NCBI RefSeq assembly: GCF_016841685.1
Contig: NZ_JAENYR010000004.1
Span: 1-64,000 of the forward strand
Direction of reading: 5' to 3'
From: Thiohalomonas denitrificans
GTDB lineage: Bacteria > Pseudomonadota > Gammaproteobacteria > Thiohalomonadales > Thiohalomonadaceae
Length of the DNA: 64,000 nt
Shown here piece by piece: positions 1-64,000 of this stretch. The notes beneath the pieces are model-generated. The model had not been told where the DNA came from. It made no database searches and was given only the letters and a program-made list of their open reading frames with translations. A program made the translations under genes and the position numbers. Position 1 is the first letter of the stretch, and each line of letters opens with the position of its first letter.

Positions 1-119
1 CCCCATTCCCCATTCCCCATTCCCCATTCCCCACTCCCCATTCCCCACTACCCACTACCCACTCCCCACTACCCACTACCCACTACCCACTACCCACTAC
101 CCACTACCCACTACCCACA
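1..119. repeat. Heptanucleotide tandem array, 17 units
   Basis: Seventeen consecutive 7-bp units fill the window edge. On the plus strand they read CCCCATT or CCCACTA-type; on the minus strand they are AGTGGGT, AGTGGGG and AATGGGG. The array may continue beyond the window. It overlaps the last codons of the minus-strand sugar kinase, whose final Val-Gly-Ser-Gly-stop is written in repeat units. Related AGTNGNN heptamers recur near 5,542, 32,453, 57,396 and 57,455. Confidence 0.95.
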
Positions 120-979
120 ATCCCTTCAATTCCCTCCTGCCCGCACTTGTGGCCCGCCAGCCTTGCCGCTGCAACCAGCGATGACTGCAGCGATTCCCCC
201 CGAAGCCGGGCATCGATCACTCCGGCATTGAAGACGTCGCCGGCGCCGAGGGTATCCACCACCCGGGGAGGTACGAAGGCGGGCGTGGCCACCGGCTGAC
301 CCCGCCGGGTCAATCCGCAGGCGCCCTGTTCGCCCCAGGCGCAGACGAGATCGGATTCCGGTGCCTCATTGTGGATGCTTTCGAGGAAAGACTCCGCGGA
401 GTCCGCCGCTCGGCTCTCCGCAAAGGTGCGCGAGAACAGCAGTAGATCCACGTAGTGGAAGAGCGCGTCGATTCCCGGCCGGTGCTTTTCCACCTCCAGC
501 GAACAGGGCAGTTTCGGGCGTTCGGTCTTTACCCGTTGCAGCATTCGTTTTACCGCCTCCGGATTGCGGCCTTCAAAATGCACCCACTCCAGTTCCTGCA
601 GGCCGATGCGCGCAAAGTGCTCGAAAGCATACTCCGGCAGGTCGCGGTAGTGGACGATGGTGCGCGAGCCGGTTCTCTTGTTCAGGGTTACATAGGAGGT
701 CGGCACCTTGCCGTGAGAGATAGTGGCGGCGGCAGCGGTATCGATGTGGTGGCGTTCGAAATCATCCAGAATGGGCCGGGCGTCCCGTTCCTCGGCGAGG
801 GTGCCTGCCCACCGGCAGCGGTGTCCGAGCTGGCTGAGCACCACCAGGCTATTGGCCGTATTGCCCCCGCGGTAGATGCGCTGCGCCTCGGCGCGGACCT
901 CGTCGTCCTCGGCCGGGTAGCCATCCACGACATTGATGATGTCCAGGGTGGCGTTTCCCACTCCCAGGATGTTCGCCAT
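104..979 (-). CDS. PfkB-family sugar kinase, ketohexokinase-like
   Basis: A 291-residue ribokinase/PfkB-fold kinase that should phosphorylate a sugar or related alcohol with ATP in the cytoplasm. Visible signatures are the N-terminal GVGNATLDI strand, the GGNTANS substrate loop at residues 38-44, and the DTLGAGD anion-hole motif at 242-248, with D248 as the expected catalytic base. The FEGRN stretch at 135-139 resembles the motif of animal ketohexokinase, so a fructose-type substrate is possible but unproven. ATG start. It begins 4 bp after the queG stop on the same strand, so the two are probably co-transcribed. The last codons lie inside the heptamer array, so the natural C-terminus may vary with repeat number. 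Confidence 0.85.
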   Translation of the reverse strand: MANILGVGNATLDIINVVDGYPAEDDEVRAEAQRIYRGGNTANSLVVLSQLGHRCRWAGTLAEERDARPILDDFERHHIDTAAAATISHGKVPTSYVTLNKRTGSRTIVHYRDLPEYAFEHFARIGLQELEWVHFEGRNPEAVKRMLQRVKTERPKLPCSLEVEKHRPGIDALFHYVDLLLFSRTFAESRAADSAESFLESIHNEAPESDLVCAWGEQGACGLTRRGQPVATPAFVPPRVVDTLGAGDVFNAGVIDARLRGESLQSSLVAAARLAGHKCGQEGIEGIVGSG

Positions 980-983
980 TGCC

Positions 984-2081
984 TTACCCTGCTGATTCCG
1001 AAGTTGCGATACCGTGCTGGTTCAAGGCCCATTCCACATGCTCCCGTACCAGGGGGGAGCAAGCCTCGCGCCGGGCCTGCAAGGCCTCGATGATGGCCGG
1101 TTCCGAAGGGGCGTTGCCGAGCGCTACGGCGATGTTGCGCAGCCAGCGTTCGTGGCCGAGCCGGCGAATCGCCGAACCTTCGGTGCGCTGCAGAAAGCGG
1201 GCTTTATCCCAGGTAAACAGCTCCACCAGCGAAGTGCTGTCGAGTTCGTGACGTGGCTCGAAATCACCCTCGGCCGTATTGGCGGTGAAGCGGTTCCAGG
1301 GGCAGCACAGCTGGCAGTCGTCGCAGCCGTAGATGCGGTTGCCGATGAGCGGGCGCAGCTCTTCGGGGATCGAGCCGCGCAGTTCGATCGTGAGATAGGA
1401 GATGCAGAGCCGGGCATCGACCGCATAGGGGGCGACAATGGCCCGGGTGGGGCAGGCGTCCATGCACGCCCGGCAGGAGCCGCAGTGCGGTTCGGTCGCG
1501 GTGTCGACCGGCAGTGGCAGATCCACATAGATCTCGCCGAGAAAGAACCACGAACCCTCCCGGTGCAGCAGATTGGAGTGCTTGCCCACCCAGCCGAGCC
1601 CGGCCTTCTCGGCCAACGGCTTCTCGAGTACCGGCGCGCTGTCGACGAACACGCGATGGTCGAATGGACCCACTGCCGCCTCGATACGCCTGGCCAGGTT
1701 GGCCAGCCGTTTGCGCATCAGTTTGTGGTAGTCGCGGCCCAGTGCATAACGGGAGATATAGCCCTGGCGTGAATCCGCCAGCACGGCATCGGCATCGGCC
1801 GCCCCTGCGGGTCGATAGTCCATTCGCACGCTGATGACCCGGCAGGTGCCCTCCACCAGCTCCGCGGGACGTGAACGCCGGGTGCCGTGGCGGGCCATGT
1901 ACTCCATGTCCCCGTGAAAACCCGCCTTGAGCCAATCGAGGAAGCGCCGCTCCGCGGCGGAGAGATCGATGTCCGTAATGCCGACCGCCTGAAACCCCAG
2001 TTCCCGCCCCCAATCGCGAATGTGCCGGGCGAGGTCGTTCGGCTCCAGGTTCTGCCGGTCCATGTTATATGAAATTGCCAT
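984..2081 (-). CDS. queG: Epoxyqueuosine reductase QueG
   Basis: Catalyses the last step of queuosine synthesis, reducing epoxyqueuosine to queuosine in tRNA with a cobalamin cofactor and two [4Fe-4S] clusters. The 365-residue product carries the DUF1730 N-terminal region and two ferredoxin-type clusters: C200, C203, C206, C210 and then C253, C256, C259/C260 followed by Pro-Trp, the usual QueG pattern. ATG at 2081 gives a normal length; M7 is an alternative. It is divergent from nnrD with only about 20 bp between the start codons, as in the yjeS/yjeF pair of Escherichia coli. The short shared gap means the promoters must overlap the 5' ends of both genes. Confidence 0.95.
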   Translation of the reverse strand: MAISYNMDRQNLEPNDLARHIRDWGRELGFQAVGITDIDLSAAERRFLDWLKAGFHGDMEYMARHGTRRSRPAELVEGTCRVISVRMDYRPAGAADADAVLADSRQGYISRYALGRDYHKLMRKRLANLARRIEAAVGPFDHRVFVDSAPVLEKPLAEKAGLGWVGKHSNLLHREGSWFFLGEIYVDLPLPVDTATEPHCGSCRACMDACPTRAIVAPYAVDARLCISYLTIELRGSIPEELRPLIGNRIYGCDDCQLCCPWNRFTANTAEGDFEPRHELDSTSLVELFTWDKARFLQRTEGSAIRRLGHERWLRNIAVALGNAPSEPAIIEALQARREACSPLVREHVEWALNQHGIATSESAG

Positions 2082-2100
2082 AGTCGCTATGATAACGGTT

Positions 2101-3582
2101 ATGACTGAATTACCGCTGGAACTTTATCGTGCCGAACAGGTTCGCGAGTTGGACCGCATTGCCATCGAGGAGTGCGGAATCGATGCCCTCACCTTGATGA
2201 ACCGTGCCGGCAGGGCGGCATTCGACGGGTTGCGCCTGCTCTGGCCCGCCGCCAACCGGCTGGTTGTGCTCTGTGGCCCCGGCAATAACGGCGGCGACGG
2301 CTATGTGGTGGCGCGGCTTGCCCATGAGGCCGGTCTGCAGGCAATGGTCCTGAGGATAGCCGGCGTTCGCGAGCCGGGCGGCAGTGCCGGACAGGCCCGG
2401 GAAGCCGCCCTGACCGCCGGCATTCCTGAAGCGATCTTTTCGCCAACGATGCTGGCGGGTCAAGATTTGCTGGTCGATGGGTTGCTGGGCACCGGGTTGA
2501 GCGGAGAGGTGACGGGGGATTTTCGCCGGGCCATCGAGGCATTGAATGCTGCACCGGCACCGGTGTTTGCCCTGGATATCCCTTCCGGGCTGGGGGCCGA
2601 TACCGGGACGGTACTCGGTGCCGCCGTGAAGGCCGAGGCGACCATTACCTTTATCGGCCTCAAACAGGGTCTCCTGACCGGTGATGGCCCGGAGCAGTGT
2701 GGCAAGTTGCGGTTCGATACCCTCGATGTCCCATCTTCGGTTTACGCCACTATCGAACCTTCCGCCCGGCGTATCGGCGCCGGGGCATTGACCGCTTCTC
2801 TCAAGCCACGCCCCCGCAACGCCCACAAGGGATGCTACGGCCATGTACTGGTGGTTGGGGGCGACCGGGGAATGGCGGGAGCTGCCCGGATGGCGGCGGA
2901 GGCGGCAGGGCGGGTCGGCGCCGGTCTGGTCAGCATCGCTACCCGGCGGCAGCATGCCGCCTGGATCAGTGCAGTGCACCCCGAGGCCATGGCCCACGGT
3001 GTCGAAGCGGGATCCGATTTATCGCCTCTGCTGGAGCGGGCCACGGTGATCGCCATCGGTCCGGGGCTCGGCCGGGACGCCTGGGGGCGGCAGATGCTTG
3101 CCCGGGTGCTGGAAACCGGAAAGCCCCTGGTGATGGATGCCGATGCCCTTAATGCACTGTCTGCCGAGCCGGTCTGCAGGGGTCAGTGGGTGCTTACACC
3201 TCATCCCGGAGAGGCCGGCCGGTTGTTGAACAGTGGAGCGGGCGAGGTGCAGACGGATCGCTTCGAGGCGACTCGAAAAATCCAGCAACGTTATGGCGGC
3301 GTGGTGGTGCTCAAGGGTAGCGGGACCCTCGTGGCGGACGAAAATAACCATATTGCGGTCTGCAGCGCCGGCAATCCCGGCATGGCATCGGGGGGGATGG
3401 GGGACCTGTTGACCGGTGTGATTGCCGGCCTTCTGGCACAGGGGCTGTCACTGGCGGAAGCGGCCCGGGTGGGCGTGTGCCTGCATTCGACGGCGGGCGA
3501 TCGGGCTGCAGCCGAAGCTGGCGAACGCGGTCTGATTGCCTCGGACCTGATCCCGCAAATGCGACGGTTGGTAAACCCATGA
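2101..3582 (+). CDS. nnrD: Bifunctional NAD(P)HX epimerase/dehydratase
   Basis: Repairs hydrated NADH and NADPH. The N-terminal YjeF_N domain (about residues 1-215) epimerises S/R-NAD(P)HX, and the C-terminal ribokinase-like domain (about 225-490) dehydrates S-NAD(P)HX with ADP. Evidence is GPGNNGGDG at 59-67 in the epimerase half and GMGD at 432-435 in the dehydratase half. The ORF could be read from further upstream, but the ATG at 2101 (MTELPLELY) matches the family start and avoids overlapping queG. The stop overlaps the tsaE start (ATGA), so translation is probably coupled. Product 493 aa. Confidence 0.93.
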   Translation: MTELPLELYRAEQVRELDRIAIEECGIDALTLMNRAGRAAFDGLRLLWPAANRLVVLCGPGNNGGDGYVVARLAHEAGLQAMVLRIAGVREPGGSAGQAREAALTAGIPEAIFSPTMLAGQDLLVDGLLGTGLSGEVTGDFRRAIEALNAAPAPVFALDIPSGLGADTGTVLGAAVKAEATITFIGLKQGLLTGDGPEQCGKLRFDTLDVPSSVYATIEPSARRIGAGALTASLKPRPRNAHKGCYGHVLVVGGDRGMAGAARMAAEAAGRVGAGLVSIATRRQHAAWISAVHPEAMAHGVEAGSDLSPLLERATVIAIGPGLGRDAWGRQMLARVLETGKPLVMDADALNALSAEPVCRGQWVLTPHPGEAGRLLNSGAGEVQTDRFEATRKIQQRYGGVVVLKGSGTLVADENNHIAVCSAGNPGMASGGMGDLLTGVIAGLLAQGLSLAEAARVGVCLHSTAGDRAAAEAGERGLIASDLIPQMRRLVNP

Positions 3583-4049
3583 GGGAGCAAAGCGTGAGTG
3601 AACACACCGTCGTGTCAGGGGATGCGATGATGATGCTCGGCGAACGTCTGGCCAGGTGTACGTCCGCGCCACTGACCATCTACTTGTGCGGCGATTTGGG
3701 GGCGGGGAAGACCACGCTGGTGCGGGGTTTCCTGCGGGGGCTTCACTTCACCGGGCCGGTCAGGAGCCCAACCTACACACTGGTCGAGCCCTATGAGACG
3801 GAACCGTCGGTCTTTCATTTCGACCTCTATCGCCTTGGTGATCCCGAAGAGCTGGAATTCCTGGGTATCCGCGACTATTTCGAGGAAGACTCGGTCCGTC
3901 TGATCGAATGGCCTGAGCGGGGTGCGGGTGTCCTGCCGGCGCCCGACCTGGAAGTGTTCATTGATTACACCGGGCTCGGCCGACATGTGCGGTTGCGGGC
4001 CTACACAGAGCCCGCACGGAGGTTAGTCAGCTGTTTGGTCCGCTCTTAA
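3579..4049 (+). CDS. tsaE: tRNA t6A synthesis ATPase TsaE
   Basis: ATPase partner of TsaB/TsaD in forming threonylcarbamoyladenosine at tRNA position 37. The 156-residue product has Walker A GDLGAGKTT at 38-46, the SPTYTLVEPY motif at 63-72, HFDLYRL at 80-86 and LIEWPERG at 108-115, all typical of TsaE (YjeE). ATG at 3579 overlaps the nnrD stop by 4 bp; a GTG at 3594 is a second candidate. The C-terminus is slightly longer than in E. coli. About 200 bp of unusually A+T-rich DNA without an ORF separates it from amiB. Confidence 0.94.
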   Translation: MREQSVSEHTVVSGDAMMMLGERLARCTSAPLTIYLCGDLGAGKTTLVRGFLRGLHFTGPVRSPTYTLVEPYETEPSVFHFDLYRLGDPEELEFLGIRDYFEEDSVRLIEWPERGAGVLPAPDLEVFIDYTGLGRHVRLRAYTEPARRLVSCLVRS

Positions 4050-4246
4050 GCAGAGGGTGAGGTTCCCATCACAGTTGTTTGGGTCAGTGAGATTGATTTT
4101 TTGCACCTTTCATTCTAAGTTAGCATCATAAGCTCACGAAGAAATCGAAGAAGACGTTCTAAGTCATTAGTTCACAAGAAAAATCATGTTAGGGTGCCGG
4201 GCGCTTTCGAATCGATGGAAACGGTCCCGACACCGGGAGACGGGAG

Positions 4247-5536
4247 ATGCGCTGGTCCAAGGTGCTATGCACGTTTGTTCTGCTGCTGTTCGGTGGCTCT
4301 GGCTTTGCCCAAGAAGGGGTCGATGGATTGCGAGCGTGGCCGGCACCGGATCACACCCGCCTCGTTTTCGACTTGAGCGGTCCGGTCAAACATAAGCTTT
4401 TCACCCTCTCCAACCCCGAGCGGGTCGTCATCGATATCGAAGATGCGAGTCTGACTACTTCTCTGAAACACAAAAATTTCGGAAAGCTGCTGAAAGGCAT
4501 TCGCTCCGGTGTCCATAATCAAACCGATCTGCGTATCGTCCTGGATTTGGATGAGAAAATCCGGCCAAAGAGTTTCGCCCTGAGTCCGAATGACAAATAT
4601 GGGCATAGGCTGGTAATCGATCTGGAGAAATCCGGGGGATCATCGCACCCCGTGCGCCGATTAAATCAGGTGGAGCGTGCCCGGGAAGTCCTGGTGGCCA
4701 TCGATGCCGGTCACGGCGGTGAGGATCCGGGGGCCTCGGGGCCCAGCGGTGTTCGGGAAAAGACGGTAGTTCTGGCGATAGCCCGCAAGTTGGCCGGCCT
4801 GATCAACAAAGAGCCCGGAATGCGGGCGATTTTGACCCGGGATGGCGATTACTACCTTAGTCTGTTGAAACGGGTCGAAAAGGCGCGGCAGGCCAACGCC
4901 GATCTGTTTGTTTCCCTCCACGCTGACGCATTCCGGGACTCCCGCGTGAAGGGTGCTTCGGTTTTCATACTCTCCAACCGGGGGGCCTCGAGTGAACACG
5001 CCCGTCTGATTGCCCATAAGGAGAACTCTTCGGACCTTATTGGTGGTGTCAGTCTGGACGGTAAAGACAGCCTGCTAGCCTCCGTGCTGCTGGATCTGTC
5101 GCAGACGGCAAGTAATGAGGCGAGTTATAACGTCGCTGAACAGGTTCTTCAGGACATCAAAAAAGTCGGGAAAATCCACAAATACAAAGTGGAGCGTGCG
5201 GCGTTCCGGGTTCTGAAGGCGCCCGACATTCCTTCTCTGCTGATAGAAACCGCTTTCATTTCCAACCCTTCCGATGAGCGTGCGCTGGTTTCGTCGGATC
5301 ATCAGTACAAAATGGCCCGTGCGATTAAAAACGGTATCCGCAATTACTTCCAGCAGTATCCTCCGCCCGGCACGCTGCTGGCCGAACGCCAGACTTATGT
5401 GATCTCCCGTGGCGACACGCTATCGGAGATCGCCCGTCAGTATCGCGTCAGTACCGATGCCATCCGCCATTTTAACGGTCTCAGCGACAACACCATACGT
5501 GTCGGACAGGTGCTACAAATTCCCGGTGGTGGATAA
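4247..5536 (+). CDS. amiB: N-acetylmuramoyl-L-alanine amidase AmiB
   Basis: Periplasmic zinc amidase that cleaves septal peptidoglycan during daughter-cell separation, normally activated by EnvC/NlpD-type LytM proteins. The 429-residue product has a signal peptide (1 to about 21, ending GFAQ), an AMIN domain (about 25-125) for septal targeting, an Amidase_3 catalytic domain (about 148-370) and one C-terminal LysM peptidoglycan-binding domain (about 385-428). Zinc ligands H156, E171 and H225 and the catalytic E334 in LLIETAFISN are visible. The C-terminal LysM and the position between tsaE and mutL identify it as AmiB rather than AmiC. ATG at 4247 follows a purine-rich GGGAGACGGGAG stretch. 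Confidence 0.93.
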   Translation: MRWSKVLCTFVLLLFGGSGFAQEGVDGLRAWPAPDHTRLVFDLSGPVKHKLFTLSNPERVVIDIEDASLTTSLKHKNFGKLLKGIRSGVHNQTDLRIVLDLDEKIRPKSFALSPNDKYGHRLVIDLEKSGGSSHPVRRLNQVERAREVLVAIDAGHGGEDPGASGPSGVREKTVVLAIARKLAGLINKEPGMRAILTRDGDYYLSLLKRVEKARQANADLFVSLHADAFRDSRVKGASVFILSNRGASSEHARLIAHKENSSDLIGGVSLDGKDSLLASVLLDLSQTASNEASYNVAEQVLQDIKKVGKIHKYKVERAAFRVLKAPDIPSLLIETAFISNPSDERALVSSDHQYKMARAIKNGIRNYFQQYPPPGTLLAERQTYVISRGDTLSEIARQYRVSTDAIRHFNGLSDNTIRVGQVLQIPGGG

Positions 5537-5541
5537 CGCTC

Positions 5542-5583
5542 AGTGGCGAGTGGCTAGTAGCTAGTGGTGAGTAGCTAGTGGTC
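5542..5583 (+). repeat. Heptamer array after amiB, 6 units
   Basis: Six 7-bp units (AGTGGCG, AGTGGCT, AGTAGCT, AGTGGTG, AGTAGCT, AGTGGTC) begin 5 bp after the amiB stop. Two inverted units (CGTTACT, CGCTACT) follow at 5649-5662. Between them lies a perfect 11-bp hairpin, GTCCATGCGGG at 5581-5591 pairing with 5613-5623. The same direct-then-inverted arrangement occurs after thpR. Confidence 0.9.
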
Positions 5584-5712
5584 CATGCGGGGCTCTGATT
5601 GCCACACTACTTCCCGCATGGACTGCTAGGCTGTTGCGATCACCGCCTCGTTACTCGCTACTGCTCGATTGGCTTGTAGCAATTGCCGAAACGTCCGGTT
5701 AACCTAACGCAC

Positions 5713-7440
5713 ATGGACGCCGCGCCGCGACGCATTCGACTGCTCTCCTCCCAGTTTGCCAACCAGATCGCTGCCGGCGAGGTGGTGGAACGCCCTGCGT
5801 CCGTCCTCAAGGAGTTGCTGGAAAATAGCATCGATGCCGGTGCCGACCGTATCGAGGTCGAGGTTGAGAAGGGGGGTGTGGGTCTGATCCGTGTGCGTGA
5901 CAACGGTGCCGGTATCCACCATGAGGACCTGGCCCTGGCCCTCAGTCCCCACGCGACCAGTAAAGTGGCCGATCAGAATGACCTTGCCCATTTGAAGTCC
6001 CTTGGGTTTCGTGGTGAAGCGCTGGCCAGTATTGCTTCCGTGTCGAGGCTCTCCATCACCACGCGGCGCAAGGCGGATGAGCAGGGCTGGCGGGCAGAGG
6101 GCCCTGCGGCTGAGATAACGCCGGCTGCTCATCCTCCGGGCACCACGGTCGAGGTTCGCGAGCTGTTTTTCAATACACCGGGCCGACGGAAATTCCTCCG
6201 TTCCGAGTCGACCGAATGGGGCCATCTGGAACAGGTGTTCCGACGTCTGGCATTGAGTCGATTCGAGGTGGGGTTTTCGTTGACGCATAACCGTCGGCGG
6301 ATTCTGCAAGTGCGCTGTGGCAGGGAATCGGATGCCCTGGAACGGCGTATCGGCGAGGTCACGGGCCGGGCTTTTTTGAAAACATCCGTATCGGTCGACT
6401 TTTCCGCGGCGGGACTGCACCTTTGGGGGCGGGTCGCGGGACCCGAAGCGGCACGCAGTCAGGCCGATCTGCAGTATTTTTACGTGAACCACCGGCTGGT
6501 TCGTGACCGGCTGATCGGTCACGCCCTGCGACAGGCCCACCGGGATGTCCTCCCGGTGGGGCGCTATCCCGGCTATGTCCTTTTTCTCGAGCTGGACCCG
6601 ACCCAGGTGGACGTCAACGTCCATCCCACCAAGCACGAGGTCCGGTTTCGGGAGGCGCGGCTGATCCATGATTTTCTTTACCGGGCCGTCCGCGATGCAC
6701 TCGAGCCGGGCCTGTCGGCTGCGGTACCTCAGGTCGAGCAGCCCGCCATTCAGGTGACGCCCTATCCGAAAACCGAATTGCGCCCCGCCTCCGAAACCGC
6801 CATTCGTGAATCGATCACCGGTTACGCCCGCCTCCTGGCCGGAACGGCCGCTGTTCCGCGCTCGACGCCGCGCAGTACGGCGGAGCCGAAGCGGACACTG
6901 GGGCGGCTGGTGGACATTCTTTTTGAAAACTACCTGCTTACCGAGCACGTCGATGGCGCGCGTCTGATTGACGGCGGCGCTGCGCGGGAGGCAATCGCCT
7001 GTCATCGACTGCAAGCAGCCTGGCACGACCAGACGATCCGTCCCCAGCCGCTGCTGGTTCCCGAGTCGCTGGAGGTGGAGAGAGCGGCGGTCGTCCGGCT
7101 GGAGCAGGAACCCGAACGTCTTTCCCGTCTCGGATTCGAGCTCTCACCGATCGGCGAGACCACACTGATGATTCGACAGCAACCGGCGCCATTGCGCCGT
7201 GTGCAACCGATTCCCCTGGCCCGGGCACTGCTTGAGGCCATGGAAACCGGAGTTGATGAGCCTGTGCTGCTCAGGAATCTGGCCCGATGTGCCAGCACCG
7301 CCCATTGCCGAACACTGGATCGCGCGGCGGCAGAGGAGCTGTTGGCGGAACTGGAGCCGCTGGCGGGGGAACTGTCCGGATGCTGGATCCGTCTCACCCC
7401 TGAAATCCTTGCTCGCCTGTTCGAGACGGATTCAGTCTAA
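5713..7440 (+). CDS. mutL: DNA mismatch repair protein MutL
   Basis: GHKL ATPase that couples MutS mismatch recognition to strand incision. The 575-residue product has the ANQIAAGEVVERPASV signature near the N-terminus, catalytic E34 and Mg-binding N38, DNGAGI at 63-68 and SLGFRGEAL at 96-104. The C-terminal dimerisation domain lacks the DQHA(X)2E(X)4E metal-binding motif found in endonuclease MutL proteins; the corresponding stretch reads VDGARLIDGGAAREA. This suggests the non-nicking type used by organisms with MutH-like incision, but no mutH is in the window. ATG at 5713 is preferred over the upstream TTG at 5683 because it begins just before the conserved core. Confidence 0.95.
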   Translation: MDAAPRRIRLLSSQFANQIAAGEVVERPASVLKELLENSIDAGADRIEVEVEKGGVGLIRVRDNGAGIHHEDLALALSPHATSKVADQNDLAHLKSLGFRGEALASIASVSRLSITTRRKADEQGWRAEGPAAEITPAAHPPGTTVEVRELFFNTPGRRKFLRSESTEWGHLEQVFRRLALSRFEVGFSLTHNRRRILQVRCGRESDALERRIGEVTGRAFLKTSVSVDFSAAGLHLWGRVAGPEAARSQADLQYFYVNHRLVRDRLIGHALRQAHRDVLPVGRYPGYVLFLELDPTQVDVNVHPTKHEVRFREARLIHDFLYRAVRDALEPGLSAAVPQVEQPAIQVTPYPKTELRPASETAIRESITGYARLLAGTAAVPRSTPRSTAEPKRTLGRLVDILFENYLLTEHVDGARLIDGGAAREAIACHRLQAAWHDQTIRPQPLLVPESLEVERAAVVRLEQEPERLSRLGFELSPIGETTLMIRQQPAPLRRVQPIPLARALLEAMETGVDEPVLLRNLARCASTAHCRTLDRAAAEELLAELEPLAGELSGCWIRLTPEILARLFETDSV

Positions 7441-7500
7441 CCAATCCTGATTACGCCTTTGCGTGATTTTGTTGAAATATTTGGGCTCAATCTTCCAATC

Positions 7501-8448
7501 ATGTCCGATATGAATACCCGACCCGCTGCTATTTTCCTCATGGGACCAACCGCCTCCGGCAAGACCGATCTGGCGGTTGAGCTCTCTGAACGGCTGCCGG
7601 TGGAAATCATCAGCGTTGATTCAGCGTTGGTCTACAAGGAGATGCATATCGGTACGGCCAAACCCGATCCGGAAATCCTGGCACGGGTGCCGCACCGTTT
7701 AATCGATTTCCTCGACCCGGCCGAAAGCTATTCGGCCGCGCGCTTCCGGGAAGATGCGCTGCGGGAAATGAACGGAATTCGTGCCGCTGGACGCATTCCT
7801 CTTCTGGTGGGGGGCTCCATGCTTTACTTCCGAAGCCTGGAGCAGGGGATCGCGCCGCTGCCCGTCGCCGATGCGGAACTTCGAGGACGCTTGAGTGACG
7901 AGGCGGCCGAGATTGGCTGGAATGAAATGCACAGGCGTTTGGCGACGGTCGACCCGGAATCTGCCCGGAGGATTCATCCGAACGACCCGCAGCGATTGCA
8001 GCGGGCGCTGGAAGTCTATTACCTGACCGATCGCCCGATGAGTGAGCTGTGGCGGGAGGCTGAGGCGTCGGCACTGCCTTTTGCCCCGGTGAAACTGGCG
8101 ATTGCGCCGACGGACCGGGTGGCGTTGCAGGAACGCATTGCGCTACGGCTGCAACAGATGATCGAAGAAGGCTTCGTCGAGGAAGTCGAGCGGCTCTACC
8201 GTCGGGGCGACCTGACGCCGGAGCATCCCTCCATTCGCTGCGTAGGCTATCGTCAGATTTGGAACTATCTTGCGGGTGAGTGGGATTTCGACACCGCCGT
8301 CGAGCGGGCAGTTATCGCTACCCGACAGCTCGCGAAACGGCAATTTACCTGGCTTCGCAAGGAAAAAGGGCTACGCTGGCTGGAATCGGAGGACCCGAAT
8401 CGACTCGCGAAGGCCTTGAAAACCGTGGACTACGGGCCCATTGCCTAG
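7501..8448 (+). CDS. miaA: tRNA dimethylallyltransferase MiaA
   Basis: Transfers dimethylallyl from DMAPP to A37 of tRNAs reading UNN codons, giving i6A. The 315-residue product has the P-loop GPTASGKTDLAVEL near residue 16, DSALVYKEMHIGTAKP, the GGSMLYFRSLEQG substrate loop and GYRQIWNYLAGE, all MiaA hallmarks. The ATG at 7501 gives the normal family start; the TTG at 7459 would add 14 residues without family support. It sits between mutL and hfq as in E. coli. Confidence 0.95.
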   Translation: MSDMNTRPAAIFLMGPTASGKTDLAVELSERLPVEIISVDSALVYKEMHIGTAKPDPEILARVPHRLIDFLDPAESYSAARFREDALREMNGIRAAGRIPLLVGGSMLYFRSLEQGIAPLPVADAELRGRLSDEAAEIGWNEMHRRLATVDPESARRIHPNDPQRLQRALEVYYLTDRPMSELWREAEASALPFAPVKLAIAPTDRVALQERIALRLQQMIEEGFVEEVERLYRRGDLTPEHPSIRCVGYRQIWNYLAGEWDFDTAVERAVIATRQLAKRQFTWLRKEKGLRWLESEDPNRLAKALKTVDYGPIA

Positions 8449-8599
8449 AGTAGGATTATCCGGACCGCCTTTACCGGGTGAGTGAAATGCTATGATAACT
8501 AAGTACGTCGTTTAAATAACTAGCAAAATACGTCACGTGATGAGCTGTCACCTTTTGGGGGCGCGTCTTGCGCCACAGAATAATGAGAGGAGAACTCCA

Positions 8600-8875
8600 A
8601 TGAGCAAAGGGCAAGCGCTGCAGGATCCCTTTCTGAATGCCCTGCGCAAAGAACGGATTCCAGTTTCCATTTACCTGGTCAACGGCATCAAGCTGCAGGG
8701 ACAGATCGAATCTTTTGACCAGTTCGTGGTCCTATTGAAGAATGCCGTAAACCAGATGGTTTACAAACACGCCATTTCCACTATCGTGCCTGCACGCAGC
8801 GTTAAGGTGAGCTTTGCACCACCACCGAATTCTTCCTCACAACCGGATGAGTCTTCTTCGCCCGGCAATTTCTGA
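8600..8875 (+). CDS. hfq: RNA chaperone Hfq
   Basis: Hexameric Sm-like protein that pairs small RNAs with mRNAs. The 91-residue product begins [19 protein letters not shown] and contains the Sm1 segment ([18 protein letters not shown]) and the Sm2 [12 protein letters not shown] signature, followed by a short Pro/Ser/Asp tail of about 20 residues. ATG at 8600 is preceded by GAGAGGAGAA. The 150 bp upstream, after miaA, is A+T-richer than its neighbours and may carry an hfq promoter, though no clean -35/-10 pair stands out. Confidence 0.97.
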
Positions 8876-8913
8876 TTGGATGGCTGTCTCTCAGGACAGC
8901 GTGGGAGGCCGCC

Positions 8914-10200
8914 TTGCTTGAACGTCCTACCGGCGGCGAACGTGCTGTCCTGGTGCATTTGGATCTGCTGCCCGAGAGCGAACGTGAGGACCTCGAGGAG
9001 TTTGAGGAACTGGTCGTTTCGGCCGGAGCCCAGCCCGTTTCCGTCGTGACCGGATCAAGGCGCCAACCCGAACCGAGATATTTCGTCGGTAGCGGCAAAG
9101 CCGAGGAAATCCGCGACCGGGCAGAGCGGGAGGAGGCCGATATCGTCTTGGTCAACCACCCGCTTTCGCCTTCCCAGGAACGAAATCTGGAGCGTTTGGT
9201 CCAATGCCGTGTTCTGGATCGGACGGGTCTGATTCTCGATATCTTTGCCCAGCGTGCCCGCTCTCATGAAGGTAAATTGCAGGTGGAACTGGCTCAGTTG
9301 CAGCACCTCTCCACCCGCCTGGTTCGGGGATGGAGCCATCTGGAGCGCCAGAAGGGCGGCATCGGACTACGCGGTCCCGGCGAGACACAGTTGGAGTCGG
9401 ATCGGCGTATGCTCGGTGAGCGCATCAAGTCCCTACACCGGCGACTGGAAAAGGTGCGGCGGCAGCGTGAACAGAGCCGCCGTGGGCGGCGGCGTGCGGA
9501 GATCCCCACGGTTTCTCTGGTCGGATATACTAATGCCGGCAAATCGACTCTGTTCAATGGACTGACAACCGACACGGTCTACGTTGCGGATCAGCTTTTC
9601 GCGACCCTGGATCCGACGCTACGGCGGCTGCCGCTGCCCGGTGGCGATGCGGTGGTACTGGCCGACACGGTGGGGTTCATTCGTCACTTGCCCCATGACC
9701 TTGTCGAGGCGTTTCGGTCCACCCTGCAGGAGACGCGCGATGCGGACCTGCTGCTGCACGTGATCGATGCCTCGGATGATGATCGACAAGCCAAGGTCGA
9801 GCAGGTCAACGAGGTCCTTGCTGAAATCGGCGCCGACAAGGTGCCGCAGATCGAGGTTTACAACAAAATCGACCTGCTGCCGAAGAGCCGGCCTCGCGTT
9901 ACTAGCGACGCTGAGGGCCATGTTCGCCGGGTCTATCTCTCGGCGGCCCAAGGCACAGGGATGGAAGGTATGCTGGAGGCGCTCGATGAGCATTTCCGGC
10001 ATTACCGGGAGCGGCGTTCACTGCGCATTCCGCCCGAAGCGGGGCGATTGCGGGCGCGGCTCTATGAAGCGGGCGCGGTCCGTGAGGAGTCAGTGGATAA
10101 CAGCAGTGGTGATTGGCTGCTGGAGGTGGAAATCGAGCCGCAGATCCTCGATTACCTGCGAAAGCAGGAAGAGTTTGCTGTCCTGTTACCGCCGGCTTAA
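8914..10200 (+). CDS. hflX: Ribosome-associated GTPase HflX
   Basis: GTPase that binds the 50S subunit and splits stalled ribosomes under stress. The 428-residue product has the HflX N-terminal domain (about 15-190, including the RGPGETQLE motif at 153-161 and a following charged coiled coil), G1 GYTNAGKS at 204-211, G3 DTVGF at 251-255 and an NKID G4 motif. The start is a TTG at 8914, supported by a GGGAGG Shine-Dalgarno at 8903-8908; no ATG/GTG fits better. The long hfq-hflX-hflK-hflC order is conserved. Confidence 0.95.
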   Translation: MLERPTGGERAVLVHLDLLPESEREDLEEFEELVVSAGAQPVSVVTGSRRQPEPRYFVGSGKAEEIRDRAEREEADIVLVNHPLSPSQERNLERLVQCRVLDRTGLILDIFAQRARSHEGKLQVELAQLQHLSTRLVRGWSHLERQKGGIGLRGPGETQLESDRRMLGERIKSLHRRLEKVRRQREQSRRGRRRAEIPTVSLVGYTNAGKSTLFNGLTTDTVYVADQLFATLDPTLRRLPLPGGDAVVLADTVGFIRHLPHDLVEAFRSTLQETRDADLLLHVIDASDDDRQAKVEQVNEVLAEIGADKVPQIEVYNKIDLLPKSRPRVTSDAEGHVRRVYLSAAQGTGMEGMLEALDEHFRHYRERRSLRIPPEAGRLRARLYEAGAVREESVDNSSGDWLLEVEIEPQILDYLRKQEEFAVLLPPA

Positions 10201-10434
10201 GCCTGTCGGAGGCTGCCCACAGCCTGTACCATCAGCGCGTGCCGACAGGTGCAGGGCTAACAGGGTGCAATGATTTAGAGCGATACAGGAACAGAATGCT
10301 GAAGTGATTATTCTCAAGTTCGACAGGCTGCTAGAATTTGCAGCCGATTTGAAGTGCTTTCTTAACCGGAATTTTGTGCCTGGGGGCGTCAGAAATTCCG
10401 GTGTTAACACGCAATATGCGATTGGAGTGTCTTA

Positions 10435-11619
10435 ATGGCCTGGAATGAACCGGGTGGCTCCGGCGGGCGAGATCCGTGGGGCGGCCGTAATAATGAGCAA
10501 GGACCACCGGACCTGGACGAGGTTGTTCGCAAACTGCAGACCAGATTCAAAGGTATTTTCGGTGGCCGTGGCGGCAAAAGCGGTGGCGGAGGCGGTGCTT
10601 CCGGTGGCGGAGTGGGAGCAGCCAGTCTGGGAGTGGTGCTGGTCCTGGCCCTCGTGGTCTGGGGGCTGTCGGGCTTCTATATCGTCGAGGAGGGTAAACG
10701 CGCCGTGGTTTTGCGCTTCGGTGACTATCAGTCGACGACTGGACCGGGCCTGCACTGGTATCCACGTTTCATCGACAAGATGGAGCGTGTCGATGTGGAC
10801 TCCATCCGTAGTATCGAACTCGGTTATCGGGCCGATGAAGCCCTGATGCTCACCCAGGACGAGAACATTATCGACATCAAGTTCGCTGTCCAGTATCGGG
10901 TGGGTGATCCGAAGGAATATCTGTTCAATGTTCGCGATCCTGACGAGACACTGCGCCAGTCCCTGGAGAGTGCCGTCCGCGAGATCGTGGGCAAGAGCAA
11001 GATGGACTTCATCATTACCGGTGGCCGTAGCGAGATCGTCGTACGTGCCCAGAAACTGCTCCAGGAGATCCTGGATGATTACGGGGCCGGGCTGATTGTA
11101 ACGACTCTCAACATGCAGGATGCCCAGGCTCCGGAACAGGTACAGGATGCCTTTGCCGATGCCGTCAAGGCTCGTGAGGATGAGGTACGCCTGAAGAATG
11201 AGGCGGAAGCCTATTCCAACGATATCCTGCCCCGGGCCCGTGGTGGTGCTGCCCGCATCATCGAGGAGGCGAATGCCTATCGAGAGCAGGTCATTGCCAG
11301 GGCCGAGGGTGAAACCGCCCGCTTCACCAACGTATTGGCCGAATACACCAAGGCTCCGGAGGTGATGCGCAAGCGTCTCTATCTGGATACGATGGAATCG
11401 GTGCTGTCCAACAGTAGCAAGATTATGATCGACTCCAAGGACAGCAATAACCTGATGTATCTGCCGATCGATAAAATGATGCAGCGCGGTATTACCGCGG
11501 GTGACCAGAGTTCGCCGGAGTCCGGCGTGACCCGCACTCTCGGAAGTCGGGACAATTCAGGCTCGCAGCCTTCGTCCAATGTCCGAGATAATCTGCGTAG
11601 TAGGGAGGTGCGCCGATGA
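10435..11619 (+). CDS. hflK: FtsH regulator HflK
   Basis: SPFH/band-7 membrane protein that forms the HflKC cage around FtsH protease. The 394-residue product has a Gly-rich cytoplasmic N-terminus (about 1-60), one membrane segment (about 62-82, VVLVLALVVWGLSGFYIV), then the SPFH domain and a long helical region ending in a polar tail. ATG at 10435. About 235 bp separate it from hflX. Its stop overlaps the hflC ATG by 4 bp. Confidence 0.95.
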   Translation: MAWNEPGGSGGRDPWGGRNNEQGPPDLDEVVRKLQTRFKGIFGGRGGKSGGGGGASGGGVGAASLGVVLVLALVVWGLSGFYIVEEGKRAVVLRFGDYQSTTGPGLHWYPRFIDKMERVDVDSIRSIELGYRADEALMLTQDENIIDIKFAVQYRVGDPKEYLFNVRDPDETLRQSLESAVREIVGKSKMDFIITGGRSEIVVRAQKLLQEILDDYGAGLIVTTLNMQDAQAPEQVQDAFADAVKAREDEVRLKNEAEAYSNDILPRARGGAARIIEEANAYREQVIARAEGETARFTNVLAEYTKAPEVMRKRLYLDTMESVLSNSSKIMIDSKDSNNLMYLPIDKMMQRGITAGDQSSPESGVTRTLGSRDNSGSQPSSNVRDNLRSREVRR

Positions 11620-12497
11620 GCACTAAAATGACCGTATCCCTGATACTCGTCGCCGTGGCCGCGTGGTTGCTCTCGATGTCGATGTTCACCGTCGACGAAC
11701 GGGAGAAGGCTGTGAAGTTCCGGCTTGGTGAGTTCCAGGATGCAACCTATGAGCCGGGGCTGCACTTCAAGATCCCCTTCATCAACAATGTGCGCAAGTT
11801 CGAAGACCGGATCCTGACGCTGGACTCCGAACCGGAACGCTATCTTACCTTCGAGAAGAAGAACGTCATCGTCGACGCCTTCATCAAGTGGCGTATCGAC
11901 GACGTCTCCAGCTTCTACAAAACTACTAACGGTGATGAGCGCCAGGCCGGTTTGCGCTTGTCTCAGGTGATCAAGGATGGGCTGCGGGCCGAATTCGGCA
12001 AGCGAACCATCCAGGAGGCGATTTCGGGTGAGCGCGCGGAAATCATGAGCGTGATTGCCGGGAAGATTAAGCAGGATGTCGACCATTTCGGCATCGACGT
12101 CGTCGACGTGCGCATCAAACGCATCGAGCTGCCCGCGGAAGTCAGCGATTCGGTGTACCAGCGTATGCGCGCCGAGCGCAGCCGCGTAGCCAAGGACCTG
12201 CGCTCCCGGGGTGCCGAGGCCGCCGAACGCATTCGTGCCGATGCCGACCGTCAGCGAACGGTCATCCTGGCCGAGGCGTATCGTGATGCCGAACGTACCC
12301 GAGGTGAGGGTGATGCGACAGCGGCGGAGATCTTTGCCCAGGCCTTTGGCCAGGATGAAGAATTCTATGCTCTGTACCGGAGTCTCGACGCTTACCGAAA
12401 CGTATTCAGCTCGAAAAACGATATGTTGGTACTCGATCCGGACTCTGAATTCTTCCGCTATTTCAAAGCGGCGGTCGGCTCCGAAAGCGCCCGCTGA
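11616..12497 (+). CDS. hflC: FtsH regulator HflC
   Basis: Partner of HflK in the inner-membrane HflKC complex that modulates FtsH. The 293-residue product starts with a membrane anchor (about 5-22), followed by the band-7 domain (FTVDEREKAVKFRLGEF onwards) and an Ala/Arg/Glu-rich helix (about 190-250). ATG at 11616 overlaps the hflK stop (ATGA), so translation is probably coupled. A strong terminator follows at 12513. Confidence 0.95.
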   Translation: MSTKMTVSLILVAVAAWLLSMSMFTVDEREKAVKFRLGEFQDATYEPGLHFKIPFINNVRKFEDRILTLDSEPERYLTFEKKNVIVDAFIKWRIDDVSSFYKTTNGDERQAGLRLSQVIKDGLRAEFGKRTIQEAISGERAEIMSVIAGKIKQDVDHFGIDVVDVRIKRIELPAEVSDSVYQRMRAERSRVAKDLRSRGAEAAERIRADADRQRTVILAEAYRDAERTRGEGDATAAEIFAQAFGQDEEFYALYRSLDAYRNVFSSKNDMLVLDPDSEFFRYFKAAVGSESAR

Positions 12498-12512
12498 TAA
12501 GAGGCAAGGACC

Positions 12513-12550
12513 GGCCGGGCGGCCCGTAAGGGCCGTCCGGCCATTTATTT
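12513..12550 (+). terminator. Intrinsic terminator after hflC
   Basis: Arms 12513-12525 and 12530-12542 form a 13-bp GC stem (one G-U) closed by a GTAA loop, followed by ATTTATTT. The hairpin ends about 13 nt before the Shine-Dalgarno of the next co-directional gene, so it may act as an attenuator for DUF2065-hisZ as well as the hfl terminator. Confidence 0.85.
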
Positions 12551-12564
12551 GATCGGGGGAGTGG

Positions 12565-12753
12565 ATGTGGGTTGACCTTGGGGTTGCTGTCTCTTTGGTG
12601 TTGGTGCTGGAAGGTCTGCTACCGACACTCTCTCCCGGCTATTTCCGGCAGTTGATGGTTTCGGTCGCCCGAATGGACGACCGTGCGATTCGCGTCTCGG
12701 GGCTGATTAGCATGGCCCTCGGGGCGATGCTGCTTTATTGGCTGAGGCACTGA
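12565..12753 (+). CDS. DUF2065 small membrane protein (YjeT-like)
   Basis: A 62-residue protein with two predicted membrane segments (about 5-22 and 42-60) joined by a short basic/acidic loop containing ARMDDRAIRVSGL. It matches the DUF2065/YjeT family by size, topology and position between hflC and purA. Function is unknown. ATG at 12565 has GGGGGAG upstream at good spacing. The hisZ ATG begins 2 bp after its stop, so the two are a tight transcriptional pair. Confidence 0.85.
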   Translation: MWVDLGVAVSLVLVLEGLLPTLSPGYFRQLMVSVARMDDRAIRVSGLISMALGAMLLYWLRH

Positions 12754-12755
12754 AG

Positions 12756-13934
12756 ATGGTCGACACTGATCGCTGGCTGCTCCCCGAAGGCATCGAGGAA
12801 CTCCTTCCTCCCGAGGCAGAACGTCTTGAACGGGTCCGTCGCGGGTTACTGGAGCTGTTCCATACCTGGGGTTACCGCCAGGTCATTCCTCCCTTTATCG
12901 AATACCTGGATTCGCTATTGACCGGCGCCGGCAATGATCTGGATCTGGAAACTTTCAAGCTGACCGATCAGCTGAGTGGAAGGTTGATGGGGGTGCGTGC
13001 GGATATGACACCGCAGGTAGCTCGTATCGATGCCAGCCAGTTACAGCGTGAGGAACCGACCCGTCTTTGCTATCTGGGTACCGTGTTGCGTACGCGCCCG
13101 GCATCCCACGGCGGCACCCGCAGCCCGATGCAGGTGGGTGTGGAGCTCTATGGGCACGCCGGTCCGGAGAGTGATCGCGAAGTATTGACGTTGATGGTGG
13201 AAACACTGTTCAAGGCGGGACTGGAGCACGTTTATCTCGACTTGGGGCATGTGGGTATTTTTCGAGGTCTGGCACGCCATGCCGGGCTTGATGCCGATAC
13301 GGAGAACCGCCTGTTCGATGCGTTACAGCGAAAAGCCAAACCGGAAATCGCCGAAATTCTTGCCGCTGCCGATCTCGGGAAAACGGCTGCGGATGCCCTT
13401 GCAGCGCTTGCCGACTTGAATGGTGGCCCCCAAATCCTGGAAGAGGCCCGGGAGGTGCTCTCCGGTGCCGGCGAAGAGGTGAAAGTGGCGCTGGATAACC
13501 TGCGGCGGGTGGCCGTTGCGGTCGAACAGCGCCCTGACGTGTCCGTGCACTTCGATCTGGCGGAACTACGGGGGTATCATTACCACACCGGGGTGGTGTT
13601 CGCCGCTTTTGTACCCGGCCGCGGTCAGGCGATTGCCCAGGGAGGCCGGTACGACGGCATTGCCCGCGTCTTTGGGCGGGCCCGACCGGCCACCGGGTTC
13701 AGCGCCGACCTGCGGGAGGTGCTCTCCCTGGCCACTGACGATACCGGGCCGATTCGTGGTATCTTTGCCCCTTGTGCCGACGACGCCGTACTGGATGCTG
13801 CCATTGCAAAGCTGCGCGAGAACGGCGAGCGCGTCGTCCAGGCGCTTCCCGGCCAGCAGGGTGCAGCGGCCGATATGGACTGCGACCGGCAACTGGTCGA
13901 GAAAGACGGAAGCTGGAAGGTCGAAGGTCTCTAG
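12756..13934 (+). CDS. hisZ: ATP phosphoribosyltransferase regulatory subunit HisZ
   Basis: Class II HisRS-like paralogue that activates the short-form HisG in the first step of histidine synthesis. The 392-residue product has histidyl-tRNA synthetase-like motifs (GYRQVIPPFIEYLDSL, FKLTDQLSGRLMGVRADMT, the AQGGRYDGIARVFG motif near 300) but lacks the C-terminal anticodon-binding domain, which separates HisZ from HisS. ATG at 12756. A HisZ here predicts a short HisG elsewhere in the genome. The TAG stop abuts the fold-back repeat starting at 13933. Confidence 0.92.
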   Translation: MVDTDRWLLPEGIEELLPPEAERLERVRRGLLELFHTWGYRQVIPPFIEYLDSLLTGAGNDLDLETFKLTDQLSGRLMGVRADMTPQVARIDASQLQREEPTRLCYLGTVLRTRPASHGGTRSPMQVGVELYGHAGPESDREVLTLMVETLFKAGLEHVYLDLGHVGIFRGLARHAGLDADTENRLFDALQRKAKPEIAEILAAADLGKTAADALAALADLNGGPQILEEAREVLSGAGEEVKVALDNLRRVAVAVEQRPDVSVHFDLAELRGYHYHTGVVFAAFVPGRGQAIAQGGRYDGIARVFGRARPATGFSADLREVLSLATDDTGPIRGIFAPCADDAVLDAAIAKLRENGERVVQALPGQQGAAADMDCDRQLVEKDGSWKVEGL

Positions 13935-14095
13935 GAGCCTGTCCGAGAATAGACTAACCTACTGCGGCCAAGCCTGATTGGCCGGATTTCTCGCTCATTT
14001 TCGTTAAATCGAACCACTATTCGCCTCAAATGACCGAAAAATCTGACCCAATCAGTCTTGCCTTCGTGACGGTCGCTATTCTCGGACAGGCCTCC
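13933..14095. repeat. Fold-back repeat family C, copy 1
   Basis: Inverted termini AGGAGCCTGTCCGAGAATAG (13933-13952) and its near-perfect reverse complement (14076-14095) enclose about 120 bp. The right half (CTGACCCAATCAG..GACGGTCGC) is the reverse complement of the left half of the copy at 21,938. The element begins at the hisZ stop codon itself. No ORF is visible. Related copies follow rlmB and rplI, and a fragment occurs near 30,820. Confidence 0.85.
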
Positions 14096-14149
14096 TGGCA
14101 CCGCAAAGAGTGCCAGCGGCATCGATATTCTCGAGGAATCTCCCTTCGC

Positions 14150-14185
14150 TGTCATTGCGAGGAGCCCGGCGACGAAGTAATCTGG
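14150..14185. repeat. Short extragenic repeat (GTCATTGCGAGGAGC type)
   Basis: The stretch GTCATTGCGAGGAGC..GGCGACGAAGTAATCT resembles a palindromic extragenic repeat common in many bacterial genomes. The arms ATTGCGAGGAGC and GCGACGAAGTAAT are only loosely complementary. It lies in the 367-bp hisZ-purA gap, which otherwise holds the family C element and the purA leader hairpin. Confidence 0.5.
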
Positions 14186-14241
14186 TAAACCAGCCGGGGC
14201 TAGCACGACCGGCCAGCAGTTGCGAAAGCTATTCCAAATAA

Positions 14242-15612
<1,371 letters not shown>

Positions 15613-15638
15613 CCGGCCGCTAAACCGACTGCAACCAG

Positions 15639-15669
15639 CCCGATGGTCATGCGCCGTCGGGTTTTTTTT
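15639..15669 (+). terminator. Intrinsic terminator after purA
   Basis: CCCGATGG (15639-15646) pairs with CCGTCGGG (15654-15661), one G-U pair, with a 7-nt loop, followed by eight T residues (15662-15669). Confidence 0.9.
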
Positions 15670-15789
15670 ATTGACGCCTCTGGTAGAGGGATTCAATGGG
15701 CTACCTGTCACGCGTAGGCGATTGATTGTTCTCGATTTGTATCGAGATTTGCGGCGCGTCTTGTGACCTGTGGGACAGTTTGGCGCCCA

Positions 15790-15823
15790 TAAAAAAAGGC
15801 CGCTCAAAGAGCAGCCTTTCAAA
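15790..15823 (-). terminator. Intrinsic terminator of tRNA-Leu
   Basis: Read on the minus strand, AAAGGCTGCTC pairs with GAGCGGCCTTT across a TTT loop and runs into T residues. It lies directly downstream of the tRNA. The plus strand also ends in A/T tracts, so it may work in both directions. Confidence 0.85.
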
Positions 15824-15827
15824 AAGA

Positions 15828-15914
15828 TGGTGCCGAGGAGAGGACTCGAACCTCCACGGGGTTTCCCCCACTAGCACCTGAAGCTAGCGTGTCTACCAAT
15901 TTCACCACCTCGGC
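15828..15914 (-). tRNA. tRNA-Leu (anticodon CAG)
   Basis: An 87-nt class II tRNA with encoded CCA. On the minus strand the acceptor GCCGAGG pairs with CCTCGGC, the D-loop reads AATTGGTAGAC, the anticodon arm GCTAGCTTCAGGTGCTAG shows CAG, there is a long variable arm (GGGGGAAACCCCG region), and the T-arm contains GGTTCGAGTCC. It reads CUG codons. It has its own promoter and terminator. Confidence 0.96.
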
Positions 15915-15944
15915 TCCGAGACGCTTACGTCCCGAGAGGCGGGC

Positions 15945-15973
15945 ACTTTACTTGGCCATCCAGTGATTGTCAA
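15945..15973 (-). promoter_or_regulatory. Promoter of tRNA-Leu
   Basis: On the minus strand a perfect -35 TTGACA (15968-15973) is followed by a 17-bp spacer and -10 TAAAGT (15945-15950). A GC-rich discriminator (GCCCGCC) follows, as in stringently controlled stable-RNA promoters. Transcription would begin about 24 nt before the tRNA. Confidence 0.88.
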
Positions 15974-16062
15974 TAGTTGGGCGGTAGGCGGAAACTTTTC
16001 ATCGCAGCCGCCCGGAATTGGTACAATTATGTATTTAAACGAACCGACAACAAGAGCCCTTT

Positions 16063-18240
16063 ATGGCGAAACGTTTTTCCAATAAGAAGGACCCGCATCA
16101 GACACGCGAGGCCCGCAAGTACGAGAATCCCATTCCCAGCCGTGAGTTCATCATGGACATGCTGGCCGAACAGGGGCGCCCGATGACCCGCCAGCAGATC
16201 GCCGCGGCACTGAAGCTGGAAGGGGATGAGCCTCTGGAGGCTTTGCGCCGCCGCCTGCGGGCCATGGAGCGCGATGGGCAGTTAATGCAGAACCGGCGCG
16301 GCGGCTACGGCCTGATTAGCAAAATGGATCTCGTTCGGGGACGTGTGGTTGGCCATGCGGACGGCTTCGGATTCCTTATCCCCGATGAGGGGGGCGAGGA
16401 CCTGTTTCTTTCACCCAAGGAGATGCACGGTGCACTGCATGGTGATCGGGTGGTCGCGCGGGTATCGGGGATTGACCGACGTGGTCGTAAGGAGGGCACC
16501 ATTGTCGAGGTGCTCGAACACGGCAATACGCACGTGGTCGGCCGCTATTACGTGGAGGGTGGCGTCGGCTTTCTGATTCCCGATAACAAACGCATCAATC
16601 AGGACATTCTGGTGCCTCCTGATCAGGTGTACGGGGCGGAGTTCGGCCAGCTGGTTACGGTCGAGCTCATTGAGTATCCCACTCGTTATCGCCAGGCCAT
16701 TGGTCGCGTCATCGAGATCCTCGGGGATCACATGGCGCCGGGGATGGAGGTCGATCTCGCCATTCGCGCCCATGGCCTGCCCCATGAGTGGTCGGTATTC
16801 ATGGATACGGAGATTGCCGAGCTGCCGCGGGAGGTCGCTGAGAGTGACAAACAGGGGCGGACCGATCTTCGCGAGATGCATCTGGTCACTATCGATGGGG
16901 AAGATGCAAAGGACTTCGATGATGCTGTCTTCTGCGAACCCCACGGTGACGGGTGGCGCCTGGTCGTGGCGATCGCCGATGTTTCGCATTACGTGATGCC
17001 TGGCGGTGCACTGGATGTTGAGGCGCGGATGCGGGGCAATTCGGTCTATTTCCCCGGTCGTGTGATCCCGATGCTGCCGGAAGCGCTTTCCAATGGCCTT
17101 TGCTCGGTGAATCCGAACGTCGACCGGTTGGTGATGGTGTGCGACATGGAGGTCAGCTCCAGGGGAAAGCTGGAGGGATATCGGTTCTATCCCGCCGTGA
17201 TGCGCTCCCATGCCCGGCTGACCTACAACAAAGTGGCCGCGATGCTGGTGGATAAGGACCGGGAGCTGCGCGAGCAATATCGGAGTGTCGTCCCCGACCT
17301 GGAACATCTCCATGATCTCTTCCACGCGTTGCATGCCGAGCGCAAGCGTCGCGGTGCCATCGATTTCGAGACTACCGAGACGATGATCGTGTTCGGTGAG
17401 AACAAAAAGATCGAGCGTATCGTGCCGGTGGAGCGTAATGATGCACACCGTCTGATCGAAGAGTGCATGTTGATTGCCAATGTGGCGACGGCCGATTTCC
17501 TCAGCAGCTCCGAACTCCCCAGTCTCTACCGTGTGCACCCCGGGCCCAGTCTGGAGAAGCTGGAGAGGCTGAGGGAGTTCCTTGGCGAACTTGGGCTTTC
17601 GCTGGGCGGGGGTGATGAGCCACAGCCGAAAGACTACGGGGTCCTTCTCGACCAGGTGCGCGGACGTAGCGATGCCCACCTGATCCAGACCGTGCTGCTA
17701 CGTTCACTCGCGCAGGCGGTTTACACGCCGGATAACAAGGGCCATTTCGGTCTTTCGTACAAGGCATACGCACACTTTACCTCGCCAATCCGTCGCTACC
17801 CGGACCTTTTAGTGCATCGAGCTATCCGCCATCGGCTGTCCAAAAAATCGGCGGAAGACTTTCATTACTCGATGGAAGACATGGTCCTGCTCGGCGAGCA
17901 CTGCTCGATGACCGAGCGTCGCGCCGATGATGCCACGCGGGATGCAACCGACTGGCTGAAATGCGAGTTCATGATGGACCGGGTAGGAGACGAGTACGAC
18001 GGGATCATCACCGGGGTGACCGGCTTCGGCCTGTTTGTCACCCTCGATGACATCTATGCCGAAGGACTGGTCCATGTGACCGCGCTCAGCAACGATTACT
18101 ACCACTTCGACCCGGCCAAGCATCGCCTGACCGGGGAGCGCACCCGACGCATGTACCGTCTCGCCGACAAGGTTTGTATCCGCGTTCTGGCCGTCAATCT
18201 GGATGAGCGAAAGATCGATTTTGAAATGGTCGAGGAATGA
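16063..18240 (+). CDS. rnr: Ribonuclease R
   Basis: Processive 3'-5' hydrolytic exoribonuclease that degrades structured RNA. The 725-residue product has an N-terminal winged-helix region (about 25-90), cold-shock domains (about 85-240), the RNB catalytic domain with GEDAKDFDDAV near 282-292 (metal-binding Asp cluster), and a C-terminal S1 domain (about 640-722, DEYDGIITGVTGFGLFV). It is shorter than E. coli RNase R and lacks a long basic C-terminal tail. ATG at 16063; an extended -10 like TGGTACAAT lies about 36 nt upstream. The stop overlaps the rlmB ATG. Confidence 0.95.
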   Translation: MAKRFSNKKDPHQTREARKYENPIPSREFIMDMLAEQGRPMTRQQIAAALKLEGDEPLEALRRRLRAMERDGQLMQNRRGGYGLISKMDLVRGRVVGHADGFGFLIPDEGGEDLFLSPKEMHGALHGDRVVARVSGIDRRGRKEGTIVEVLEHGNTHVVGRYYVEGGVGFLIPDNKRINQDILVPPDQVYGAEFGQLVTVELIEYPTRYRQAIGRVIEILGDHMAPGMEVDLAIRAHGLPHEWSVFMDTEIAELPREVAESDKQGRTDLREMHLVTIDGEDAKDFDDAVFCEPHGDGWRLVVAIADVSHYVMPGGALDVEARMRGNSVYFPGRVIPMLPEALSNGLCSVNPNVDRLVMVCDMEVSSRGKLEGYRFYPAVMRSHARLTYNKVAAMLVDKDRELREQYRSVVPDLEHLHDLFHALHAERKRRGAIDFETTETMIVFGENKKIERIVPVERNDAHRLIEECMLIANVATADFLSSSELPSLYRVHPGPSLEKLERLREFLGELGLSLGGGDEPQPKDYGVLLDQVRGRSDAHLIQTVLLRSLAQAVYTPDNKGHFGLSYKAYAHFTSPIRRYPDLLVHRAIRHRLSKKSAEDFHYSMEDMVLLGEHCSMTERRADDATRDATDWLKCEFMMDRVGDEYDGIITGVTGFGLFVTLDDIYAEGLVHVTALSNDYYHFDPAKHRLTGERTRRMYRLADKVCIRVLAVNLDERKIDFEMVEE

Positions 18241-18989
18241 AGGAGGAAACCGTTTTCGGCCTGCACGCCGTGCAGGCCGTGATCGAGCTTCAGTCCGACA
18301 GTATTACCGCCCTTTGGCTGGATAGCCGTCGCAAGGACAAGCGACTTCGCCATCTGGCCCAACTCGCCGAACGGGCGGGCGTGGGGGTTGAGTGGCTTTC
18401 GAAGCCGGAGCTGGACCGTCTGACGAACGGCGGGCGTCATCAGGGCGTGGTAGCCCGTATTCGCGGCGAGGCCCCGCGGGACGAGTCCTTTCTCGAAAAC
18501 CGGCTCACTACGATGGAGGAGCCGCCTCTTCTGTTGATCCTGGACGGAGTCACCGATCCGCACAATCTCGGGGCGTGCCTGCGTACCGCAGACGCCGTCG
18601 GGGCTCACGCGGTGGTCGTGCCGCGGGATCGGGCCTGCGGATTGACACCAACGGTGCGCAAGGTGGCCAGCGGTGCCGTCGGATCGGTACCCCTGGTCTC
18701 TGTCACCAATCTTTCCCGAACCCTGGCCAGCTTGCGCAGCGCCGGGGTATGGGTGGTGGGGACGGCTCTTGAGGGCGCCAGCGGCTACCTCTACCAGGCG
18801 CAACTGACCGGGCCATTGGCACTGGTACTGGGTGCGGAGGGGCAGGGGCTGAGACGTCTGACGGCCAAGGGCTGCGACGAGCTGGTCACGATTCCGATGC
18901 GGGGAACGGTTCAAAGCCTGAATGTCTCCGTGGCGGCGGGGGTCTGCCTGTACGAGGCGTATCGCCAGCGTCTGGTTGCCGGTTGCTAG
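18237..18989 (+). CDS. rlmB: 23S rRNA (guanosine-2'-O)-methyltransferase RlmB
   Basis: SpoU-family enzyme that methylates G2251 of 23S rRNA in the peptidyl-transferase P-loop using SAM. The 250-residue product has an N-terminal substrate-binding domain and the three SpoU knot motifs: NLGACLRTADAVGAH near 115, LVLGAEGQGLRRL near 200 and IPMRGTVQSLNVSVAAGV near 220. ATG at 18237 overlaps the rnr stop (ATGA), a conserved pair. Its TAG stop directly abuts another family C repeat. Confidence 0.95.
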   Translation: MKEETVFGLHAVQAVIELQSDSITALWLDSRRKDKRLRHLAQLAERAGVGVEWLSKPELDRLTNGGRHQGVVARIRGEAPRDESFLENRLTTMEEPPLLLILDGVTDPHNLGACLRTADAVGAHAVVVPRDRACGLTPTVRKVASGAVGSVPLVSVTNLSRTLASLRSAGVWVVGTALEGASGYLYQAQLTGPLALVLGAEGQGLRRLTAKGCDELVTIPMRGTVQSLNVSVAAGVCLYEAYRQRLVAGC

Positions 18990-19200
18990 GAGCCTATTCT
19001 CTGACAGGCTCCCGGTAGCCTGTCAGACCAGACCCACTCGGCTCGGGCATTCTCGAGAATAGGTTCCAGACATTCTCTACTACCGCCACTATGGCGGCAT
19101 GCTCTAACGCGGAAAGGCGGATATAGGCCGAATTTCGCTTGGACGTATTGCGGTTTCTGTCGCTCCTGGTGCGCGTGAAGGGGTTTTGACCGCCTCGCTA
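18988..19200. repeat. Family C repeat, partial copy 3, and flank
   Basis: Starts at the rlmB stop with AGGAGCCTATTCTCTGACAGGCTCC. About 18,988-19,105 matches the reverse complement of the right half of copy 2 (shared CACTCGGCTCGGGCAT, AGACATTCTCTACT and GGCATGCTCTAACG blocks) but is rearranged and lacks one terminus. From about 19,105 to 19,221 no gene is visible. The whole 700-bp rlmB-rpsF gap contains only this repeat, two MITE-like elements and the rpsF promoter/leader. Confidence 0.7.
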
Positions 19201-19221
19201 CAGGCTGCTAGTGCTGATAGC

Positions 19222-19387
19222 CAGGGTAAACGCATACTCACAAGCCTGGTGCTTGGCGAGCGAAGCAAGTGCTGGGTATCAGGTGCGCCGTGAATACATC
19301 CCTGTAGGCTCGACGGCAGCATCCCTGCTGCCGATGACTTGATATCAAGCACTTGCATCATTGGTTTCAAAGTATGCGGCTGCCCTG
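19222..19387. mobile_element. MITE-like element, copy 1 (166 bp)
   Basis: Starts CAGGGTAAACGCATACTCAC and ends AAGTATGCGGCTGCCCTG, imperfect inverted termini matching the end of the ISAs1-family element at 46,945. The interior is a nested palindrome: CAAGTGCT..CAGGT pairs with ACTTGATATCAAGCACTTG around a central GGCAGCATCCCTGCTGCC hairpin. No coding capacity. Its 10-bp flanks do not match, so an original target duplication cannot be shown for this copy. Confidence 0.8.
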
Positions 19388-19397
19388 GGCTGCCCTG

Positions 19398-19562
19398 CAG
19401 GGTAAACGCATACTCACATTTTTGATGCCGGCGAGCGATATAAGTCCTTGACAGCAGGTACGCTGTAAATACATCCGTGTACGCTCGACGGCAGCATCCC
19501 TGCTGCCGACGACCTGCTATCAAGGACTTACACCGCTCGCTTCAAAGTATGCGGTTGCCCTG
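19398..19562. mobile_element. MITE-like element, copy 2 (165 bp) with 10-bp target duplication
   Basis: Same termini as copy 1 (CAGGGTAAACGCATACTCAC..AAGTATGCGGTTGCCCTG) and the same nested palindrome: GTCCTTGACAGCAGGT pairs with ACCTGCTATCAAGGAC (15/16) around GGCAGCATCCCTGCTGCC. It is flanked by a perfect direct repeat GGCTGCCCTG at 19388-19397 and 19563-19572, the duplication length seen for the ISAs1 element in this window. The same ten bases also form the end of copy 1, so copy 2 landed at the tip of copy 1. Confidence 0.85.
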
Positions 19563-19580
19563 GGCTGCCCTGTTGCACAA

Positions 19581-19609
19581 TTGCCCACGCCCCTTGAGTC
19601 GAGTACAAT
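19581..19609 (+). promoter_or_regulatory. Promoter of the rpsF operon
   Basis: TTGCCC (19581-19586), 17-bp spacer, TACAAT (19604-19609). It lies just beyond MITE copy 2. Predicted start near 19,616, giving a leader of about 77 nt. Confidence 0.75.
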
Positions 19610-19621
19610 GGCCGGCTTTTC

Positions 19622-19692
19622 CCGGGTGTTGCCCGGGATCTCCTTGCTTCAGGCAATGGGCCTGAGGCTGCATAAACCGTAAGGAGCTATTA
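19622..19692 (+). promoter_or_regulatory. rpsF leader with possible S6:S18 operator
   Basis: The leader holds CCCGGG..CCCGGG, an 8-bp stem CTTCAGGC (19647-19654) with GCCTGAGG (19660-19667), and ACCGT directly before the AAGGAG ribosome-binding site. In many bacteria a stem with an exposed CCG in the rpsF leader binds the S6:S18 complex and represses translation. Assignment here rests on position and the CCG only. Confidence 0.45.
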
Positions 19693-20142
19693 ATGCGACA
19701 TTACGAAATCGTCTTTCTGGTCCATCCGGACCAGAGCGAGCAGGTCCCTGCCATGGTTGAGCGTTATCGGTCGACCATCGAGTCCACTGGCGGGCAGATC
19801 CATCGTCTGGAAGATTGGGGCCGCCGCCAACTGGCTTTTCCGATTGCCAAGATCCACAAGGCGCATTACGTGCTCATGAATGTGGAGTGCAACGGTGAAG
19901 CGATGGCCGAGCTGGAGTCCGCGTTCCGTTTCAACGACGCCGTTATCCGTAACCTGATCCTGCAGAAGAAGGAAGCCGTGACCGAAGCTTCGCCGCTGGT
20001 CAAGGTCAGAGAAAGGGACGAAGGGGAGACACGGGAAAGCCGGGGCGAAGCCAGACCCGAAGCCAAGCCCGAACCTCAGCCCGAAGCCAAAGAAGAAGGT
20101 GGTGAAACGGCCGAGAGCGAAGGGCAGGCCGCCTCCGAATAA
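19693..20142 (+). CDS. rpsF: 30S ribosomal protein S6
   Basis: Primary-assembly partner of S18 in the 30S platform. The first 95 or so residues ([19 protein letters not shown].., with [15 protein letters not shown]) are canonical S6. The remaining 50 form a low-complexity Glu/Pro/Lys/Arg tail, longer than in most S6 proteins; E. coli carries a shorter Glu tail added post-translationally by RimK. ATG at 19693 with AAGGAG at 7-nt spacing. Product 149 aa. Followed by rpsR. Confidence 0.96.
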
Positions 20143-20212
20143 CGGCTCGGCTTACCGACCGTATTCCCTTGCATTGTCCGAATCGTGACCGAATAGAGAT
20201 CAGGAGACCGAA

Positions 20213-20437
20213 ATGGCTCGTTTTTTCCGACGCAAAAAGTTTTGCCGTTTTACCGCCGAGGGCGTGAAAGAGATCGATTACAAGGATCTTGCCACCCTCA
20301 AAAATTACGTCACCGAATCCGGTAAAATCGTTCCCAGCCGGATCACCGGCACCAAGGCGCGCTATCAGCGTCAGCTCGCCCGTGCCGTCAAGCGGGCTCG
20401 CTATCTGGCGCTGCTGCCGTATAGCGATAAGCACTGA
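20213..20437 (+). CDS. rpsR: 30S ribosomal protein S18
   Basis: S6 partner in the 30S platform. The 74-residue product begins [18 protein letters not shown] and keeps the basic core with the [21 protein letters not shown] segment. The single N-terminal Cys (residue 11) may be a zinc-ligand remnant. ATG at 20213 has AGGAGACCG upstream. No priB lies between rpsF and rpsR, unlike in E. coli. Confidence 0.97.
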
Positions 20438-20486
20438 TAGGACTACCCTGCCGTAGGCTCCGGTCTACCCAGGGGTTGGGAGAGCT

Positions 20487-21395
20487 ATGAAACTGCTCGC
20501 GGCCTACATCATGCGCGGCCGCATGCAGGCGATTTTGGTTACGACTGTCGCTGCGATGCTGTCCCTGCTGTTGCCGCCGTTCAGTTACTTCAGCGGTGCG
20601 GCAGTGGGTCTGGTAACACTCCGAACCGGACCCGGGAGTGGACTCACTGTGTTCGCCGGTTCATTGCTGGCCGTTGGCCTGCTGGCAGCGGTGATCCTGC
20701 AGCAGCCTTTGATTGCCGCTGGTTTCGCCATTGTGCTGTGGCTGCCGGTGCTGGTGCTGGCGACGGTATTGCAGCGAACCGTAAGCCTGTCCAGAACCGT
20801 TGCCTTGTCGGGACTTTTCGGCGGGCTGCTGGTCCTGGGGGCCTACTTAGCCTTTGACGACCCGGCCAGCTGGTGGATGGAAACCTACCGGCAGTTGCTG
20901 GCGCAAGCCGGAACCGAGGCACCCGGGCCGGACATGGAACCGGTGCTGCGGGAGGTGGCCGGGATTATGACCGGGGCGGTTGCCGCGGCACTGACGCTGA
21001 GCACACTCGGTGCGCTCTTCATCGCCCGCTGGTGGCAGGCGTTGCTATATAATCCGGGCGGCTTCCGGGAGGAGTTTCACCGTCTGGCTGTCGGCCGGCC
21101 GCTCACCCTTGTGGCCCTGGTGTTGATCGGGGCGGCAGTTGTTCTGGGCGACCCGGCCGCGGCTATGGCAGCTGAACTGCTGGTGGTAATCATGCTGCTG
21201 TTCCTGATACACGGGTTAGCCGTGGTTCACGGTTTGGTGGCCGGCGTCAGGGCAAGTGTCGGTTGGCTGGTGGCGGTTTATTTGCTACTCCTCTTGGCAC
21301 TGCCGCAGACGGCAGTTACCTTGGCGGTACTGGGGATGGTGGATAATTGGTTCGGCTTTCGCACTTATTTCGGCCGTTCCGAAGATGATAAATGA
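20487..21395 (+). CDS. DUF2232 multi-pass membrane protein
   Basis: A 302-residue hydrophobic protein with about eight predicted membrane helices, an amphipathic segment near 130-150 (DDPASWWMETYRQLL), and a C-terminal FGFRTYFGRSEDDK cytoplasmic tail. Size, topology and the position between rpsR and rplI match the DUF2232 (YybS-like) family found there in several gammaproteobacteria. Molecular function is unknown. ATG at 20487 follows GGGAG. Probably co-transcribed with the ribosomal genes. Confidence 0.8.
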   Translation: MKLLAAYIMRGRMQAILVTTVAAMLSLLLPPFSYFSGAAVGLVTLRTGPGSGLTVFAGSLLAVGLLAAVILQQPLIAAGFAIVLWLPVLVLATVLQRTVSLSRTVALSGLFGGLLVLGAYLAFDDPASWWMETYRQLLAQAGTEAPGPDMEPVLREVAGIMTGAVAAALTLSTLGALFIARWWQALLYNPGGFREEFHRLAVGRPLTLVALVLIGAAVVLGDPAAAMAAELLVVIMLLFLIHGLAVVHGLVAGVRASVGWLVAVYLLLLLALPQTAVTLAVLGMVDNWFGFRTYFGRSEDDK

Positions 21396-21429
21396 CAGTG
21401 TGGTTGCCTGGCGCCGGGGGCGCGGGGCG

Positions 21430-21467
21430 ATAAAGACTATAGAGAGTCATAAAGACTATAGAGAGTC
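21430..21467 (+). repeat. Perfect 19-bp tandem duplication before rplI
   Basis: ATAAAGACTATAGAGAGTC occurs twice head to tail (21430-21448 and 21449-21467), ending 11 bp before the rplI ATG. The second copy supplies part of the ribosome-binding region, so unit number could alter L9 translation. Confidence 0.95.
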
Positions 21468-21478
21468 GAGGTATCGAG

Positions 21479-21928
21479 ATGGAAATAATCCTGCTGGAGA
21501 ACGTTCGCAACCTGGGCAACCTGGGCGACAAGGTTGCCGTGAAGTCCGGATATGGCCGGAATTTCCTGATTCCGACCGGTCAGGCGGTCATGGCGACAGC
21601 TAAGAATCTGGCTGAATTCGAAGAGCGTCGTGCCGAGCTGGAAAAGAAGGCGGCCGAAGTGCGCTCCGCTGCACAGGCTCGCGCCGATAAACTGGCTGAG
21701 CTGGGAACGGTGACCCTGAAGGCCAATGCCGGCGAAGAGGGCAAGCTGTTCGGCTCCATCAGTTCGGCGGATATCGCCGATGCCATTACGGCGGCCGGTA
21801 TGGAAGTCGAAAAGCGCGAAGTGCAGATGCCCGAAGGCCCGCTGCGCGCCGTTGGCGAGTACGACATCGATGTCCAGTTCGAGTCGGACGTCTATCAGAC
21901 GATCAAGGTGGTGGTCGAGGCTGACTGA
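21479..21928 (+). CDS. rplI: 50S ribosomal protein L9
   Basis: Two-domain protein bound near the L1 stalk. The 149-residue product starts [32 protein letters not shown], the canonical N-domain with its RNA-binding glycines, followed by a long connecting helix (about 42-75) and a C-terminal domain ([15 protein letters not shown] onward). ATG at 21479. A complete family C repeat follows its stop. Confidence 0.97.
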
Positions 21929-21930
21929 TA

Positions 21931-22186
21931 CCTGGATGCCTGTCCGAGAATAGCGACCGTCACGAGGGCAGGATTGATTAGGTCAGATTTTTCAGGCATT
22001 TGAGGTGAATACGACTGCATGGACGCAGTCGTTAGAGCGATGCATCCCGCCGTGGATGGCGGCAGTAGAGAATGTCTGAACCTATTATCGAGGGTGCCCG
22101 AGCCGACGAGTGCAGGGAAGCACTCGGTAGAGCGAAGCAGGATGCCCGAGCCGATCAGTCTATTCTCGGACAGGCTCCTGGATGCC
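21931..22186. repeat. Family C fold-back repeat, copy 2, with flanking direct repeat
   Basis: Core 21938-22175 with termini GCCTGTCCGAGAATAG and CTATTCTCGGACAGGC, flanked by CCTGGATGCC at 21931-21940 and 22177-22186, which looks like a target duplication overlapping the termini. Interior blocks include GACTGCATGGACGCAGTC and GTGCAGGGAAGCAC hairpins. No ORF of credible composition. It starts 2 bp after the rplI stop. In the rest of the 410-bp gap before dnaB only an 8-bp hairpin (22186-22193 with 22207-22214) is visible. Confidence 0.85.
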
Positions 22187-22339
22187 CCCGGACTGCCACT
22201 CATGCGGTCCGGGGAATACAGCGACGGATATTCGCATCCGAAGTGCGGAATGGCGCAAATCGTCGGGATCGAATAGCTTGTCGTGGGCCGGATTTCCCGG
22301 CATTCTGGTGACCTCATCCTCCGGGTGTGATTCTGGCTT

Positions 22340-23740
22340 ATGCCCATGCAGGAAAGTACAGTACCATTCGCCCGCGATGACGCTACCGCGGCGCTGAAAG
22401 TCCCTCCGCATTCGATTGAGGCCGAACAGTCGGTCCTCGGCGGTCTCATGCTCGATAACGGGGCGTGGGAAAAGGTGGCCGATCGGGTCAGCGATCCCGA
22501 TTTTTACCGTCGTGACCACCGTCTGATCTTTCAAGCCATCCGCCGCCTGGCGGAAGAGGCCAAACCTTTTGACGTAGTCACGCTGGCGGAGTGGCTGGAC
22601 AACTTGGGGGAACTCGAACATCTCGGTGGGATCGCCTACCTGGGTTCGCTTGCCAGTAACACCCCCAGTGCCGCCAACATCAAGTCCTACGCGAATATCG
22701 TTCGTGAACGTTCGGTGTTGCGCCAGCTTATTGATGTCGCAAACACCATCGCCGACAGTGGTTATTATCCGGAAGGGCGTCCGGTTCATGAACTGCTCGA
22801 TCAGGCGGAGAAACGCGTCTTCGAGATTGCCGATCAAGGCAATCGCGACCGGGCCGGTTTCAAGGGCATCAAGGAACTGCTGGTCGATGCGGTCGACCGC
22901 ATCGATTACCTGTTCAGCCAGGACAACGCCATCACCGGCGTGCCCACCGGCTTTACTGACTTTGATGACAAGACCTCGGGCCTTCAGCGTTCCGACTTAA
23001 TCATCGTTGCCGGTCGCCCCTCCATGGGCAAAACCACATTCGCAATGAATATCGCCGAGAATGCGGCGATCAAGCATCAGGTTCCGGTGGCCATTTTCTC
23101 CATGGAGATGCCTGGCGAGCAATTGGCCATGCGCATGATGTCCTCCCTCGGGCGCATCGATCAGCATAAGGTTCGTACCGGCAAGCTGGGTGACGACGAC
23201 TGGCCGCGGCTGACTTCGGCGGTCGGTATTCTCTCCGAAGCCCCCATCTATATTGACGATACCCCTGGACTCACCCCCACCGATCTGCGGGCCCGTGCCC
23301 GGCGCCTCGCGCGGGAGCACGGTCTGGGACTGATCGTCATCGACTACCTGCAGCTGATGCAGGTCGTCGGGGGTGGTGAAAACCGCGCCACCGAGATTTC
23401 CGAGATCTCCCGCTCCTTGAAAGGGCTCGCGAAGGAGCTCAACGTCCCGGTTATAGCGCTCTCTCAGCTCAATCGCAGCCTGGAGCAGCGTCCCAACAAG
23501 CGGCCGATAATGTCGGATTTGCGTGAGTCCGGAGCCATTGAGCAGGACGCGGATGTGATCGCCTTCATCTATCGCGACGAGGTCTACAACGAAGACAGCG
23601 CCGACAGGGGCACCGCCGAAATCATCATTGGAAAACAGCGTAACGGTCCCATCGGAACCGTGCGTGTGGCCTTCCTCGGCCAGTACACTCAGTTTGCCAA
23701 TTTTGCGGGCAACGATTACGGAGCGTCGGGAGGCCATTGA
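22340..23740 (+). CDS. dnaB: Replicative DNA helicase DnaB
   Basis: Hexameric 5'-3' helicase of the replication fork. The 466-residue product has the N-terminal primase-interaction domain (about 20-120, SIEAEQSVLGGLMLDN), a linker, and the RecA-like domain with Walker A GRPSMGKTTFAMN near 229, the Walker B GLIVIDYLQLM near 330, and QLNRSLEQRPNKRP further on. No intein. ATG at 22340; a second ATG lies two codons later. The alr GTG begins 2 bp after its stop. Confidence 0.96.
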   Translation: MPMQESTVPFARDDATAALKVPPHSIEAEQSVLGGLMLDNGAWEKVADRVSDPDFYRRDHRLIFQAIRRLAEEAKPFDVVTLAEWLDNLGELEHLGGIAYLGSLASNTPSAANIKSYANIVRERSVLRQLIDVANTIADSGYYPEGRPVHELLDQAEKRVFEIADQGNRDRAGFKGIKELLVDAVDRIDYLFSQDNAITGVPTGFTDFDDKTSGLQRSDLIIVAGRPSMGKTTFAMNIAENAAIKHQVPVAIFSMEMPGEQLAMRMMSSLGRIDQHKVRTGKLGDDDWPRLTSAVGILSEAPIYIDDTPGLTPTDLRARARRLAREHGLGLIVIDYLQLMQVVGGGENRATEISEISRSLKGLAKELNVPVIALSQLNRSLEQRPNKRPIMSDLRESGAIEQDADVIAFIYRDEVYNEDSADRGTAEIIIGKQRNGPIGTVRVAFLGQYTQFANFAGNDYGASGGH

Positions 23741-23741
23741 C

Positions 23742-24875
23742 GTGATCGCTGGGTCCTCCTCGTCGGCAACCGGAGTCTCCGCGGCTCAGGCCATTGTGGG
23801 CCGGGCAACGCGGGTGACGATTGACCTGGGCGCACTACGACATAACCTTTCGGTCGCCCGCGTTATCGCGCCCCGTGCCAAGATCATGGCGGCCATCAAG
23901 GCCAATGGCTACGGCCATGGGCTCGAGCGTGTGGCCACGGCCCTGCAGGGCGCCGATGCCTTGGGGGTAGCGTGCATCAACGAGGCCCTGGCCCTGCGCA
24001 TGGCAGGCATCGAGGCCCCCATCACCCTTTTGGAAGGTTTTTTCCAAGCCAATGAGATCCCGCTGCTTCAGGCTTACCACTTCGAGGCAGTAGTCCACGA
24101 GGCCTCTCAGGTGGAGGCGTTGGAGCGTAGCCACTACGGGCCGGTTCGGGTGTGGATCAAAGTGGATACGGGCATGCATCGGCTGGGCTTTGCGCCGGGA
24201 GCGACCCGAGGCATTTGGCGCCGTCTAAACGCGCTGGAGGGTGTCGAGGTGGTGGGATTCATGACCCACCTGGCCTGCGCCGACGACCAAACCGATCCGG
24301 CCACGCCCCGGCAGCTCGCCCTGTTTGAAGAGACGGTTCAGGGATTGCCGGGCGAGCGGGCGATCGCTAATTCCGCCGGTGTGCTGGGATGGCCGGAAAG
24401 TCACGTGGAGTGGATCCGTCCTGGAGTGATGCTCTACGGGATTTCACCTTTCCTGGAGGGAAGGGGCCCCGAGGCAAAGCTGCGCCCGGTGATGACGCTG
24501 CATTCCGAGCTCATTGCCGTCAATCACATCCCCAAGGGGGGAGCCGTAGGATATGGAGGTACCTGGCGTGCGCCGGAGACGCTCCCGGTCGGTGTCGTGG
24601 CCGTCGGTTATGGCGATGGCTATCCCCGGCATGCCCCGGCCGGTACACCGGTGCTGCTCAACGGCAAACCGGTTCCACTGATTGGCCGCGTCTCGATGGA
24701 TATGATCACGGTTGATCTCCGTGGTCAGCCTCACGCCCGGGCGGGTGATCCGGTAGTGCTTTGGGGCGAAGGGTTGCCCGCGGAGCTCATCGCCGAGCGC
24801 GCCGGGACGATAGCTTATGAGCTGCTGTGCGGCGTGACTCAGCGGGTTCGCTGCGAAGAAGTGACATCTGACTGA
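23742..24875 (+). CDS. alr: Alanine racemase
   Basis: PLP enzyme making D-alanine for peptidoglycan. The 377-residue product has the PLP lysine K53 in AAIKANGYGHG and the second catalytic Tyr in the AVGYGGTW region of the C-terminal domain, plus GRVSMDMITVDL. The start is taken as GTG 23742, with GGGAGG at 23728-23733 (8-nt spacing); an upstream in-frame extension exists only within dnaB and has no family support. The N-terminus carries about 20 extra Ser/Ala-rich residues before TRVTIDLGALRHN; this is not a convincing signal peptide. The dnaB-alr pair is conserved. Confidence 0.94.
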   Translation: MIAGSSSSATGVSAAQAIVGRATRVTIDLGALRHNLSVARVIAPRAKIMAAIKANGYGHGLERVATALQGADALGVACINEALALRMAGIEAPITLLEGFFQANEIPLLQAYHFEAVVHEASQVEALERSHYGPVRVWIKVDTGMHRLGFAPGATRGIWRRLNALEGVEVVGFMTHLACADDQTDPATPRQLALFEETVQGLPGERAIANSAGVLGWPESHVEWIRPGVMLYGISPFLEGRGPEAKLRPVMTLHSELIAVNHIPKGGAVGYGGTWRAPETLPVGVVAVGYGDGYPRHAPAGTPVLLNGKPVPLIGRVSMDMITVDLRGQPHARAGDPVVLWGEGLPAELIAERAGTIAYELLCGVTQRVRCEEVTSD

Positions 24876-24876
24876 T

Positions 24877-25320
24877 ATGGCCAAAGGCCCCAAGAGGTCG
24901 CCGATCCTGGGGGTGGGGGCTGTGGTTCGGCGGGCCGATGCGGTCCTGTTGGTAAAAAGGGGGCGAGCGCCAAATCAGGGAGAGTGGGCCATCCCCGGCG
25001 GACGGGTCGAGTGGGGGGAAACCCTGGTCGCCGCTGCCGAGCGGGAGCTGATGGAAGAGACCGGCGTGACCATTCGTGCGACCGACCCGGTCTACACCTT
25101 CGAGCACATTGAGCCGACCGAAGGGGGAACCCCCGACGTTCATTACGTGGTTATCGATCTGTATGGCGAATACGTCGCAGGCGAACCTTGCGCCGCCAGC
25201 GATGCCGAGGATGCGGCTTGGGTGAAATTGTCCGAGTTGGGGCGTGTTCCGGTAAACCGGACAACCCGGAACTGCCTCGCCACCCTCTATCCGATGGAGG
25301 TCCCGCCACCATCCCGGTGA
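24877..25320 (+). CDS. Nudix hydrolase
   Basis: A 147-residue Nudix-fold pyrophosphohydrolase. The full Nudix box GX5EX7REUXEEXGU is intact from about residue 46, with the REL.MEETGV segment binding Mg2+. The start ILGVGAVVRRADAVLLVKRG and the AIPGGRVEWGE strand resemble ADP-ribose pyrophosphatase/MutT-like housekeeping enzymes, but the substrate cannot be read from sequence. ATG begins 1 bp after the alr stop, so co-transcription with alr is likely. Confidence 0.88.
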   Translation: MAKGPKRSPILGVGAVVRRADAVLLVKRGRAPNQGEWAIPGGRVEWGETLVAAAERELMEETGVTIRATDPVYTFEHIEPTEGGTPDVHYVVIDLYGEYVAGEPCAASDAEDAAWVKLSELGRVPVNRTTRNCLATLYPMEVPPPSR

Positions 25321-25419
25321 TCGGGTGTAATGCGCCAGGCGAGTAGTGCATGACCTGGGTTGAAGCGACTAAACCCTTGCGCTCTTTGCAGTTGACCACT
25401 CAGGTGTTCAGGAGAAATT

Positions 25420-26775
25420 TTGGCCAAGGCAAAAACGGTTTTCAGCTGTCGCAGTTGTGGCGCCCAGGCCCCGAAGTGGGCGGGGCAGTGTGCCGACTGC
25501 GGCGATTGGAATACGCTCGAGGAAGACGTCGAGGTCTCTGCACCGGTCCGCCACCGGGGCTATGCCGGTGCCGCCGGACCGGCCAGGGTGCAGCGGCTTT
25601 CTGATGTGCCGGCAGACCATGTGGTACGGACCCTCACCGGAAGTGGCGAATTCGATCGGGTGCTCGGCGGTGGCCTGGTGCCGGGTTCGGTGGTTCTTTT
25701 GGGGGGTGATCCGGGGATCGGGAAATCCACCCTGCTGCTGCAGACGCTGGCCGGTCTAAGTGAGCGGAATGCCACGCTCTACGTGAGTGGCGAGGAGTCG
25801 CCCCAGCAGGTGAGTCTGCGGGCCCAGCGACTGAATCTGGCCGCGGAGCACCTGCAAATGCTTCCGGAGACTCGTGTCGAGGCGGTCCTTGCCGCGGCCC
25901 AACAACACCGGCCCCGGGTGCTGGTCATCGACTCCATTCAGACAATCTATACCGAGACGCTTCAGTCGGCCCCCGGCGCGGTAGGTCAGGTTCGCGAAAG
26001 TGCTGCACAACTGGTGCGGTATGCCAAAGAGAGCGGCGCGGCGCTGTTCCTGGTGGGGCATGTCACCAAGGACGGACAACTGGCAGGCCCGCGGGTGCTG
26101 GAGCATATGGTGGACACCGTGCTCTATTTCGAGGGGCAGAGCGGCAGCCGTTTTCGCGTGATCCGTGCCTTCAAGAACCGTTTTGGCGCGGTCAACGAGC
26201 TTGGCGTCTTCGCCATGAGTGAAACCGGCCTGAAAGATGTCTCGAATCCTTCCGCAATCTTTCTCTCGCGCCATCAAAGCCCCATATCCGGCTCTGCGGT
26301 AATGGTGACGCTCGAGGGCAGCCGGCCACTGCTTGCCGAAGTACAGGCTTTAGTGGACGAGAGCCATTTGTCCAATCCCCGCCGGGTTACCGTCGGGCTG
26401 GAGCAGAACCGTCTGGCCATTCTGCTCGCCGTTCTGCATCGCCACGGTGGGGTCGCTACTTACGATCAGGATGTCTTCGTCAATGTGGTTGGTGGCGTGC
26501 GGGTCACCGAAACGGGTGCCGATCTGGCGCTGCTTTTGGCCATTCTCTCCAGCTTGCGGGACCGGCCGCTCCCGGAGAAACTGATAACTTTCGGAGAAGT
26601 GGGACTGGCCGGCGAAATCCGCCCGGTGCCAAATGGTGAGGACCGCCTGCGGGAGGCGGTCAAGCATGGTTTTACCCGCGCCATCGTACCCGCTGCCAAT
26701 GCGCCCAAAAAGGCCATGGAGGGTATCGAGGTGGTCGGTGTCGCCCGACTTTCAGAGGCGCTGGACGCCCTGTAG
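25420..26775 (+). CDS. radA: DNA repair protein RadA
   Basis: RecA-related, DnaB-like helicase that promotes branch migration in recombination. The 451-residue product has an N-terminal C4 zinc finger (CRSC..CADC, residues 10-28), Walker A GGDPGIGKSTLLLQ near 92, the RadA-specific FKNRFG motif near 250, and a C-terminal Lon-protease-like domain without a protease active site. The start is a TTG at 25420 with AGGAG 5 nt upstream; no closer ATG/GTG keeps the zinc finger. It converges on the FHA gene, 25 bp apart. Confidence 0.96.
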   Translation: MAKAKTVFSCRSCGAQAPKWAGQCADCGDWNTLEEDVEVSAPVRHRGYAGAAGPARVQRLSDVPADHVVRTLTGSGEFDRVLGGGLVPGSVVLLGGDPGIGKSTLLLQTLAGLSERNATLYVSGEESPQQVSLRAQRLNLAAEHLQMLPETRVEAVLAAAQQHRPRVLVIDSIQTIYTETLQSAPGAVGQVRESAAQLVRYAKESGAALFLVGHVTKDGQLAGPRVLEHMVDTVLYFEGQSGSRFRVIRAFKNRFGAVNELGVFAMSETGLKDVSNPSAIFLSRHQSPISGSAVMVTLEGSRPLLAEVQALVDESHLSNPRRVTVGLEQNRLAILLAVLHRHGGVATYDQDVFVNVVGGVRVTETGADLALLLAILSSLRDRPLPEKLITFGEVGLAGEIRPVPNGEDRLREAVKHGFTRAIVPAANAPKKAMEGIEVVGVARLSEALDAL

Positions 26776-26800
26776 GGGTGCACTCTTTGTCGACCGCTCC

Positions 26801-27403
26801 CTACTGCAGATAGAACTGCATTTTCACGTTTCCGATCTGGATGGTATCGCCATCTTCCAGAAGCCAGCTGTGATCGCCGATCGAGGTATCGTTAACCTCC
26901 GGTGGGTGATCGCCTTCCAGATGGGAGAGAAAGAAACCCTCGTTACGTCGAGCGATTACGGCCGCCTGCACGCCGGGTTTGCCCAGATTGTAGAGGTTTC
27001 GATTCAGGCTGATGGTTTTGCCGACATTCTGGCCGTTCAGCAACTGCAGCCAGGCGTTTTTGGCTTTGCGGGCCGGTATCAGGTCGCTGTCGCTGGCGAT
27101 CGTCTCCGGCATGGGGACGTCGAAGTCCGCTTCCAGCGTATGCTTGCCGATAGCTATCTCATCACCGCTTTCGAGGGTTTGAACGTCGATCTTCTTCCCA
27201 TTGACAAAAGTGCCGCCGGGGCTATCCAGGTCCTTGAGCCGCCAGTTGCCGCCGCTGCGATCCAGGCGCGCATGCTTCTCATGTACTGCCAGGCTGTCGA
27301 TAGTAATGTCACATTCCGGCGAACTGCCGATGACCACCTCTTCCTTTTCGAGAGGGAAGATCTTCAGCATCTTGCCCTTGAACGAGAGGGTCAGTCTGGA
27401 CAC
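26801..27403 (-). CDS. Tandem FHA-domain protein
   Basis: A 200-residue cytoplasmic protein with two forkhead-associated domains that bind phosphothreonine peptides. The first (about 18-95) contains VVIGSSPECDITI, then VHEKHARL and the LKDLDSPGGTFVNGKKI loop. The second (about 125-198) is more diverged, with YNLGKPG, SHLEGDHPPEVNDTSIG and LLEDGDTIQIG. No kinase or catalytic domain. GTG 27403 is chosen because GGAG lies 6 nt upstream; a TTG 12 bp earlier lacks a ribosome-binding site. No Ser/Thr kinase is in the window, so the partner is unknown. Confidence 0.85.
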   Translation of the reverse strand: MSRLTLSFKGKMLKIFPLEKEEVVIGSSPECDITIDSLAVHEKHARLDRSGGNWRLKDLDSPGGTFVNGKKIDVQTLESGDEIAIGKHTLEADFDVPMPETIASDSDLIPARKAKNAWLQLLNGQNVGKTISLNRNLYNLGKPGVQAAVIARRNEGFFLSHLEGDHPPEVNDTSIGDHSWLLEDGDTIQIGNVKMQFYLQ

Positions 27404-27525
27404 GGATTGCTCCAAAAACTATTGATTGGCGGCGCCATTATAGGCTTTGTAGAAGTCCGGGTGTAGGGGGATGGCAAGGCGTTGTGACCAGCGGCGCATT
27501 TTTCTGGTCAGGAGGCGGATGCCCG

Positions 27526-28812
27526 CTATTCGGTGTCCTTGTGGCGGGCTTTTCGGTACAGCGGATCCACACGTACGGTTTTGATGGCGCTGGCACCGGT
27601 CTGCACCACTTCCAGGGGATAGCCGTTCAGCAGAACGCTGGTACCCGGTTCGGGAATGGTTTCAAGATACTCGATCAACATTCCGTTGAGGGTTTTGGCA
27701 CCCTCCGTCGGGAGGGACCAGTTCATGATGCGATTCAGCTCCCGCACATTGGCGCTGCCGTCCACCAGATAGGTGCCGTCTTCCTGGGGGTGGATCTCCT
27801 TGAGAGTGGTTCCGGGGCCGGTGGTGAATTCACCCACGATCTCTTCGAGGATATCGTCGAGGGTGACCAGACCCTGGATATCGCCATATTCGTCCACCAC
27901 CAGACCCATGCGGTGCCGCTGTTTTTGAAAATTCAGCAACTGGGTGTTGAGACGCGTGGCTTCGGGAATGAAATAGACCTCCCGAATCCGATCCATAAAG
28001 CGTTCCATGTCCAGTTCGCTGTGCTGCTGTAGCGCGAGAAGGTCCCGCAGGTGGACGATGCCCACCACATTATCGATACCGCCCCGGTAGACTGGCAAGC
28101 GGGTGTGCTGGCTGTTGGTGAGCTGATCAACGATATCAGTCCATTCGTCCTCCAGATCGATCCCGGCAATCTCGTTGCGCGGGATCATGATGTCCTCCAC
28201 GGTCGCCTTTTCCAGATCCAGGATATTGAGCAACATCTTCTGGTGACGGCGCGGAATCATGGTACCCGCTTCATTCACCACGGTCCGAAGCTCTTCAGAG
28301 GAGAGATGAGAGCTGTCTACGTCCCGCGTCGAAACGCCGAGCAGGCGCAGCAGGCCGTTGGCGATAATGTTGATAAGCCATACCAGCGGATAGAACACTT
28401 TCAGCAGCGGGCCAAGGATAAAACTGGCGGGGAAGGCTATCCGTTCCGGGTGCAGCGCAGCCAGGGTTTTAGGTGTGACTTCGGCAAAAAGCAGGATGAC
28501 GACGGTCAGCACCGCCGTGGCCACCAGGGGACCCGCTTCGCCCACCAGCCGTATGGCGACAATCGTTGCCAGCGCCGAAGCGAGAATGTTGACGAAGTTG
28601 TTGCCGAGCAAAATGAGTCCGATCAGCCGATCCGGACGCTTGAGCAGGCGGCTGGCCCGCAGTGCTCCGGGGTGACCATCCTTTGCCATATGCCGCAGTC
28701 GATAGCGATTCAGGCTGATGAGGCCCGTCTCGGAACCGGAGAAAAACGCGGAGAGGATAACAAGAAAGACGAGAGCGCCGAGTAGGGCGCCGATCGGGAT
28801 GTCGTTTAGCAA
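27526..28812 (-). CDS. CorC/CNNM-family transporter with CBS domains
   Basis: A 428-residue inner-membrane protein of the HlyC/CorC (YfjD-like) family, implicated in magnesium/cobalt handling. An N-terminal DUF21 (CNNM) region has about four membrane segments (8-28, 62-85, 95-115, 130-155) with the FFSGSETGLISL motif. Two CBS domains (about 205-330) follow, then a C-terminal CorC_HlyC domain (about 345-425) ending in a charged tail. The only usable start is a TTG at 28812, with a weakly placed GAGG upstream. It lies between the FHA gene and a YpjD-like gene, all on the minus strand. Confidence 0.88.
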   Translation of the reverse strand: MLNDIPIGALLGALVFLVILSAFFSGSETGLISLNRYRLRHMAKDGHPGALRASRLLKRPDRLIGLILLGNNFVNILASALATIVAIRLVGEAGPLVATAVLTVVILLFAEVTPKTLAALHPERIAFPASFILGPLLKVFYPLVWLINIIANGLLRLLGVSTRDVDSSHLSSEELRTVVNEAGTMIPRRHQKMLLNILDLEKATVEDIMIPRNEIAGIDLEDEWTDIVDQLTNSQHTRLPVYRGGIDNVVGIVHLRDLLALQQHSELDMERFMDRIREVYFIPEATRLNTQLLNFQKQRHRMGLVVDEYGDIQGLVTLDDILEEIVGEFTTGPGTTLKEIHPQEDGTYLVDGSANVRELNRIMNWSLPTEGAKTLNGMLIEYLETIPEPGTSVLLNGYPLEVVQTGASAIKTVRVDPLYRKARHKDTE

Positions 28813-28883
28813 AAGGGTGAAAGCCTCGACTTAAACTCGATAGAGTATTACTAAGGGGTCGACCGGTCCGTGTCAACAGTACA

Positions 28884-29687
28884 CTAGCGAAGAACCAGTT
28901 CCAGCACCAGTTTACTGCCGAAATAGGCCAGTACGAGCACCATGAAACCTCCCAGCGTCCAGCGGATAGCCGTGCGCCCGCGCCAACCGAACTGCAGCCG
29001 TCCCCATAGCAGCACCGCGAACACGGCCCAGGCGATGATGGAAAGTACGGTTTTATGCACCAGATGCTGGGCAAAGATATTTTCCAGGTAATGGGCGCCA
29101 CTGATGAGCGAAAACGTCAGTAGCAGATAACCGACGCCGATCAGCCGGAAAAGCAGTATCTCCATGGTCTCAAGCGGCGGAAGCGCTCGAATAAAGCCTC
29201 CCGGGCGGCGGTTGCGCAGCTGTCGGTCCTGCAAGGCGAGCAGCATCGCCTGCAGTGCGGCGATAGCCAGCAGACTATAGGATGCCAGGGAAAGCAGAAT
29301 GTGGATCTCCAGACCCACCGGGGTCCGTGGTACCAAAGTCGGATTCACCGGCGCCAATACTTGCGCCAGCAGCCCCAGGGTTGCAATCGGAAAAATGGCA
29401 ATTGCCAGGTTCTCCACCGGTTGTCCCAACGCAGACAGGAGTACGAGGAGGGCGATAAGCCAGCCAGCCAGCGAGAGCACATTGAAGAATGAAAGGTTGA
29501 GGGCCTCCGGACCGAGCAGTGCCCCGTAAAGGACAACTCCATGGGCGAGCACGGCACCAAACCCCAAAACAAGGGGCAGGTATTTACTTTGCTCTCCGGC
29601 CCGGGAACCGCGCGCCATGCGCCGTCCCAGAAGTCCGGCGGCTCCCAGATAAAAGAGTAGAGCTACTGTGACCAGAACCGTATCCAT
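28884..29687 (-). CDS. YpjD/CcsA-like cytochrome c assembly membrane protein
   Basis: A 267-residue protein with about eight membrane segments of the cytochrome c assembly (CcsA/CcmC) superfamily, YpjD branch. The family often has conserved histidines at heme-proximal positions; here LEIHILLSLASYSLL, SGAHYLENIF and HLVHKTVLSIIAW carry them. No tryptophan-rich WWD motif of true CcsA/CcmC is obvious, so a direct role in heme delivery is uncertain. The ATG at 29687 is preferred over a TTG nine codons upstream. It is divergent from the MBL-fold gene, and in many gammaproteobacteria this gene neighbours ffh, as here. Confidence 0.82.
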   Translation of the reverse strand: MDTVLVTVALLFYLGAAGLLGRRMARGSRAGEQSKYLPLVLGFGAVLAHGVVLYGALLGPEALNLSFFNVLSLAGWLIALLVLLSALGQPVENLAIAIFPIATLGLLAQVLAPVNPTLVPRTPVGLEIHILLSLASYSLLAIAALQAMLLALQDRQLRNRRPGGFIRALPPLETMEILLFRLIGVGYLLLTFSLISGAHYLENIFAQHLVHKTVLSIIAWAVFAVLLWGRLQFGWRGRTAIRWTLGGFMVLVLAYFGSKLVLELVLR

Positions 29688-29967
29688 TCGTGTACGCTTT
29701 AAAAAAGAAAACAAATGTTCTCATAACCGAAGGGTTACGTGAATGGGCTTGCCTCACTATTAAAATGCCAAACCCTCCACATACCGCAATACCTGTCGAC
29801 ATTTAGCCAGTGCTACGGTTCTCGGATTCGTCATTCAGCGTTTGTCGCTGTTTGCACAAACATGCTACAAAGAGCAGGTTAGATCAAAAACTCCCCGGCG
29901 TGGCTCCGAAAAGCGCCGAACACGCATAAAACTTAAGTGAAATAGAGAAAGGCCTCCGGAGAACCTG

Positions 29968-30735
29968 ATGCAACTGCGGATTTTAGGCTGCAGCGGTGGT
30001 ATCGCTGCTGGTCACCGGACCACTTCCTTTCTCGTTGATGACGATGTCCTCATCGATGCCGGTAGCGGTGTCGGTGATTTGACCCTAAGTGAGATGGAGC
30101 GGATCAAGCATATCGTGCTAACCCACTCACATCTCGACCATGTACATGCGATCCCGCTGCTGCTGGACAGCATGTTCGATCGTGCCGAAGAGCCAATTAC
30201 GGTCCATGCTCTGCCGGAAACCATCAGTGCACTTCGTGAGCATATGTTCAATTGGGTAGTCTGGCCCGATTTTACCAGCCTCCCGCATCCCGATAGCCCG
30301 GTGCTGCGCTACGTTCCGATGAAACCGGGTGAAGAAGCGGTTCTGGACGGTCGGCGCTTTCGCATGGTGCCGGTCAATCATGTTGTGCCGACGGTCGGTT
30401 ACATCGTCACCGCCCGGGACGGCGGGGTTTTCGCGTTCAGCGGCGATACTACCTGCAATCACACCCTCTGGAACGCTCTCAATGGGCTGGAACGGTTGGA
30501 TTTGCTGATCGTGGAGTGTGCCTTCTCTAATGCGCGGCAGGAGCTTTGCCGACAGGCACGCCACTACTGCCCGAATATCCTTGCCGAAGATTTGGTCAAA
30601 CTAAACCACCGTCCCGCGGTCTATCTTTCCCATGCAAAACCCGGCGAAGAGCGTCAGATTATGGATGAGTGCCGGGCGGTGATCTCCAACCGCAAGCTTG
30701 AGCAGTTGTCGGGCGGAGAGATTTTTACGGTATAA
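29968..30735 (+). CDS. MBL-fold hydrolase, class II cyclic-nucleotide phosphodiesterase-like
   Basis: A 255-residue metallo-beta-lactamase fold protein. The metal motif THSHLDH (about 51-57) is complete, followed by further ligands in VNHVVPTVGY (His about 134), the FSGDTT motif (Asp near 156) and YLSHAKPGE (His near 226). The compact architecture resembles class II cAMP/cGMP phosphodiesterases and RNase Z relatives; no RNase Z flexible arm is present. Substrate unknown. ATG at 29968 has GGCCTCCGGAG upstream. A TATAAT at its very end (30731-30736) may be part of the promoter for ffh. Confidence 0.8.
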   Translation: MQLRILGCSGGIAAGHRTTSFLVDDDVLIDAGSGVGDLTLSEMERIKHIVLTHSHLDHVHAIPLLLDSMFDRAEEPITVHALPETISALREHMFNWVVWPDFTSLPHPDSPVLRYVPMKPGEEAVLDGRRFRMVPVNHVVPTVGYIVTARDGGVFAFSGDTTCNHTLWNALNGLERLDLLIVECAFSNARQELCRQARHYCPNILAEDLVKLNHRPAVYLSHAKPGEERQIMDECRAVISNRKLEQLSGGEIFTV

Positions 30736-30743
30736 TGATACTT

Positions 30744-30946
30744 AAATCTCTTTCATGAATTCGCACCGATCTCGCTTGTCTCTTGATTCTACAAGAAATA
30801 TTTTCTTAGTCGGCCGTAATCTCGGCTCGGGCATCCTGCTTCGCCCCAACAGGTCCGTCCATAGACCTGGCCGATTCGCCGTTCCTTTGAAAAGTTCCTC
30901 ATGAAAGCAATACCTTGCGCGATCTCGGCACGAATTCATGAAATCT
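30744..30946. repeat. Inverted-repeat element between the MBL-fold gene and ffh
   Basis: Arms around TTTCATGAATTCG (30751-30763) and CGAATTCATGAAA (30931-30943), extended by CCGATCTCGC/GCGATCTCGGC, enclose about 170 bp. The interior CTCGGCTCGGGCATCCTGCTTCGC (around 30,820-30,846) matches part of family C copy 2. No ORF. The element lies in the ffh leader. Confidence 0.65.
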
Positions 30947-31015
30947 TCTGGATAGTTCTTTTTCGGGCCGGTCCAATCGCCGATTGGCGCCGTTCCCATG
31001 ATGCGGCTGGTTGTT

Positions 31016-32386
31016 ATGTTTGAAAACCTCACTGAACGACTTTCCAAGACCCTGCGTAACCTCCGCGGGACCGGTCGACTGACCGAGGAAAATATCAAGG
31101 ACACCATGCGCGAGGTGCGCATGGCACTGCTGGAGGCGGATGTCGCCCTGCCGGTAGTGAAAGAGTTCGTCAATCATGTGCGTGAGCGCGCCGTCGGCAA
31201 GGATGTTCTGGAGAGTCTCACACCCGGCCAGGCCCTGGTCAAGATCGTCAACGATGAGTTGGTGGCGATCATGGGCGAGGCCAATGAAGACCTCCAGCTC
31301 GACGTCCAACCTCCTGCCGTTGTGCTGATGGCGGGCCTGCAGGGCTCTGGTAAGACCACCAGCACGGCCAAACTGGCGCGCTTTCTGCGCGAACAGCGAA
31401 AAAAATCGGTTTTGGTGGTGAGCACCGACATATACCGTCCCGCCGCCATCGACCAGCTGGAGACCCTGGCGCGGGAGGTCGAGGTAGAGTTCTACCCCAG
31501 CACCACTGACCAGAAGCCGGTCGATATCGCCCGCGGTGCCGTTGAGCATGCCCGCAAAAAGCTTATTGAAGTGGTGATCGTCGATACCGCGGGCCGCCTT
31601 CACATTGACGAGTCGATGATGGGTGAAATCCGGCGCCTGCACGAGACGGTAGAGCCGGTCGAGACCCTCTTCGTGGTCGATAGCATGACTGGCCAGGACG
31701 CGGCCAATACGGCCAAGGCCTTTGGCGATGCCCTGCCGCTGACTGGCGTGGTGCTGACGAAGGCGGACGGCGATGCGCGCGGCGGTGCGGCATTGTCGGT
31801 TCGGCATATCACCGGCCGCCCGATCAAATTCCTGGGTGTCGGCGAGAAGACCACGGCTCTGGAACCCTTCCATCCGGAACGGGTGGCCTCCCGTATTCTG
31901 GATATGGGCGATGTGGTTTCGCTGGTCGAGGAAGTTCAGCGCACGGTCGACCATGAAAAGGCAGAGAAACTAGCCACCAAGTTCAAAAAGGGCCAGGGCT
32001 TTGACCTGGAGGATTTCCGTCAACAGCTTCAGCAGCTCGGGAGCATGGGTGGCGTGGCCGGCCTGATGGACAAGCTGCCCGGGATGTCCGGTGTCCCCGA
32101 TGCGGCCAAAAAGCAGGTCAATGACAAGGAATTCCGCCGCATGGAGGCCATTATCGGCTCCATGACGCCCTTCGAACGGCGCAAACCGGACCTTATCAAG
32201 GGCTCTCGCAAGCGCCGGATCGCGACCGGTTCCGGGACGCAGGTGCAGGAGGTGAATCGTCTGCTCAAGCAGTTCGCGCAGATGCAGAAGATGATGAAGC
32301 GCATGAAAAAGAAAGGCGGCATGGCCAAGATGATGCGGGGCCTCAAAGGCGGCGGCGGAATGCCGCCCGGAATGCCGCCGTTCTAG
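31016..32386 (+). CDS. ffh: Signal recognition particle protein Ffh
   Basis: SRP54 GTPase that binds signal sequences of nascent membrane proteins with 4.5S RNA and docks to FtsY. The 456-residue product has N-domain MFENLTERLSKTLRNL, G1 GLQGSGKTTSTAKLA near 101, DTAGRLHID, TKADGD, and the Met-rich M domain (about 295-450) with a Met/Gly/Lys tail. ATG at 31016 (MFENL) is the family start; six codons upstream lie in the same ORF. The ribosome-binding site is weak. It sits upstream of the rpsP operon, the common order. Confidence 0.96.
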   Translation: MFENLTERLSKTLRNLRGTGRLTEENIKDTMREVRMALLEADVALPVVKEFVNHVRERAVGKDVLESLTPGQALVKIVNDELVAIMGEANEDLQLDVQPPAVVLMAGLQGSGKTTSTAKLARFLREQRKKSVLVVSTDIYRPAAIDQLETLAREVEVEFYPSTTDQKPVDIARGAVEHARKKLIEVVIVDTAGRLHIDESMMGEIRRLHETVEPVETLFVVDSMTGQDAANTAKAFGDALPLTGVVLTKADGDARGGAALSVRHITGRPIKFLGVGEKTTALEPFHPERVASRILDMGDVVSLVEEVQRTVDHEKAEKLATKFKKGQGFDLEDFRQQLQQLGSMGGVAGLMDKLPGMSGVPDAAKKQVNDKEFRRMEAIIGSMTPFERRKPDLIKGSRKRRIATGSGTQVQEVNRLLKQFAQMQKMMKRMKKKGGMAKMMRGLKGGGGMPPGMPPF

Positions 32387-32452
32387 TGTTGGGCCACCGT
32401 GGAGTCGGCAAGGCAGCGCAGTGACTGTCCATCATTGCTGCTCCCGCGCATT

Positions 32453-32477
32453 AGCTACTAGCCACTAGCGAATAGCT
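32453..32477 (-). repeat. Heptamer array in the ffh-rpsP gap
   Basis: Plus-strand units AGCTACT, AGCCACT, AGCGAAT plus AGCT are the inverse orientation of the AGTNGCN heptamers after amiB and thpR. A -10-like TACAAT follows at 32482-32487 and may start the rpsP operon. Confidence 0.75.
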
Positions 32478-32510
32478 GTCGTACAATACCCGGCTTCTTA
32501 GGGTTCTGGC

Positions 32511-32541
32511 GGGTCGCCAAAGGCGGCCCCGTTTGTTTTTG
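32511..32541 (+). terminator. Terminator-like hairpin in the rpsP leader
   Basis: GGGTCGCC (32511-32518) pairs with GGCGGCCC (32522-32529), one G-U, AAA loop, followed by CGTTTGTTTTT. It lies about 20 nt before the rpsP ATG, so it can act as an attenuator of the rpsP-rimM-trmD-rplS operon or end ffh transcripts. Confidence 0.65.
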
Positions 32542-32561
32542 GAGACGAGGATCTAGCGAGA

Positions 32562-32810
32562 ATGGTAACCATTCGTTTAGCTCGCGGCGGCGCCAAGAAG
32601 CGCCCTTTTTACAGCATCGTCGTGACCGATAGTCGCAACCGCAGGGACGGTCGTTTTATTGAACGCATCGGCTTTTTCAACCCGGTGGCGAGCGGCAAGG
32701 AAGAGCGGGTCCGCCTCGATCGTGAGCGGGTCGATTACTGGTTGTCGAAAGGGGCCAAGGCCTCCGAGCGCGTGGCCGATCTGATCAAGCAGAGCGCAGC
32801 TGCCGCGTAA
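32562..32810 (+). CDS. rpsP: 30S ribosomal protein S16
   Basis: Small-subunit assembly protein. The 82-residue product begins [21 protein letters not shown] and continues with [17 protein letters not shown], diagnostic for S16. First gene of the conserved rpsP-rimM-trmD-rplS operon; rimM follows after 16 bp. ATG at 32562; the ribosome-binding site is a weak GCGAG. Confidence 0.97.
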
Positions 32811-32826
32811 GATCGGACAGCGCCCC

Positions 32827-33339
32827 ATGGGCAATGCGGACCCGGATAGCTACGTGCTGCTGGGCCGGGTATCCGGTCTCTATGGTGTTGGGGGTTGGGT
32901 AAAGGTGTTCTCGCACACGCAACCGCGTGAGAACATTCTGCAATACTCGGCCTGGTATCTGCGTGAGGGTGATCGGTGGGTTCGGCATTCGCTGCTCAAG
33001 GGGCGGCGGCACGGTAAGGCAGTGGTCGCCCTCCTGGAGGGTTGCGATGACCGTGAGGAGGCACGGGCGCTGATAGGCGCCGACATCGCCATCACACGTG
33101 AGCAACTGCCAAAGGCGGGACCGGGAGAGTACTACTGGTCGGATTTGATTGGCCTTGAGGTGGTGACTGTCGGCGGTGAACAGCTGGGGCGAGTCGATCA
33201 CCTGATGGAGACCGGGGCCAATGATGTACTGGTGGTCGCCGGCGAGCGGGAGCGGTTGATCCCGTTTGTCGATGAGGTGATCATCTCGGTGGATCTGGAG
33301 GGCAGATGCCTGACCGTCGACTGGGATCCGGAGTTCTAG
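32827..33339 (+). CDS. rimM: Ribosome maturation factor RimM
   Basis: 16S rRNA processing factor acting on the 30S head and binding S19. The 170-residue product has the N-terminal RimM domain ([27 protein letters not shown]) and a C-terminal PRC-barrel domain ([14 protein letters not shown] to the end, [19 protein letters not shown]). ATG at 32827. Its stop lies 2 bp before the trmD start. Confidence 0.95.
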
Positions 33340-33341
33340 CA

Positions 33342-34082
33342 TTGCGGATCGATGTCATGACGCTGTTTCCGGAGATGTTCGAGGCAGTCAGCGGTTTCGG
33401 CGTTACTGGACGGGCTGTCGAGCGTGGCCTGTTGCAGCTGGGTCTTTGGAACCCGCGCAATTATACCCACGACCGGCACCGCACGGTGGATGACCGCCCC
33501 TACGGCGGTGGGCCGGGGATGGTGATGATCTATCCGCCGCTGTACGAGTGCCTGCAGGATGTTCGGCACACCAGCGGCAGTGGACGGGTTATCTACCTCT
33601 CGCCACAGGGTCGGCCACTGACGCAGTCGCGTGTGCGGGAATTGGTGCATGAAGAGCATCTGATTTTACTCGCCGGGCGCTACGAGGGCATCGATGAACG
33701 CTTTATCGAGGCCGAAGTGGACGAAGAGTTGTCTGTCGGCGACTACGTCCTGTCAGGGGGTGAGCTCGGCGCCATGGTGGTCATTGACGCGGTGACGCGC
33801 CTGATCCCGGGGGCCCTCGGCCACAGCGATTCGGCAGAACAGGATTCGTTCAGTGACGGACTGCTGGATTGTCCGCACTACACCCGGCCGGAGAAAGTGG
33901 CGGACCGGGAAGTGCCGGAGGTACTGCGTTCCGGTGACCATGCGGCTATTGAGCGCTGGCGGCTAAAGCAGGCACTGGGCCGTACCTGGGAACGGCGCCC
34001 GGACCTGTTGGAACAGGTGGAGCTGGATGACGAACGCCGCGCGCTCCTGGCGGAATATCGCCGGGAGACACCAAAGAATTGA
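33342..34082 (+). CDS. trmD: tRNA (guanine37-N1)-methyltransferase TrmD
   Basis: Methylates G37 next to the anticodon to prevent +1 frameshifting. The 246-residue product starts [20 protein letters not shown] and contains the SPOUT trefoil-knot motifs [30 protein letters not shown] and [23 protein letters not shown]. The start is a TTG at 33342, with GGAG about 8 nt upstream; it restores the exact family N-terminus, whereas an ATG at 33306 lies within rimM and one at 33357 would remove conserved residues. Confidence 0.95.
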
Positions 34083-34120
34083 AAATTAACAGTTTACGGA
34101 CTCATTCCGGGAGCGAGCAA

Positions 34121-34465
34121 ATGAGCAATATCATCGAACAACTCGAAGCGGAGCAGATGAACCGCGAGGTGCCCGAATTCGGCCCGGGCGATACGGTTGT
34201 GGTTCAGGTGCGGGTAAGAGAAGGAGAACGCGAACGTCTGCAGGCCTTTGAAGGTGTCTGCATCGCCAAGCGTAATCGTGGACTGAACTCGGCTTTCACG
34301 CTGCGCAAGATGTCCAGCGGAGAGGGTGTGGAGCGTGCGTTTCAGACGTACAGCCCGCAGCTTCAGGAGATCAAGGTCAAGCGCCGTGGCGTCGTACGCC
34401 AGGCCAAGCTGTACTATCTGCGCGGCCGTACGGGTAAGGCAGCACGGATCAAGGAAAAGCTGTAA
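34121..34465 (+). CDS. rplS: 50S ribosomal protein L19
   Basis: Located at the 30S-50S interface. The 114-residue product ([26 protein letters not shown]...) is full length, with the [25 protein letters not shown] core. ATG at 34121 has GGGAGCGAG upstream. Last gene of the operon; the only strong terminator after it lies 76 nt downstream, inside the next gene. Confidence 0.97.
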
Positions 34466-34500
34466 ACGAATTGCAGCTGCCTGGGCTGGTCGAGGATATG

Positions 34501-36321
34501 ATGGGAGACGGCTTCTCCATATCTCGGCGCGCTGGCCGCAGAAGCGGACGCCACCTGGTCGGTGGCGTCCGCTTTTTTTTCGTCCTGCTGTTGCTGACAG
34601 GGTCCGTAATGGCGGTGGATACTGCGCCCCTGGATGATGCAGCGAGGCTTGCCCGCGCGGGAGCCCCGCAGCTGGCTCTGTCGGTGCTCGACCGAAGTCA
34701 GCCGAATGCGGCGGACGATTTCGATGCGTGGAGCACCTGGCAGCGGGAGCGCGCCGTCATCCTTCGGCGGCAAAACGCGTGGGAGGAGCTGGCTGCCGAG
34801 CTGGAAGTCGTCCCCGACGCTGCCCCGCCAACGTATGGAATCTGGGCCGCCACCGAGCGTGTAAAGGCACTGCTCCATGCTGCCGACGCTGTGGCGGCGC
34901 GGCAGGAGCTGGCGGCCCTGATTTGGCAGCGCAGGGCCGGTGCCGAGGAGCTGCGCCAGTGGCGTCAACTGGTGATTCGCAGCTATGTCGTCGAAGGGCG
35001 GTCGGGCGACGCCTACACCGCCATGTTGCGTCACCGTCAGGATTACGGGGATGGCGGAACGGAAGATGCGGTTTTGCGAGCCAGAGTCCTGCTCGGCGCC
35101 GGCCGGCCGGGGGACGCGGCAGCCGAACTCACCAGCGTTGGCAACTCCTCGGCGCAGGCGCTGCTGGCCTTGGCTCGCCTGCGTGATGGAGCCGGTCCCG
35201 AGGGGATTGCTGCGGAGGCAAAGAAGCAACTCGAAGACGATGGCGGTGAAGAAGAAGCGCAATGGTATTGGCGCGGTGTCGCAATCGAAGCGGCGGCCGC
35301 CAATGATGATTTCGCCGGTCTGATCCAGGGACTCGAGCCTCTCATTGCCGAAGAGAGTGATGGCAACGCTTTGCGGGGACTGGTCAGGGTGAGTAGCGAT
35401 CGGCTCTGGAATGCGTACCTGGATTATGCCCGACAAGTCGGCAATCGGGAGCAACTGCTGATGGGTGATGATGCTGCCTGGCAGCGTTTGGCCGCAACAG
35501 AAAGCCGCAAATACCCGATCCGAGCCCGCTCGATATACGCTCTGTTGTCGGTGGAGGCGCGTAGCGAAGCCGGGCGGGCGAAAGCCGGTGAACGCTTCGC
35601 CGAAAACCTTATTGCGTTGCCCTCCGGTGACAAGCTTCTACATGCGCTCTATCGGCAGTCGGATCGGTACGGCACAACCGAAGCGATCCCCGCTACAATA
35701 CGGCGGATACTTGCCGATCGTGCGGTAGACGGTTCCGATCTCGCCGAAGCAGCAAAGCTGATGAAGGGGCTGAAGCCACCGCCAACGGACAAGGGAAGGG
35801 TGATGTGGGAACTGCGCCGGGCCAAGATATTCCTCCTTGGCGGGGAGTTTCAGCGAGGCGAGGCCGTGCTTACCGAAATGGTCGGACGCGCCCGCGGACT
35901 GGAAACCGTCCTGCTCGATCGGCTCGTGCAGGTGATCTTCGATTTGCAGACCCTCGATCGCCATGATACCGCCTATGATCTCCTGCAGACCCTGTACGCG
36001 AAGACCACACATCCTCGTCTGCAGCGCGAATTGCTCTACTGGATGGCAGACTCCCGCAAGGCCCAAGGGAATCTGCGCGTCGCCGCACGTCTCTATCTGC
36101 AATCGGCCATCCTGCCCGGCGCCGAGTCAATGGACCCCTGGGCCCAGACCGCGCGTTATGAGGCGGCCAAGGCGCTTTCTGAGTCCGGTTTGTTCGCCGA
36201 CGCCGAAGTCATTTACCATCAGTTGCTGAAAGCCACCGAGTCATCGCAACGGCGCGCCGTTCTGGGCCGGGAACTCGAGCAATTGCGGTTGCGCAATAGT
36301 CCCTCTCAGGTTAGTGATTAG
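34501..36321 (+). CDS. Secreted TPR-like helical-repeat protein of unknown function
   Basis: A 606-residue protein with an N-terminal signal sequence: basic SRRAGRRSGRH, hydrophobic FFFVLLLLTGSV, then a likely cleavage after MA. The mature part is almost all helical, with TPR-like repeats (for example RREKIFLLGGEF-like segments and ELLYWMADSRKAQGNLRVAARLYLQSA near 545-570), suggesting a periplasmic scaffold. No enzymatic motif. The ATG at 34501 is chosen because GAGG lies 5 nt upstream; 34498 is also possible. A strong intrinsic terminator lies within codons about 14-27, so the reading frame passes through a hairpin and U-tract. If translation started only after it (ATG 34610), the signal sequence would be lost. 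Confidence 0.7.
   Translation: MGDGFSISRRAGRRSGRHLVGGVRFFFVLLLLTGSVMAVDTAPLDDAARLARAGAPQLALSVLDRSQPNAADDFDAWSTWQRERAVILRRQNAWEELAAELEVVPDAAPPTYGIWAATERVKALLHAADAVAARQELAALIWQRRAGAEELRQWRQLVIRSYVVEGRSGDAYTAMLRHRQDYGDGGTEDAVLRARVLLGAGRPGDAAAELTSVGNSSAQALLALARLRDGAGPEGIAAEAKKQLEDDGGEEEAQWYWRGVAIEAAAANDDFAGLIQGLEPLIAEESDGNALRGLVRVSSDRLWNAYLDYARQVGNREQLLMGDDAAWQRLAATESRKYPIRARSIYALLSVEARSEAGRAKAGERFAENLIALPSGDKLLHALYRQSDRYGTTEAIPATIRRILADRAVDGSDLAEAAKLMKGLKPPPTDKGRVMWELRRAKIFLLGGEFQRGEAVLTEMVGRARGLETVLLDRLVQVIFDLQTLDRHDTAYDLLQTLYAKTTHPRLQRELLYWMADSRKAQGNLRVAARLYLQSAILPGAESMDPWAQTARYEAAKALSESGLFADAEVIYHQLLKATESSQRRAVLGRELEQLRLRNSPSQVSD
34542..34580 (+). terminator. Strong terminator of the rplS operon, inside the next gene's 5' coding region
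   Basis: GCGGACGCCACC (34544-34555) pairs perfectly with GGTGGCGTCCGC (34561-34572) across a 5-nt loop, extended by two A-T pairs and followed by eight T residues (34573-34580). The U-tract encodes the Phe residues of the signal peptide of the downstream protein. Confidence 0.92.
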
Positions 36322-36790
36322 CTTTGATGCAGTGATCGCCACGCCGCTGCCGGGTGCCTGGCGTCTGGGGTTTGGTTTGCGGGATGGCCGACTGCAGGCG
36401 CTTGATTTCCTCCCTGCGCGAATGGCTCTCATCGCACCTCGGGAGCCGGAAGTGGAACGCATCGCCGAGCTGTTGACTGAATACTTCAACGATCCGCACG
36501 TTGCATTCCAGAAGATCCCCCTGTCCCCTGCGCGAACACCATTTCAGGCACGGGTTCGTGAGGTCATGTCGGCGATACCGGTCGGCCAAACCCGCAGTTA
36601 CGGCGAGCTGGCCGGACAGCTTCGTACCGCATCACGCGCGGTCGCCGGTGCTTGCCGGGCCAACCCGGTGGCGTTGATAGTACCCTGCCATCGGGTCGTT
36701 TCGGCGTCAGGCCCGGGAGGGTTCATGGGGGCCCTTGACGGACCTCCTCTGGAGTTGAAAGCCTGGTTGCTAAAGCATGAAAGCGTCTGA
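36314..36790 (+). CDS. ogt: Methylated-DNA-protein cysteine methyltransferase (Ogt)
   Basis: Suicide repair protein that takes the alkyl group from O6-alkylguanine. The 158-residue product carries the active-site PCHRVV (Cys about residue 117) and the helix-turn-helix RSYGELAGQLRTASRAVAGACRANP just before it. The N-terminal part is short, as in Ogt rather than Ada. GTG at 36314 overlaps the upstream stop by 8 bp, and the xerD ATG overlaps its end, so the three genes read as an overlapping block. Confidence 0.92.
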   Translation: MISFDAVIATPLPGAWRLGFGLRDGRLQALDFLPARMALIAPREPEVERIAELLTEYFNDPHVAFQKIPLSPARTPFQARVREVMSAIPVGQTRSYGELAGQLRTASRAVAGACRANPVALIVPCHRVVSASGPGGFMGALDGPPLELKAWLLKHESV

Positions 36791-37679
36791 TGGTGACACT
36801 GCACACGTTGAAAAATTTCTCGATGCGCTCTGGCTGGAGCGAGGGTTGAGTGAAAACACCCTGGCCGCCTATCGTAGTGACCTGCTGCATCTCGCCCATT
36901 GGCTGAATGGAGAGGGGCGCGACCTGCTGACTGCCGGTCGAGGCGATCTGCTGGAATACATGCACCGGAAAACGGAGGTGGGTGCCCGGCCCCGCAGTAC
37001 CGCTCGGCTGCTTTCCAGTGTGCGCCGCTTCTTCCGTTATCTGGTCCGCGAGGGACGGCTCGATGAAGACCCTTCGGCGCGCATCGATGCACCGCAGTTG
37101 GGTAGGGGTTTGCCGAAATCATTGACTGAGGAGGAGGTGGAGCGGCTGTTGCTGGCACCTGATGTAGGGACTGCTTTGGGTCTGCGCGACCGAGCCATGT
37201 TGGAGGTCCTCTACGCCAGTGGTCTGAGGGTTTCTGAACTGGTGGGCCTGCAGATGGCTCAGGTCAATCTGCAACAGGGATTGGTCAGGGTGCTCGGCAA
37301 AGGGAGTAAGGAGCGGCTGGTACCGCTCGGTGAAGAGGCCCTGACCTGGATAGAGCGTTTCATCCATCACGGACGGCCGCAGCTGATCGCCGACGCGACA
37401 GCAACAGCGCTGTTTCCGACCCGACGCGGGCGGGGGATGACCCGACAGGCCTTTTGGCAGCTGATTAAACGCTATTCCTTGCAGGCGGGGATCGGCAAGA
37501 GCCTGTCACCCCATACCCTGCGCCATGCTTTTGCCACCCATCTTCTTAACCATGGCGCGGATCTGCGGGTGGTTCAGCTGCTGCTCGGGCACAGCAGTCT
37601 CTCCACGACCCAGATCTACACCCATGTGGCGCGAGAGCGACTAAAGTCCTTGCATGCGGAACACCACCCTCGCGGGTAG
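36777..37679 (+). CDS. xerD: Tyrosine recombinase XerD
   Basis: Site-specific recombinase resolving chromosome dimers at dif with XerC. The 300-residue product has an N-terminal SAM-like core-binding domain (1 to about 105) and the catalytic domain with Arg in ASGLRVSELVGL (about 148), Lys in GKGSKERLVPL (about 172), HTLRHAFATHLL (His/Arg about 244-247), and LGHSSLSTTQIYTHV with the His and the nucleophilic Tyr (about 279). ATG 36777 overlaps the ogt stop. XerD rather than XerC is preferred from the SLSTTQIYTHV box and the ogt-xerD-dsbC neighbourhood. About 200 bp without a gene follow it. Confidence 0.9.
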   Translation: MKASDGDTAHVEKFLDALWLERGLSENTLAAYRSDLLHLAHWLNGEGRDLLTAGRGDLLEYMHRKTEVGARPRSTARLLSSVRRFFRYLVREGRLDEDPSARIDAPQLGRGLPKSLTEEEVERLLLAPDVGTALGLRDRAMLEVLYASGLRVSELVGLQMAQVNLQQGLVRVLGKGSKERLVPLGEEALTWIERFIHHGRPQLIADATATALFPTRRGRGMTRQAFWQLIKRYSLQAGIGKSLSPHTLRHAFATHLLNHGADLRVVQLLLGHSSLSTTQIYTHVARERLKSLHAEHHPRG

Positions 37680-37885
37680 TGGGGCTGGCATACATTGAAT
37701 CGAAATGGAGACCGTCGCTCTGTTGCCCTCATATTGCAGCGGGTGCAGGGAAAGAGTCCAGTCAACGGGTGTAAGCCCTCGGTTCGGGTGGAGGGCGGAA
37801 GTGATTTGCATGTTGCTGCCGAAGCTGGGCTGTTTGCGCTTCTGCCGTTACTATTTCTTGTTCTTGCTGACAGGAGTTGAAGTGA

Positions 37886-38368
37886 ATGCCTTCGTTTGAT
37901 GTGGTATCCGAGATTGACGGTCACGAGCTGACCAACGCAGTGGATCAGGTCAACCGTGAAGTGGCCAACCGTTTTGATTTCAAGGGTTCCGATGCCCGAG
38001 TGGAGCAGAGCGAGGGCGGATTGACCCTGGAGGCGCAGAGCGACTTCCAGATCCGGCAAATACTCGAAATCCTCTATCAGAAGATGAGCAAGCGGGGTCT
38101 TGATGTCGGTTTTGTAAAGGAGGGCGATGTGGAAGAGCGCGGAATGCGGGCGTACATGGAGGTAAAATTGAGTGAAGGCATCGACAAGGAACTGGCCAAG
38201 CAGATCGTGAAGCGGATCAAAGAGGCCAAACTCAAAGTTCAGGCGGCCATTCAGGGCGAACAGGTGCGCATTACGGGTAAAAAGCGCGATGATTTGCAGG
38301 CGGCGATGGCCATGCTGCGGCAGGCCGATTTGGGGCAGCCTCTTCAGTTCACCAATTTCCGGGATTGA
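37886..38368 (+). CDS. yajQ: YajQ-family nucleotide-binding protein
   Basis: A 160-residue two-ferredoxin-fold protein (DUF520). The family binds nucleotides; in Xanthomonas a member binds c-di-GMP and acts with a transcription factor. Diagnostic stretches are MPSFDVVSEIDGHELTNAVDQ, the EVANRFDFKGSDA strand and AMLRQADLGQPLQFTNFRD at the C-terminus. ATG at 37886 after AGGAGTTGAAG. A c-di-GMP enzyme is encoded elsewhere in the window, but a link is speculative. Confidence 0.92.
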   Translation: MPSFDVVSEIDGHELTNAVDQVNREVANRFDFKGSDARVEQSEGGLTLEAQSDFQIRQILEILYQKMSKRGLDVGFVKEGDVEERGMRAYMEVKLSEGIDKELAKQIVKRIKEAKLKVQAAIQGEQVRITGKKRDDLQAAMAMLRQADLGQPLQFTNFRD

Positions 38369-38506
38369 CAATAATCTTCACCGCAAAGCCGCCAAGCGCG
38401 CAAAGAAAATGAAGCAGAATGCGGCGAGGGGCTTACTGTTGAAATATTCGCTCCTCTGTGTTCTGTGGAGTGAAACAGTCAATCATTCGAATCGATGTGA
38501 GGTTTT

Positions 38507-39241
38507 ATGAAACGTATTCTGTTGTCTTTGGTCGGTCTCTTGCTGACGACTGCCGCCGGCCTGACCGCAGCGGCTCCGGCCGAACTCAAGTCCTTTCTGT
38601 CGCAGATGGTGCCTGGACAGGCGCCCGACGCCATTGAGGAAACGCCTCTGCCGGGGATCTACCAGGTGGTTTATGGCAGTGATATCTTTTACTTTTCCGA
38701 AGACGGACGGTACATGCTGCGGGGAGATCTGGTCGATCTGAAAACCAATACCAATCTCAGCGAGCAGACTCGCTCGACTGGACGGAAAGCGGCTCTGTCC
38801 CGGCTGGATGAAGAGACCATGATCGTTTATCCGGCCGAGGGTGAAACCAAACATGTGCTGACGGTTTTTACCGACATCGATTGCCCCTATTGCCGCAAGC
38901 TGCACGGTGGCATGGCGGAGATGAACGGAATGGGGATCGAAGTGCGTTATCTGGCATTTCCTCGCGCCGGAATCGGTTCGCCGACCTTCAAAAACATGGT
39001 CTCTATCTGGTGCGCCGATAACCCGCGCGCGGCCATGGATGTCGCCAAGAGTGGCGGGACGGTGGAATCCGCCGATTGTGATCATGGCATCGAGGAGCAC
39101 ATGAAGCTGGTTCGGGAATTAGGCATCAACGGCACCCCGGCGCTGCTCCTTGATGACGGCCGACTGATCGGCGGTTATGTGCCGCCGAAGCAGCTGCTGC
39201 CGATGCTGGAAGGCAAGACGGCAGTTCCCGGCCGCCGCTGA
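38507..39241 (+). CDS. dsbC: Thiol:disulfide isomerase DsbC
   Basis: Periplasmic disulfide isomerase, kept reduced by DsbD. The 244-residue product has a signal peptide (1 to about 22), an N-terminal dimerisation domain (about 24-85), a linker, and a thioredoxin domain with CPYC (C126, C129). A second Cys pair (about C166 and C189) and the cis-proline loop GTPALLLDDG complete the DsbC pattern. ATG at 38507. It converges on addA with REP sequences between. XerD-DsbC adjacency is common in gammaproteobacteria. Confidence 0.94.
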   Translation: MKRILLSLVGLLLTTAAGLTAAAPAELKSFLSQMVPGQAPDAIEETPLPGIYQVVYGSDIFYFSEDGRYMLRGDLVDLKTNTNLSEQTRSTGRKAALSRLDEETMIVYPAEGETKHVLTVFTDIDCPYCRKLHGGMAEMNGMGIEVRYLAFPRAGIGSPTFKNMVSIWCADNPRAAMDVAKSGGTVESADCDHGIEEHMKLVRELGINGTPALLLDDGRLIGGYVPPKQLLPMLEGKTAVPGRR

Positions 39242-39360
39242 AGACGAGCCACGGAGGGCACCGAGGATAGCGACTGAAGAGTTTCTCTGTGTGCCCTCTG
39301 GCTTAACGTTTTAAAAGATGGTAACTGCTCGCCCGGGTGATCGCCCCCGGCCCCGGAAAT

Positions 39361-39485
39361 CCGTCATCCTCGCGTAGGCGGGGATCCAGCAGTCGATCTC
39401 AGAATACATCCTGCCAAGAACCGTCATCCCCGCGTAGGCGGGGATCCATTTTGGGCCATGCTTCTGTTCTCTGGATTCCCGCCTA
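39361..39485. repeat. REP-type palindromes between dsbC and addA
   Basis: Two 28-bp copies of CCGTCATCC[TC]CGCGTAGGCGGGGATCCA start at 39361 and 39421, exactly 60 bp apart, each able to form an ATCCCCGC/GCGGGGAT hairpin. A degenerate inverted copy (TGGATTCCCGCCTA) follows at 39471-39484. They lie between convergent dsbC and addA and may help end both transcripts. Confidence 0.85.
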
Positions 39486-39532
39486 GTTACAAAAGATGTT
39501 CGATGCCCCGCCTTTGCGGCCGTTTTTTTCGG

Positions 39533-42500
39533 TTAGTTGTGTGCAGTGTCGGCGGGGGCGTTTTCGACCGTCATGTCGTAGAGGGCGCCTGCCGCGGTGA
39601 ATAGCAGACTGGCACGCACCGGCCGTCCCGGCCAGAGTCGGGCGATGCCTTCGGCGTAGAGACGCAATTGTTCCTCGTAGGGCTCCGATAACTTGGGCAG
39701 GTTCCCCTCGCAGGCGCGGGTGTGGGTTTTGTAGTCCACGACCCAAAGTTGATCTGCGGATACGATCAAGCGGTCGATGATGCCGTGTACGACACGACCG
39801 TCCTCCCGACGATAAGTGACCGGGACCTCGCAGAACGCCTGACACTCGGCACCGGGCCGGAACAGCGGGGCCAGATCGGCCTGGGTCAAAAGCGATTGTG
39901 CCTCCTCCCACCAGGACCGGAACTCCGGCTCTTGCGCATCGAGGCCGAACTCCTGGGCCACCGATTCGTCGCCATGGGGATTGCCTTCTTCCACCAGCAG
40001 TTCGAGCATGCGATGGATCACCACTCCTCGCAGCAGTGCATCCTCCTCCATTAGCCCGTTCGGACCGCCATGGGCAGCTGCTGCCACCCGGCTGCTGGGT
40101 GCCACTTCAAGCGGCAGAGGCGGTGGATCGATGGCGCGGCCCAGGGCGGCCGGAACAGTAACCGGTCTGCTCTCCCGGGCTACTCCCTGCACCGAAGGGT
40201 CGGGACGTTCACCGCTCTCGAGCACGGCTGGAGCGGTCGTCCCGCCCTCGATGGCTAAAGCCGTCGCGAGCAATCCGTACCATCCCAACTCCTCGCCCCG
40301 GCGGGGCCGGCAACCGGAAATAAAGAGCATTTGCCGCGCGCGGGTGAGTGCCACGTATAGCAGATTGGCCTGTTCGCGCTGCTCGGCCGCCTTGTCCAAG
40401 TCCAGTTGGCCTCGGGTAATCGTATCCTGCTGCGCCTTGCGGCCCACAAGCAGTAGTCGTTCCGGGTGGGGTGCGCCGGCCGGCCAGTCCACCAGTGCCC
40501 GGAACGGAGAATCCTTTTGCCGTGCGGCGGCGGCATCGGCCAGAAAAACCACCGGAGCCTCGAGCCCCTTGGCTGCATGGATGGTCATCACCCGCACTCG
40601 TTCGCCACCGCAGGCCGGCGCCTCGTCCGGTGCCTCGCCGGTGAATTCCCGCAGTTGGGAAAGCCTGGCGACAAAGCCGGTCAGACTTGGATAGCGACCG
40701 GCATCGATTTCCAGGGCCAGTTCAAGGAAGCGCCCCAGATTGGTGCGTATTCGCGGCTGCAAATGCGCCGGGAAGGCCGCCTCGTAACGGGCCAGGACAT
40801 TGCCGTCGCCATAGATGCGATCGAGGAGGTCGTGAATGGGCAGCCGGCCGGCAAGGCGGCGCCAGCCATTCAGTAGTCGATGGGCACGCGCCAGGGGAGC
40901 AGCCGGAGGAAGTTCGATGGCCCCCTTTGCCAGGCGCTCCAGCCAGCCGCCCTTGCCGAGGGCCAATGTGACCAGATCGCCGTCGCTGCAGCCGAAAAGG
41001 GGTGAGCGCAATACCGTTGCAATCGACAGGTGATTGTAGGGGGTGATCAATACCTCCAGCAGGGCCACCAGATCGCGCACCTCCAGTGCCTCCAGCAATG
41101 TCCCCCGATCCGCCCCCACATAGGGGATCCCGGCTTCCCGCAAGGCCGCCTCGTACACTCCGGCATGGGTTCGGCTGCGGACCAGAATAAGCACATCCCC
41201 GTAATGCATCGGGCGAGCCTCATCGCTATCCCCGACCGGTGTGGCGTCGGCCACCAGTGCGGCGATACGCGCGGCGATCTGACGCCCTTCCTGCCGGTAG
41301 CGTCCATCGTTGGCGATACGTCTCGGTTCTGTCAGGGGGTCCCGCAGCCGGTCGCTTTCGGCCTCTTCGGGTGGTTCGCTTGTCTTGTTCTCCTCCACCA
41401 GCGGCAGCATTTCCACACGCCCCCAAAGATCATCATGGAACGTGTCGTGCTCGGCGAATTCGGCCAGGCCTTCCGCCAGGGGACCCTCCGGTCCGAAGAC
41501 CCGGTTGACACACTCGATAACCGCCCCCGCCGAACGGCGGGAGATATGGAGGGTATGGCCGTGGGCGGCCATGGCACCACTCAGCCATTCATGGGCGGCG
41601 GGCAGCAGGCGCGGGTCGGCACGGCGGAACCGATAGATGGACTGCTTGACATCGCCGACCAGGAATACACTGCGGCGTCGCTCACTTTCGCCTGCCGCCA
41701 TCTCCTCGAGCAGGGGCAGCAGCAAACGCCACTGAGTGGGGTTGGTGTCCTGGAATTCATCCACCAACAGGTGATCGATGCGCTGGTCCAGTTTGAACTG
41801 GACCCAGTGGGCATTGTCCGCATCGCTCAGCAGCCGGTAGGCACGCCACTCCAGGTCGGCAAAGTCGAGCAACCGCTGCTCCTCCTTGAAGCGCTGAAAG
41901 TGCCCGATAAGGCGCTCACCCAGGCGGTACCAGGCGCTGGTGGACGCCACCGTCTCCCGGCGGGAGAGGGCGTCCCGCACTGTCAACACCTTTTCGCTAA
42001 GCGTGGCGTGGAGTTCCAGAAAACGCTCCTGGCCGGCTTCGGTCATTTTTTTGGCCTGGGCCTGGCTGGCCTTGCGCGAGCGCAGCTCGCCATCCTTTCG
42101 GAGGAATGCCGCGGCGGCGGCTTCGAAGCGGGCTTCGAGTGGGGTCTCCTTGTGGACTGCCATGCCCAGGCCCTCGGCGAGATTCGGATTGTCGCGAATC
42201 GGATGGCGCAGGAGGAGTTCGGCGAATGCCTGTAACTCCTCGGCGTGGGTCCCCAGGAATCCGCTCCGGGGATCCGGGTCGTCCGGATCACTCTCCAGGT
42301 GGCGGGCCGCCTCCGAGACGGCCCATGCGACGGGTTCGTTGCGATTTTCGGTATAGGCCCACCAGTCGCTGCGGCGACCGAGAAAGTCGGTCAGGGCGCT
42401 GCTCAGGCCGTCTAGGCTGCCGCAGTACTTCAGCAGCCGCTCAAGGTCCTGTCCCACAGCCCCGTCGGGTTCGGCCGTGGCTTCCGCCATCAGGTGTTCC

Positions 42501-42949
42501 CAGGCCGCACGCTCCAGCTCTCCGGTGCGCTCGATCAGCTCGAATCCGGGTGGCACGTCGGCCTCCAGCGGAAAGCGGCGCAGGACCTCCTGACAGAAGG
42601 CGTGAAAGGTGGTGGTTCTAACCGGTTGACGCGCCCTCAGGGTCCCCTCGTAGAGGCCGCGGGCGCGCCCGCGGGTCTCCGCATCCGAAGGCGCCCCCAT
42701 CATCTGCAGCAGTTCGCTCTGGCGCTTCTCATCCGTGCAGGCAAGTTCGAAGAGACGCTCATTGAGGCGGGTCTGCATCTCGGCAGCGGCCTTGCGGGTA
42801 AAGGTGATGGCGAGGATCGCGTCTGGTCGTACCCCGTCGAGCAGCAACCGCACGAGACGGGTCACCAGCAGCCAGGTTTTCCCGGTACCGGCCGAGGCCA
42901 TGACGGTGGCGTTGATGCCGGGTGAGCCGGCGGAGAGCGGGTTGGTCAT
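39533..42949 (-). CDS. addA: AddA helicase-nuclease
   Basis: Main subunit of the AddAB double-strand-break resection complex, functional counterpart of RecBCD. The 1138-residue product has UvrD-type motifs: Walker A ASAGTGKTWLLVTRL near residue 19, AITFTRKAAAEMQTR, Walker B-like LVDEFQDTNPTQW near 395, GDVKQSIYRFRRADP, and MTIHAAKGLEAPVVFL in the C-terminal half. A C-terminal PD-(D/E)XK nuclease domain contains VDYKTHTRACEGN. ATG at 42949 begins at MTNPLSAGSPG, 13 residues before the P-loop; an upstream extension adds 14 residues. It lies downstream of addB on the same strand, unusually separated by 611 bp. Confidence 0.93.
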   Translation of the reverse strand: MTNPLSAGSPGINATVMASAGTGKTWLLVTRLVRLLLDGVRPDAILAITFTRKAAAEMQTRLNERLFELACTDEKRQSELLQMMGAPSDAETRGRARGLYEGTLRARQPVRTTTFHAFCQEVLRRFPLEADVPPGFELIERTGELERAAWEHLMAEATAEPDGAVGQDLERLLKYCGSLDGLSSALTDFLGRRSDWWAYTENRNEPVAWAVSEAARHLESDPDDPDPRSGFLGTHAEELQAFAELLLRHPIRDNPNLAEGLGMAVHKETPLEARFEAAAAAFLRKDGELRSRKASQAQAKKMTEAGQERFLELHATLSEKVLTVRDALSRRETVASTSAWYRLGERLIGHFQRFKEEQRLLDFADLEWRAYRLLSDADNAHWVQFKLDQRIDHLLVDEFQDTNPTQWRLLLPLLEEMAAGESERRRSVFLVGDVKQSIYRFRRADPRLLPAAHEWLSGAMAAHGHTLHISRRSAGAVIECVNRVFGPEGPLAEGLAEFAEHDTFHDDLWGRVEMLPLVEENKTSEPPEEAESDRLRDPLTEPRRIANDGRYRQEGRQIAARIAALVADATPVGDSDEARPMHYGDVLILVRSRTHAGVYEAALREAGIPYVGADRGTLLEALEVRDLVALLEVLITPYNHLSIATVLRSPLFGCSDGDLVTLALGKGGWLERLAKGAIELPPAAPLARAHRLLNGWRRLAGRLPIHDLLDRIYGDGNVLARYEAAFPAHLQPRIRTNLGRFLELALEIDAGRYPSLTGFVARLSQLREFTGEAPDEAPACGGERVRVMTIHAAKGLEAPVVFLADAAAARQKDSPFRALVDWPAGAPHPERLLLVGRKAQQDTITRGQLDLDKAAEQREQANLLYVALTRARQMLFISGCRPRRGEELGWYGLLATALAIEGGTTAPAVLESGERPDPSVQGVARESRPVTVPAALGRAIDPPPLPLEVAPSSRVAAAAHGGPNGLMEEDALLRGVVIHRMLELLVEEGNPHGDESVAQEFGLDAQEPEFRSWWEEAQSLLTQADLAPLFRPGAECQAFCEVPVTYRREDGRVVHGIIDRLIVSADQLWVVDYKTHTRACEGNLPKLSEPYEEQLRLYAEGIARLWPGRPVRASLLFTAAGALYDMTVENAPADTAHN

Positions 42950-43113
42950 GCGGCAAGCATACGGACCGGGCCCGCAACGGTAAACCGCCAATCCGGTCTA
43001 CCCGGAGGTGACTGATAGTGGCGTAGAGTTCGCGAAGTGCAGAACACGTGAAGCACGACAACCCGTCTTGTGAACGCGTACCTCAGCGATCGCGCGTACC
43101 TCCCGAGCATCCG

Positions 43114-43131
43114 TGTAGGACAAATCTGATA
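43114..43131 (+). promoter_or_regulatory. Candidate GacA/UvrY-type binding site
   Basis: TGTAGG-ACAAAT-CTGATA matches the GacA consensus TGTAAG-N6-CTTACA at 9 of 12 fixed positions. It lies about 180 bp before the predicted start of the CsrB-like RNA, a spacing seen for csrB/rsmZ upstream activating sites. The right half is weak, so this is tentative. Confidence 0.4.
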
Positions 43132-43241
43132 ACGTCGTAGGTGATTTGCCCGGGATAATGGTGATCTTCGTTATGGTTGTTGTTAGCCGGGAACGCAATA
43201 CATTGAATTTGCACAAAACCTTCAACCGAGGTGGTTTGGGG

Positions 43242-43261
43242 GCGGTGAAACCGCTTTTTTT
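43242..43261 (+). terminator. Short terminator-like hairpin upstream of the sRNA
   Basis: GCGGT (43242-43246) pairs with ACCGC (43250-43254) across GAA, followed by seven T residues. No plus-strand gene precedes it, so what it terminates is unclear. Confidence 0.55.
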
Positions 43262-43267
43262 GTTGGG

Positions 43268-43295
43268 TTGTTGCTGCGGTTTTGAGTGCTAATCT
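43268..43295 (+). promoter_or_regulatory. Predicted promoter of the CsrB-like RNA
   Basis: TTGTTG (43268-43273), 16-bp spacer, TAATCT (43290-43295) preceded by TGC (extended -10). Transcription would start near 43,302, directly before the first AGGGA hairpin. Confidence 0.6.
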
Positions 43296-43301
43296 TCGGT
43301 C

Positions 43302-43488
43302 AAAGGGAATTGTTGTACCAGCCAGGGACGGCGTGCCGCAGGGAAGCGGTGAACCAGGGATGGCCCCAGAACAAACGGGTTCCGAGTGGCTCGAGCAGTT
43401 GCCAGGAGGCGTCACCACAGGGATGGTGGTGAACGGCATGGAAGCCGGGAAGGGATTGAGAGGGCGGCAACACCGCCCTTTCTTTATT
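43302..43488 (+). ncRNA. CsrB/RsmZ-like CsrA-sequestering small RNA
   Basis: About 185 nt with nine GGA motifs (43306, 43326, 43342, 43358, 43405, 43421, 43440, 43448, 43453), against about two expected by chance. Most sit in loops of short stems: CAA-AGGGAA-TTG (43301-43312), GCC-AGGGAC-GGC (43321-43332), CCGC-AGGGAA-GCGG (43336-43349), a weak CC-AGGGAT-GG, GCC-AGGA-GGC (43401-43410), TCACCAC-AGGGATG-GTGGTGA (43412-43432) and CGGC-ATGGAA-GCCG (43434-43447). The RNA ends in a perfect 7-bp terminator stem (43461-43467 with 43473-43479) and a T-rich tail. This is the architecture of CsrB/RsmX/Y/Z RNAs that titrate CsrA, whose gene lies at 63,521. An ORF overlaps (43282-43560) but has no protein family likeness. 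The host gap between addA and addB is otherwise empty. Confidence 0.75.
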
Positions 43489-43560
43489 GTGAAAGTACCG
43501 TCCAAAAAGCCGATGATTGCAGTGCAATCTGCACAATGCACCGACAGGCCTGCAAGATGA

Positions 43561-46512
43561 TCAGTGGGGAAGAGGATCCTGTCGTTCCTGTTCCTCGTCG
43601 CTGTGCCAGGCCTGCCGCCGGCAGAGTCCGTCCATGGGACAATATCCGCAGATGGTCGCATCGCCCCAAGCGGGCATTTCTGCCCCCGACTTCAGGCGTT
43701 CGAAGAGTTCGGAAAGGCGCACGTCGACCGCGTTCTTCAGCTCGTGCAGTCGATCCCCTTCCAGGATGGCGCGGCTTTTAACCTTCTCTTTTCCCAGCTC
43801 CAGATATTGCACCTGCTCGACCGCCATTCCCGTTTCCGCCTCGGCCAGCAGGGCGTAGCAGGGTAGCTGCACCGCTTCACCCGTCAGCACATCCGCGTCC
43901 GACGGCACCCGGCCTGTTTTGTAATCGGTGACCGCAATCCGGCCTTCGGCTGCATCGAGTCGGTCGAGCCGGCCCTGGAGCGTCAGGCCGTCCGGGGCCT
44001 CGCGCCGTGCGCTGACCTCTGCGGACTGCACCCGCCACTGCTGGTCACGCCGAAGCTGCCAGTCGATATAGGCTGGAATCACTACCCGCCAGCGCTCCAG
44101 CCAACCCCGGTGAAGAAAGTTATCCTCCAGATCGTCGGCAAATACGGCCTCGGCAATGGTTTCCATGGTATGGATGGCACGGTCGCGATTGGCCCGCGTA
44201 ACCGGCTGATCAAATGGCCCGGGCAGCCCTTCGCCGCCCTTGTGGAAGGCCTCCAGACAGCGGTGGACGCGCTCGCCATAGTCCGACTTTTCAAGGGCTT
44301 CGCGAATGGCATCGGGCGGCGCAAGATGCAACAGGCGCGCCGCAAAGAACTGATAGGGGCAGTCCATCAGCTGTTGATAGCCGCTGGCGGAAAGGGTGTG
44401 GGGAAGCAGGGTCGCTTCGGCGCGAGGTCGGGGCGCGGTCTCTGTGCAGGGCAAAGGGGCGCTGCGGTTGACGACCTCGGCCTCCGGCGTACGGACCAGT
44501 AACGCCAGCTCGTCATCGCCGAGACCCTCGTCATAGGCGAGCCGGTGAAACGCCTGCAGGCTCTCTACCCAGGGGCTGGGTGCCACCGGCTCGCCGTCCT
44601 GCTCCCGCCGGCAGGTCACCAGAATCCGGGGTGCTGCCTCCAGCAATCGTCGAAAGTGATAAAAACGCTCGCTGCGTCGTGTATCGCCTTCGGGCAATCC
44701 CAGATCCCGCCGCACCCCATCGTTAAAAAAGGGTGATTGCCCGCCACTGCCCGGCAGATGGTCCCGTTCGGCCCCGGCCAGTACGAGCGCTTCGTAGTGC
44801 CCGAGTACGCTTTGCGCCAAGTCGGTGAGGACCACCGGGCTACCGGTCACCGGGGGACGGAAGTGGGTATGTTCCAGGCTCGCGCCCATCCAGGTGCGAA
44901 GTTCGGTCCAGTGCAGCATGGTGTCCTGTTCTCCGGCGGCCCGCTGTAGCGATGCCAATGTCTGCAGCACCCGGGCGCCGGCTGCATCCTCTTCCAGAGC
45001 CCTGGTTGCACCGAGCTTCTCGAGACTGTGCAGAAGGGCATCCAACACCTCGGCCGGCGGGCTCTCGGTGCCGATGAAACGCCGCAGCGGCTCGGCGGCG
45101 CGTCGCAGGTGTTCCAGCAGTTCGGCCACGGGCTGCAAGGCCGCGCCGGCAGCATCGGGCAGTCGATGACGCCGGTAATCGAGCCGGCGCCGATAGGCCG
45201 CAAGGCCCCGGCCGACATTTTCATGCAGGATAACGTCGCGTTCCAGGCGGTAGACGGTGGCGAGATGGCGTTCGCGCCGGTGTTCCGCCACCAGAAACGG
45301 CGATTTGAGCAGGTCCAGCAGCGCCAGATAGGGGAAATCCTCCTCCAGGCACTCCAGCCAGCGCTCCACCAGGGCGGCGGCACTGGTGGTGGAGAGGGCC
45401 CAGCCGCCCCGGTCCTGTACCTGAATGCCGGCGCGTTCGAGCAGTGCCCGCACACGGCGGGCCAGGCGACGGTTCTCGGTGACTACCGCCAGGCTCTGTT
45501 TCCCCTCCAGCAGCCAGCGGCGTATCTGCAGTTCTACCGAACGTGCCTCCTGTTCGGTATTGTCGGCCTGGAAAATAGTCAGTCGGCCGTTTGCGGGCGA
45601 CTCGGCTTCGGTGGCCAGGAATGCCCGCGCACGCTCTACCAAATCCCTGGCAACATCGCTGTAGCCTGCGAACACCGTGTCGAGGAAGCGCGTATAGGCC
45701 GAATTGCAACGGAGTGCCCGGTCGGGTTTTTCGCCCAGGTTTTGCAGCAGCGCAGACGGAATGGCATCGGGATGCTGCAAGGCGGGAGCATCGCCACGGC
45801 CATGAACCACAACCGTGACCGGCCGACAGGCGGCCAGCCCGGAGAGCCATTCCACTTCGGGGGCCTCCAATATCGGGAAACCCGCGAGATAAACGGCACC
45901 CGTACCTGCGGAGGCCTGACTGGCGCCCAGGCGCATCAGGTCCGCAGCAGCGCGGTCGATATAGGCGCCGGCGGCCAACTGTTCATGCCAGGCGTGCCAG
46001 AGTGTATGTACGAGCCGCGCCTCCATTCCCAGCCCAGAAGGGAAAGCGTCATCACTGCCATAGGCCTGCACCAACCGATCGGTAAAGGCCTGCAGGTCCT
46101 CCGGCACCCCCACCCGCCGGCGGGTCATGTCATCGAACAGCTCCAGCAGGCTTTCGGCCAGTGCCCACAGACTGGCCTTGCCGAACAGGGTGCGGTGGTT
46201 GCGCAGGGCCTCCACCAGCATCAACTCCCGTTCGGGCTCGTCGAGGATGCGTCGCTCGGGAATGGCAAAGCCCGCCAGCCAGTCCGAGAGGCGTGTAATC
46301 CTGGGGCCGAGCAACGCGGCATGACCGTGCATCGCGACGCGTTCGAGTAGCAAACGGCGCAAACGGGGCCCGGCGTCGAGATCGGGCACCAGCACCAGCA
46401 CCCGATCCAGCACCGGCAACTTCCCTCCGGCGTCTTCAACTATCCTATCGGCGAGGAGGGCCAGGGGGTCGTTGGCGTAATCGGCCTGCAGGATACAGGG
46501 GCTTGGCGGCAT
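43561..46512 (-). CDS. addB: AddB-like nuclease (inactivated-helicase subunit)
   Basis: Second subunit of AddAB, combining a degenerate UvrD-like helicase fold with a C-terminal PD-(D/E)XK nuclease. The 983-residue product lacks an obvious Walker A in its N-terminal half. Its C-terminus shows QGRLDRLDAAEGRIAVTDYKTG (catalytic Asp and Lys) near residue 870. Cys residues in QQLMDCPYQFF (about 725) and the C-terminal ICGYCPMDGLC group match the four-Cys iron-sulfur staple of AddB. ATG at 46512 is 3 bp after the fdxA stop. Sequence divergence from model AddB proteins is large, so the assignment rests on these motifs and on addA next door. Confidence 0.85.
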   Translation of the reverse strand: MPPSPCILQADYANDPLALLADRIVEDAGGKLPVLDRVLVLVPDLDAGPRLRRLLLERVAMHGHAALLGPRITRLSDWLAGFAIPERRILDEPERELMLVEALRNHRTLFGKASLWALAESLLELFDDMTRRRVGVPEDLQAFTDRLVQAYGSDDAFPSGLGMEARLVHTLWHAWHEQLAAGAYIDRAAADLMRLGASQASAGTGAVYLAGFPILEAPEVEWLSGLAACRPVTVVVHGRGDAPALQHPDAIPSALLQNLGEKPDRALRCNSAYTRFLDTVFAGYSDVARDLVERARAFLATEAESPANGRLTIFQADNTEQEARSVELQIRRWLLEGKQSLAVVTENRRLARRVRALLERAGIQVQDRGGWALSTTSAAALVERWLECLEEDFPYLALLDLLKSPFLVAEHRRERHLATVYRLERDVILHENVGRGLAAYRRRLDYRRHRLPDAAGAALQPVAELLEHLRRAAEPLRRFIGTESPPAEVLDALLHSLEKLGATRALEEDAAGARVLQTLASLQRAAGEQDTMLHWTELRTWMGASLEHTHFRPPVTGSPVVLTDLAQSVLGHYEALVLAGAERDHLPGSGGQSPFFNDGVRRDLGLPEGDTRRSERFYHFRRLLEAAPRILVTCRREQDGEPVAPSPWVESLQAFHRLAYDEGLGDDELALLVRTPEAEVVNRSAPLPCTETAPRPRAEATLLPHTLSASGYQQLMDCPYQFFAARLLHLAPPDAIREALEKSDYGERVHRCLEAFHKGGEGLPGPFDQPVTRANRDRAIHTMETIAEAVFADDLEDNFLHRGWLERWRVVIPAYIDWQLRRDQQWRVQSAEVSARREAPDGLTLQGRLDRLDAAEGRIAVTDYKTGRVPSDADVLTGEAVQLPCYALLAEAETGMAVEQVQYLELGKEKVKSRAILEGDRLHELKNAVDVRLSELFERLKSGAEMPAWGDATICGYCPMDGLCRRQAWHSDEEQERQDPLPH

Positions 46513-46515
46513 ACG

Positions 46516-46839
46516 TCAGCGTTCCAGGTATTTCAGTTTGTTGGGGACTCCGTCCCACTCCTTGGCGTCGGGAGGCGGCTCTTTCTGTTCCGATATGACC
46601 GGCCACTCCCGGGCAAGCTCGGCATTTAGCTCCAGAAAGTGTGTCTGATCTTCGGGTAAATCGTCGTCGGCGAAGATGGCGTCTGCCGGACACTCCGGGA
46701 CACAGAGGGTACAGTCGATGCACTCTTCCGGATCGATGGCCAGAAAGTTGGGGCCCTCGTGGAAGCAGTCTACCGGACACACCTCCACGCAGTCCGTATA
46801 TTTGCAGCGAATGCAGTTGTCGGTCACCACATAGGTCAT
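46516..46839 (-). CDS. fdxA: 7Fe ferredoxin FdxA
   Basis: A 107-residue small electron carrier with a [3Fe-4S] and a [4Fe-4S] cluster. It begins [17 protein letters not shown], then VEVCPVDCF, then [13 protein letters not shown], the Azotobacter FdI-type arrangement, with a 45-residue C-terminal tail ([15 protein letters not shown]) typical of FdxA. ATG at 46839 is chosen; eight upstream codons lack family support. It begins the fdxA-addB-addA block; whether it feeds the AddB cluster is unknown. The insertion elements lie just upstream. Confidence 0.94.
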
Positions 46840-46865
46840 AAGCTCTCCGGTTGTCCTGAACACGT

Positions 46866-46944
46866 ATCGTTAACGCAGGGTAAACGCATACTCACAAGCT
46901 TGGTGCGTGGCTCGCTTCAAAACAGGTTGCCCTGATCGTTAATG
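46866..46944. mobile_element. 59-bp mini-element with ISAs1-like ends and target repeats
   Basis: 46876-46934 begins CAGGGTAAACGCATACTCAC and ends GGTTGCCCTG, the termini of the MITEs at 19,222-19,562, but has lost nearly all the interior. It is flanked by ATCGTTAACG (46866-46875) and ATCGTTAATG (46935-46944), a 10-bp target duplication with one change. The second flank is also the left target repeat of the adjoining IS. Confidence 0.8.
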
Positions 46945-48237
46945 CAGGGCAACCGCATACTTTAATCATTGATTCCAAAGACTAATTCTTCACGGAAGTC
47001 GTCATCCCACCCGGCACTCTTGAGTTTTCCCCGCATGGAGTCCTTTTTGGGGTGTAATCTGGCCAGGTTCATACACAACCTTCGAACAATGGCAACGTTC
47101 TCTGCGCCATTGCCGCGGCGGATGCGGGAGTCGTCCTCTCTATAAACAACATCCAAGACCCAGTGGACCTTGTTCTCGACCTGCCAATGGGAACGAATGG
47201 CTTCGGCCATGAATACGGCATTGGGTGCGTGGGAGGAGATGTAATAGACGGTTTCGATGCTTGTCTTGTCGCCGATTTGGCGTTCCCGTTCGACCTGCAC
47301 AATGCTCTTTGCATCGCACCAGGAAGAGGCTTTGAGTAGTTGTTCAGTAATAGGCAGCTGAGTATAGCGGCGCACCTCGATGCGTCCGTGACCGACATCC
47401 GTCTCCTCGAAGGTGGATACCTCTTCGGGCCATCGCCCATCGAACCCTTCAAACCACCATTCAACTTCTTCCCGCAGTCCCTTCTGATTGCCCTTGATAC
47501 ACAAGACGTAGTCAGCTTTTCGCCTGCGGATCAGCGTGGCGGTGCCCTTTTGGCAGTGCATCGCATCGAGAGTGACCGTTGTATCCGCCACTTCCAGCAT
47601 CTGAATCAGGTTCTGAGCCCCCTTGATTTCATTCTTCTTGCCGACCGATTTCTGCTGGCAGAACACCAGGCCCTGTTCGCGTAGCCAAACGGTAATCGAG
47701 TGCAGCGCGTCACTGGGTTGCGCATCATGACTGTGGCGCAAGGTCTTGCCGTCAATGGCGATAAACTCATGGCCGGCTTCACGGCGCACCTCATGACCCA
47801 TGCGATGAAGCATTCGGTCATCTTCGCCGGCTCCAGGGCCCGGATGGTCCGGGCGATCGTGTCATCCACCGGGATCCCGTCGTCGAATGAACGGAATTTC
47901 CTCAGCCATTTCAGCTTTTTCGTCCCGAACTTCTCGATATCCTTCCAACCCTCAGCGCCAGAGAGAACGGCACAGACGGTAAGGAAAATAATATCAAGCA
48001 AGTCGTACGTCCGATTGATATGGGAGCGCGGATCCGGCAAATCGGCGAAGTGCTTTAGGAAACTCATCGTAGGGCTCTCGATTAGAAAACCCCTATTCGA
48101 TCATCTATTGATCCCTTGCACCACTAAACATTATCGATCCACCCATAAACGAATTTGATCTCCTCCGCAGCCCTGGTGGTTTCCGGACACGACTCGCAAC
48201 TGAATAACCCTACAATTTGTAGTACGATCTTGCCCTG
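46945..48237 (-). mobile_element. ISAs1-family insertion sequence
   Basis: A 1293-bp element with imperfect terminal repeats: CAGGGCAACCGCATACTT (left) and, inverted, CAGGGCAAGATCGTACTA (right), 13/18 identical. It is flanked by perfect 10-bp direct repeats ATCGTTAATG at 46935-46944 and 48238-48247. One transposase gene fills it, with a frameshift. The exact target repeats suggest a recent insertion. Confidence 0.92.
46962..48067 (-). pseudogene. ISAs1-family transposase, frameshifted
   Basis: DDE transposase of the ISAs1 family. The N-terminal part (ATG 48067, MSFLKHFADLPDPRSHINRTYDL...) and the C-terminal part (EFIAIDGKTLRHSHD, then ADYVLCIKGNQKG, HGRIEVRRYT and RSHWQVENKVHWVLDV) are in different frames. 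Continuity is lost near 47,795, after FIAWV, where the next in-frame family sequence HEVRREAGHEF is offset by one base. Joined, they give about 370 residues, the normal family length. The D/D/E catalytic motifs (IDGK, LDAMH, and the downstream Glu) all lie in the C-terminal fragment. No slippery sequence is obvious, so this looks like a mutation rather than programmed frameshifting. Confidence 0.88.
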
Positions 48238-48276
48238 ATCGTTAATGTTAGCCGCCGCGGCCGTCGGCATGAGGTA

Positions 48277-48360
48277 TGGTAACGTGTTCGGTTGCCCCCT
48301 GCGCAAGCAGAGGAGCGCCGGTGACTCGGGTAATCCCGCCTCGAAGGGCCATGGTTATCA
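48277..48360 (+). ncRNA. Candidate structured leader RNA upstream of the c-di-GMP signalling pair
   Basis: A multibranch fold is drawn by a closing stem 48277-48283 with 48354-48360 (7 bp, one G-U), GCCC 48294-48297 with GGGC 48346-48349, a GCAA-tetraloop hairpin CTGC/GCAG (48299-48310), AGG/CCT and CGGG/CCCG (48327-48338). It does not match a riboswitch class I recognise. It lies between the IS end and the binding-protein gene, in a 203-bp stretch without other features. Confidence 0.35.
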
Positions 48361-48450
48361 ATACTGTCTACCCTTATTCAAGAGTGTACACCGGGCGTGC
48401 CGGGATCGGTGCCATGATAGCGGCCGCCAATATCTGCCCCGAGGCGGCCT

Positions 48451-49566
48451 ATGCGCTTTCTTCTCAACGCCCATGATCCGATCGTGCACGGCGTCAGCCC
48501 ATGTAGCCCGGCCCCCCTGGTGAATCCGTCCTGTTGTTCGACAGGGGGGCCGTGCCGCGCCCGATACCCCCGTGACGGGATTTCGACGCAGGGGTGTGCC
48601 TCCTGCCGGAGGCGGTACCCCGATGGTGATTCCGTTGGTCTCCCCAGTCTCCCCACCCTCCTGGTGTTTCTCTCTCTTTGCCTGTTACCCGTTTGGCCCG
48701 CCGTGGCGGACTTGGGTGCCCGTTTCGTGGTGGGATTTGCCCAGGATACTCTGGACAACGACTGGCGCCTGGCCCAGGTCGATGAATTAAAGAGGCGTAT
48801 GGCCGCGCATCCGGAAATCGAGTTTCTAGTCACCGATGGCCGTGGCAGTACGGCTCAACAAATCCAGGATATCGAAGACCTGATCAGTCTGGATGTGGAT
48901 GTGCTCGTCACCAGCCCGCGCGATAGCAGGGCGATGACCCCCGTCCTGTCCCGGGCTTATCAGCGGGGGACGCCCGTGGTGCTGCTGACCCGCCGTATCC
49001 TGACCGACGACTACACCACCTTCATCGGAGCAGACGACCGGGCCATCGCTTCCGACGCCGCCGAATATATGGTCAGGCAAATGAACGGTACAGGGACCAT
49101 TCTAATGCTTCAGGGCGTTCCCACTGCCACCACCGCCATCGACCGCACCGAAGCTTTTCTCGACGCGACAGCGGATTATCCGGATATCCGCGTGATAACG
49201 AAAGTGGGGAATTATCTGCGGGCAGACGCTGCCGCGGCCGTGGAGGAGCTCATCTTTCAAGGTTGGCGCTTCGATGCGATTTATGCACAGAGCGACAGCA
49301 TGGTGCAGGGGGCACTGCTCGCTCTGGAGAAAGCCGCTATCGATCCGGAGCCGCTTGTGATTGTCGGTATCGACTATATCAGCGAAGCGCGCGAGGCGAT
49401 TCGGGCCGGAAAGCAGGATGCCTCATTTGTCTATCCGACCTGTAGCGAATCGGCCGCGCGGGCGATTCTGGCCATTCTCGAGGGGCGCGAAGTGCCGAGG
49501 AGAATAACGCCCCCCAGCATTATGGTCACGAGGGATAACGTCGATACGGTAGAACCGATATTTTGA
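48451..49566 (+). CDS. Periplasmic sugar-type binding protein (type 1 PBP), start uncertain
   Basis: A Peripla_BP_4/LacI-like ligand-binding protein, here probably a sensory rather than transport component because no ABC permease is nearby. From about residue 85 on it is a standard two-lobe PBP (ARFVVGFAQDTLDNDWRLAQVDELKRR, DVLVTSPRD, PVVLLTRR, AIYAQSDSMVQGALLALE, VIVGIDYI). A hydrophobic LLVFLSLCLLPVWPAVA just before it looks like a signal peptide. The first 60 residues are Cys/Arg-rich, look non-coding, and cover a perfect 11-bp hairpin (48509-48519 with 48542-48552). A good SD-ATG (GGAGG, ATG 48623) lies in the +1 frame, so a frameshift near 48,640-48,660 is possible; GTG 48664 is the other start. 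It precedes the GGDEF/EAL gene by 10 bp. Confidence 0.8.
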   Translation: MRFLLNAHDPIVHGVSPCSPAPLVNPSCCSTGGPCRARYPRDGISTQGCASCRRRYPDGDSVGLPSLPTLLVFLSLCLLPVWPAVADLGARFVVGFAQDTLDNDWRLAQVDELKRRMAAHPEIEFLVTDGRGSTAQQIQDIEDLISLDVDVLVTSPRDSRAMTPVLSRAYQRGTPVVLLTRRILTDDYTTFIGADDRAIASDAAEYMVRQMNGTGTILMLQGVPTATTAIDRTEAFLDATADYPDIRVITKVGNYLRADAAAAVEELIFQGWRFDAIYAQSDSMVQGALLALEKAAIDPEPLVIVGIDYISEAREAIRAGKQDASFVYPTCSESAARAILAILEGREVPRRITPPSIMVTRDNVDTVEPIF

Positions 49567-49576
49567 TGAGCAGCCT

Positions 49577-52500
49577 ATGACCTTTCGACGCTTCGGCTTG
49601 CGCCACAAGTTGGTCGCTCTCATCGTGATGGCCCTGGTCTTCGCGTTGGGCGTCGCCGGTTTCTGGCTCAGCTACATCCTCGGTGCTTATCACAGGGATC
49701 AGGCCCAGGCCCGGTTCATTGAAGCGTTTGGGACCATTACCTCCAATCTGCAACGTTCGGAACTTCGACTGGAGCGTGATGTGAATGTGCTGGTCCGTGA
49801 TCGTGACGTGATAGCTTCGGCTAATATGGTTTCCGGATATGCCTCGGTCGAAGATTATCAGGCCATCATTTTTGATCCCGAAAAGAGGAGTATCGCCCGG
49901 GAGTTGGAGAGTGTGCTCCGTGTCACCTCGACCGACCAGCTTGCCGTCTATCAGGATACGGGAGATTTGATGGCCTTCGGTTTTAAGGAGGCGGATAGCA
50001 TTCGGGTCGGGATCATCTCCTATGAAAATGGGCATCCCGTAGTGATGATCTCTGACGACCTCGCTTCATGGGAGGAAGGGGAACTGCCTGCTTCTCTGGC
50101 GCGCACGCGCCCATCCAATGGTCTCGAAGAGACGGAATATCAAAGCGTCGGGGCCGGGCTCATGGCGGTTACGGGAGAGTCGATCCTTCGACACTTCCCC
50201 GGGGGAGCTGAAAGTACCGTTGGCTACGTGATCGGCGCTGCATTTGTCGACGAGGGCTTTGTCGAAAATATTGGCCGGGAAACTCAGGTGACTCTCACGA
50301 TCTCGGTTCCCGGAAGTGAGCCGGTCGGGGAAATCGCAGGGCTTGCACAGGTGCCGGAGTTGGAACGGGTGCCGACACTTGAGGAGGCTGCACGAGCGGT
50401 CCAGTTGACCGACCGGGAGGATTTCTTTCTGAGTGCCGCTTACCTTCCACTTGCTTCCGGCAATCAGGCCTACTTCCTGCTGGGCCAGCCGAAAGATGAG
50501 GTCAACGCGCAGATCCGGAGGACCCGTACCGTGGTGCTCGTAGTGCTCGGCCTTTCGGCACTGCTGATGGTTCCGCTGGGAACGGCGATTGCGCGCCGCA
50601 TGATTTCGACGCCCCTGGAGCGGTTGGTTTCGGCGGTCGAGGAGTTGCGCCGCGGCCACTATGGGATCGTCGTGCGTATCGAGTCCAAAGATGAAATCGG
50701 CGAGCTGGCCGACGCCTTCAACGTGATGTCCGAGACTATTCGGCAGCGCGAAGGGCAGCTCAAGGAGAGTGAAGCCAATTACCGGCGTCTCATCGAAACC
50801 TCGGAAGAGGGGGTGTGGGTGACCGACGCGCAGGGGCGGACGCTGTTTGTCAATCCGACCATGGCCGGGATGCTCGGTACGACCGTGGAATCGATGCAGT
50901 CATCATCGCTATTCGAATTTCTCGATGAGGAGTCGCGGCAATGGGCGGAATCCCAGCTTTTGCTGCGGGCACGCGGCTCCCCGGAGCCGCGCGATATTTG
51001 CTTCCATAGGCGGGATGATCGTGAACTTTGGGCCATCGTCTCCGCAAGCCCGATCCAGGACGATGAAGGTCGTATCGCCGGTGCCCTGGCAATGGTTACC
51101 GACATTACCGAGCGTAAACGTAACGAAGATACCAACGTGCTGCTGCAAAGCATCAATCAACAGGTTCTGGAGGGCATGGAGCCCGATGATGTATTGCAAA
51201 TGGTCTGTGTGGAAACGGTCCGAATGTTCCAGTTCCCACTGGTTTGGGTGGGTATCAAGGAAGACGACGGGCGGGTGACGGTTGCCGCACAGGCCGGTGA
51301 AAAAACGGATTATCTCGGTCGAATCGAAGTGCGCTGGGATGCTGGGCCGAAAGGTAGGGGCCCGACGGGGCATGCCATCCGAACGGGTGAAGCCCGCGCG
51401 GCCACGATGGATGATCCTTCCAACGAGGCGTGGCGGGAAGCGGCAGCCGACTACGGCTTTGCCGCTTCGGCGGCACTGCCGCTGGTTGCGGTTAAAGGTG
51501 AAGTGATTGGGGCGCTTACTATCTATTCACAACATGTCGATGTCTTCACGCCATCGGCCATGCAGCGACTCGGTGACCTCGCCAATCGTGCAACGGTGGC
51601 GTACACACTGGCTGTCGATCAGGCACGTCTGCGCCTGCAGGGAACGGCCATGGACGCCGCAGCCAACGCCATTCTGATTACCGACCCGGATGGTTACATC
51701 GAATGGGTCAATCGCGCCTTCGTCCGTTTCAGTGGCTACCGACAGAACGAGGCCATCGGAAAAAAGCCGAGTCTGCTGAAATCGGGTCAGTATGACCGCT
51801 CATTTTACGAGTCGTTGTGGCGGACGATTTTGCGCGGTGAAGTCTGGCAGCATGAACTGGTTAACCGGCGCAAGGATGGCAGCCTTTACACGATTGAACA
51901 GACGATTACGCCGTTGCTGGATGAGGACGGCAGCATTTCTCATTTCATTGCCATTCAGGAGGACGTGACGGCCAGGAAGGAAGCCGAGGCCCACATTCGC
52001 TATATGGAGCAATATGACCGATTGACCGGATTGCCCAATCGGATGCTTCTGCTCGACCGCTTGCGTCAGGCGCTCGCTCATGCCGAGCGTAACCGCCGCC
52101 AGGTCGCAGTGATTCAGCTGGATCTGGATCGCTTCAAGGATGTTAACGATAGTCTGGGCCCCAGTGCCGGTGACGAGTTGCTCAAGCAGGTGGCGCAGGT
52201 ATTGACCCAGTGCGTTCATGCCGATGATACGGTGTCACGTCAGGGCGGCGACGAATTCACGCTGCTGCTGGACGACCTGCGGGATGCCGATCAGGCGGTT
52301 GATGTCGCCCAGAGAATCGTGACGGCGTTTGGCCGGCCCTTCGAAGTGGTGGGAGAGGAACTCTTTGTCACCTGCAGCATGGGAATTGCGCTCTATCCGA
52401 TAGATGCCCAGACGCCGGATGGTCTCATCAAGGCCGCTGATACCGCGATGTTCGGGGCCAAGGCGCAGGGCCGCAATAGTTACCGGTTCTTCACGACCGA

Positions 52501-53287
52501 CCTCAACCTACAGGCGACTGCCCGGCTTAAGCTGGAAAACGCGCTGCGGCGCGCGCTCGAACGTGGAGAATTTATACTCCACTACCAGCCGCAGGTCGAT
52601 GCAGCTGATGGTCACATCATCGCCGCCGAGGCGCTGATCCGTTGGCAGAGTCCGGAGATGGGCCTGGTTGCTCCTAAACAGTTCATTCCCGTTGCCGCAG
52701 ATACCGGTTTGATCGTTCCCATCGGGGAGTGGGTACTGCGAAATGCCTGTCGAACGGTACGGCAATGGCACGATGCCGGTTATCCGTTACGAATGGCGGT
52801 GAATCTTTCCGCGATTCAGCTATATCGAGGGGATATGGGTTGGCTGGTCGGCGACGTGCTGAAGGAAGAGAGTCTCGAACCGCACTGGCTGGAGCTGGAG
52901 ATCACCGAAAGCGAGCTCATGCGGAGTCCAGAGGCCGCGCGCAAGACTCTGGGTCGGCTGAAGGAGATGGATGTGCATATCGCCATCGATGATTTCGGGA
53001 CCGGCTATTCCAGTTTCAGTCAGCTGCGCAGCCTGCCGGTACATCGCCTCAAGATCGACCGTTCGTTCGTCGATGACGTTTCCAGTGCAGATGGTGCGGC
53101 AATCACCGCCGCTATTATCTCGCTTGGCCATAGCCTCAAGCTCGAGGTAATCGCCGAAGGGGTGGAAAACGAGTCACAACTCATCTGTTTGCGGGAACAG
53201 GGCTGCGATGCCCTTCAGGGCTATTACTTTAGCAAGCCGCTGCCAGCGGACGCTTTTGAGGCGCTGTTAAAAAGCCCGGGAGACTAG
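49577..53287 (+). CDS. Membrane-bound PAS/GAF/GGDEF/EAL c-di-GMP signalling protein
   Basis: A 1236-residue inner-membrane protein that probably makes and/or breaks c-di-GMP. Order: TM1 (about 14-36), a 275-residue periplasmic sensor region, TM2 (about 315-335), HAMP (about 336-390), PAS (about 400-510), GAF (about 535-680), a second PAS (about 690-800), GGDEF (about 810-970) and EAL (about 985-1230). GGDEF is intact at 890-894, but the RXXD inhibitory site is absent (HADD in its place). EAL residues are present: EAL 1018-1020, NLS, ELEITESE, DDFGTGYSS, LKID and EGVE. The periplasmic domain probably contacts the binding protein encoded upstream, as in LuxPQ-like pairs. Both activities may be alive; which dominates cannot be read from sequence. 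Confidence 0.9.
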   Translation: MTFRRFGLRHKLVALIVMALVFALGVAGFWLSYILGAYHRDQAQARFIEAFGTITSNLQRSELRLERDVNVLVRDRDVIASANMVSGYASVEDYQAIIFDPEKRSIARELESVLRVTSTDQLAVYQDTGDLMAFGFKEADSIRVGIISYENGHPVVMISDDLASWEEGELPASLARTRPSNGLEETEYQSVGAGLMAVTGESILRHFPGGAESTVGYVIGAAFVDEGFVENIGRETQVTLTISVPGSEPVGEIAGLAQVPELERVPTLEEAARAVQLTDREDFFLSAAYLPLASGNQAYFLLGQPKDEVNAQIRRTRTVVLVVLGLSALLMVPLGTAIARRMISTPLERLVSAVEELRRGHYGIVVRIESKDEIGELADAFNVMSETIRQREGQLKESEANYRRLIETSEEGVWVTDAQGRTLFVNPTMAGMLGTTVESMQSSSLFEFLDEESRQWAESQLLLRARGSPEPRDICFHRRDDRELWAIVSASPIQDDEGRIAGALAMVTDITERKRNEDTNVLLQSINQQVLEGMEPDDVLQMVCVETVRMFQFPLVWVGIKEDDGRVTVAAQAGEKTDYLGRIEVRWDAGPKGRGPTGHAIRTGEARAATMDDPSNEAWREAAADYGFAASAALPLVAVKGEVIGALTIYSQHVDVFTPSAMQRLGDLANRATVAYTLAVDQARLRLQGTAMDAAANAILITDPDGYIEWVNRAFVRFSGYRQNEAIGKKPSLLKSGQYDRSFYESLWRTILRGEVWQHELVNRRKDGSLYTIEQTITPLLDEDGSISHFIAIQEDVTARKEAEAHIRYMEQYDRLTGLPNRMLLLDRLRQALAHAERNRRQVAVIQLDLDRFKDVNDSLGPSAGDELLKQVAQVLTQCVHADDTVSRQGGDEFTLLLDDLRDADQAVDVAQRIVTAFGRPFEVVGEELFVTCSMGIALYPIDAQTPDGLIKAADTAMFGAKAQGRNSYRFFTTDLNLQATARLKLENALRRALERGEFILHYQPQVDAADGHIIAAEALIRWQSPEMGLVAPKQFIPVAADTGLIVPIGEWVLRNACRTVRQWHDAGYPLRMAVNLSAIQLYRGDMGWLVGDVLKEESLEPHWLELEITESELMRSPEAARKTLGRLKEMDVHIAIDDFGTGYSSFSQLRSLPVHRLKIDRSFVDDVSSADGAAITAAIISLGHSLKLEVIAEGVENESQLICLREQGCDALQGYYFSKPLPADAFEALLKSPGD

Positions 53288-53351
53288 GATTCAGCGACCA
53301 GCGCCCTCTGCATCCGCGATGAATATCCGGAGCTAAATAGCTGTTCCGGAA

Positions 53352-53459
53352 TGGTGTCCAACACGCTCCTTTGGTGACATACCGAGATACATGTAGGAGC
53401 GGCGGAAGCCGCGATTCAACATTTCGCGACTTCCGTCGCTCCTACATGCATGGACACCA
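53352..53459. repeat. Nested REP-type palindrome before mutS
   Basis: ATGTAGGAGCGGCGGAAGCCGCGA (53391-53414) faces its reverse complement at 53424-53447 (22/24), and an outer GGTGTCCA/TGGACACC pair encloses them. It fills the gap between convergent EAL and mutS genes and could end both transcripts. Confidence 0.85.
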
Positions 53460-53484
53460 ATTTGGAACGATTTGGAACACGTAT

Positions 53485-56061
53485 TTAGCTGGTCAGTCGT
53501 TTCAACCGGTAAAGCAGGTCGAGCGCCTGCCGTGGCGTAAGTTCGTCGGGGTCGGCTTCACCGAGCGCAGTGACTGCAGGGTGAGATTCCGGCCTGGAGA
53601 ACAGGGCCATTTGCCGGGCGGGATCGTGTGCCGTTTGATCATGCGCACTGTCGTTTTCCAGCTCCATGAGCTTGCTGCGTGCCTGTTCCACCACACGGCG
53701 TGGAACGCCGGCCAGGGCCGCGACCTGCAGGCCGTAACTTTGGCTGGCCGGACCCTCTTTAACGGTGTGCAGGAAGATAATGCGATCCCCGTGTTCCACC
53801 GCATCGAGATGGACATTCACAATGGTTTCGATGCTGTCGGGCAGCGTGGTCAGTTCGAAATAGTGGGTGGCGAACAGCGTGAAGGCGCGCAGGTTGCGGG
53901 CCAGCTCCAGGGCACACGCCCAGGCCAGTGACATGCCATCAAAAGTACTGGTGCCACGGCCGATCTCGTCCATCAGCACGAGACTGCGGTCGGTGGCGTT
54001 GTGGAGGATATTGGCGGTCTCGGTCATCTCCACCATGAAGGTGGAGCGGCCGCTGGCAAGGTCGTCCGAGGCGCCGATACGGGTGAAGATGCGGTCGAAT
54101 GGGCCGATGCGGGCCGATTGGGCCGGGACAAAGCTGCCAATGTGGGCCAGCAGCACAATCAGCGCGGTCTGGCGCATATAGGTGGATTTGCCGCCCATGT
54201 TGGGGCCGGTAATGATCAGCATGCGGCGCCCATTGTCCAAGTCGACATCGTTGGGCACGAAGGGCTCGTCCATCACCTGCTCCACAACCGGATGGCGCCC
54301 CCCACGGATGCTCAGTCCGGGTTCATCACCCAAAGAGGGCCGGACCAGATTCAGCGTGTCCGCACGCTCCGCCAGATTGTTGAAGGCATCGAGCTCCGCC
54401 AGGGCCGCGCCCGTCTGCTGCAAGCGCTCCAGATCCTCGCAGAGGCGCTCGACAAGTTTCTGGTAGAGGACCTTCTCGCGAGCCAGGGCGCGTTCGCTGG
54501 CTGACAGCACCTTGTCTTCGAAGGTCTTCAGTTCCGGGGTGATGTAACGTTCCGCACCTTTGAGGGTCTGGCGGCGGATATACGTTGCCGGGACCCGGTC
54601 GCTCTGCCCCTTGGTAACTTCGATGAAGTAGCCATGGACCCGGTTGAAGCCCACTTTGAGGGTGGAGATCCCGGTCTGATCCCTCTCCCGCGTCTCCAGC
54701 TCCACCAGAAACTTGCCGGCGTTCTCCTTGAGGGAGCGTAGTTCGTCAAGGTCGGAATCGAAACCGGGCGCGATGACGCCGCCGTCACGAATCACCACTG
54801 GCGGATTGTCCACTACCGCCCGGACCAGGTGCTCGTGGAGTTCAGGGTAGTCGCCGAGTTCTGATGCGAGACTTGAAAGCCGGGGTGCTGCCAGTCCCTC
54901 CAGTTCGCCGTGCAGGGCAGGCAGGCGTCCAAGGGCCTCGCGTAGCTGCGTCAGATCCCGGGGTCGGGCCGTATGGATGGCGATGCGGGCCAGGATCCGT
55001 TCCACGTCGCCGACACCGCGCAGGATGTCCCGCAGGCCATCGAAGCGGCCGGTCTCCAGCAGCACCTGCACGGCGGCATGCCTTTCACCGACCGTGTCGT
55101 GATCACGCAGGGGGCGGTTGATCCAGCGCCTCAGCAGGCGGCTGCCCATCGGCGTTGCGGTGCGGTCCATGACCCCGGCCAGGGTATGGGCGGCATTGCC
55201 TCCGAGGGAGGTCTCCAGCTCCAGATTGCGACGGCTCGCTGCATCCAGGGCGATTGCTTCGTCGTGCTGCTCCACCCGCAGGCCGCGGATGTGGGGCAGG
55301 GCGGTGCGCTGCGTCTCCTGCACATACTGCAGCAGCGCGCCGGCAGCGCCGACTGCCAGTTCCAGGTGTTCACAGCCGAAACCGGAGAGGTCCCGGGTTT
55401 CGAATTGTACCGTCAACAGGCGGCGGGCCGCCTCGCTTTCGAAATGCCAGGGTGGCAGGTGTTTCAGTCCCCGCTGTTCGGCCAATAGCGAAAGCTCCAA
55501 CCCTTCGGCCACCAGTATTTCCGCAGGAGCCATTCGGGCCAGTTCGGCGGAAAGGGTCTCCGTGCCTCCCAGTTCCTGGACCGTGAAGCGGCCACTGCCG
55601 ATATCCATGGCGGCCAGACCGAAACGCTCACCATGAACAGAGATCGCAGCCAACAGATTGTCCCGGCGCTCCTCGAGCAGGGCTTCGTCAGTGACGGTGC
55701 CCGGGGTGACGATGCGCACCACCTTGCGTTCCACCGGCCCCTTGCACTTGGCGGGATCCCCCACCTGTTCGCAGATGGCCACCGACTCCCCCAAGCGGAT
55801 CAGCCGGGCCAGATAACCCTCCGCCGAGTGGTGAGGAACCCCCGCCATGGGGATCGGTTCGCCGGCAGACTGGCCACGGTGGGTCAGGGTGATATCGAGC
55901 AGTTCCGCGGCGCGTCGTGCATCGTCGTGAAACAGTTCGTAAAAGTCCCCCATGCGATAAAACAGCAGCAGATCGGGGTGTTCTGCCTTGATGCGCAGGT
56001 ATTGCTGCATCATAGGCGTGTGCCGGGTGTTGTCAGGGGCTTGGATGCTGGCTGTGGTCAT
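53485..56061 (-). CDS. mutS: DNA mismatch repair protein MutS
   Basis: Mismatch-recognition ATPase. The 858-residue product has the N-terminal mismatch-binding domain with [10 protein letters not shown] (the F-x-E motif: Y/F wedge near residue 38 and E), the connector and lever domains, and the ATPase with Walker [15 protein letters not shown] near 616, the [16 protein letters not shown] Walker B and the C-terminal helix-turn-helix. ATG at 56061. Divergent from pncC. With MutL in the same window the pair is complete, but MutH was not found. Confidence 0.96.
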
Positions 56062-56393
56062 GGGGATATACTTTACCAGAGGTACAGGGCGTTAACAGGC
56101 CGGCTCCCGGGTGAATACGGGGGAGCCGGCGGTTGCGTGTTCGCGGGAGGTCTGATAGCTATGGCTCCGAGCTGCGGGTGCTCCATGGCCGATGGTGAGT
56201 CGCAAGCACCTGTGCAGGTATTGACGGTCGATTTCGTTGAGCGATGGCCGCGGAAGAAAGGCGGTTTCAGGACCTGTCCCAGGGATACTGATCTGCCCCC
56301 TGATCTTCGCTCGGCGGGTCGACGGACACTATCTCAGGGGATACGCGGGGCAGCATCCTTGTGGTGGGATCTTCGCAAAATCGGGTATGCAGG
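56062..56393. other. mutS-pncC intergenic region, one hairpin and no gene
   Basis: The only clear feature in 332 bp is a perfect GCCGGCTCCC/GGGAGCCGGC stem near 56098-56129, without a T-tract on either strand. Short ORFs have no recognisable composition. Promoters for the two divergent genes must lie here, but none is convincing. Confidence 0.6.
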
Positions 56394-56879
56394 ATGGATG
56401 AGCAATTGGCAGAGCTGGCGGGGCGGGTGGCAGCACGGCTTTCCGGGAAGGGAGTGATGCTGGCTGCGGCCGAGTCCTGTACCGGTGGCTGGGTGGCCAA
56501 GGTTTGTACCGATCTGGTCGGCAGTTCCACCTGGTTCGAGCGCGGTTTCGTCACCTACAGTAACGAAGCCAAGCGGGATATGCTGGGCGTCTCGCCCGGG
56601 ACTCTTGCGGCCCATGGCGCCGTCAGTGAGGCGACCGTGCGGGAGATGGCATCCGGGGCTCTGGCGCGCAGTCGGGCCCGGGTGAGCCTGGCGATCAGCG
56701 GTATTGCCGGACCCGGCGGCGGCACGGATCGTACACCGGTGGGGACGGTCTGGTTCGCCTGGGCTACCGCCGACCGGCTTCAGACGCAGCATAAATGCTT
56801 CGGTGGGGATCGCGAGGCGGTGCGCCGTGCCTCCGTGGTTACCGCACTTGAAGGAGTGCTGGATATTGTCGGAAGCTGA
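56394..56879 (+). CDS. pncC: Nicotinamide-nucleotide amidase PncC (CinA C-terminal type)
   Basis: Deamidates NMN to nicotinate mononucleotide in the pyridine-nucleotide cycle. The 161-residue product matches the stand-alone CinA C-terminal domain: AAAESCTGGWVA near residue 22, the GFVTYSNEAK strand, and ISGIAGPGGGTDRTPVGTVWFAW. ATG at 56394 is chosen, with AGGATGG before it; 11 in-frame upstream residues lack support. Common upstream neighbour of recA. The thpR start overlaps its 3' end. Confidence 0.93.
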   Translation: MDEQLAELAGRVAARLSGKGVMLAAAESCTGGWVAKVCTDLVGSSTWFERGFVTYSNEAKRDMLGVSPGTLAAHGAVSEATVREMASGALARSRARVSLAISGIAGPGGGTDRTPVGTVWFAWATADRLQTQHKCFGGDREAVRRASVVTALEGVLDIVGS

Positions 56880-57414
56880 AATACCGCGCCAGCGGCTGTT
56901 CTTCGCGCTCTGGCCGGAGGTCGCCATTCAGCAGCGCATGGCCTATTGGGCCGAGCGCTGCGCCAAGAGCTGCGGCGGCAAGCGGGTGCCCGAAGCGAAT
57001 ATCCATCTCACTCTGGCCTTTCTGGGTGGTGTGGCGCCGGAGCAGCGCGGCTGTCTGGAGGCGGTGGTGGACGAGGTGACGGTCGCACCCTTTGAATTGT
57101 CGCTGGACCGGATTGGCTACTGGTCGCGCTCCCGTGCGCTTTGGCTCTCCACGACCCACACCTCCCCGGAACTGCTGGAGCTGGCAATGGCCCTCCGTGC
57201 GGCCATGTCCGTATGTGGGCTGAAGGTGGAAGAGCGGCCCTTCAGGACCCACCTGACCCTGCGTCGGCGCGCTCACCGGGGGCCGCGCTTCCGGGAGATT
57301 GATCCCATTGTCTGGCATGCAACGAACTTCGCGCTGGTCGCCTCCGAAACCCACCCCGAGGGCGCCCGCTATCAGGTCCTGCGTCGCTGGCGGTTAGTGG
57401 CGAGTAGCGAGTAG
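56866..57414 (+). CDS. thpR: RNA 2',3'-cyclic phosphodiesterase ThpR
   Basis: 2H phosphoesterase family (formerly 2'-5' RNA ligase). The 182-residue product starts with RLFFALWPEVAIQQ and has two HXTX motifs, HLTLAFLGG near residue 45 and HLTLRRRA near 127, which form the active site. The TTG at 56866 overlaps the pncC stop and has AAGGAG about 10 nt upstream; no ATG fits. The last codons (Val-Ala-Ser-Ser-Glu-stop) are written in heptamer-repeat units, a situation also seen for the sugar kinase at the window start. Confidence 0.88.
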   Translation: MSEAEIPRQRLFFALWPEVAIQQRMAYWAERCAKSCGGKRVPEANIHLTLAFLGGVAPEQRGCLEAVVDEVTVAPFELSLDRIGYWSRSRALWLSTTHTSPELLELAMALRAAMSVCGLKVEERPFRTHLTLRRRAHRGPRFREIDPIVWHATNFALVASETHPEGARYQVLRRWRLVASSE

Positions 57415-57430
57415 CGAGTAGCGAGTATTC
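57396..57430 (+). repeat. Heptamer array at the thpR stop, 5 units
   Basis: AGTGGCG, AGTAGCG, AGTAGCG, AGTAGCG, AGTATTC. The first two units encode the last residues and stop of ThpR. Confidence 0.9.
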
Positions 57431-57454
57431 GGTGCTCTACCTCAGGTGTTCCCT

Positions 57455-57482
57455 CGCAACTGGCCACTCGCAACTCACAACT
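57455..57482 (-). repeat. Inverted heptamer array before recA, 4 units
   Basis: Plus-strand CGCAACT, GGCCACT, CGCAACT, CACAACT are inverted AGTNGCN units facing the array at 57,396, so the two can fold back with a 24-nt loop. Confidence 0.8.
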
Positions 57483-57581
57483 GATCTAGCCGCTGGCCCC
57501 CAGGCTATGAAATAATCTCGCCTCGAGATATCCCCGGCGGTGCATGGAAGTGGCTGCCGCTACCCAATGACGGAGGCGATG

Positions 57582-58628
57582 ATGGACGACAATAAGCGGA
57601 AGGCGCTCAGCGCTGCCCTGAGTCAGATTGATAAACAGTTCGGCAAGGGCTCGGTGATGCGCATGGGTGATGCCGGTGCCGTGCCGGATGTGCAGGCTGT
57701 ATCCACCGGCTCGCTGGGACTGGATGTTGCTCTGGGCATCGGCGGACTTCCCCGGGGCCGCGTCGTCGAGATCTATGGTCCGGAATCCTCCGGCAAGACC
57801 ACGCTCACCCTGCAGGTTATCGCCGAGGCCCAGAAGTTGGGCGGCACCTGCGCCTTCGTGGATGCCGAGCACGCCCTGGACCCCGGCTATGCCGGGAAAC
57901 TGGGCGTGAATGTGGATGACCTGTTGGTATCGCAGCCGGATACCGGTGAGCAGGCGCTGGAGATCAGCGATATGCTGGTGCGTTCCGGCGCCGTGGACGT
58001 GGTGGTGGTGGACTCTGTGGCCGCCCTTACGCCCAAGGCGGAGATCGAGGGCGAGATGGGAGACTCCCATGTCGGACTGCAGGCCCGCTTGATGTCCCAG
58101 GCGCTGCGCAAGCTCACCGCGAACATCAAACGCTCCAATACCATGGTGATCTTCATCAACCAGATCCGCATGAAGATCGGGGTGATGTTCGGCAGTCCGG
58201 AAACCACTACTGGCGGTAACGCCCTCAAGTTCTACTCGTCCGTTCGGCTGGACATCCGCCGCATCGGCGCCATCAAAAAGGGTGACGAGGTGGTCGGCAA
58301 CGAAACCCGGGTGAAGGTGGTCAAAAACAAGGTGGCTCCGCCTTTCCGGCAGACCGAATTCGACATTCTCTACGGTCAGGGGATCTCCCGCGAGGGCGAG
58401 ATCATCGATCTGGGCGTAAAACAGGGCATCGTCGACAAGTCCGGAGCCTGGTACAGCTACAGTGGTAACCGAATCGGTCAGGGCAAGGATAACGTCCGTA
58501 ATTTCCTCAAGGAGAATCCGGAGATCGCCGCCGATATCGAAGGCAAAATCCGGGAAAAACTGCTCCCTGATACGACTAAATCGACCAAATCCGATGAGCT
58601 GCCGGTGGCAGAGTCGGAAGAGGCCTGA
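57582..58628 (+). CDS. recA: Recombinase RecA
   Basis: Strand-exchange ATPase and SOS coprotease. The 348-residue product has the polymerisation start [25 protein letters not shown], Walker [11 protein letters not shown] near residue 67, the L1/L2 loops ([19 protein letters not shown]) and a usual acidic tail. ATG at 57582 has GGAGG 5 nt upstream; the ATG one codon earlier is alternative. No CTGT-N8-ACAG LexA box is visible in the 170 bp upstream. recX follows, the usual order. Confidence 0.97.
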
Positions 58629-58717
58629 ACGGTTTACTGAACCACAGAGCGCACCGAGGGGGATCAAAAGGTACCTCTCGGGCTTCTGTGTCTCAGTGGT
58701 GATCGGTTTTGTTGGGT

Positions 58718-59170
58718 ATGGCATCCGATGCAGACGTCCGGGAAACGGCCATCCGGTTGCTGGCGCGTCGTGAACATTCGCGGCGGGAGCTAGCCTTTAA
58801 GCTCAACGGGCGTGGATTCGCCCGGGAGCAGGTAGACCGGACCCTGGACGATCTTGAATCCCGGCGCCTGCTCTCCGATGAGCGTTTTGCCGAGTTCTTC
58901 GTCCGCTCCCGGGTCGATAATGGATGCGGACCGCTTCGTATTCGTGCCGAATTGCGGGAGCGGGGCGTAGAAGACGGGATCATTGCAGGTCAGTTGGCCG
59001 AAGTTGATGCCGATTGGTGCGCTTTGGCCGCGGAGGTTCGCCGCAAGCGGTTCGGGGAGTCAATCCCGGAAGTATTCAGGGAACGCGCGAAACAGATGCG
59101 CTTTCTGCAGTACCGTGGTTTCGAAAGTGAACAGATCCGCGCCGCCGTGCGCGGGGACGAGTGGGATTGA
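58718..59170 (+). CDS. recX: Regulatory protein RecX
   Basis: Inhibits RecA filament extension and coprotease activity. The 150-residue product has the three-helix repeats typical of RecX (ETAIRLLARREHSRRELAFKL, SRRLLSDERFAEFFVRSRV, YRGFESEQIRAAVRG). ATG at 58718 (MASDADVRE); a TTG three codons upstream is an alternative. About 90 bp after recA, so it may be expressed by readthrough. Confidence 0.93.
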   Translation: MASDADVRETAIRLLARREHSRRELAFKLNGRGFAREQVDRTLDDLESRRLLSDERFAEFFVRSRVDNGCGPLRIRAELRERGVEDGIIAGQLAEVDADWCALAAEVRRKRFGESIPEVFRERAKQMRFLQYRGFESEQIRAAVRGDEWD

Positions 59171-59219
59171 GATGCTAGGCTTCTAAGTTGTTCCTAACAT
59201 CTCCAACGGGTTGGAGCTA

Positions 59220-61823
59220 ATGAACACCAGTGCAGAGATTCGCACCGCGTTTTTGGAGTTTTTTCGCGGACAGGGCCACCAGGTGGTCCCCAGCAGTTCG
59301 TTGGTTCCCGCCAACGACCCGACGCTTCTGTTCACCAATGCCGGTATGGTCCAGTTCAAGGACATCTTTCTGGGGCTGGAACAGCGCGGCTACAGCCGGG
59401 CAACGTCGGTGCAGCGCTGCGTGCGGGCCGGCGGCAAGCACAATGATCTGGATAATGTCGGCTACACCGCCCGGCACCACACCTTCTTCGAAATGCTGGG
59501 CAACTTCAGCTTCGGCGACTACTTCAAACGCGAAGCGATCGGGTACGCCTGGGACTTCCTGACCCGGACCTGCGGGCTGCCGGCCGAGAAGCTGTGGGTT
59601 ACCGTCTATGAAGATGATGATGAGGCGGCGGATATCTGGCTCAAGGAGCTGAAGGTCGATCCCGGGCGCTTCTCCCGCTGCGGCGCCAAGGATAATTTCT
59701 GGTCCATGGGGGAGACCGGTCCCTGCGGCCCCTGCTCGGAGATATTCTACGATCACGGCCCCGAAGTTCCGGGCGGTCCGCCGGGAAGTCCGGACGAGGA
59801 CGGCGATCGCTATATCGAGATCTGGAATCTCGTATTCATGCAGTACGACCGTGACGCGAAAGGGGAGCTGAAACCGCTTCCCAAACCCTCGGTCGATACC
59901 GGCATGGGGCTGGAGCGCCTGGCTGCGGTTATGCAGGGGGTGCACTCCAACTACGAGATCGATCTGTTCCAGCATCTCATCAAGGCGGCGGCGAAACTGG
60001 CTGGAATCGGCGACTTGGAAAACAAGTCTTTGCGGGTCATCTCCGATCACATCCGCTCCTGCGCCTTTCTGGTGGTGGACGGGGTCATTCCCTCCAACGA
60101 GGGGCGCGGCTATGTGCTGCGTCGCATCATCCGCCGTGCTGTCCGCCACGGCCATAAATTGGCTTTGCGTGAGCCCTTCTTTCACAAGCTGGTAGCGCCG
60201 CTGGCCGAAATGATGGGGGATGCCTATCCGGAGTTGTCGGAGTCCCGGGCCCGCGTCGAGCAGATCCTGAAGCAGGAAGAGGAGCGTTTCGCGGAGACCC
60301 TGGAACAGGGGATGGCCATTCTCGAGGAGGCCATCGGCGGGCTCACCGGCAGGGAGATCCCGGGGGAAACGCTTTTCAAGCTATACGATACCTACGGTTT
60401 TCCTGCCGACCTGACGGCGGACATCGCCCGGGAACGGGGCCTGTCGGTGGATATGGCCGGATTCGAGCGGGAGATGGAGATACAGCGTGAGCGTGCCCGA
60501 TCCGCCAGCCAATTCAGCGGCGGGTATGCCTATCAACTGGAAATCGAAGGTGAGACCGAGTTTACCGGTTACGACTCCCTGACCGACTCCGGCGAGATTC
60601 TCGAACTTTACCTGGATGGCAAGCCGACCAATATCATGCACGAGGGGCAGGAGGGCCTGGTAGTCCTGGACCGTACGCCTTTTTATGCCGAATCAGGTGG
60701 TCAGGTGGGTGACTGTGGCACACTGAGCGCAGAGCAGGGCAGCTTTGACGTGCGCGACACCCGGAAATTGGGCCGGGTCCACGCCCATTTCGGCATGGTC
60801 AGCCACGGGGAGCTGCGCAAGGGTGGCATGGTCAAGGCGCATGTGGACCCCGATCTGCGGGGTGATACGGTCCGTCATCATTCGGCCACCCACCTGCTCC
60901 ACGCGGCTCTGCGCCAGGTCCTTGGCGAACACGTCCAGCAGAAGGGTTCACTGGTCGCAGCCGATCGGCTGCGCTTCGACTTTTCCCATTTCGAGGCAAT
61001 TACCCCGGAGCAGCTCAAGGAGATCGAGGCGCTGATCAACAGGCAGATCCGCGAGAACGTACCCGTCGAAGCGAAGGTCATGGCATTGGAGGAGGCCAGG
61101 GAGTCCGGGGCCATGGCTCTGTTCGGGGAGAAATACGGCAACGAGGTGCGGGTGCTGCGGATGGGCGACTTCTCCGTCGAGCTTTGTGGCGGCATTCACG
61201 TGAAGCGTACCGGCGATATCGGTCTCTGCCGGATCATCTCCGAGGCGGGGGTGGCTGCGGGCGTACGCCGCATCGAGGCGGTCTGTGGAGCGCAGGCCCT
61301 GCGTCACCTGGATGATACCGACGCACGGCTCGATCGGGTAGCGGGCCTGGTCAAGGGGAGTCGCGAATCGTTCGTCGAAAAGGTCGAACAACTGGTCGAG
61401 CGCAGCCGCGGTCTGGAAAAGGAGTTGGAGAAGCTCAAGGCCAAGTTGGCCAGTGCCCAAGGCTCCGATCTGGCCTCGCAGGTAGTGCAAGTCGATGGCG
61501 TCAAGGTGCTCTCGGCCAACCTCGAGGGAGCGGATCCCAAGTCACTGCGCGACACAATGGACCAGCTCAAGAACAAGCTGGGCTCGGCTGTCATCGTGCT
61601 CGGCACCGCCGGTGATGGCAAGGTAAACCTGGCGGCCGGGGTTACAAAGGACCTGACCCATCGAGTCAAGGCCGGCGATTTGGTGAACGCCGTTGCCGGA
61701 CAGGTGGGAGGCAAAGGTGGTGGGCGGCCCGATATGGCTATGGCTGGCGGAAACCAGCCGGAGGCACTCAATGAGGCCCTCGGTTCGGTCGAAGCATGGG
61801 TTCGTGAGCGACTCGGCGGCTAA
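59220..61823 (+). CDS. alaS: Alanyl-tRNA synthetase
   Basis: Class IIc synthetase with editing. The 867-residue product has the catalytic core (motif 1 around [44 protein letters not shown]), the editing domain with [11 protein letters not shown] (HxxxH near 562-566) and [10 protein letters not shown] (Cys/His near 665), and a C-terminal C-Ala domain. ATG at 59220 with GGAG 3 nt upstream. recX-alaS order is conserved. Confidence 0.97.
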
Positions 61824-61952
61824 CCACCTTGCACGCCTGGTACGGTGCAGCGGCTGTGGGTAAAGGTATCGAGCGGGACGATTCGCCCCGAAGGGCTGGT
61901 CTCCCATGAGAGGGGTAAGGCCCGTGCACACGCGTCCGGCTCTTTAAATCGG

Positions 61953-61984
61953 GGCTGATTTAGTGTTTAATCAGCGACCTTTTC
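61953..61984 (+). terminator. Weak terminator-like hairpin after alaS
   Basis: GCTGATT pairs with AATCAGC around a TAGTGTTT loop, followed by GACCTTTT. It lies about 130 nt after alaS and just before the lysC triple repeat. Low strength. Confidence 0.4.
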
Positions 61985-61999
61985 AGGTCGCGCGCTTTT

Positions 62000-62140
62000 G
62001 GACTCCATGTCCTCGCGGAACACCGTCTATCGTGGGCATAATCCGCTTCCGGACATCCTGTCCTTGCGGATATCGTCCATCTGGACATTTCCATTTTTGG
62101 ACATTGTGTCTTCGCGGCATACCGTCCATTGTGGACATAA
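62000..62140 (+). repeat. Three imperfect tandem repeats (48-51 bp) in the lysC leader
   Basis: Units start at 62000, 62051 and 62099. Consensus: GGACATNNTGTCCTCGCGG, then ACCGTCCATNGTGGACATAA. Each unit carries a GGACAT/TGTCC and a GTCCAT/TGGAC dyad, so the block is rich in inverted repeats. The 328-bp alaS-lysC gap holds otherwise only the weak hairpin at 61953; a reading frame runs through the repeats into lysC but is not family-supported. Confidence 0.85.
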
Positions 62141-62151
62141 CGGCTGAATAT

Positions 62152-63393
62152 ATGGCGTTAATCGTACAAAAATACGGCGGCACGTCCGTCGGCAGTGCAG
62201 ACCGAATCACCAACGTTGCACGAAAGGTCAAGAAATTCCGTGATCGCGGCGATGATGTCGTCGTTGTGGTTTCGGCCATGAGCGGCGAAACCAATCGGCT
62301 CACCGATCTGGCCAAAAGCATTATGCCCGAGCCGGATGTGCGGGAGATGGATGTGCTGCTCTCTACGGGTGAGCAGGTGACCATCGCACTTCTGTCCATG
62401 GCGCTCCAGCAGTTGGGTTGCGAGGCCCGCTCCTATACCGGTGCGCAGGTGAATATTCTCACCGATAGCGCTCATAGCAAGGCCCGTATCCTGGGAATCG
62501 ACGAGGAACGGGTGCGTGATGATCTGGGGGCCGGTCGCGTAGTGGTCGTCGCCGGCTTTCAGGGGATGGATGAAGAGGGCAATATCACGACCTTGGGGCG
62601 AGGTGGTTCGGATACCACGGCTGTGGCACTCGCGGCGGCGCTCCAGGCCGATGAGTGCCAGATCTATACCGATGTGGACGGCGTCTATACCACCGATCCA
62701 CGGGTAGTCTCCGGTGCACGCAGGCTGGAACGGATCACCTTCGAAGAGATGCTGGAGATGGCCAGCCAGGGTTCAAAGGTACTGCAGATCCGCGCCGTCG
62801 AGTTTGCCGGAAAATACAATGTCCCGCTCCGGGTCCTCTCCTCTTTTCAGGAAGGTCCCGGAACGCTGATTACCTACGAGGAAGACGGAATGGAAGAACC
62901 GCTGATCTCCGGTATCGCCTTTAATCGTGACGAGGCCAAGCTGACCATTCAGGGGGTGCCGGATCAACCCGGCATCGCCTCCTTGATTCTCGGGCCGATC
63001 GGTGAGGCGAACATCGAGGTCGACATGATCGTTCAGAACGTCAGTGCCGATGGTTCCATGACCGATTTCACCTTCACCGTGCACCGCAACGATTACGAAC
63101 AGGCACTGCAAATGCTGCGCGAGACCGCCACAGCGGTGGGGGCGCGTGAGGTGGCTGGCGACAACAAGATCGCCAAGATTTCGCTGGTCGGTGTGGGCAT
63201 GCGTTCCCACGCCGGGATCGCCAGTACCATGTTCGCGGCTTTGGCCAAAGAAGGTATCAACATTCGGATGATCTCCACCTCGGAAATCAAGATTTCGGTG
63301 GTTATCGACGAAAAATACCTGGAGCTTGGCGTACGTGCCCTGCACAATGCCTTCAAGCTCGAGCAGGAGCCGGTTGCGTCCACGGAAGCGTGA
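62152..63393 (+). CDS. lysC: Aspartate kinase LysC
   Basis: First step of the aspartate pathway (Lys, Thr, Met, DAP). The 413-residue product has the kinase core with the [10 protein letters not shown]-loop at residues 6-14, [16 protein letters not shown] near 151, and two C-terminal ACT domains (about 260-400) that bind allosteric lysine/threonine. No homoserine dehydrogenase fusion. ATG at 62152 ([10 protein letters not shown]) gives the exact family start; the ORF is open for 63 further codons through the repeats. The alaS-lysC-csrA order is typical of this lineage. Confidence 0.96.
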
Positions 63394-63520
63394 TTCAACG
63401 CACACATCGTGCGCAAGACAGTTCAACGACAGCACTCTGTGGCGGATAAGCTGTCGAACAGGAAAGTGTGAGGCATTCACGCTAATGGAAAAACGGATTG
63501 TACTGAGGAGAGTATAGACG

Positions 63521-63709
63521 ATGTTGATTTTGACTCGGCGGGTGGGTGAAACACTCGTGATTGGTGATGAAGTGACGGTAACCGTTTTGGGTATCAAGGG
63601 TAACCAGGTACGTATCGGGGTGAATGCTCCCAAGGATGTCTCGGTGCATCGTGAGGAGATCTATGAACGGATTCAGCGTGAGAAGAACGGTGAAGAAATC
63701 CCTTCCTGA
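63521..63709 (+). CDS. csrA: Carbon storage regulator CsrA
   Basis: Dimeric RNA-binding protein that represses or stabilises mRNAs by binding GGA motifs near ribosome-binding sites, antagonised by CsrB-type RNAs. The 62-residue product is canonical: [49 protein letters not shown] at 63521 with GAGGAGAG upstream. The 80-nt leader contains five GGA triplets (including CAGGA and the SD GAGGA), as expected for CsrA autorepression. A candidate antagonist RNA lies at 43302-43488. tRNA-Ser follows, as in many gammaproteobacteria. Confidence 0.97.
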
Positions 63710-63765
63710 GGGATAAGGCCCTTTACGTTGGCCCTTCTCATTTAGTATCCTTGCGCGCTCGCAAA

Positions 63766-63857
63766 GGAGAGATGGCCGAGTGGCTGAAGGCGCTCCCCTG
63801 CTAAGGGAGTATGGGGTTTATCCCCCATCGAGGGTTCGAATCCCTCTCTCTCCGCCA
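63766..63857 (+). tRNA. tRNA-Ser (anticodon GCT)
   Basis: A 92-nt class II tRNA with encoded CCA. The acceptor GGAGAGA pairs with TCTCTCC, the anticodon arm CTCCCCTGCTAAGGGAG shows GCT, there is a long variable arm (TATGGGGTTTATCCCCCA), and the T-arm contains GGTTCGAATCC. It reads AGC/AGU. It follows csrA by 56 bp. Confidence 0.96.
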
Positions 63858-63895
63858 TACAAAGAAGCGATACGTAGCCGGATAGCACCGGTCCA

Positions 63896-63927
63896 TGGCG
63901 GAGCCCGCCCGAGAGGGATTTGAACCC
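63896..63927 (-). repeat. Inverted, partial copy of the tRNA-Ser 3' end
   Basis: On the minus strand, GGGTTCAAATCCCTCTC followed by CTCCGCCA resembles the T-arm and acceptor end of the adjacent tRNA-Ser (TTCGAATCCCTCTC..CTCCGCCA). The order is kept, but a spacer of seven bases replaces part of the acceptor stem. Confidence 0.55.
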
Positions 63928-63941
63928 GACAGAGGGTTTGA

Positions 63942-63992
63942 CCGAATCGCCTGGAGCGATTCGGAACGACCGCAGGTCGGCCCCGAAGGGGC
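63942..63992. other. Three consecutive short hairpins at the window end
   Basis: CCGAATCGC/GCGATTCGG (63942-63950, 63956-63964), CGACC/GGTCG (63967-63979) and GCCCC/GGGGC (63980-63992) lie one after another without a coding frame. The sequence is cut by the window edge. Confidence 0.6.
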
Positions 63993-64000
63993 GGAGGGCA

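Follow-up and report, generated by a model that had tools for sequence, protein, structure and literature searches.

A predicted CsrB/RsmZ-type small RNA gene between addB and addA in Thiohalomonas denitrificans

The promoter region of a CsrA-antagonizing RNA has been described for csrB of E. coli (Zere et al. 2015, PMC4682653). An 18-nt repeat, TGTGAGAGATCTCTTACA, has its centre at -183/-182; TGTAGGAGA follows 5 bp further downstream, and an IHF site lies between the repeat and the promoter. The csrC gene carries TGTGAGACATTGCCGATA, a UvrY repeat that is degenerate and ends in CGATA (PMC4682653). Judged by its anatomy and by comparison, a gene in Thiohalomonas denitrificans very probably encodes an RNA of this kind, i.e., a CsrA antagonist of the CsrB/RsmZ type that would be activated by UvrY.

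The predicted RNA gene and its surroundings

The window, by which we mean the whole stretch of 64,000 nucleotides analysed, contains the following features:

39536-42949, minus strand: addA, the divergent neighbour
43302-43488, plus strand: predicted CsrA-sequestering small RNA gene, with nine GGA and six AGGGA, kept in a congener and with syntenic homologues
43458-43488, plus strand: intrinsic terminator of the small RNA, with a stem of 10 pairs (43458-43482) and a T-rich tail, kept in the congener
43561-46512, minus strand: addB, the convergent neighbour
63521-63709, plus strand: csrA, encoding the proposed target protein (CsrA equivalog match)

The gap between the DNA-repair genes addB and addA that holds the RNA measures 611 bases. 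The RNA is found on the strand opposite to both genes, pointing away from addA and towards addB. The preliminary description had placed it between these two genes and had seen csrA at 63521 in the same window, and both placements are right. The csrA gene follows lysC (a name read from the sequence) and precedes a tRNA gene; no other CsrA match was found in the genome. The genome also encodes UvrY. It was searched for with the sequence from E. coli as query and identified by its NCBIfam equivalog match (299.5 bits versus a cut-off of 280); uvrC follows directly, a gene order that is familiar from other gammaproteobacteria. The joint presence of csrA and uvrY/gacA is a feature of the Csr/Rsm class. 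For the cognate kinase (BarA/GacS), a BarA orthologue over the cut-off was not found in the genome: sCache_4 is absent, and the best hybrid kinase stays far below the BarA cut-off.

Nine GGA triplets, mostly in the form AGGGA, had been announced for the RNA. All nine were located between 43306 and 43455, strand and coordinates being right; they start at 43306, 43326, 43342, 43358, 43405, 43421, 43440, 43448 and 43453, and six of them have the AGGGA form. The intrinsic terminator, likewise announced, is present. The 150 nt before it contain eight GGA, which is near chance (equalled by 12% of dinucleotide shuffles), and five AGGGA, which none of 5000 such shuffles equalled. Over the whole window, on either strand, the density of AGGGA is highest at this RNA.

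A DNA search of 95 relatives matched the RNA in one congener, at 87% identity, and yielded nothing else convincing. In the congener, too, the RNA occupies the gap between addB and addA, and the -10 element, the terminator and seven of the nine GGAs are preserved; those at 43448 and 43453 are lost, and one is gained elsewhere. The preliminary description had made its case depend on the conservation of the GGA loops in this gap, and the GGAs are indeed kept, not lost while their surroundings stay. A one-base indel within the RNA distinguishes the window from the congener, which argues against protein coding.

At least six of the GGAs had been assigned to stem-loops. The minimum-energy fold of the window RNA has only three inside hairpin loops, the ensemble mean of being unpaired amounting to 0.65, whereas in the fold of the congener RNA eight of ten GGAs are within hairpin loops, of the types GCC-AUGGAC-GGC, CCGC-AGGGAA-GCGG and CCACCAC-AGGGAUG-GUGGUGG. 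The claim is therefore right only in part; the window fold does contain the predicted AGGGATG hairpin at about 43412-43432. The stability of the window RNA is ordinary (z = -1.31). In the homologous RNAs described below, GGA is unpaired at 0.62, versus 0.34 for other G-rich triplets there and 0.52 for shuffled GGAs; multiple GGA motifs that are preferentially unpaired are characteristic of the Csr/Rsm class. Little compensatory base change was found in subgroups of the homologues, and covariation is slight. When the window RNA was aligned with six longer relatives, the divergence was too great for a useful consensus fold.

The genome harbours a second RNA of similar make-up. It lies between dapB (named by reading the sequence) and dnaJ (G000:C63:41176-41546, L185), is rich in GGA and has a terminator and a UvrY-type box, TGTAAGTAATTCCCTACA. 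It is 90% identical in the congener and has no addAB nearby. Csr/Rsm systems commonly have such sibling RNAs. Apart from this sibling, the AGGGA clusters inspected in the genome lack a like-placed terminator, and several of them are simple repeats.

Homologous RNAs beside addA

Sequence similarity fades fast, and homologues were therefore searched for by synteny: addA was sought in the order and the class, and the stretches upstream of it were examined along with named loci. RNAs that are rich in GGA and end in a terminator stand beside addA in 30 copies. They come from 29 genomes, which represent about 12 gammaproteobacterial families, and the strand is always the same. In the family of the window all 12 genomes examined have the RNA; the remainder come from about 11 further families. 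Weak cases among the 29 genomes are G020 and G335. On the far side, addB is found in 24 genomes, and in the other five it was not present in the stretch examined. Where addB abuts addA, the RNA has no space and is absent. Of the gaps that exceed 240 nt and in which addB was found, the RNA is missing from essentially one type (G245, also seen as L037).

In fixed stretches of 150 nt at the 30 loci, the RNA strand has 251 GGA versus 34 on the opposite one, 144 ANGGA versus 7 and 74 AGGGA versus 1, and it is the richer strand at all 30, counts that describe the set and are no unbiased test, since the loci were picked partly for their GGA richness. The sums for GGA (shuffle mean 159), ANGGA (mean 43) and AGGGA exceed those of all 300 dinucleotide shuffles. 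A tree of the C-terminal part of AddB requires about seven changes (6-8) between presence and absence of the RNA, far fewer than the 15 seen when the labels are shuffled; a single origin of the addA-linked RNA is compatible with this tree.

Promoter, upstream box and the possible readings

Upstream of the RNA the following elements are seen:

43114-43131, plus strand: UvrY/GacA-type inverted repeat TGTAGGACAAATCTGATA, centred at about -180 (compared with PMC4682653)
43137-43142, plus strand: third UvrY half-site, GTAGGT, which follows the inverted repeat after 5 bp, spaced like TGTAGGAGA in E. coli csrB
43196-43208, minus strand: possible IHF site ATTCAATGTATTG, weak, kept in the congener
43287-43295, plus strand: extended -10 element TGcTAATCT, without a good -35, identical in the congener

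The extended -10 element thus ends at 43295, as had been described; a sigma-70 match with two hexamers was not found at the RNA promoter. The possible IHF site ATTCAATGTATTG has one mismatch to the textbook consensus. The centre at -180 assumes a start at 43302. The boxes were scored solely by the third half-site and the published consensus, with 18 points in all. At least 14 points are reached at 13 of the 30 loci versus 1.2% of shuffles. The box of the window scores 13, and its second half, like that of csrC, does not follow the strict published consensus CTTACA. No recognisable box was found in the Muproteobacteria-like homologues (L023, L024, L027, G101) and a few others. A UvrY/GacA box far upstream of the RNA is typical of the Csr/Rsm class, and so is a non-coding gene that stands alone and has its own promoter and intrinsic terminator, which is what we find here in silico.

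Some side observations may be added. Between the UvrY box and the promoter, the window has a terminator-like hairpin with a T-run (43238-43258), the T-run being kept in the congener. In G017 (L127) the addA-linked RNA sits in a shortened gap without box or promoter, possibly due to decay or an assembly fault. UvrY-like boxes are also seen upstream of a RidA-like gene (L192, G000:C47:7329-7346) and a GalU-like gene (L191, G000:C11:44358-44375), names that rest on reading the sequence; these genes are possible direct targets of UvrY.

Does the box belong to the RNA at all? It is located between the two start points and could serve the divergent addA promoter, in the hands of a repair-related regulator, the RNA then being an independent element; the similar boxes in front of the RidA-like and GalU-like genes would fit such a role. 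However, a box was recognised at 21 loci, where its distance is 174 (sd 25) as measured to the RNA and 140 (sd 146) as measured to addA. Moreover, the gap between addA and addB in G074 (L142) holds two RNAs in tandem. Each of them has a UvrY-type box and a terminator of its own, and the second box, a perfect TGTAGG-N6-CCTACA, is 482 bp away from addA. The spacing is nearly constant on the RNA side, not on the addA side, and each tandem RNA has a box; the box therefore belongs to the RNA. Its geometry is also that of csrB, and control of addA as its real purpose is quite improbable.

The RNA itself might be explained in other ways. That it is mainly antisense to a read-through transcript of addB and addA, and not a decoy for CsrA, would suit its position on the opposite strand between these co-directional genes. 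Such a function would not need many GGAs, yet their multiplicity stays while the sequence diverges, and the sibling RNA is without addAB nearby, which makes this explanation most improbable. A chance accumulation of GGA in a G-rich intergenic region, the terminator alone being real, would agree with a GGA count near the shuffle expectation and with the ordinary stability of the fold. It does not account for the excess of GGA on one strand next to addA in 29 genomes or for the UvrY box at a fixed distance, and after the comparative data it appears very unlikely.

The CsrB/RsmZ-type reading, already put forward in the preliminary description, is supported by syntenic conservation, the strand bias of GGA, the UvrY/GacA box at the distance known from csrB and the presence of csrA and uvrY. 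If transcribed as predicted, the non-coding RNA of about 185 nt would expose between seven and nine GGA sites, the majority of them as AGGGA within small hairpins. It would bind several CsrA dimers and, by sequestering them, set free the mRNA targets of CsrA. Phosphorylated UvrY (GacA), bound to the inverted repeat about 180 bp upstream, would activate the weak extended -10 promoter, possibly aided by IHF bending. A functional meaning of the placement, with UvrY/CsrA signalling coupled to AddAB recombination via the divergent region or via pairing between the RNA and the addB-addA transcript, seems unlikely. A search of papers for a link of addA/addB with CsrA gave nothing relevant. In the sources that could be searched, a description of the conserved home beside addA was not found either; by these sources both the addA-side RNA and its conserved locus are new, whereas the kind of RNA is known. 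It would extend the Gac/Csr switch, RNA arm included, to gammaproteobacterial families for which RNA databases show none. It also offers a rule for finding such RNAs, i.e., to look beside addA and for the promoter signature, and the promoter geometry of E. coli csrB appears to be kept across distant lineages.

Comparison with the known RNA families

The Rfam covariance search, suggested earlier as a check, gave only sub-threshold matches to CsrB-type families, and no family, CsrB, CsrC, RsmY and RsmZ included, reached its gathering score on the window RNA or the addA-linked RNAs. The best match of the window RNA is CsrC (RF00084), with E = 0.024 in a search of 501 bases and 15.1 bits versus a gathering score of 61. 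Sub-threshold matches at addA-linked RNAs are CsrB with E = 4.8e-4 (G090), RsmZ with 0.024, 0.051 and 0.12, and RsmY with 0.094, the bounds of the latter not being exactly those drawn for the RNA; these E-values relate to the size of each search, and the same lists hold unrelated weak matches elsewhere. Most matches of the RsmZ model in relatives were terminators only and were discarded. In another family, without detected addA, a further CsrB-like RNA was seen (L106, G026:C17:68160-68322; RF00018, 30.2 bits, below the gathering score).

The RNA of the window resembles CsrB of E. coli (RF00018) in its many GGA loops and its intrinsic terminator. The resemblance extends to the csrB promoter, with the UvrY repeat at about -180, the TGTAGG-type half-site 5 bp downstream (PMC4682653) and the possible IHF site in between. 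Unlike CsrB, it is shorter (about 185 nt), resides between addB and addA, not at the csrB locus, and is missed by the CsrB model. With CsrC it shares the degenerate UvrY repeat, but it scores far below the gathering score of that family. To RsmZ and RsmY of Pseudomonas (RF00166, RF00195) it is similar in size, in its GGA hairpins and in the GacA-type box far upstream. Some homologues match these two models below threshold and none above the gathering score, and the locus is a different one.
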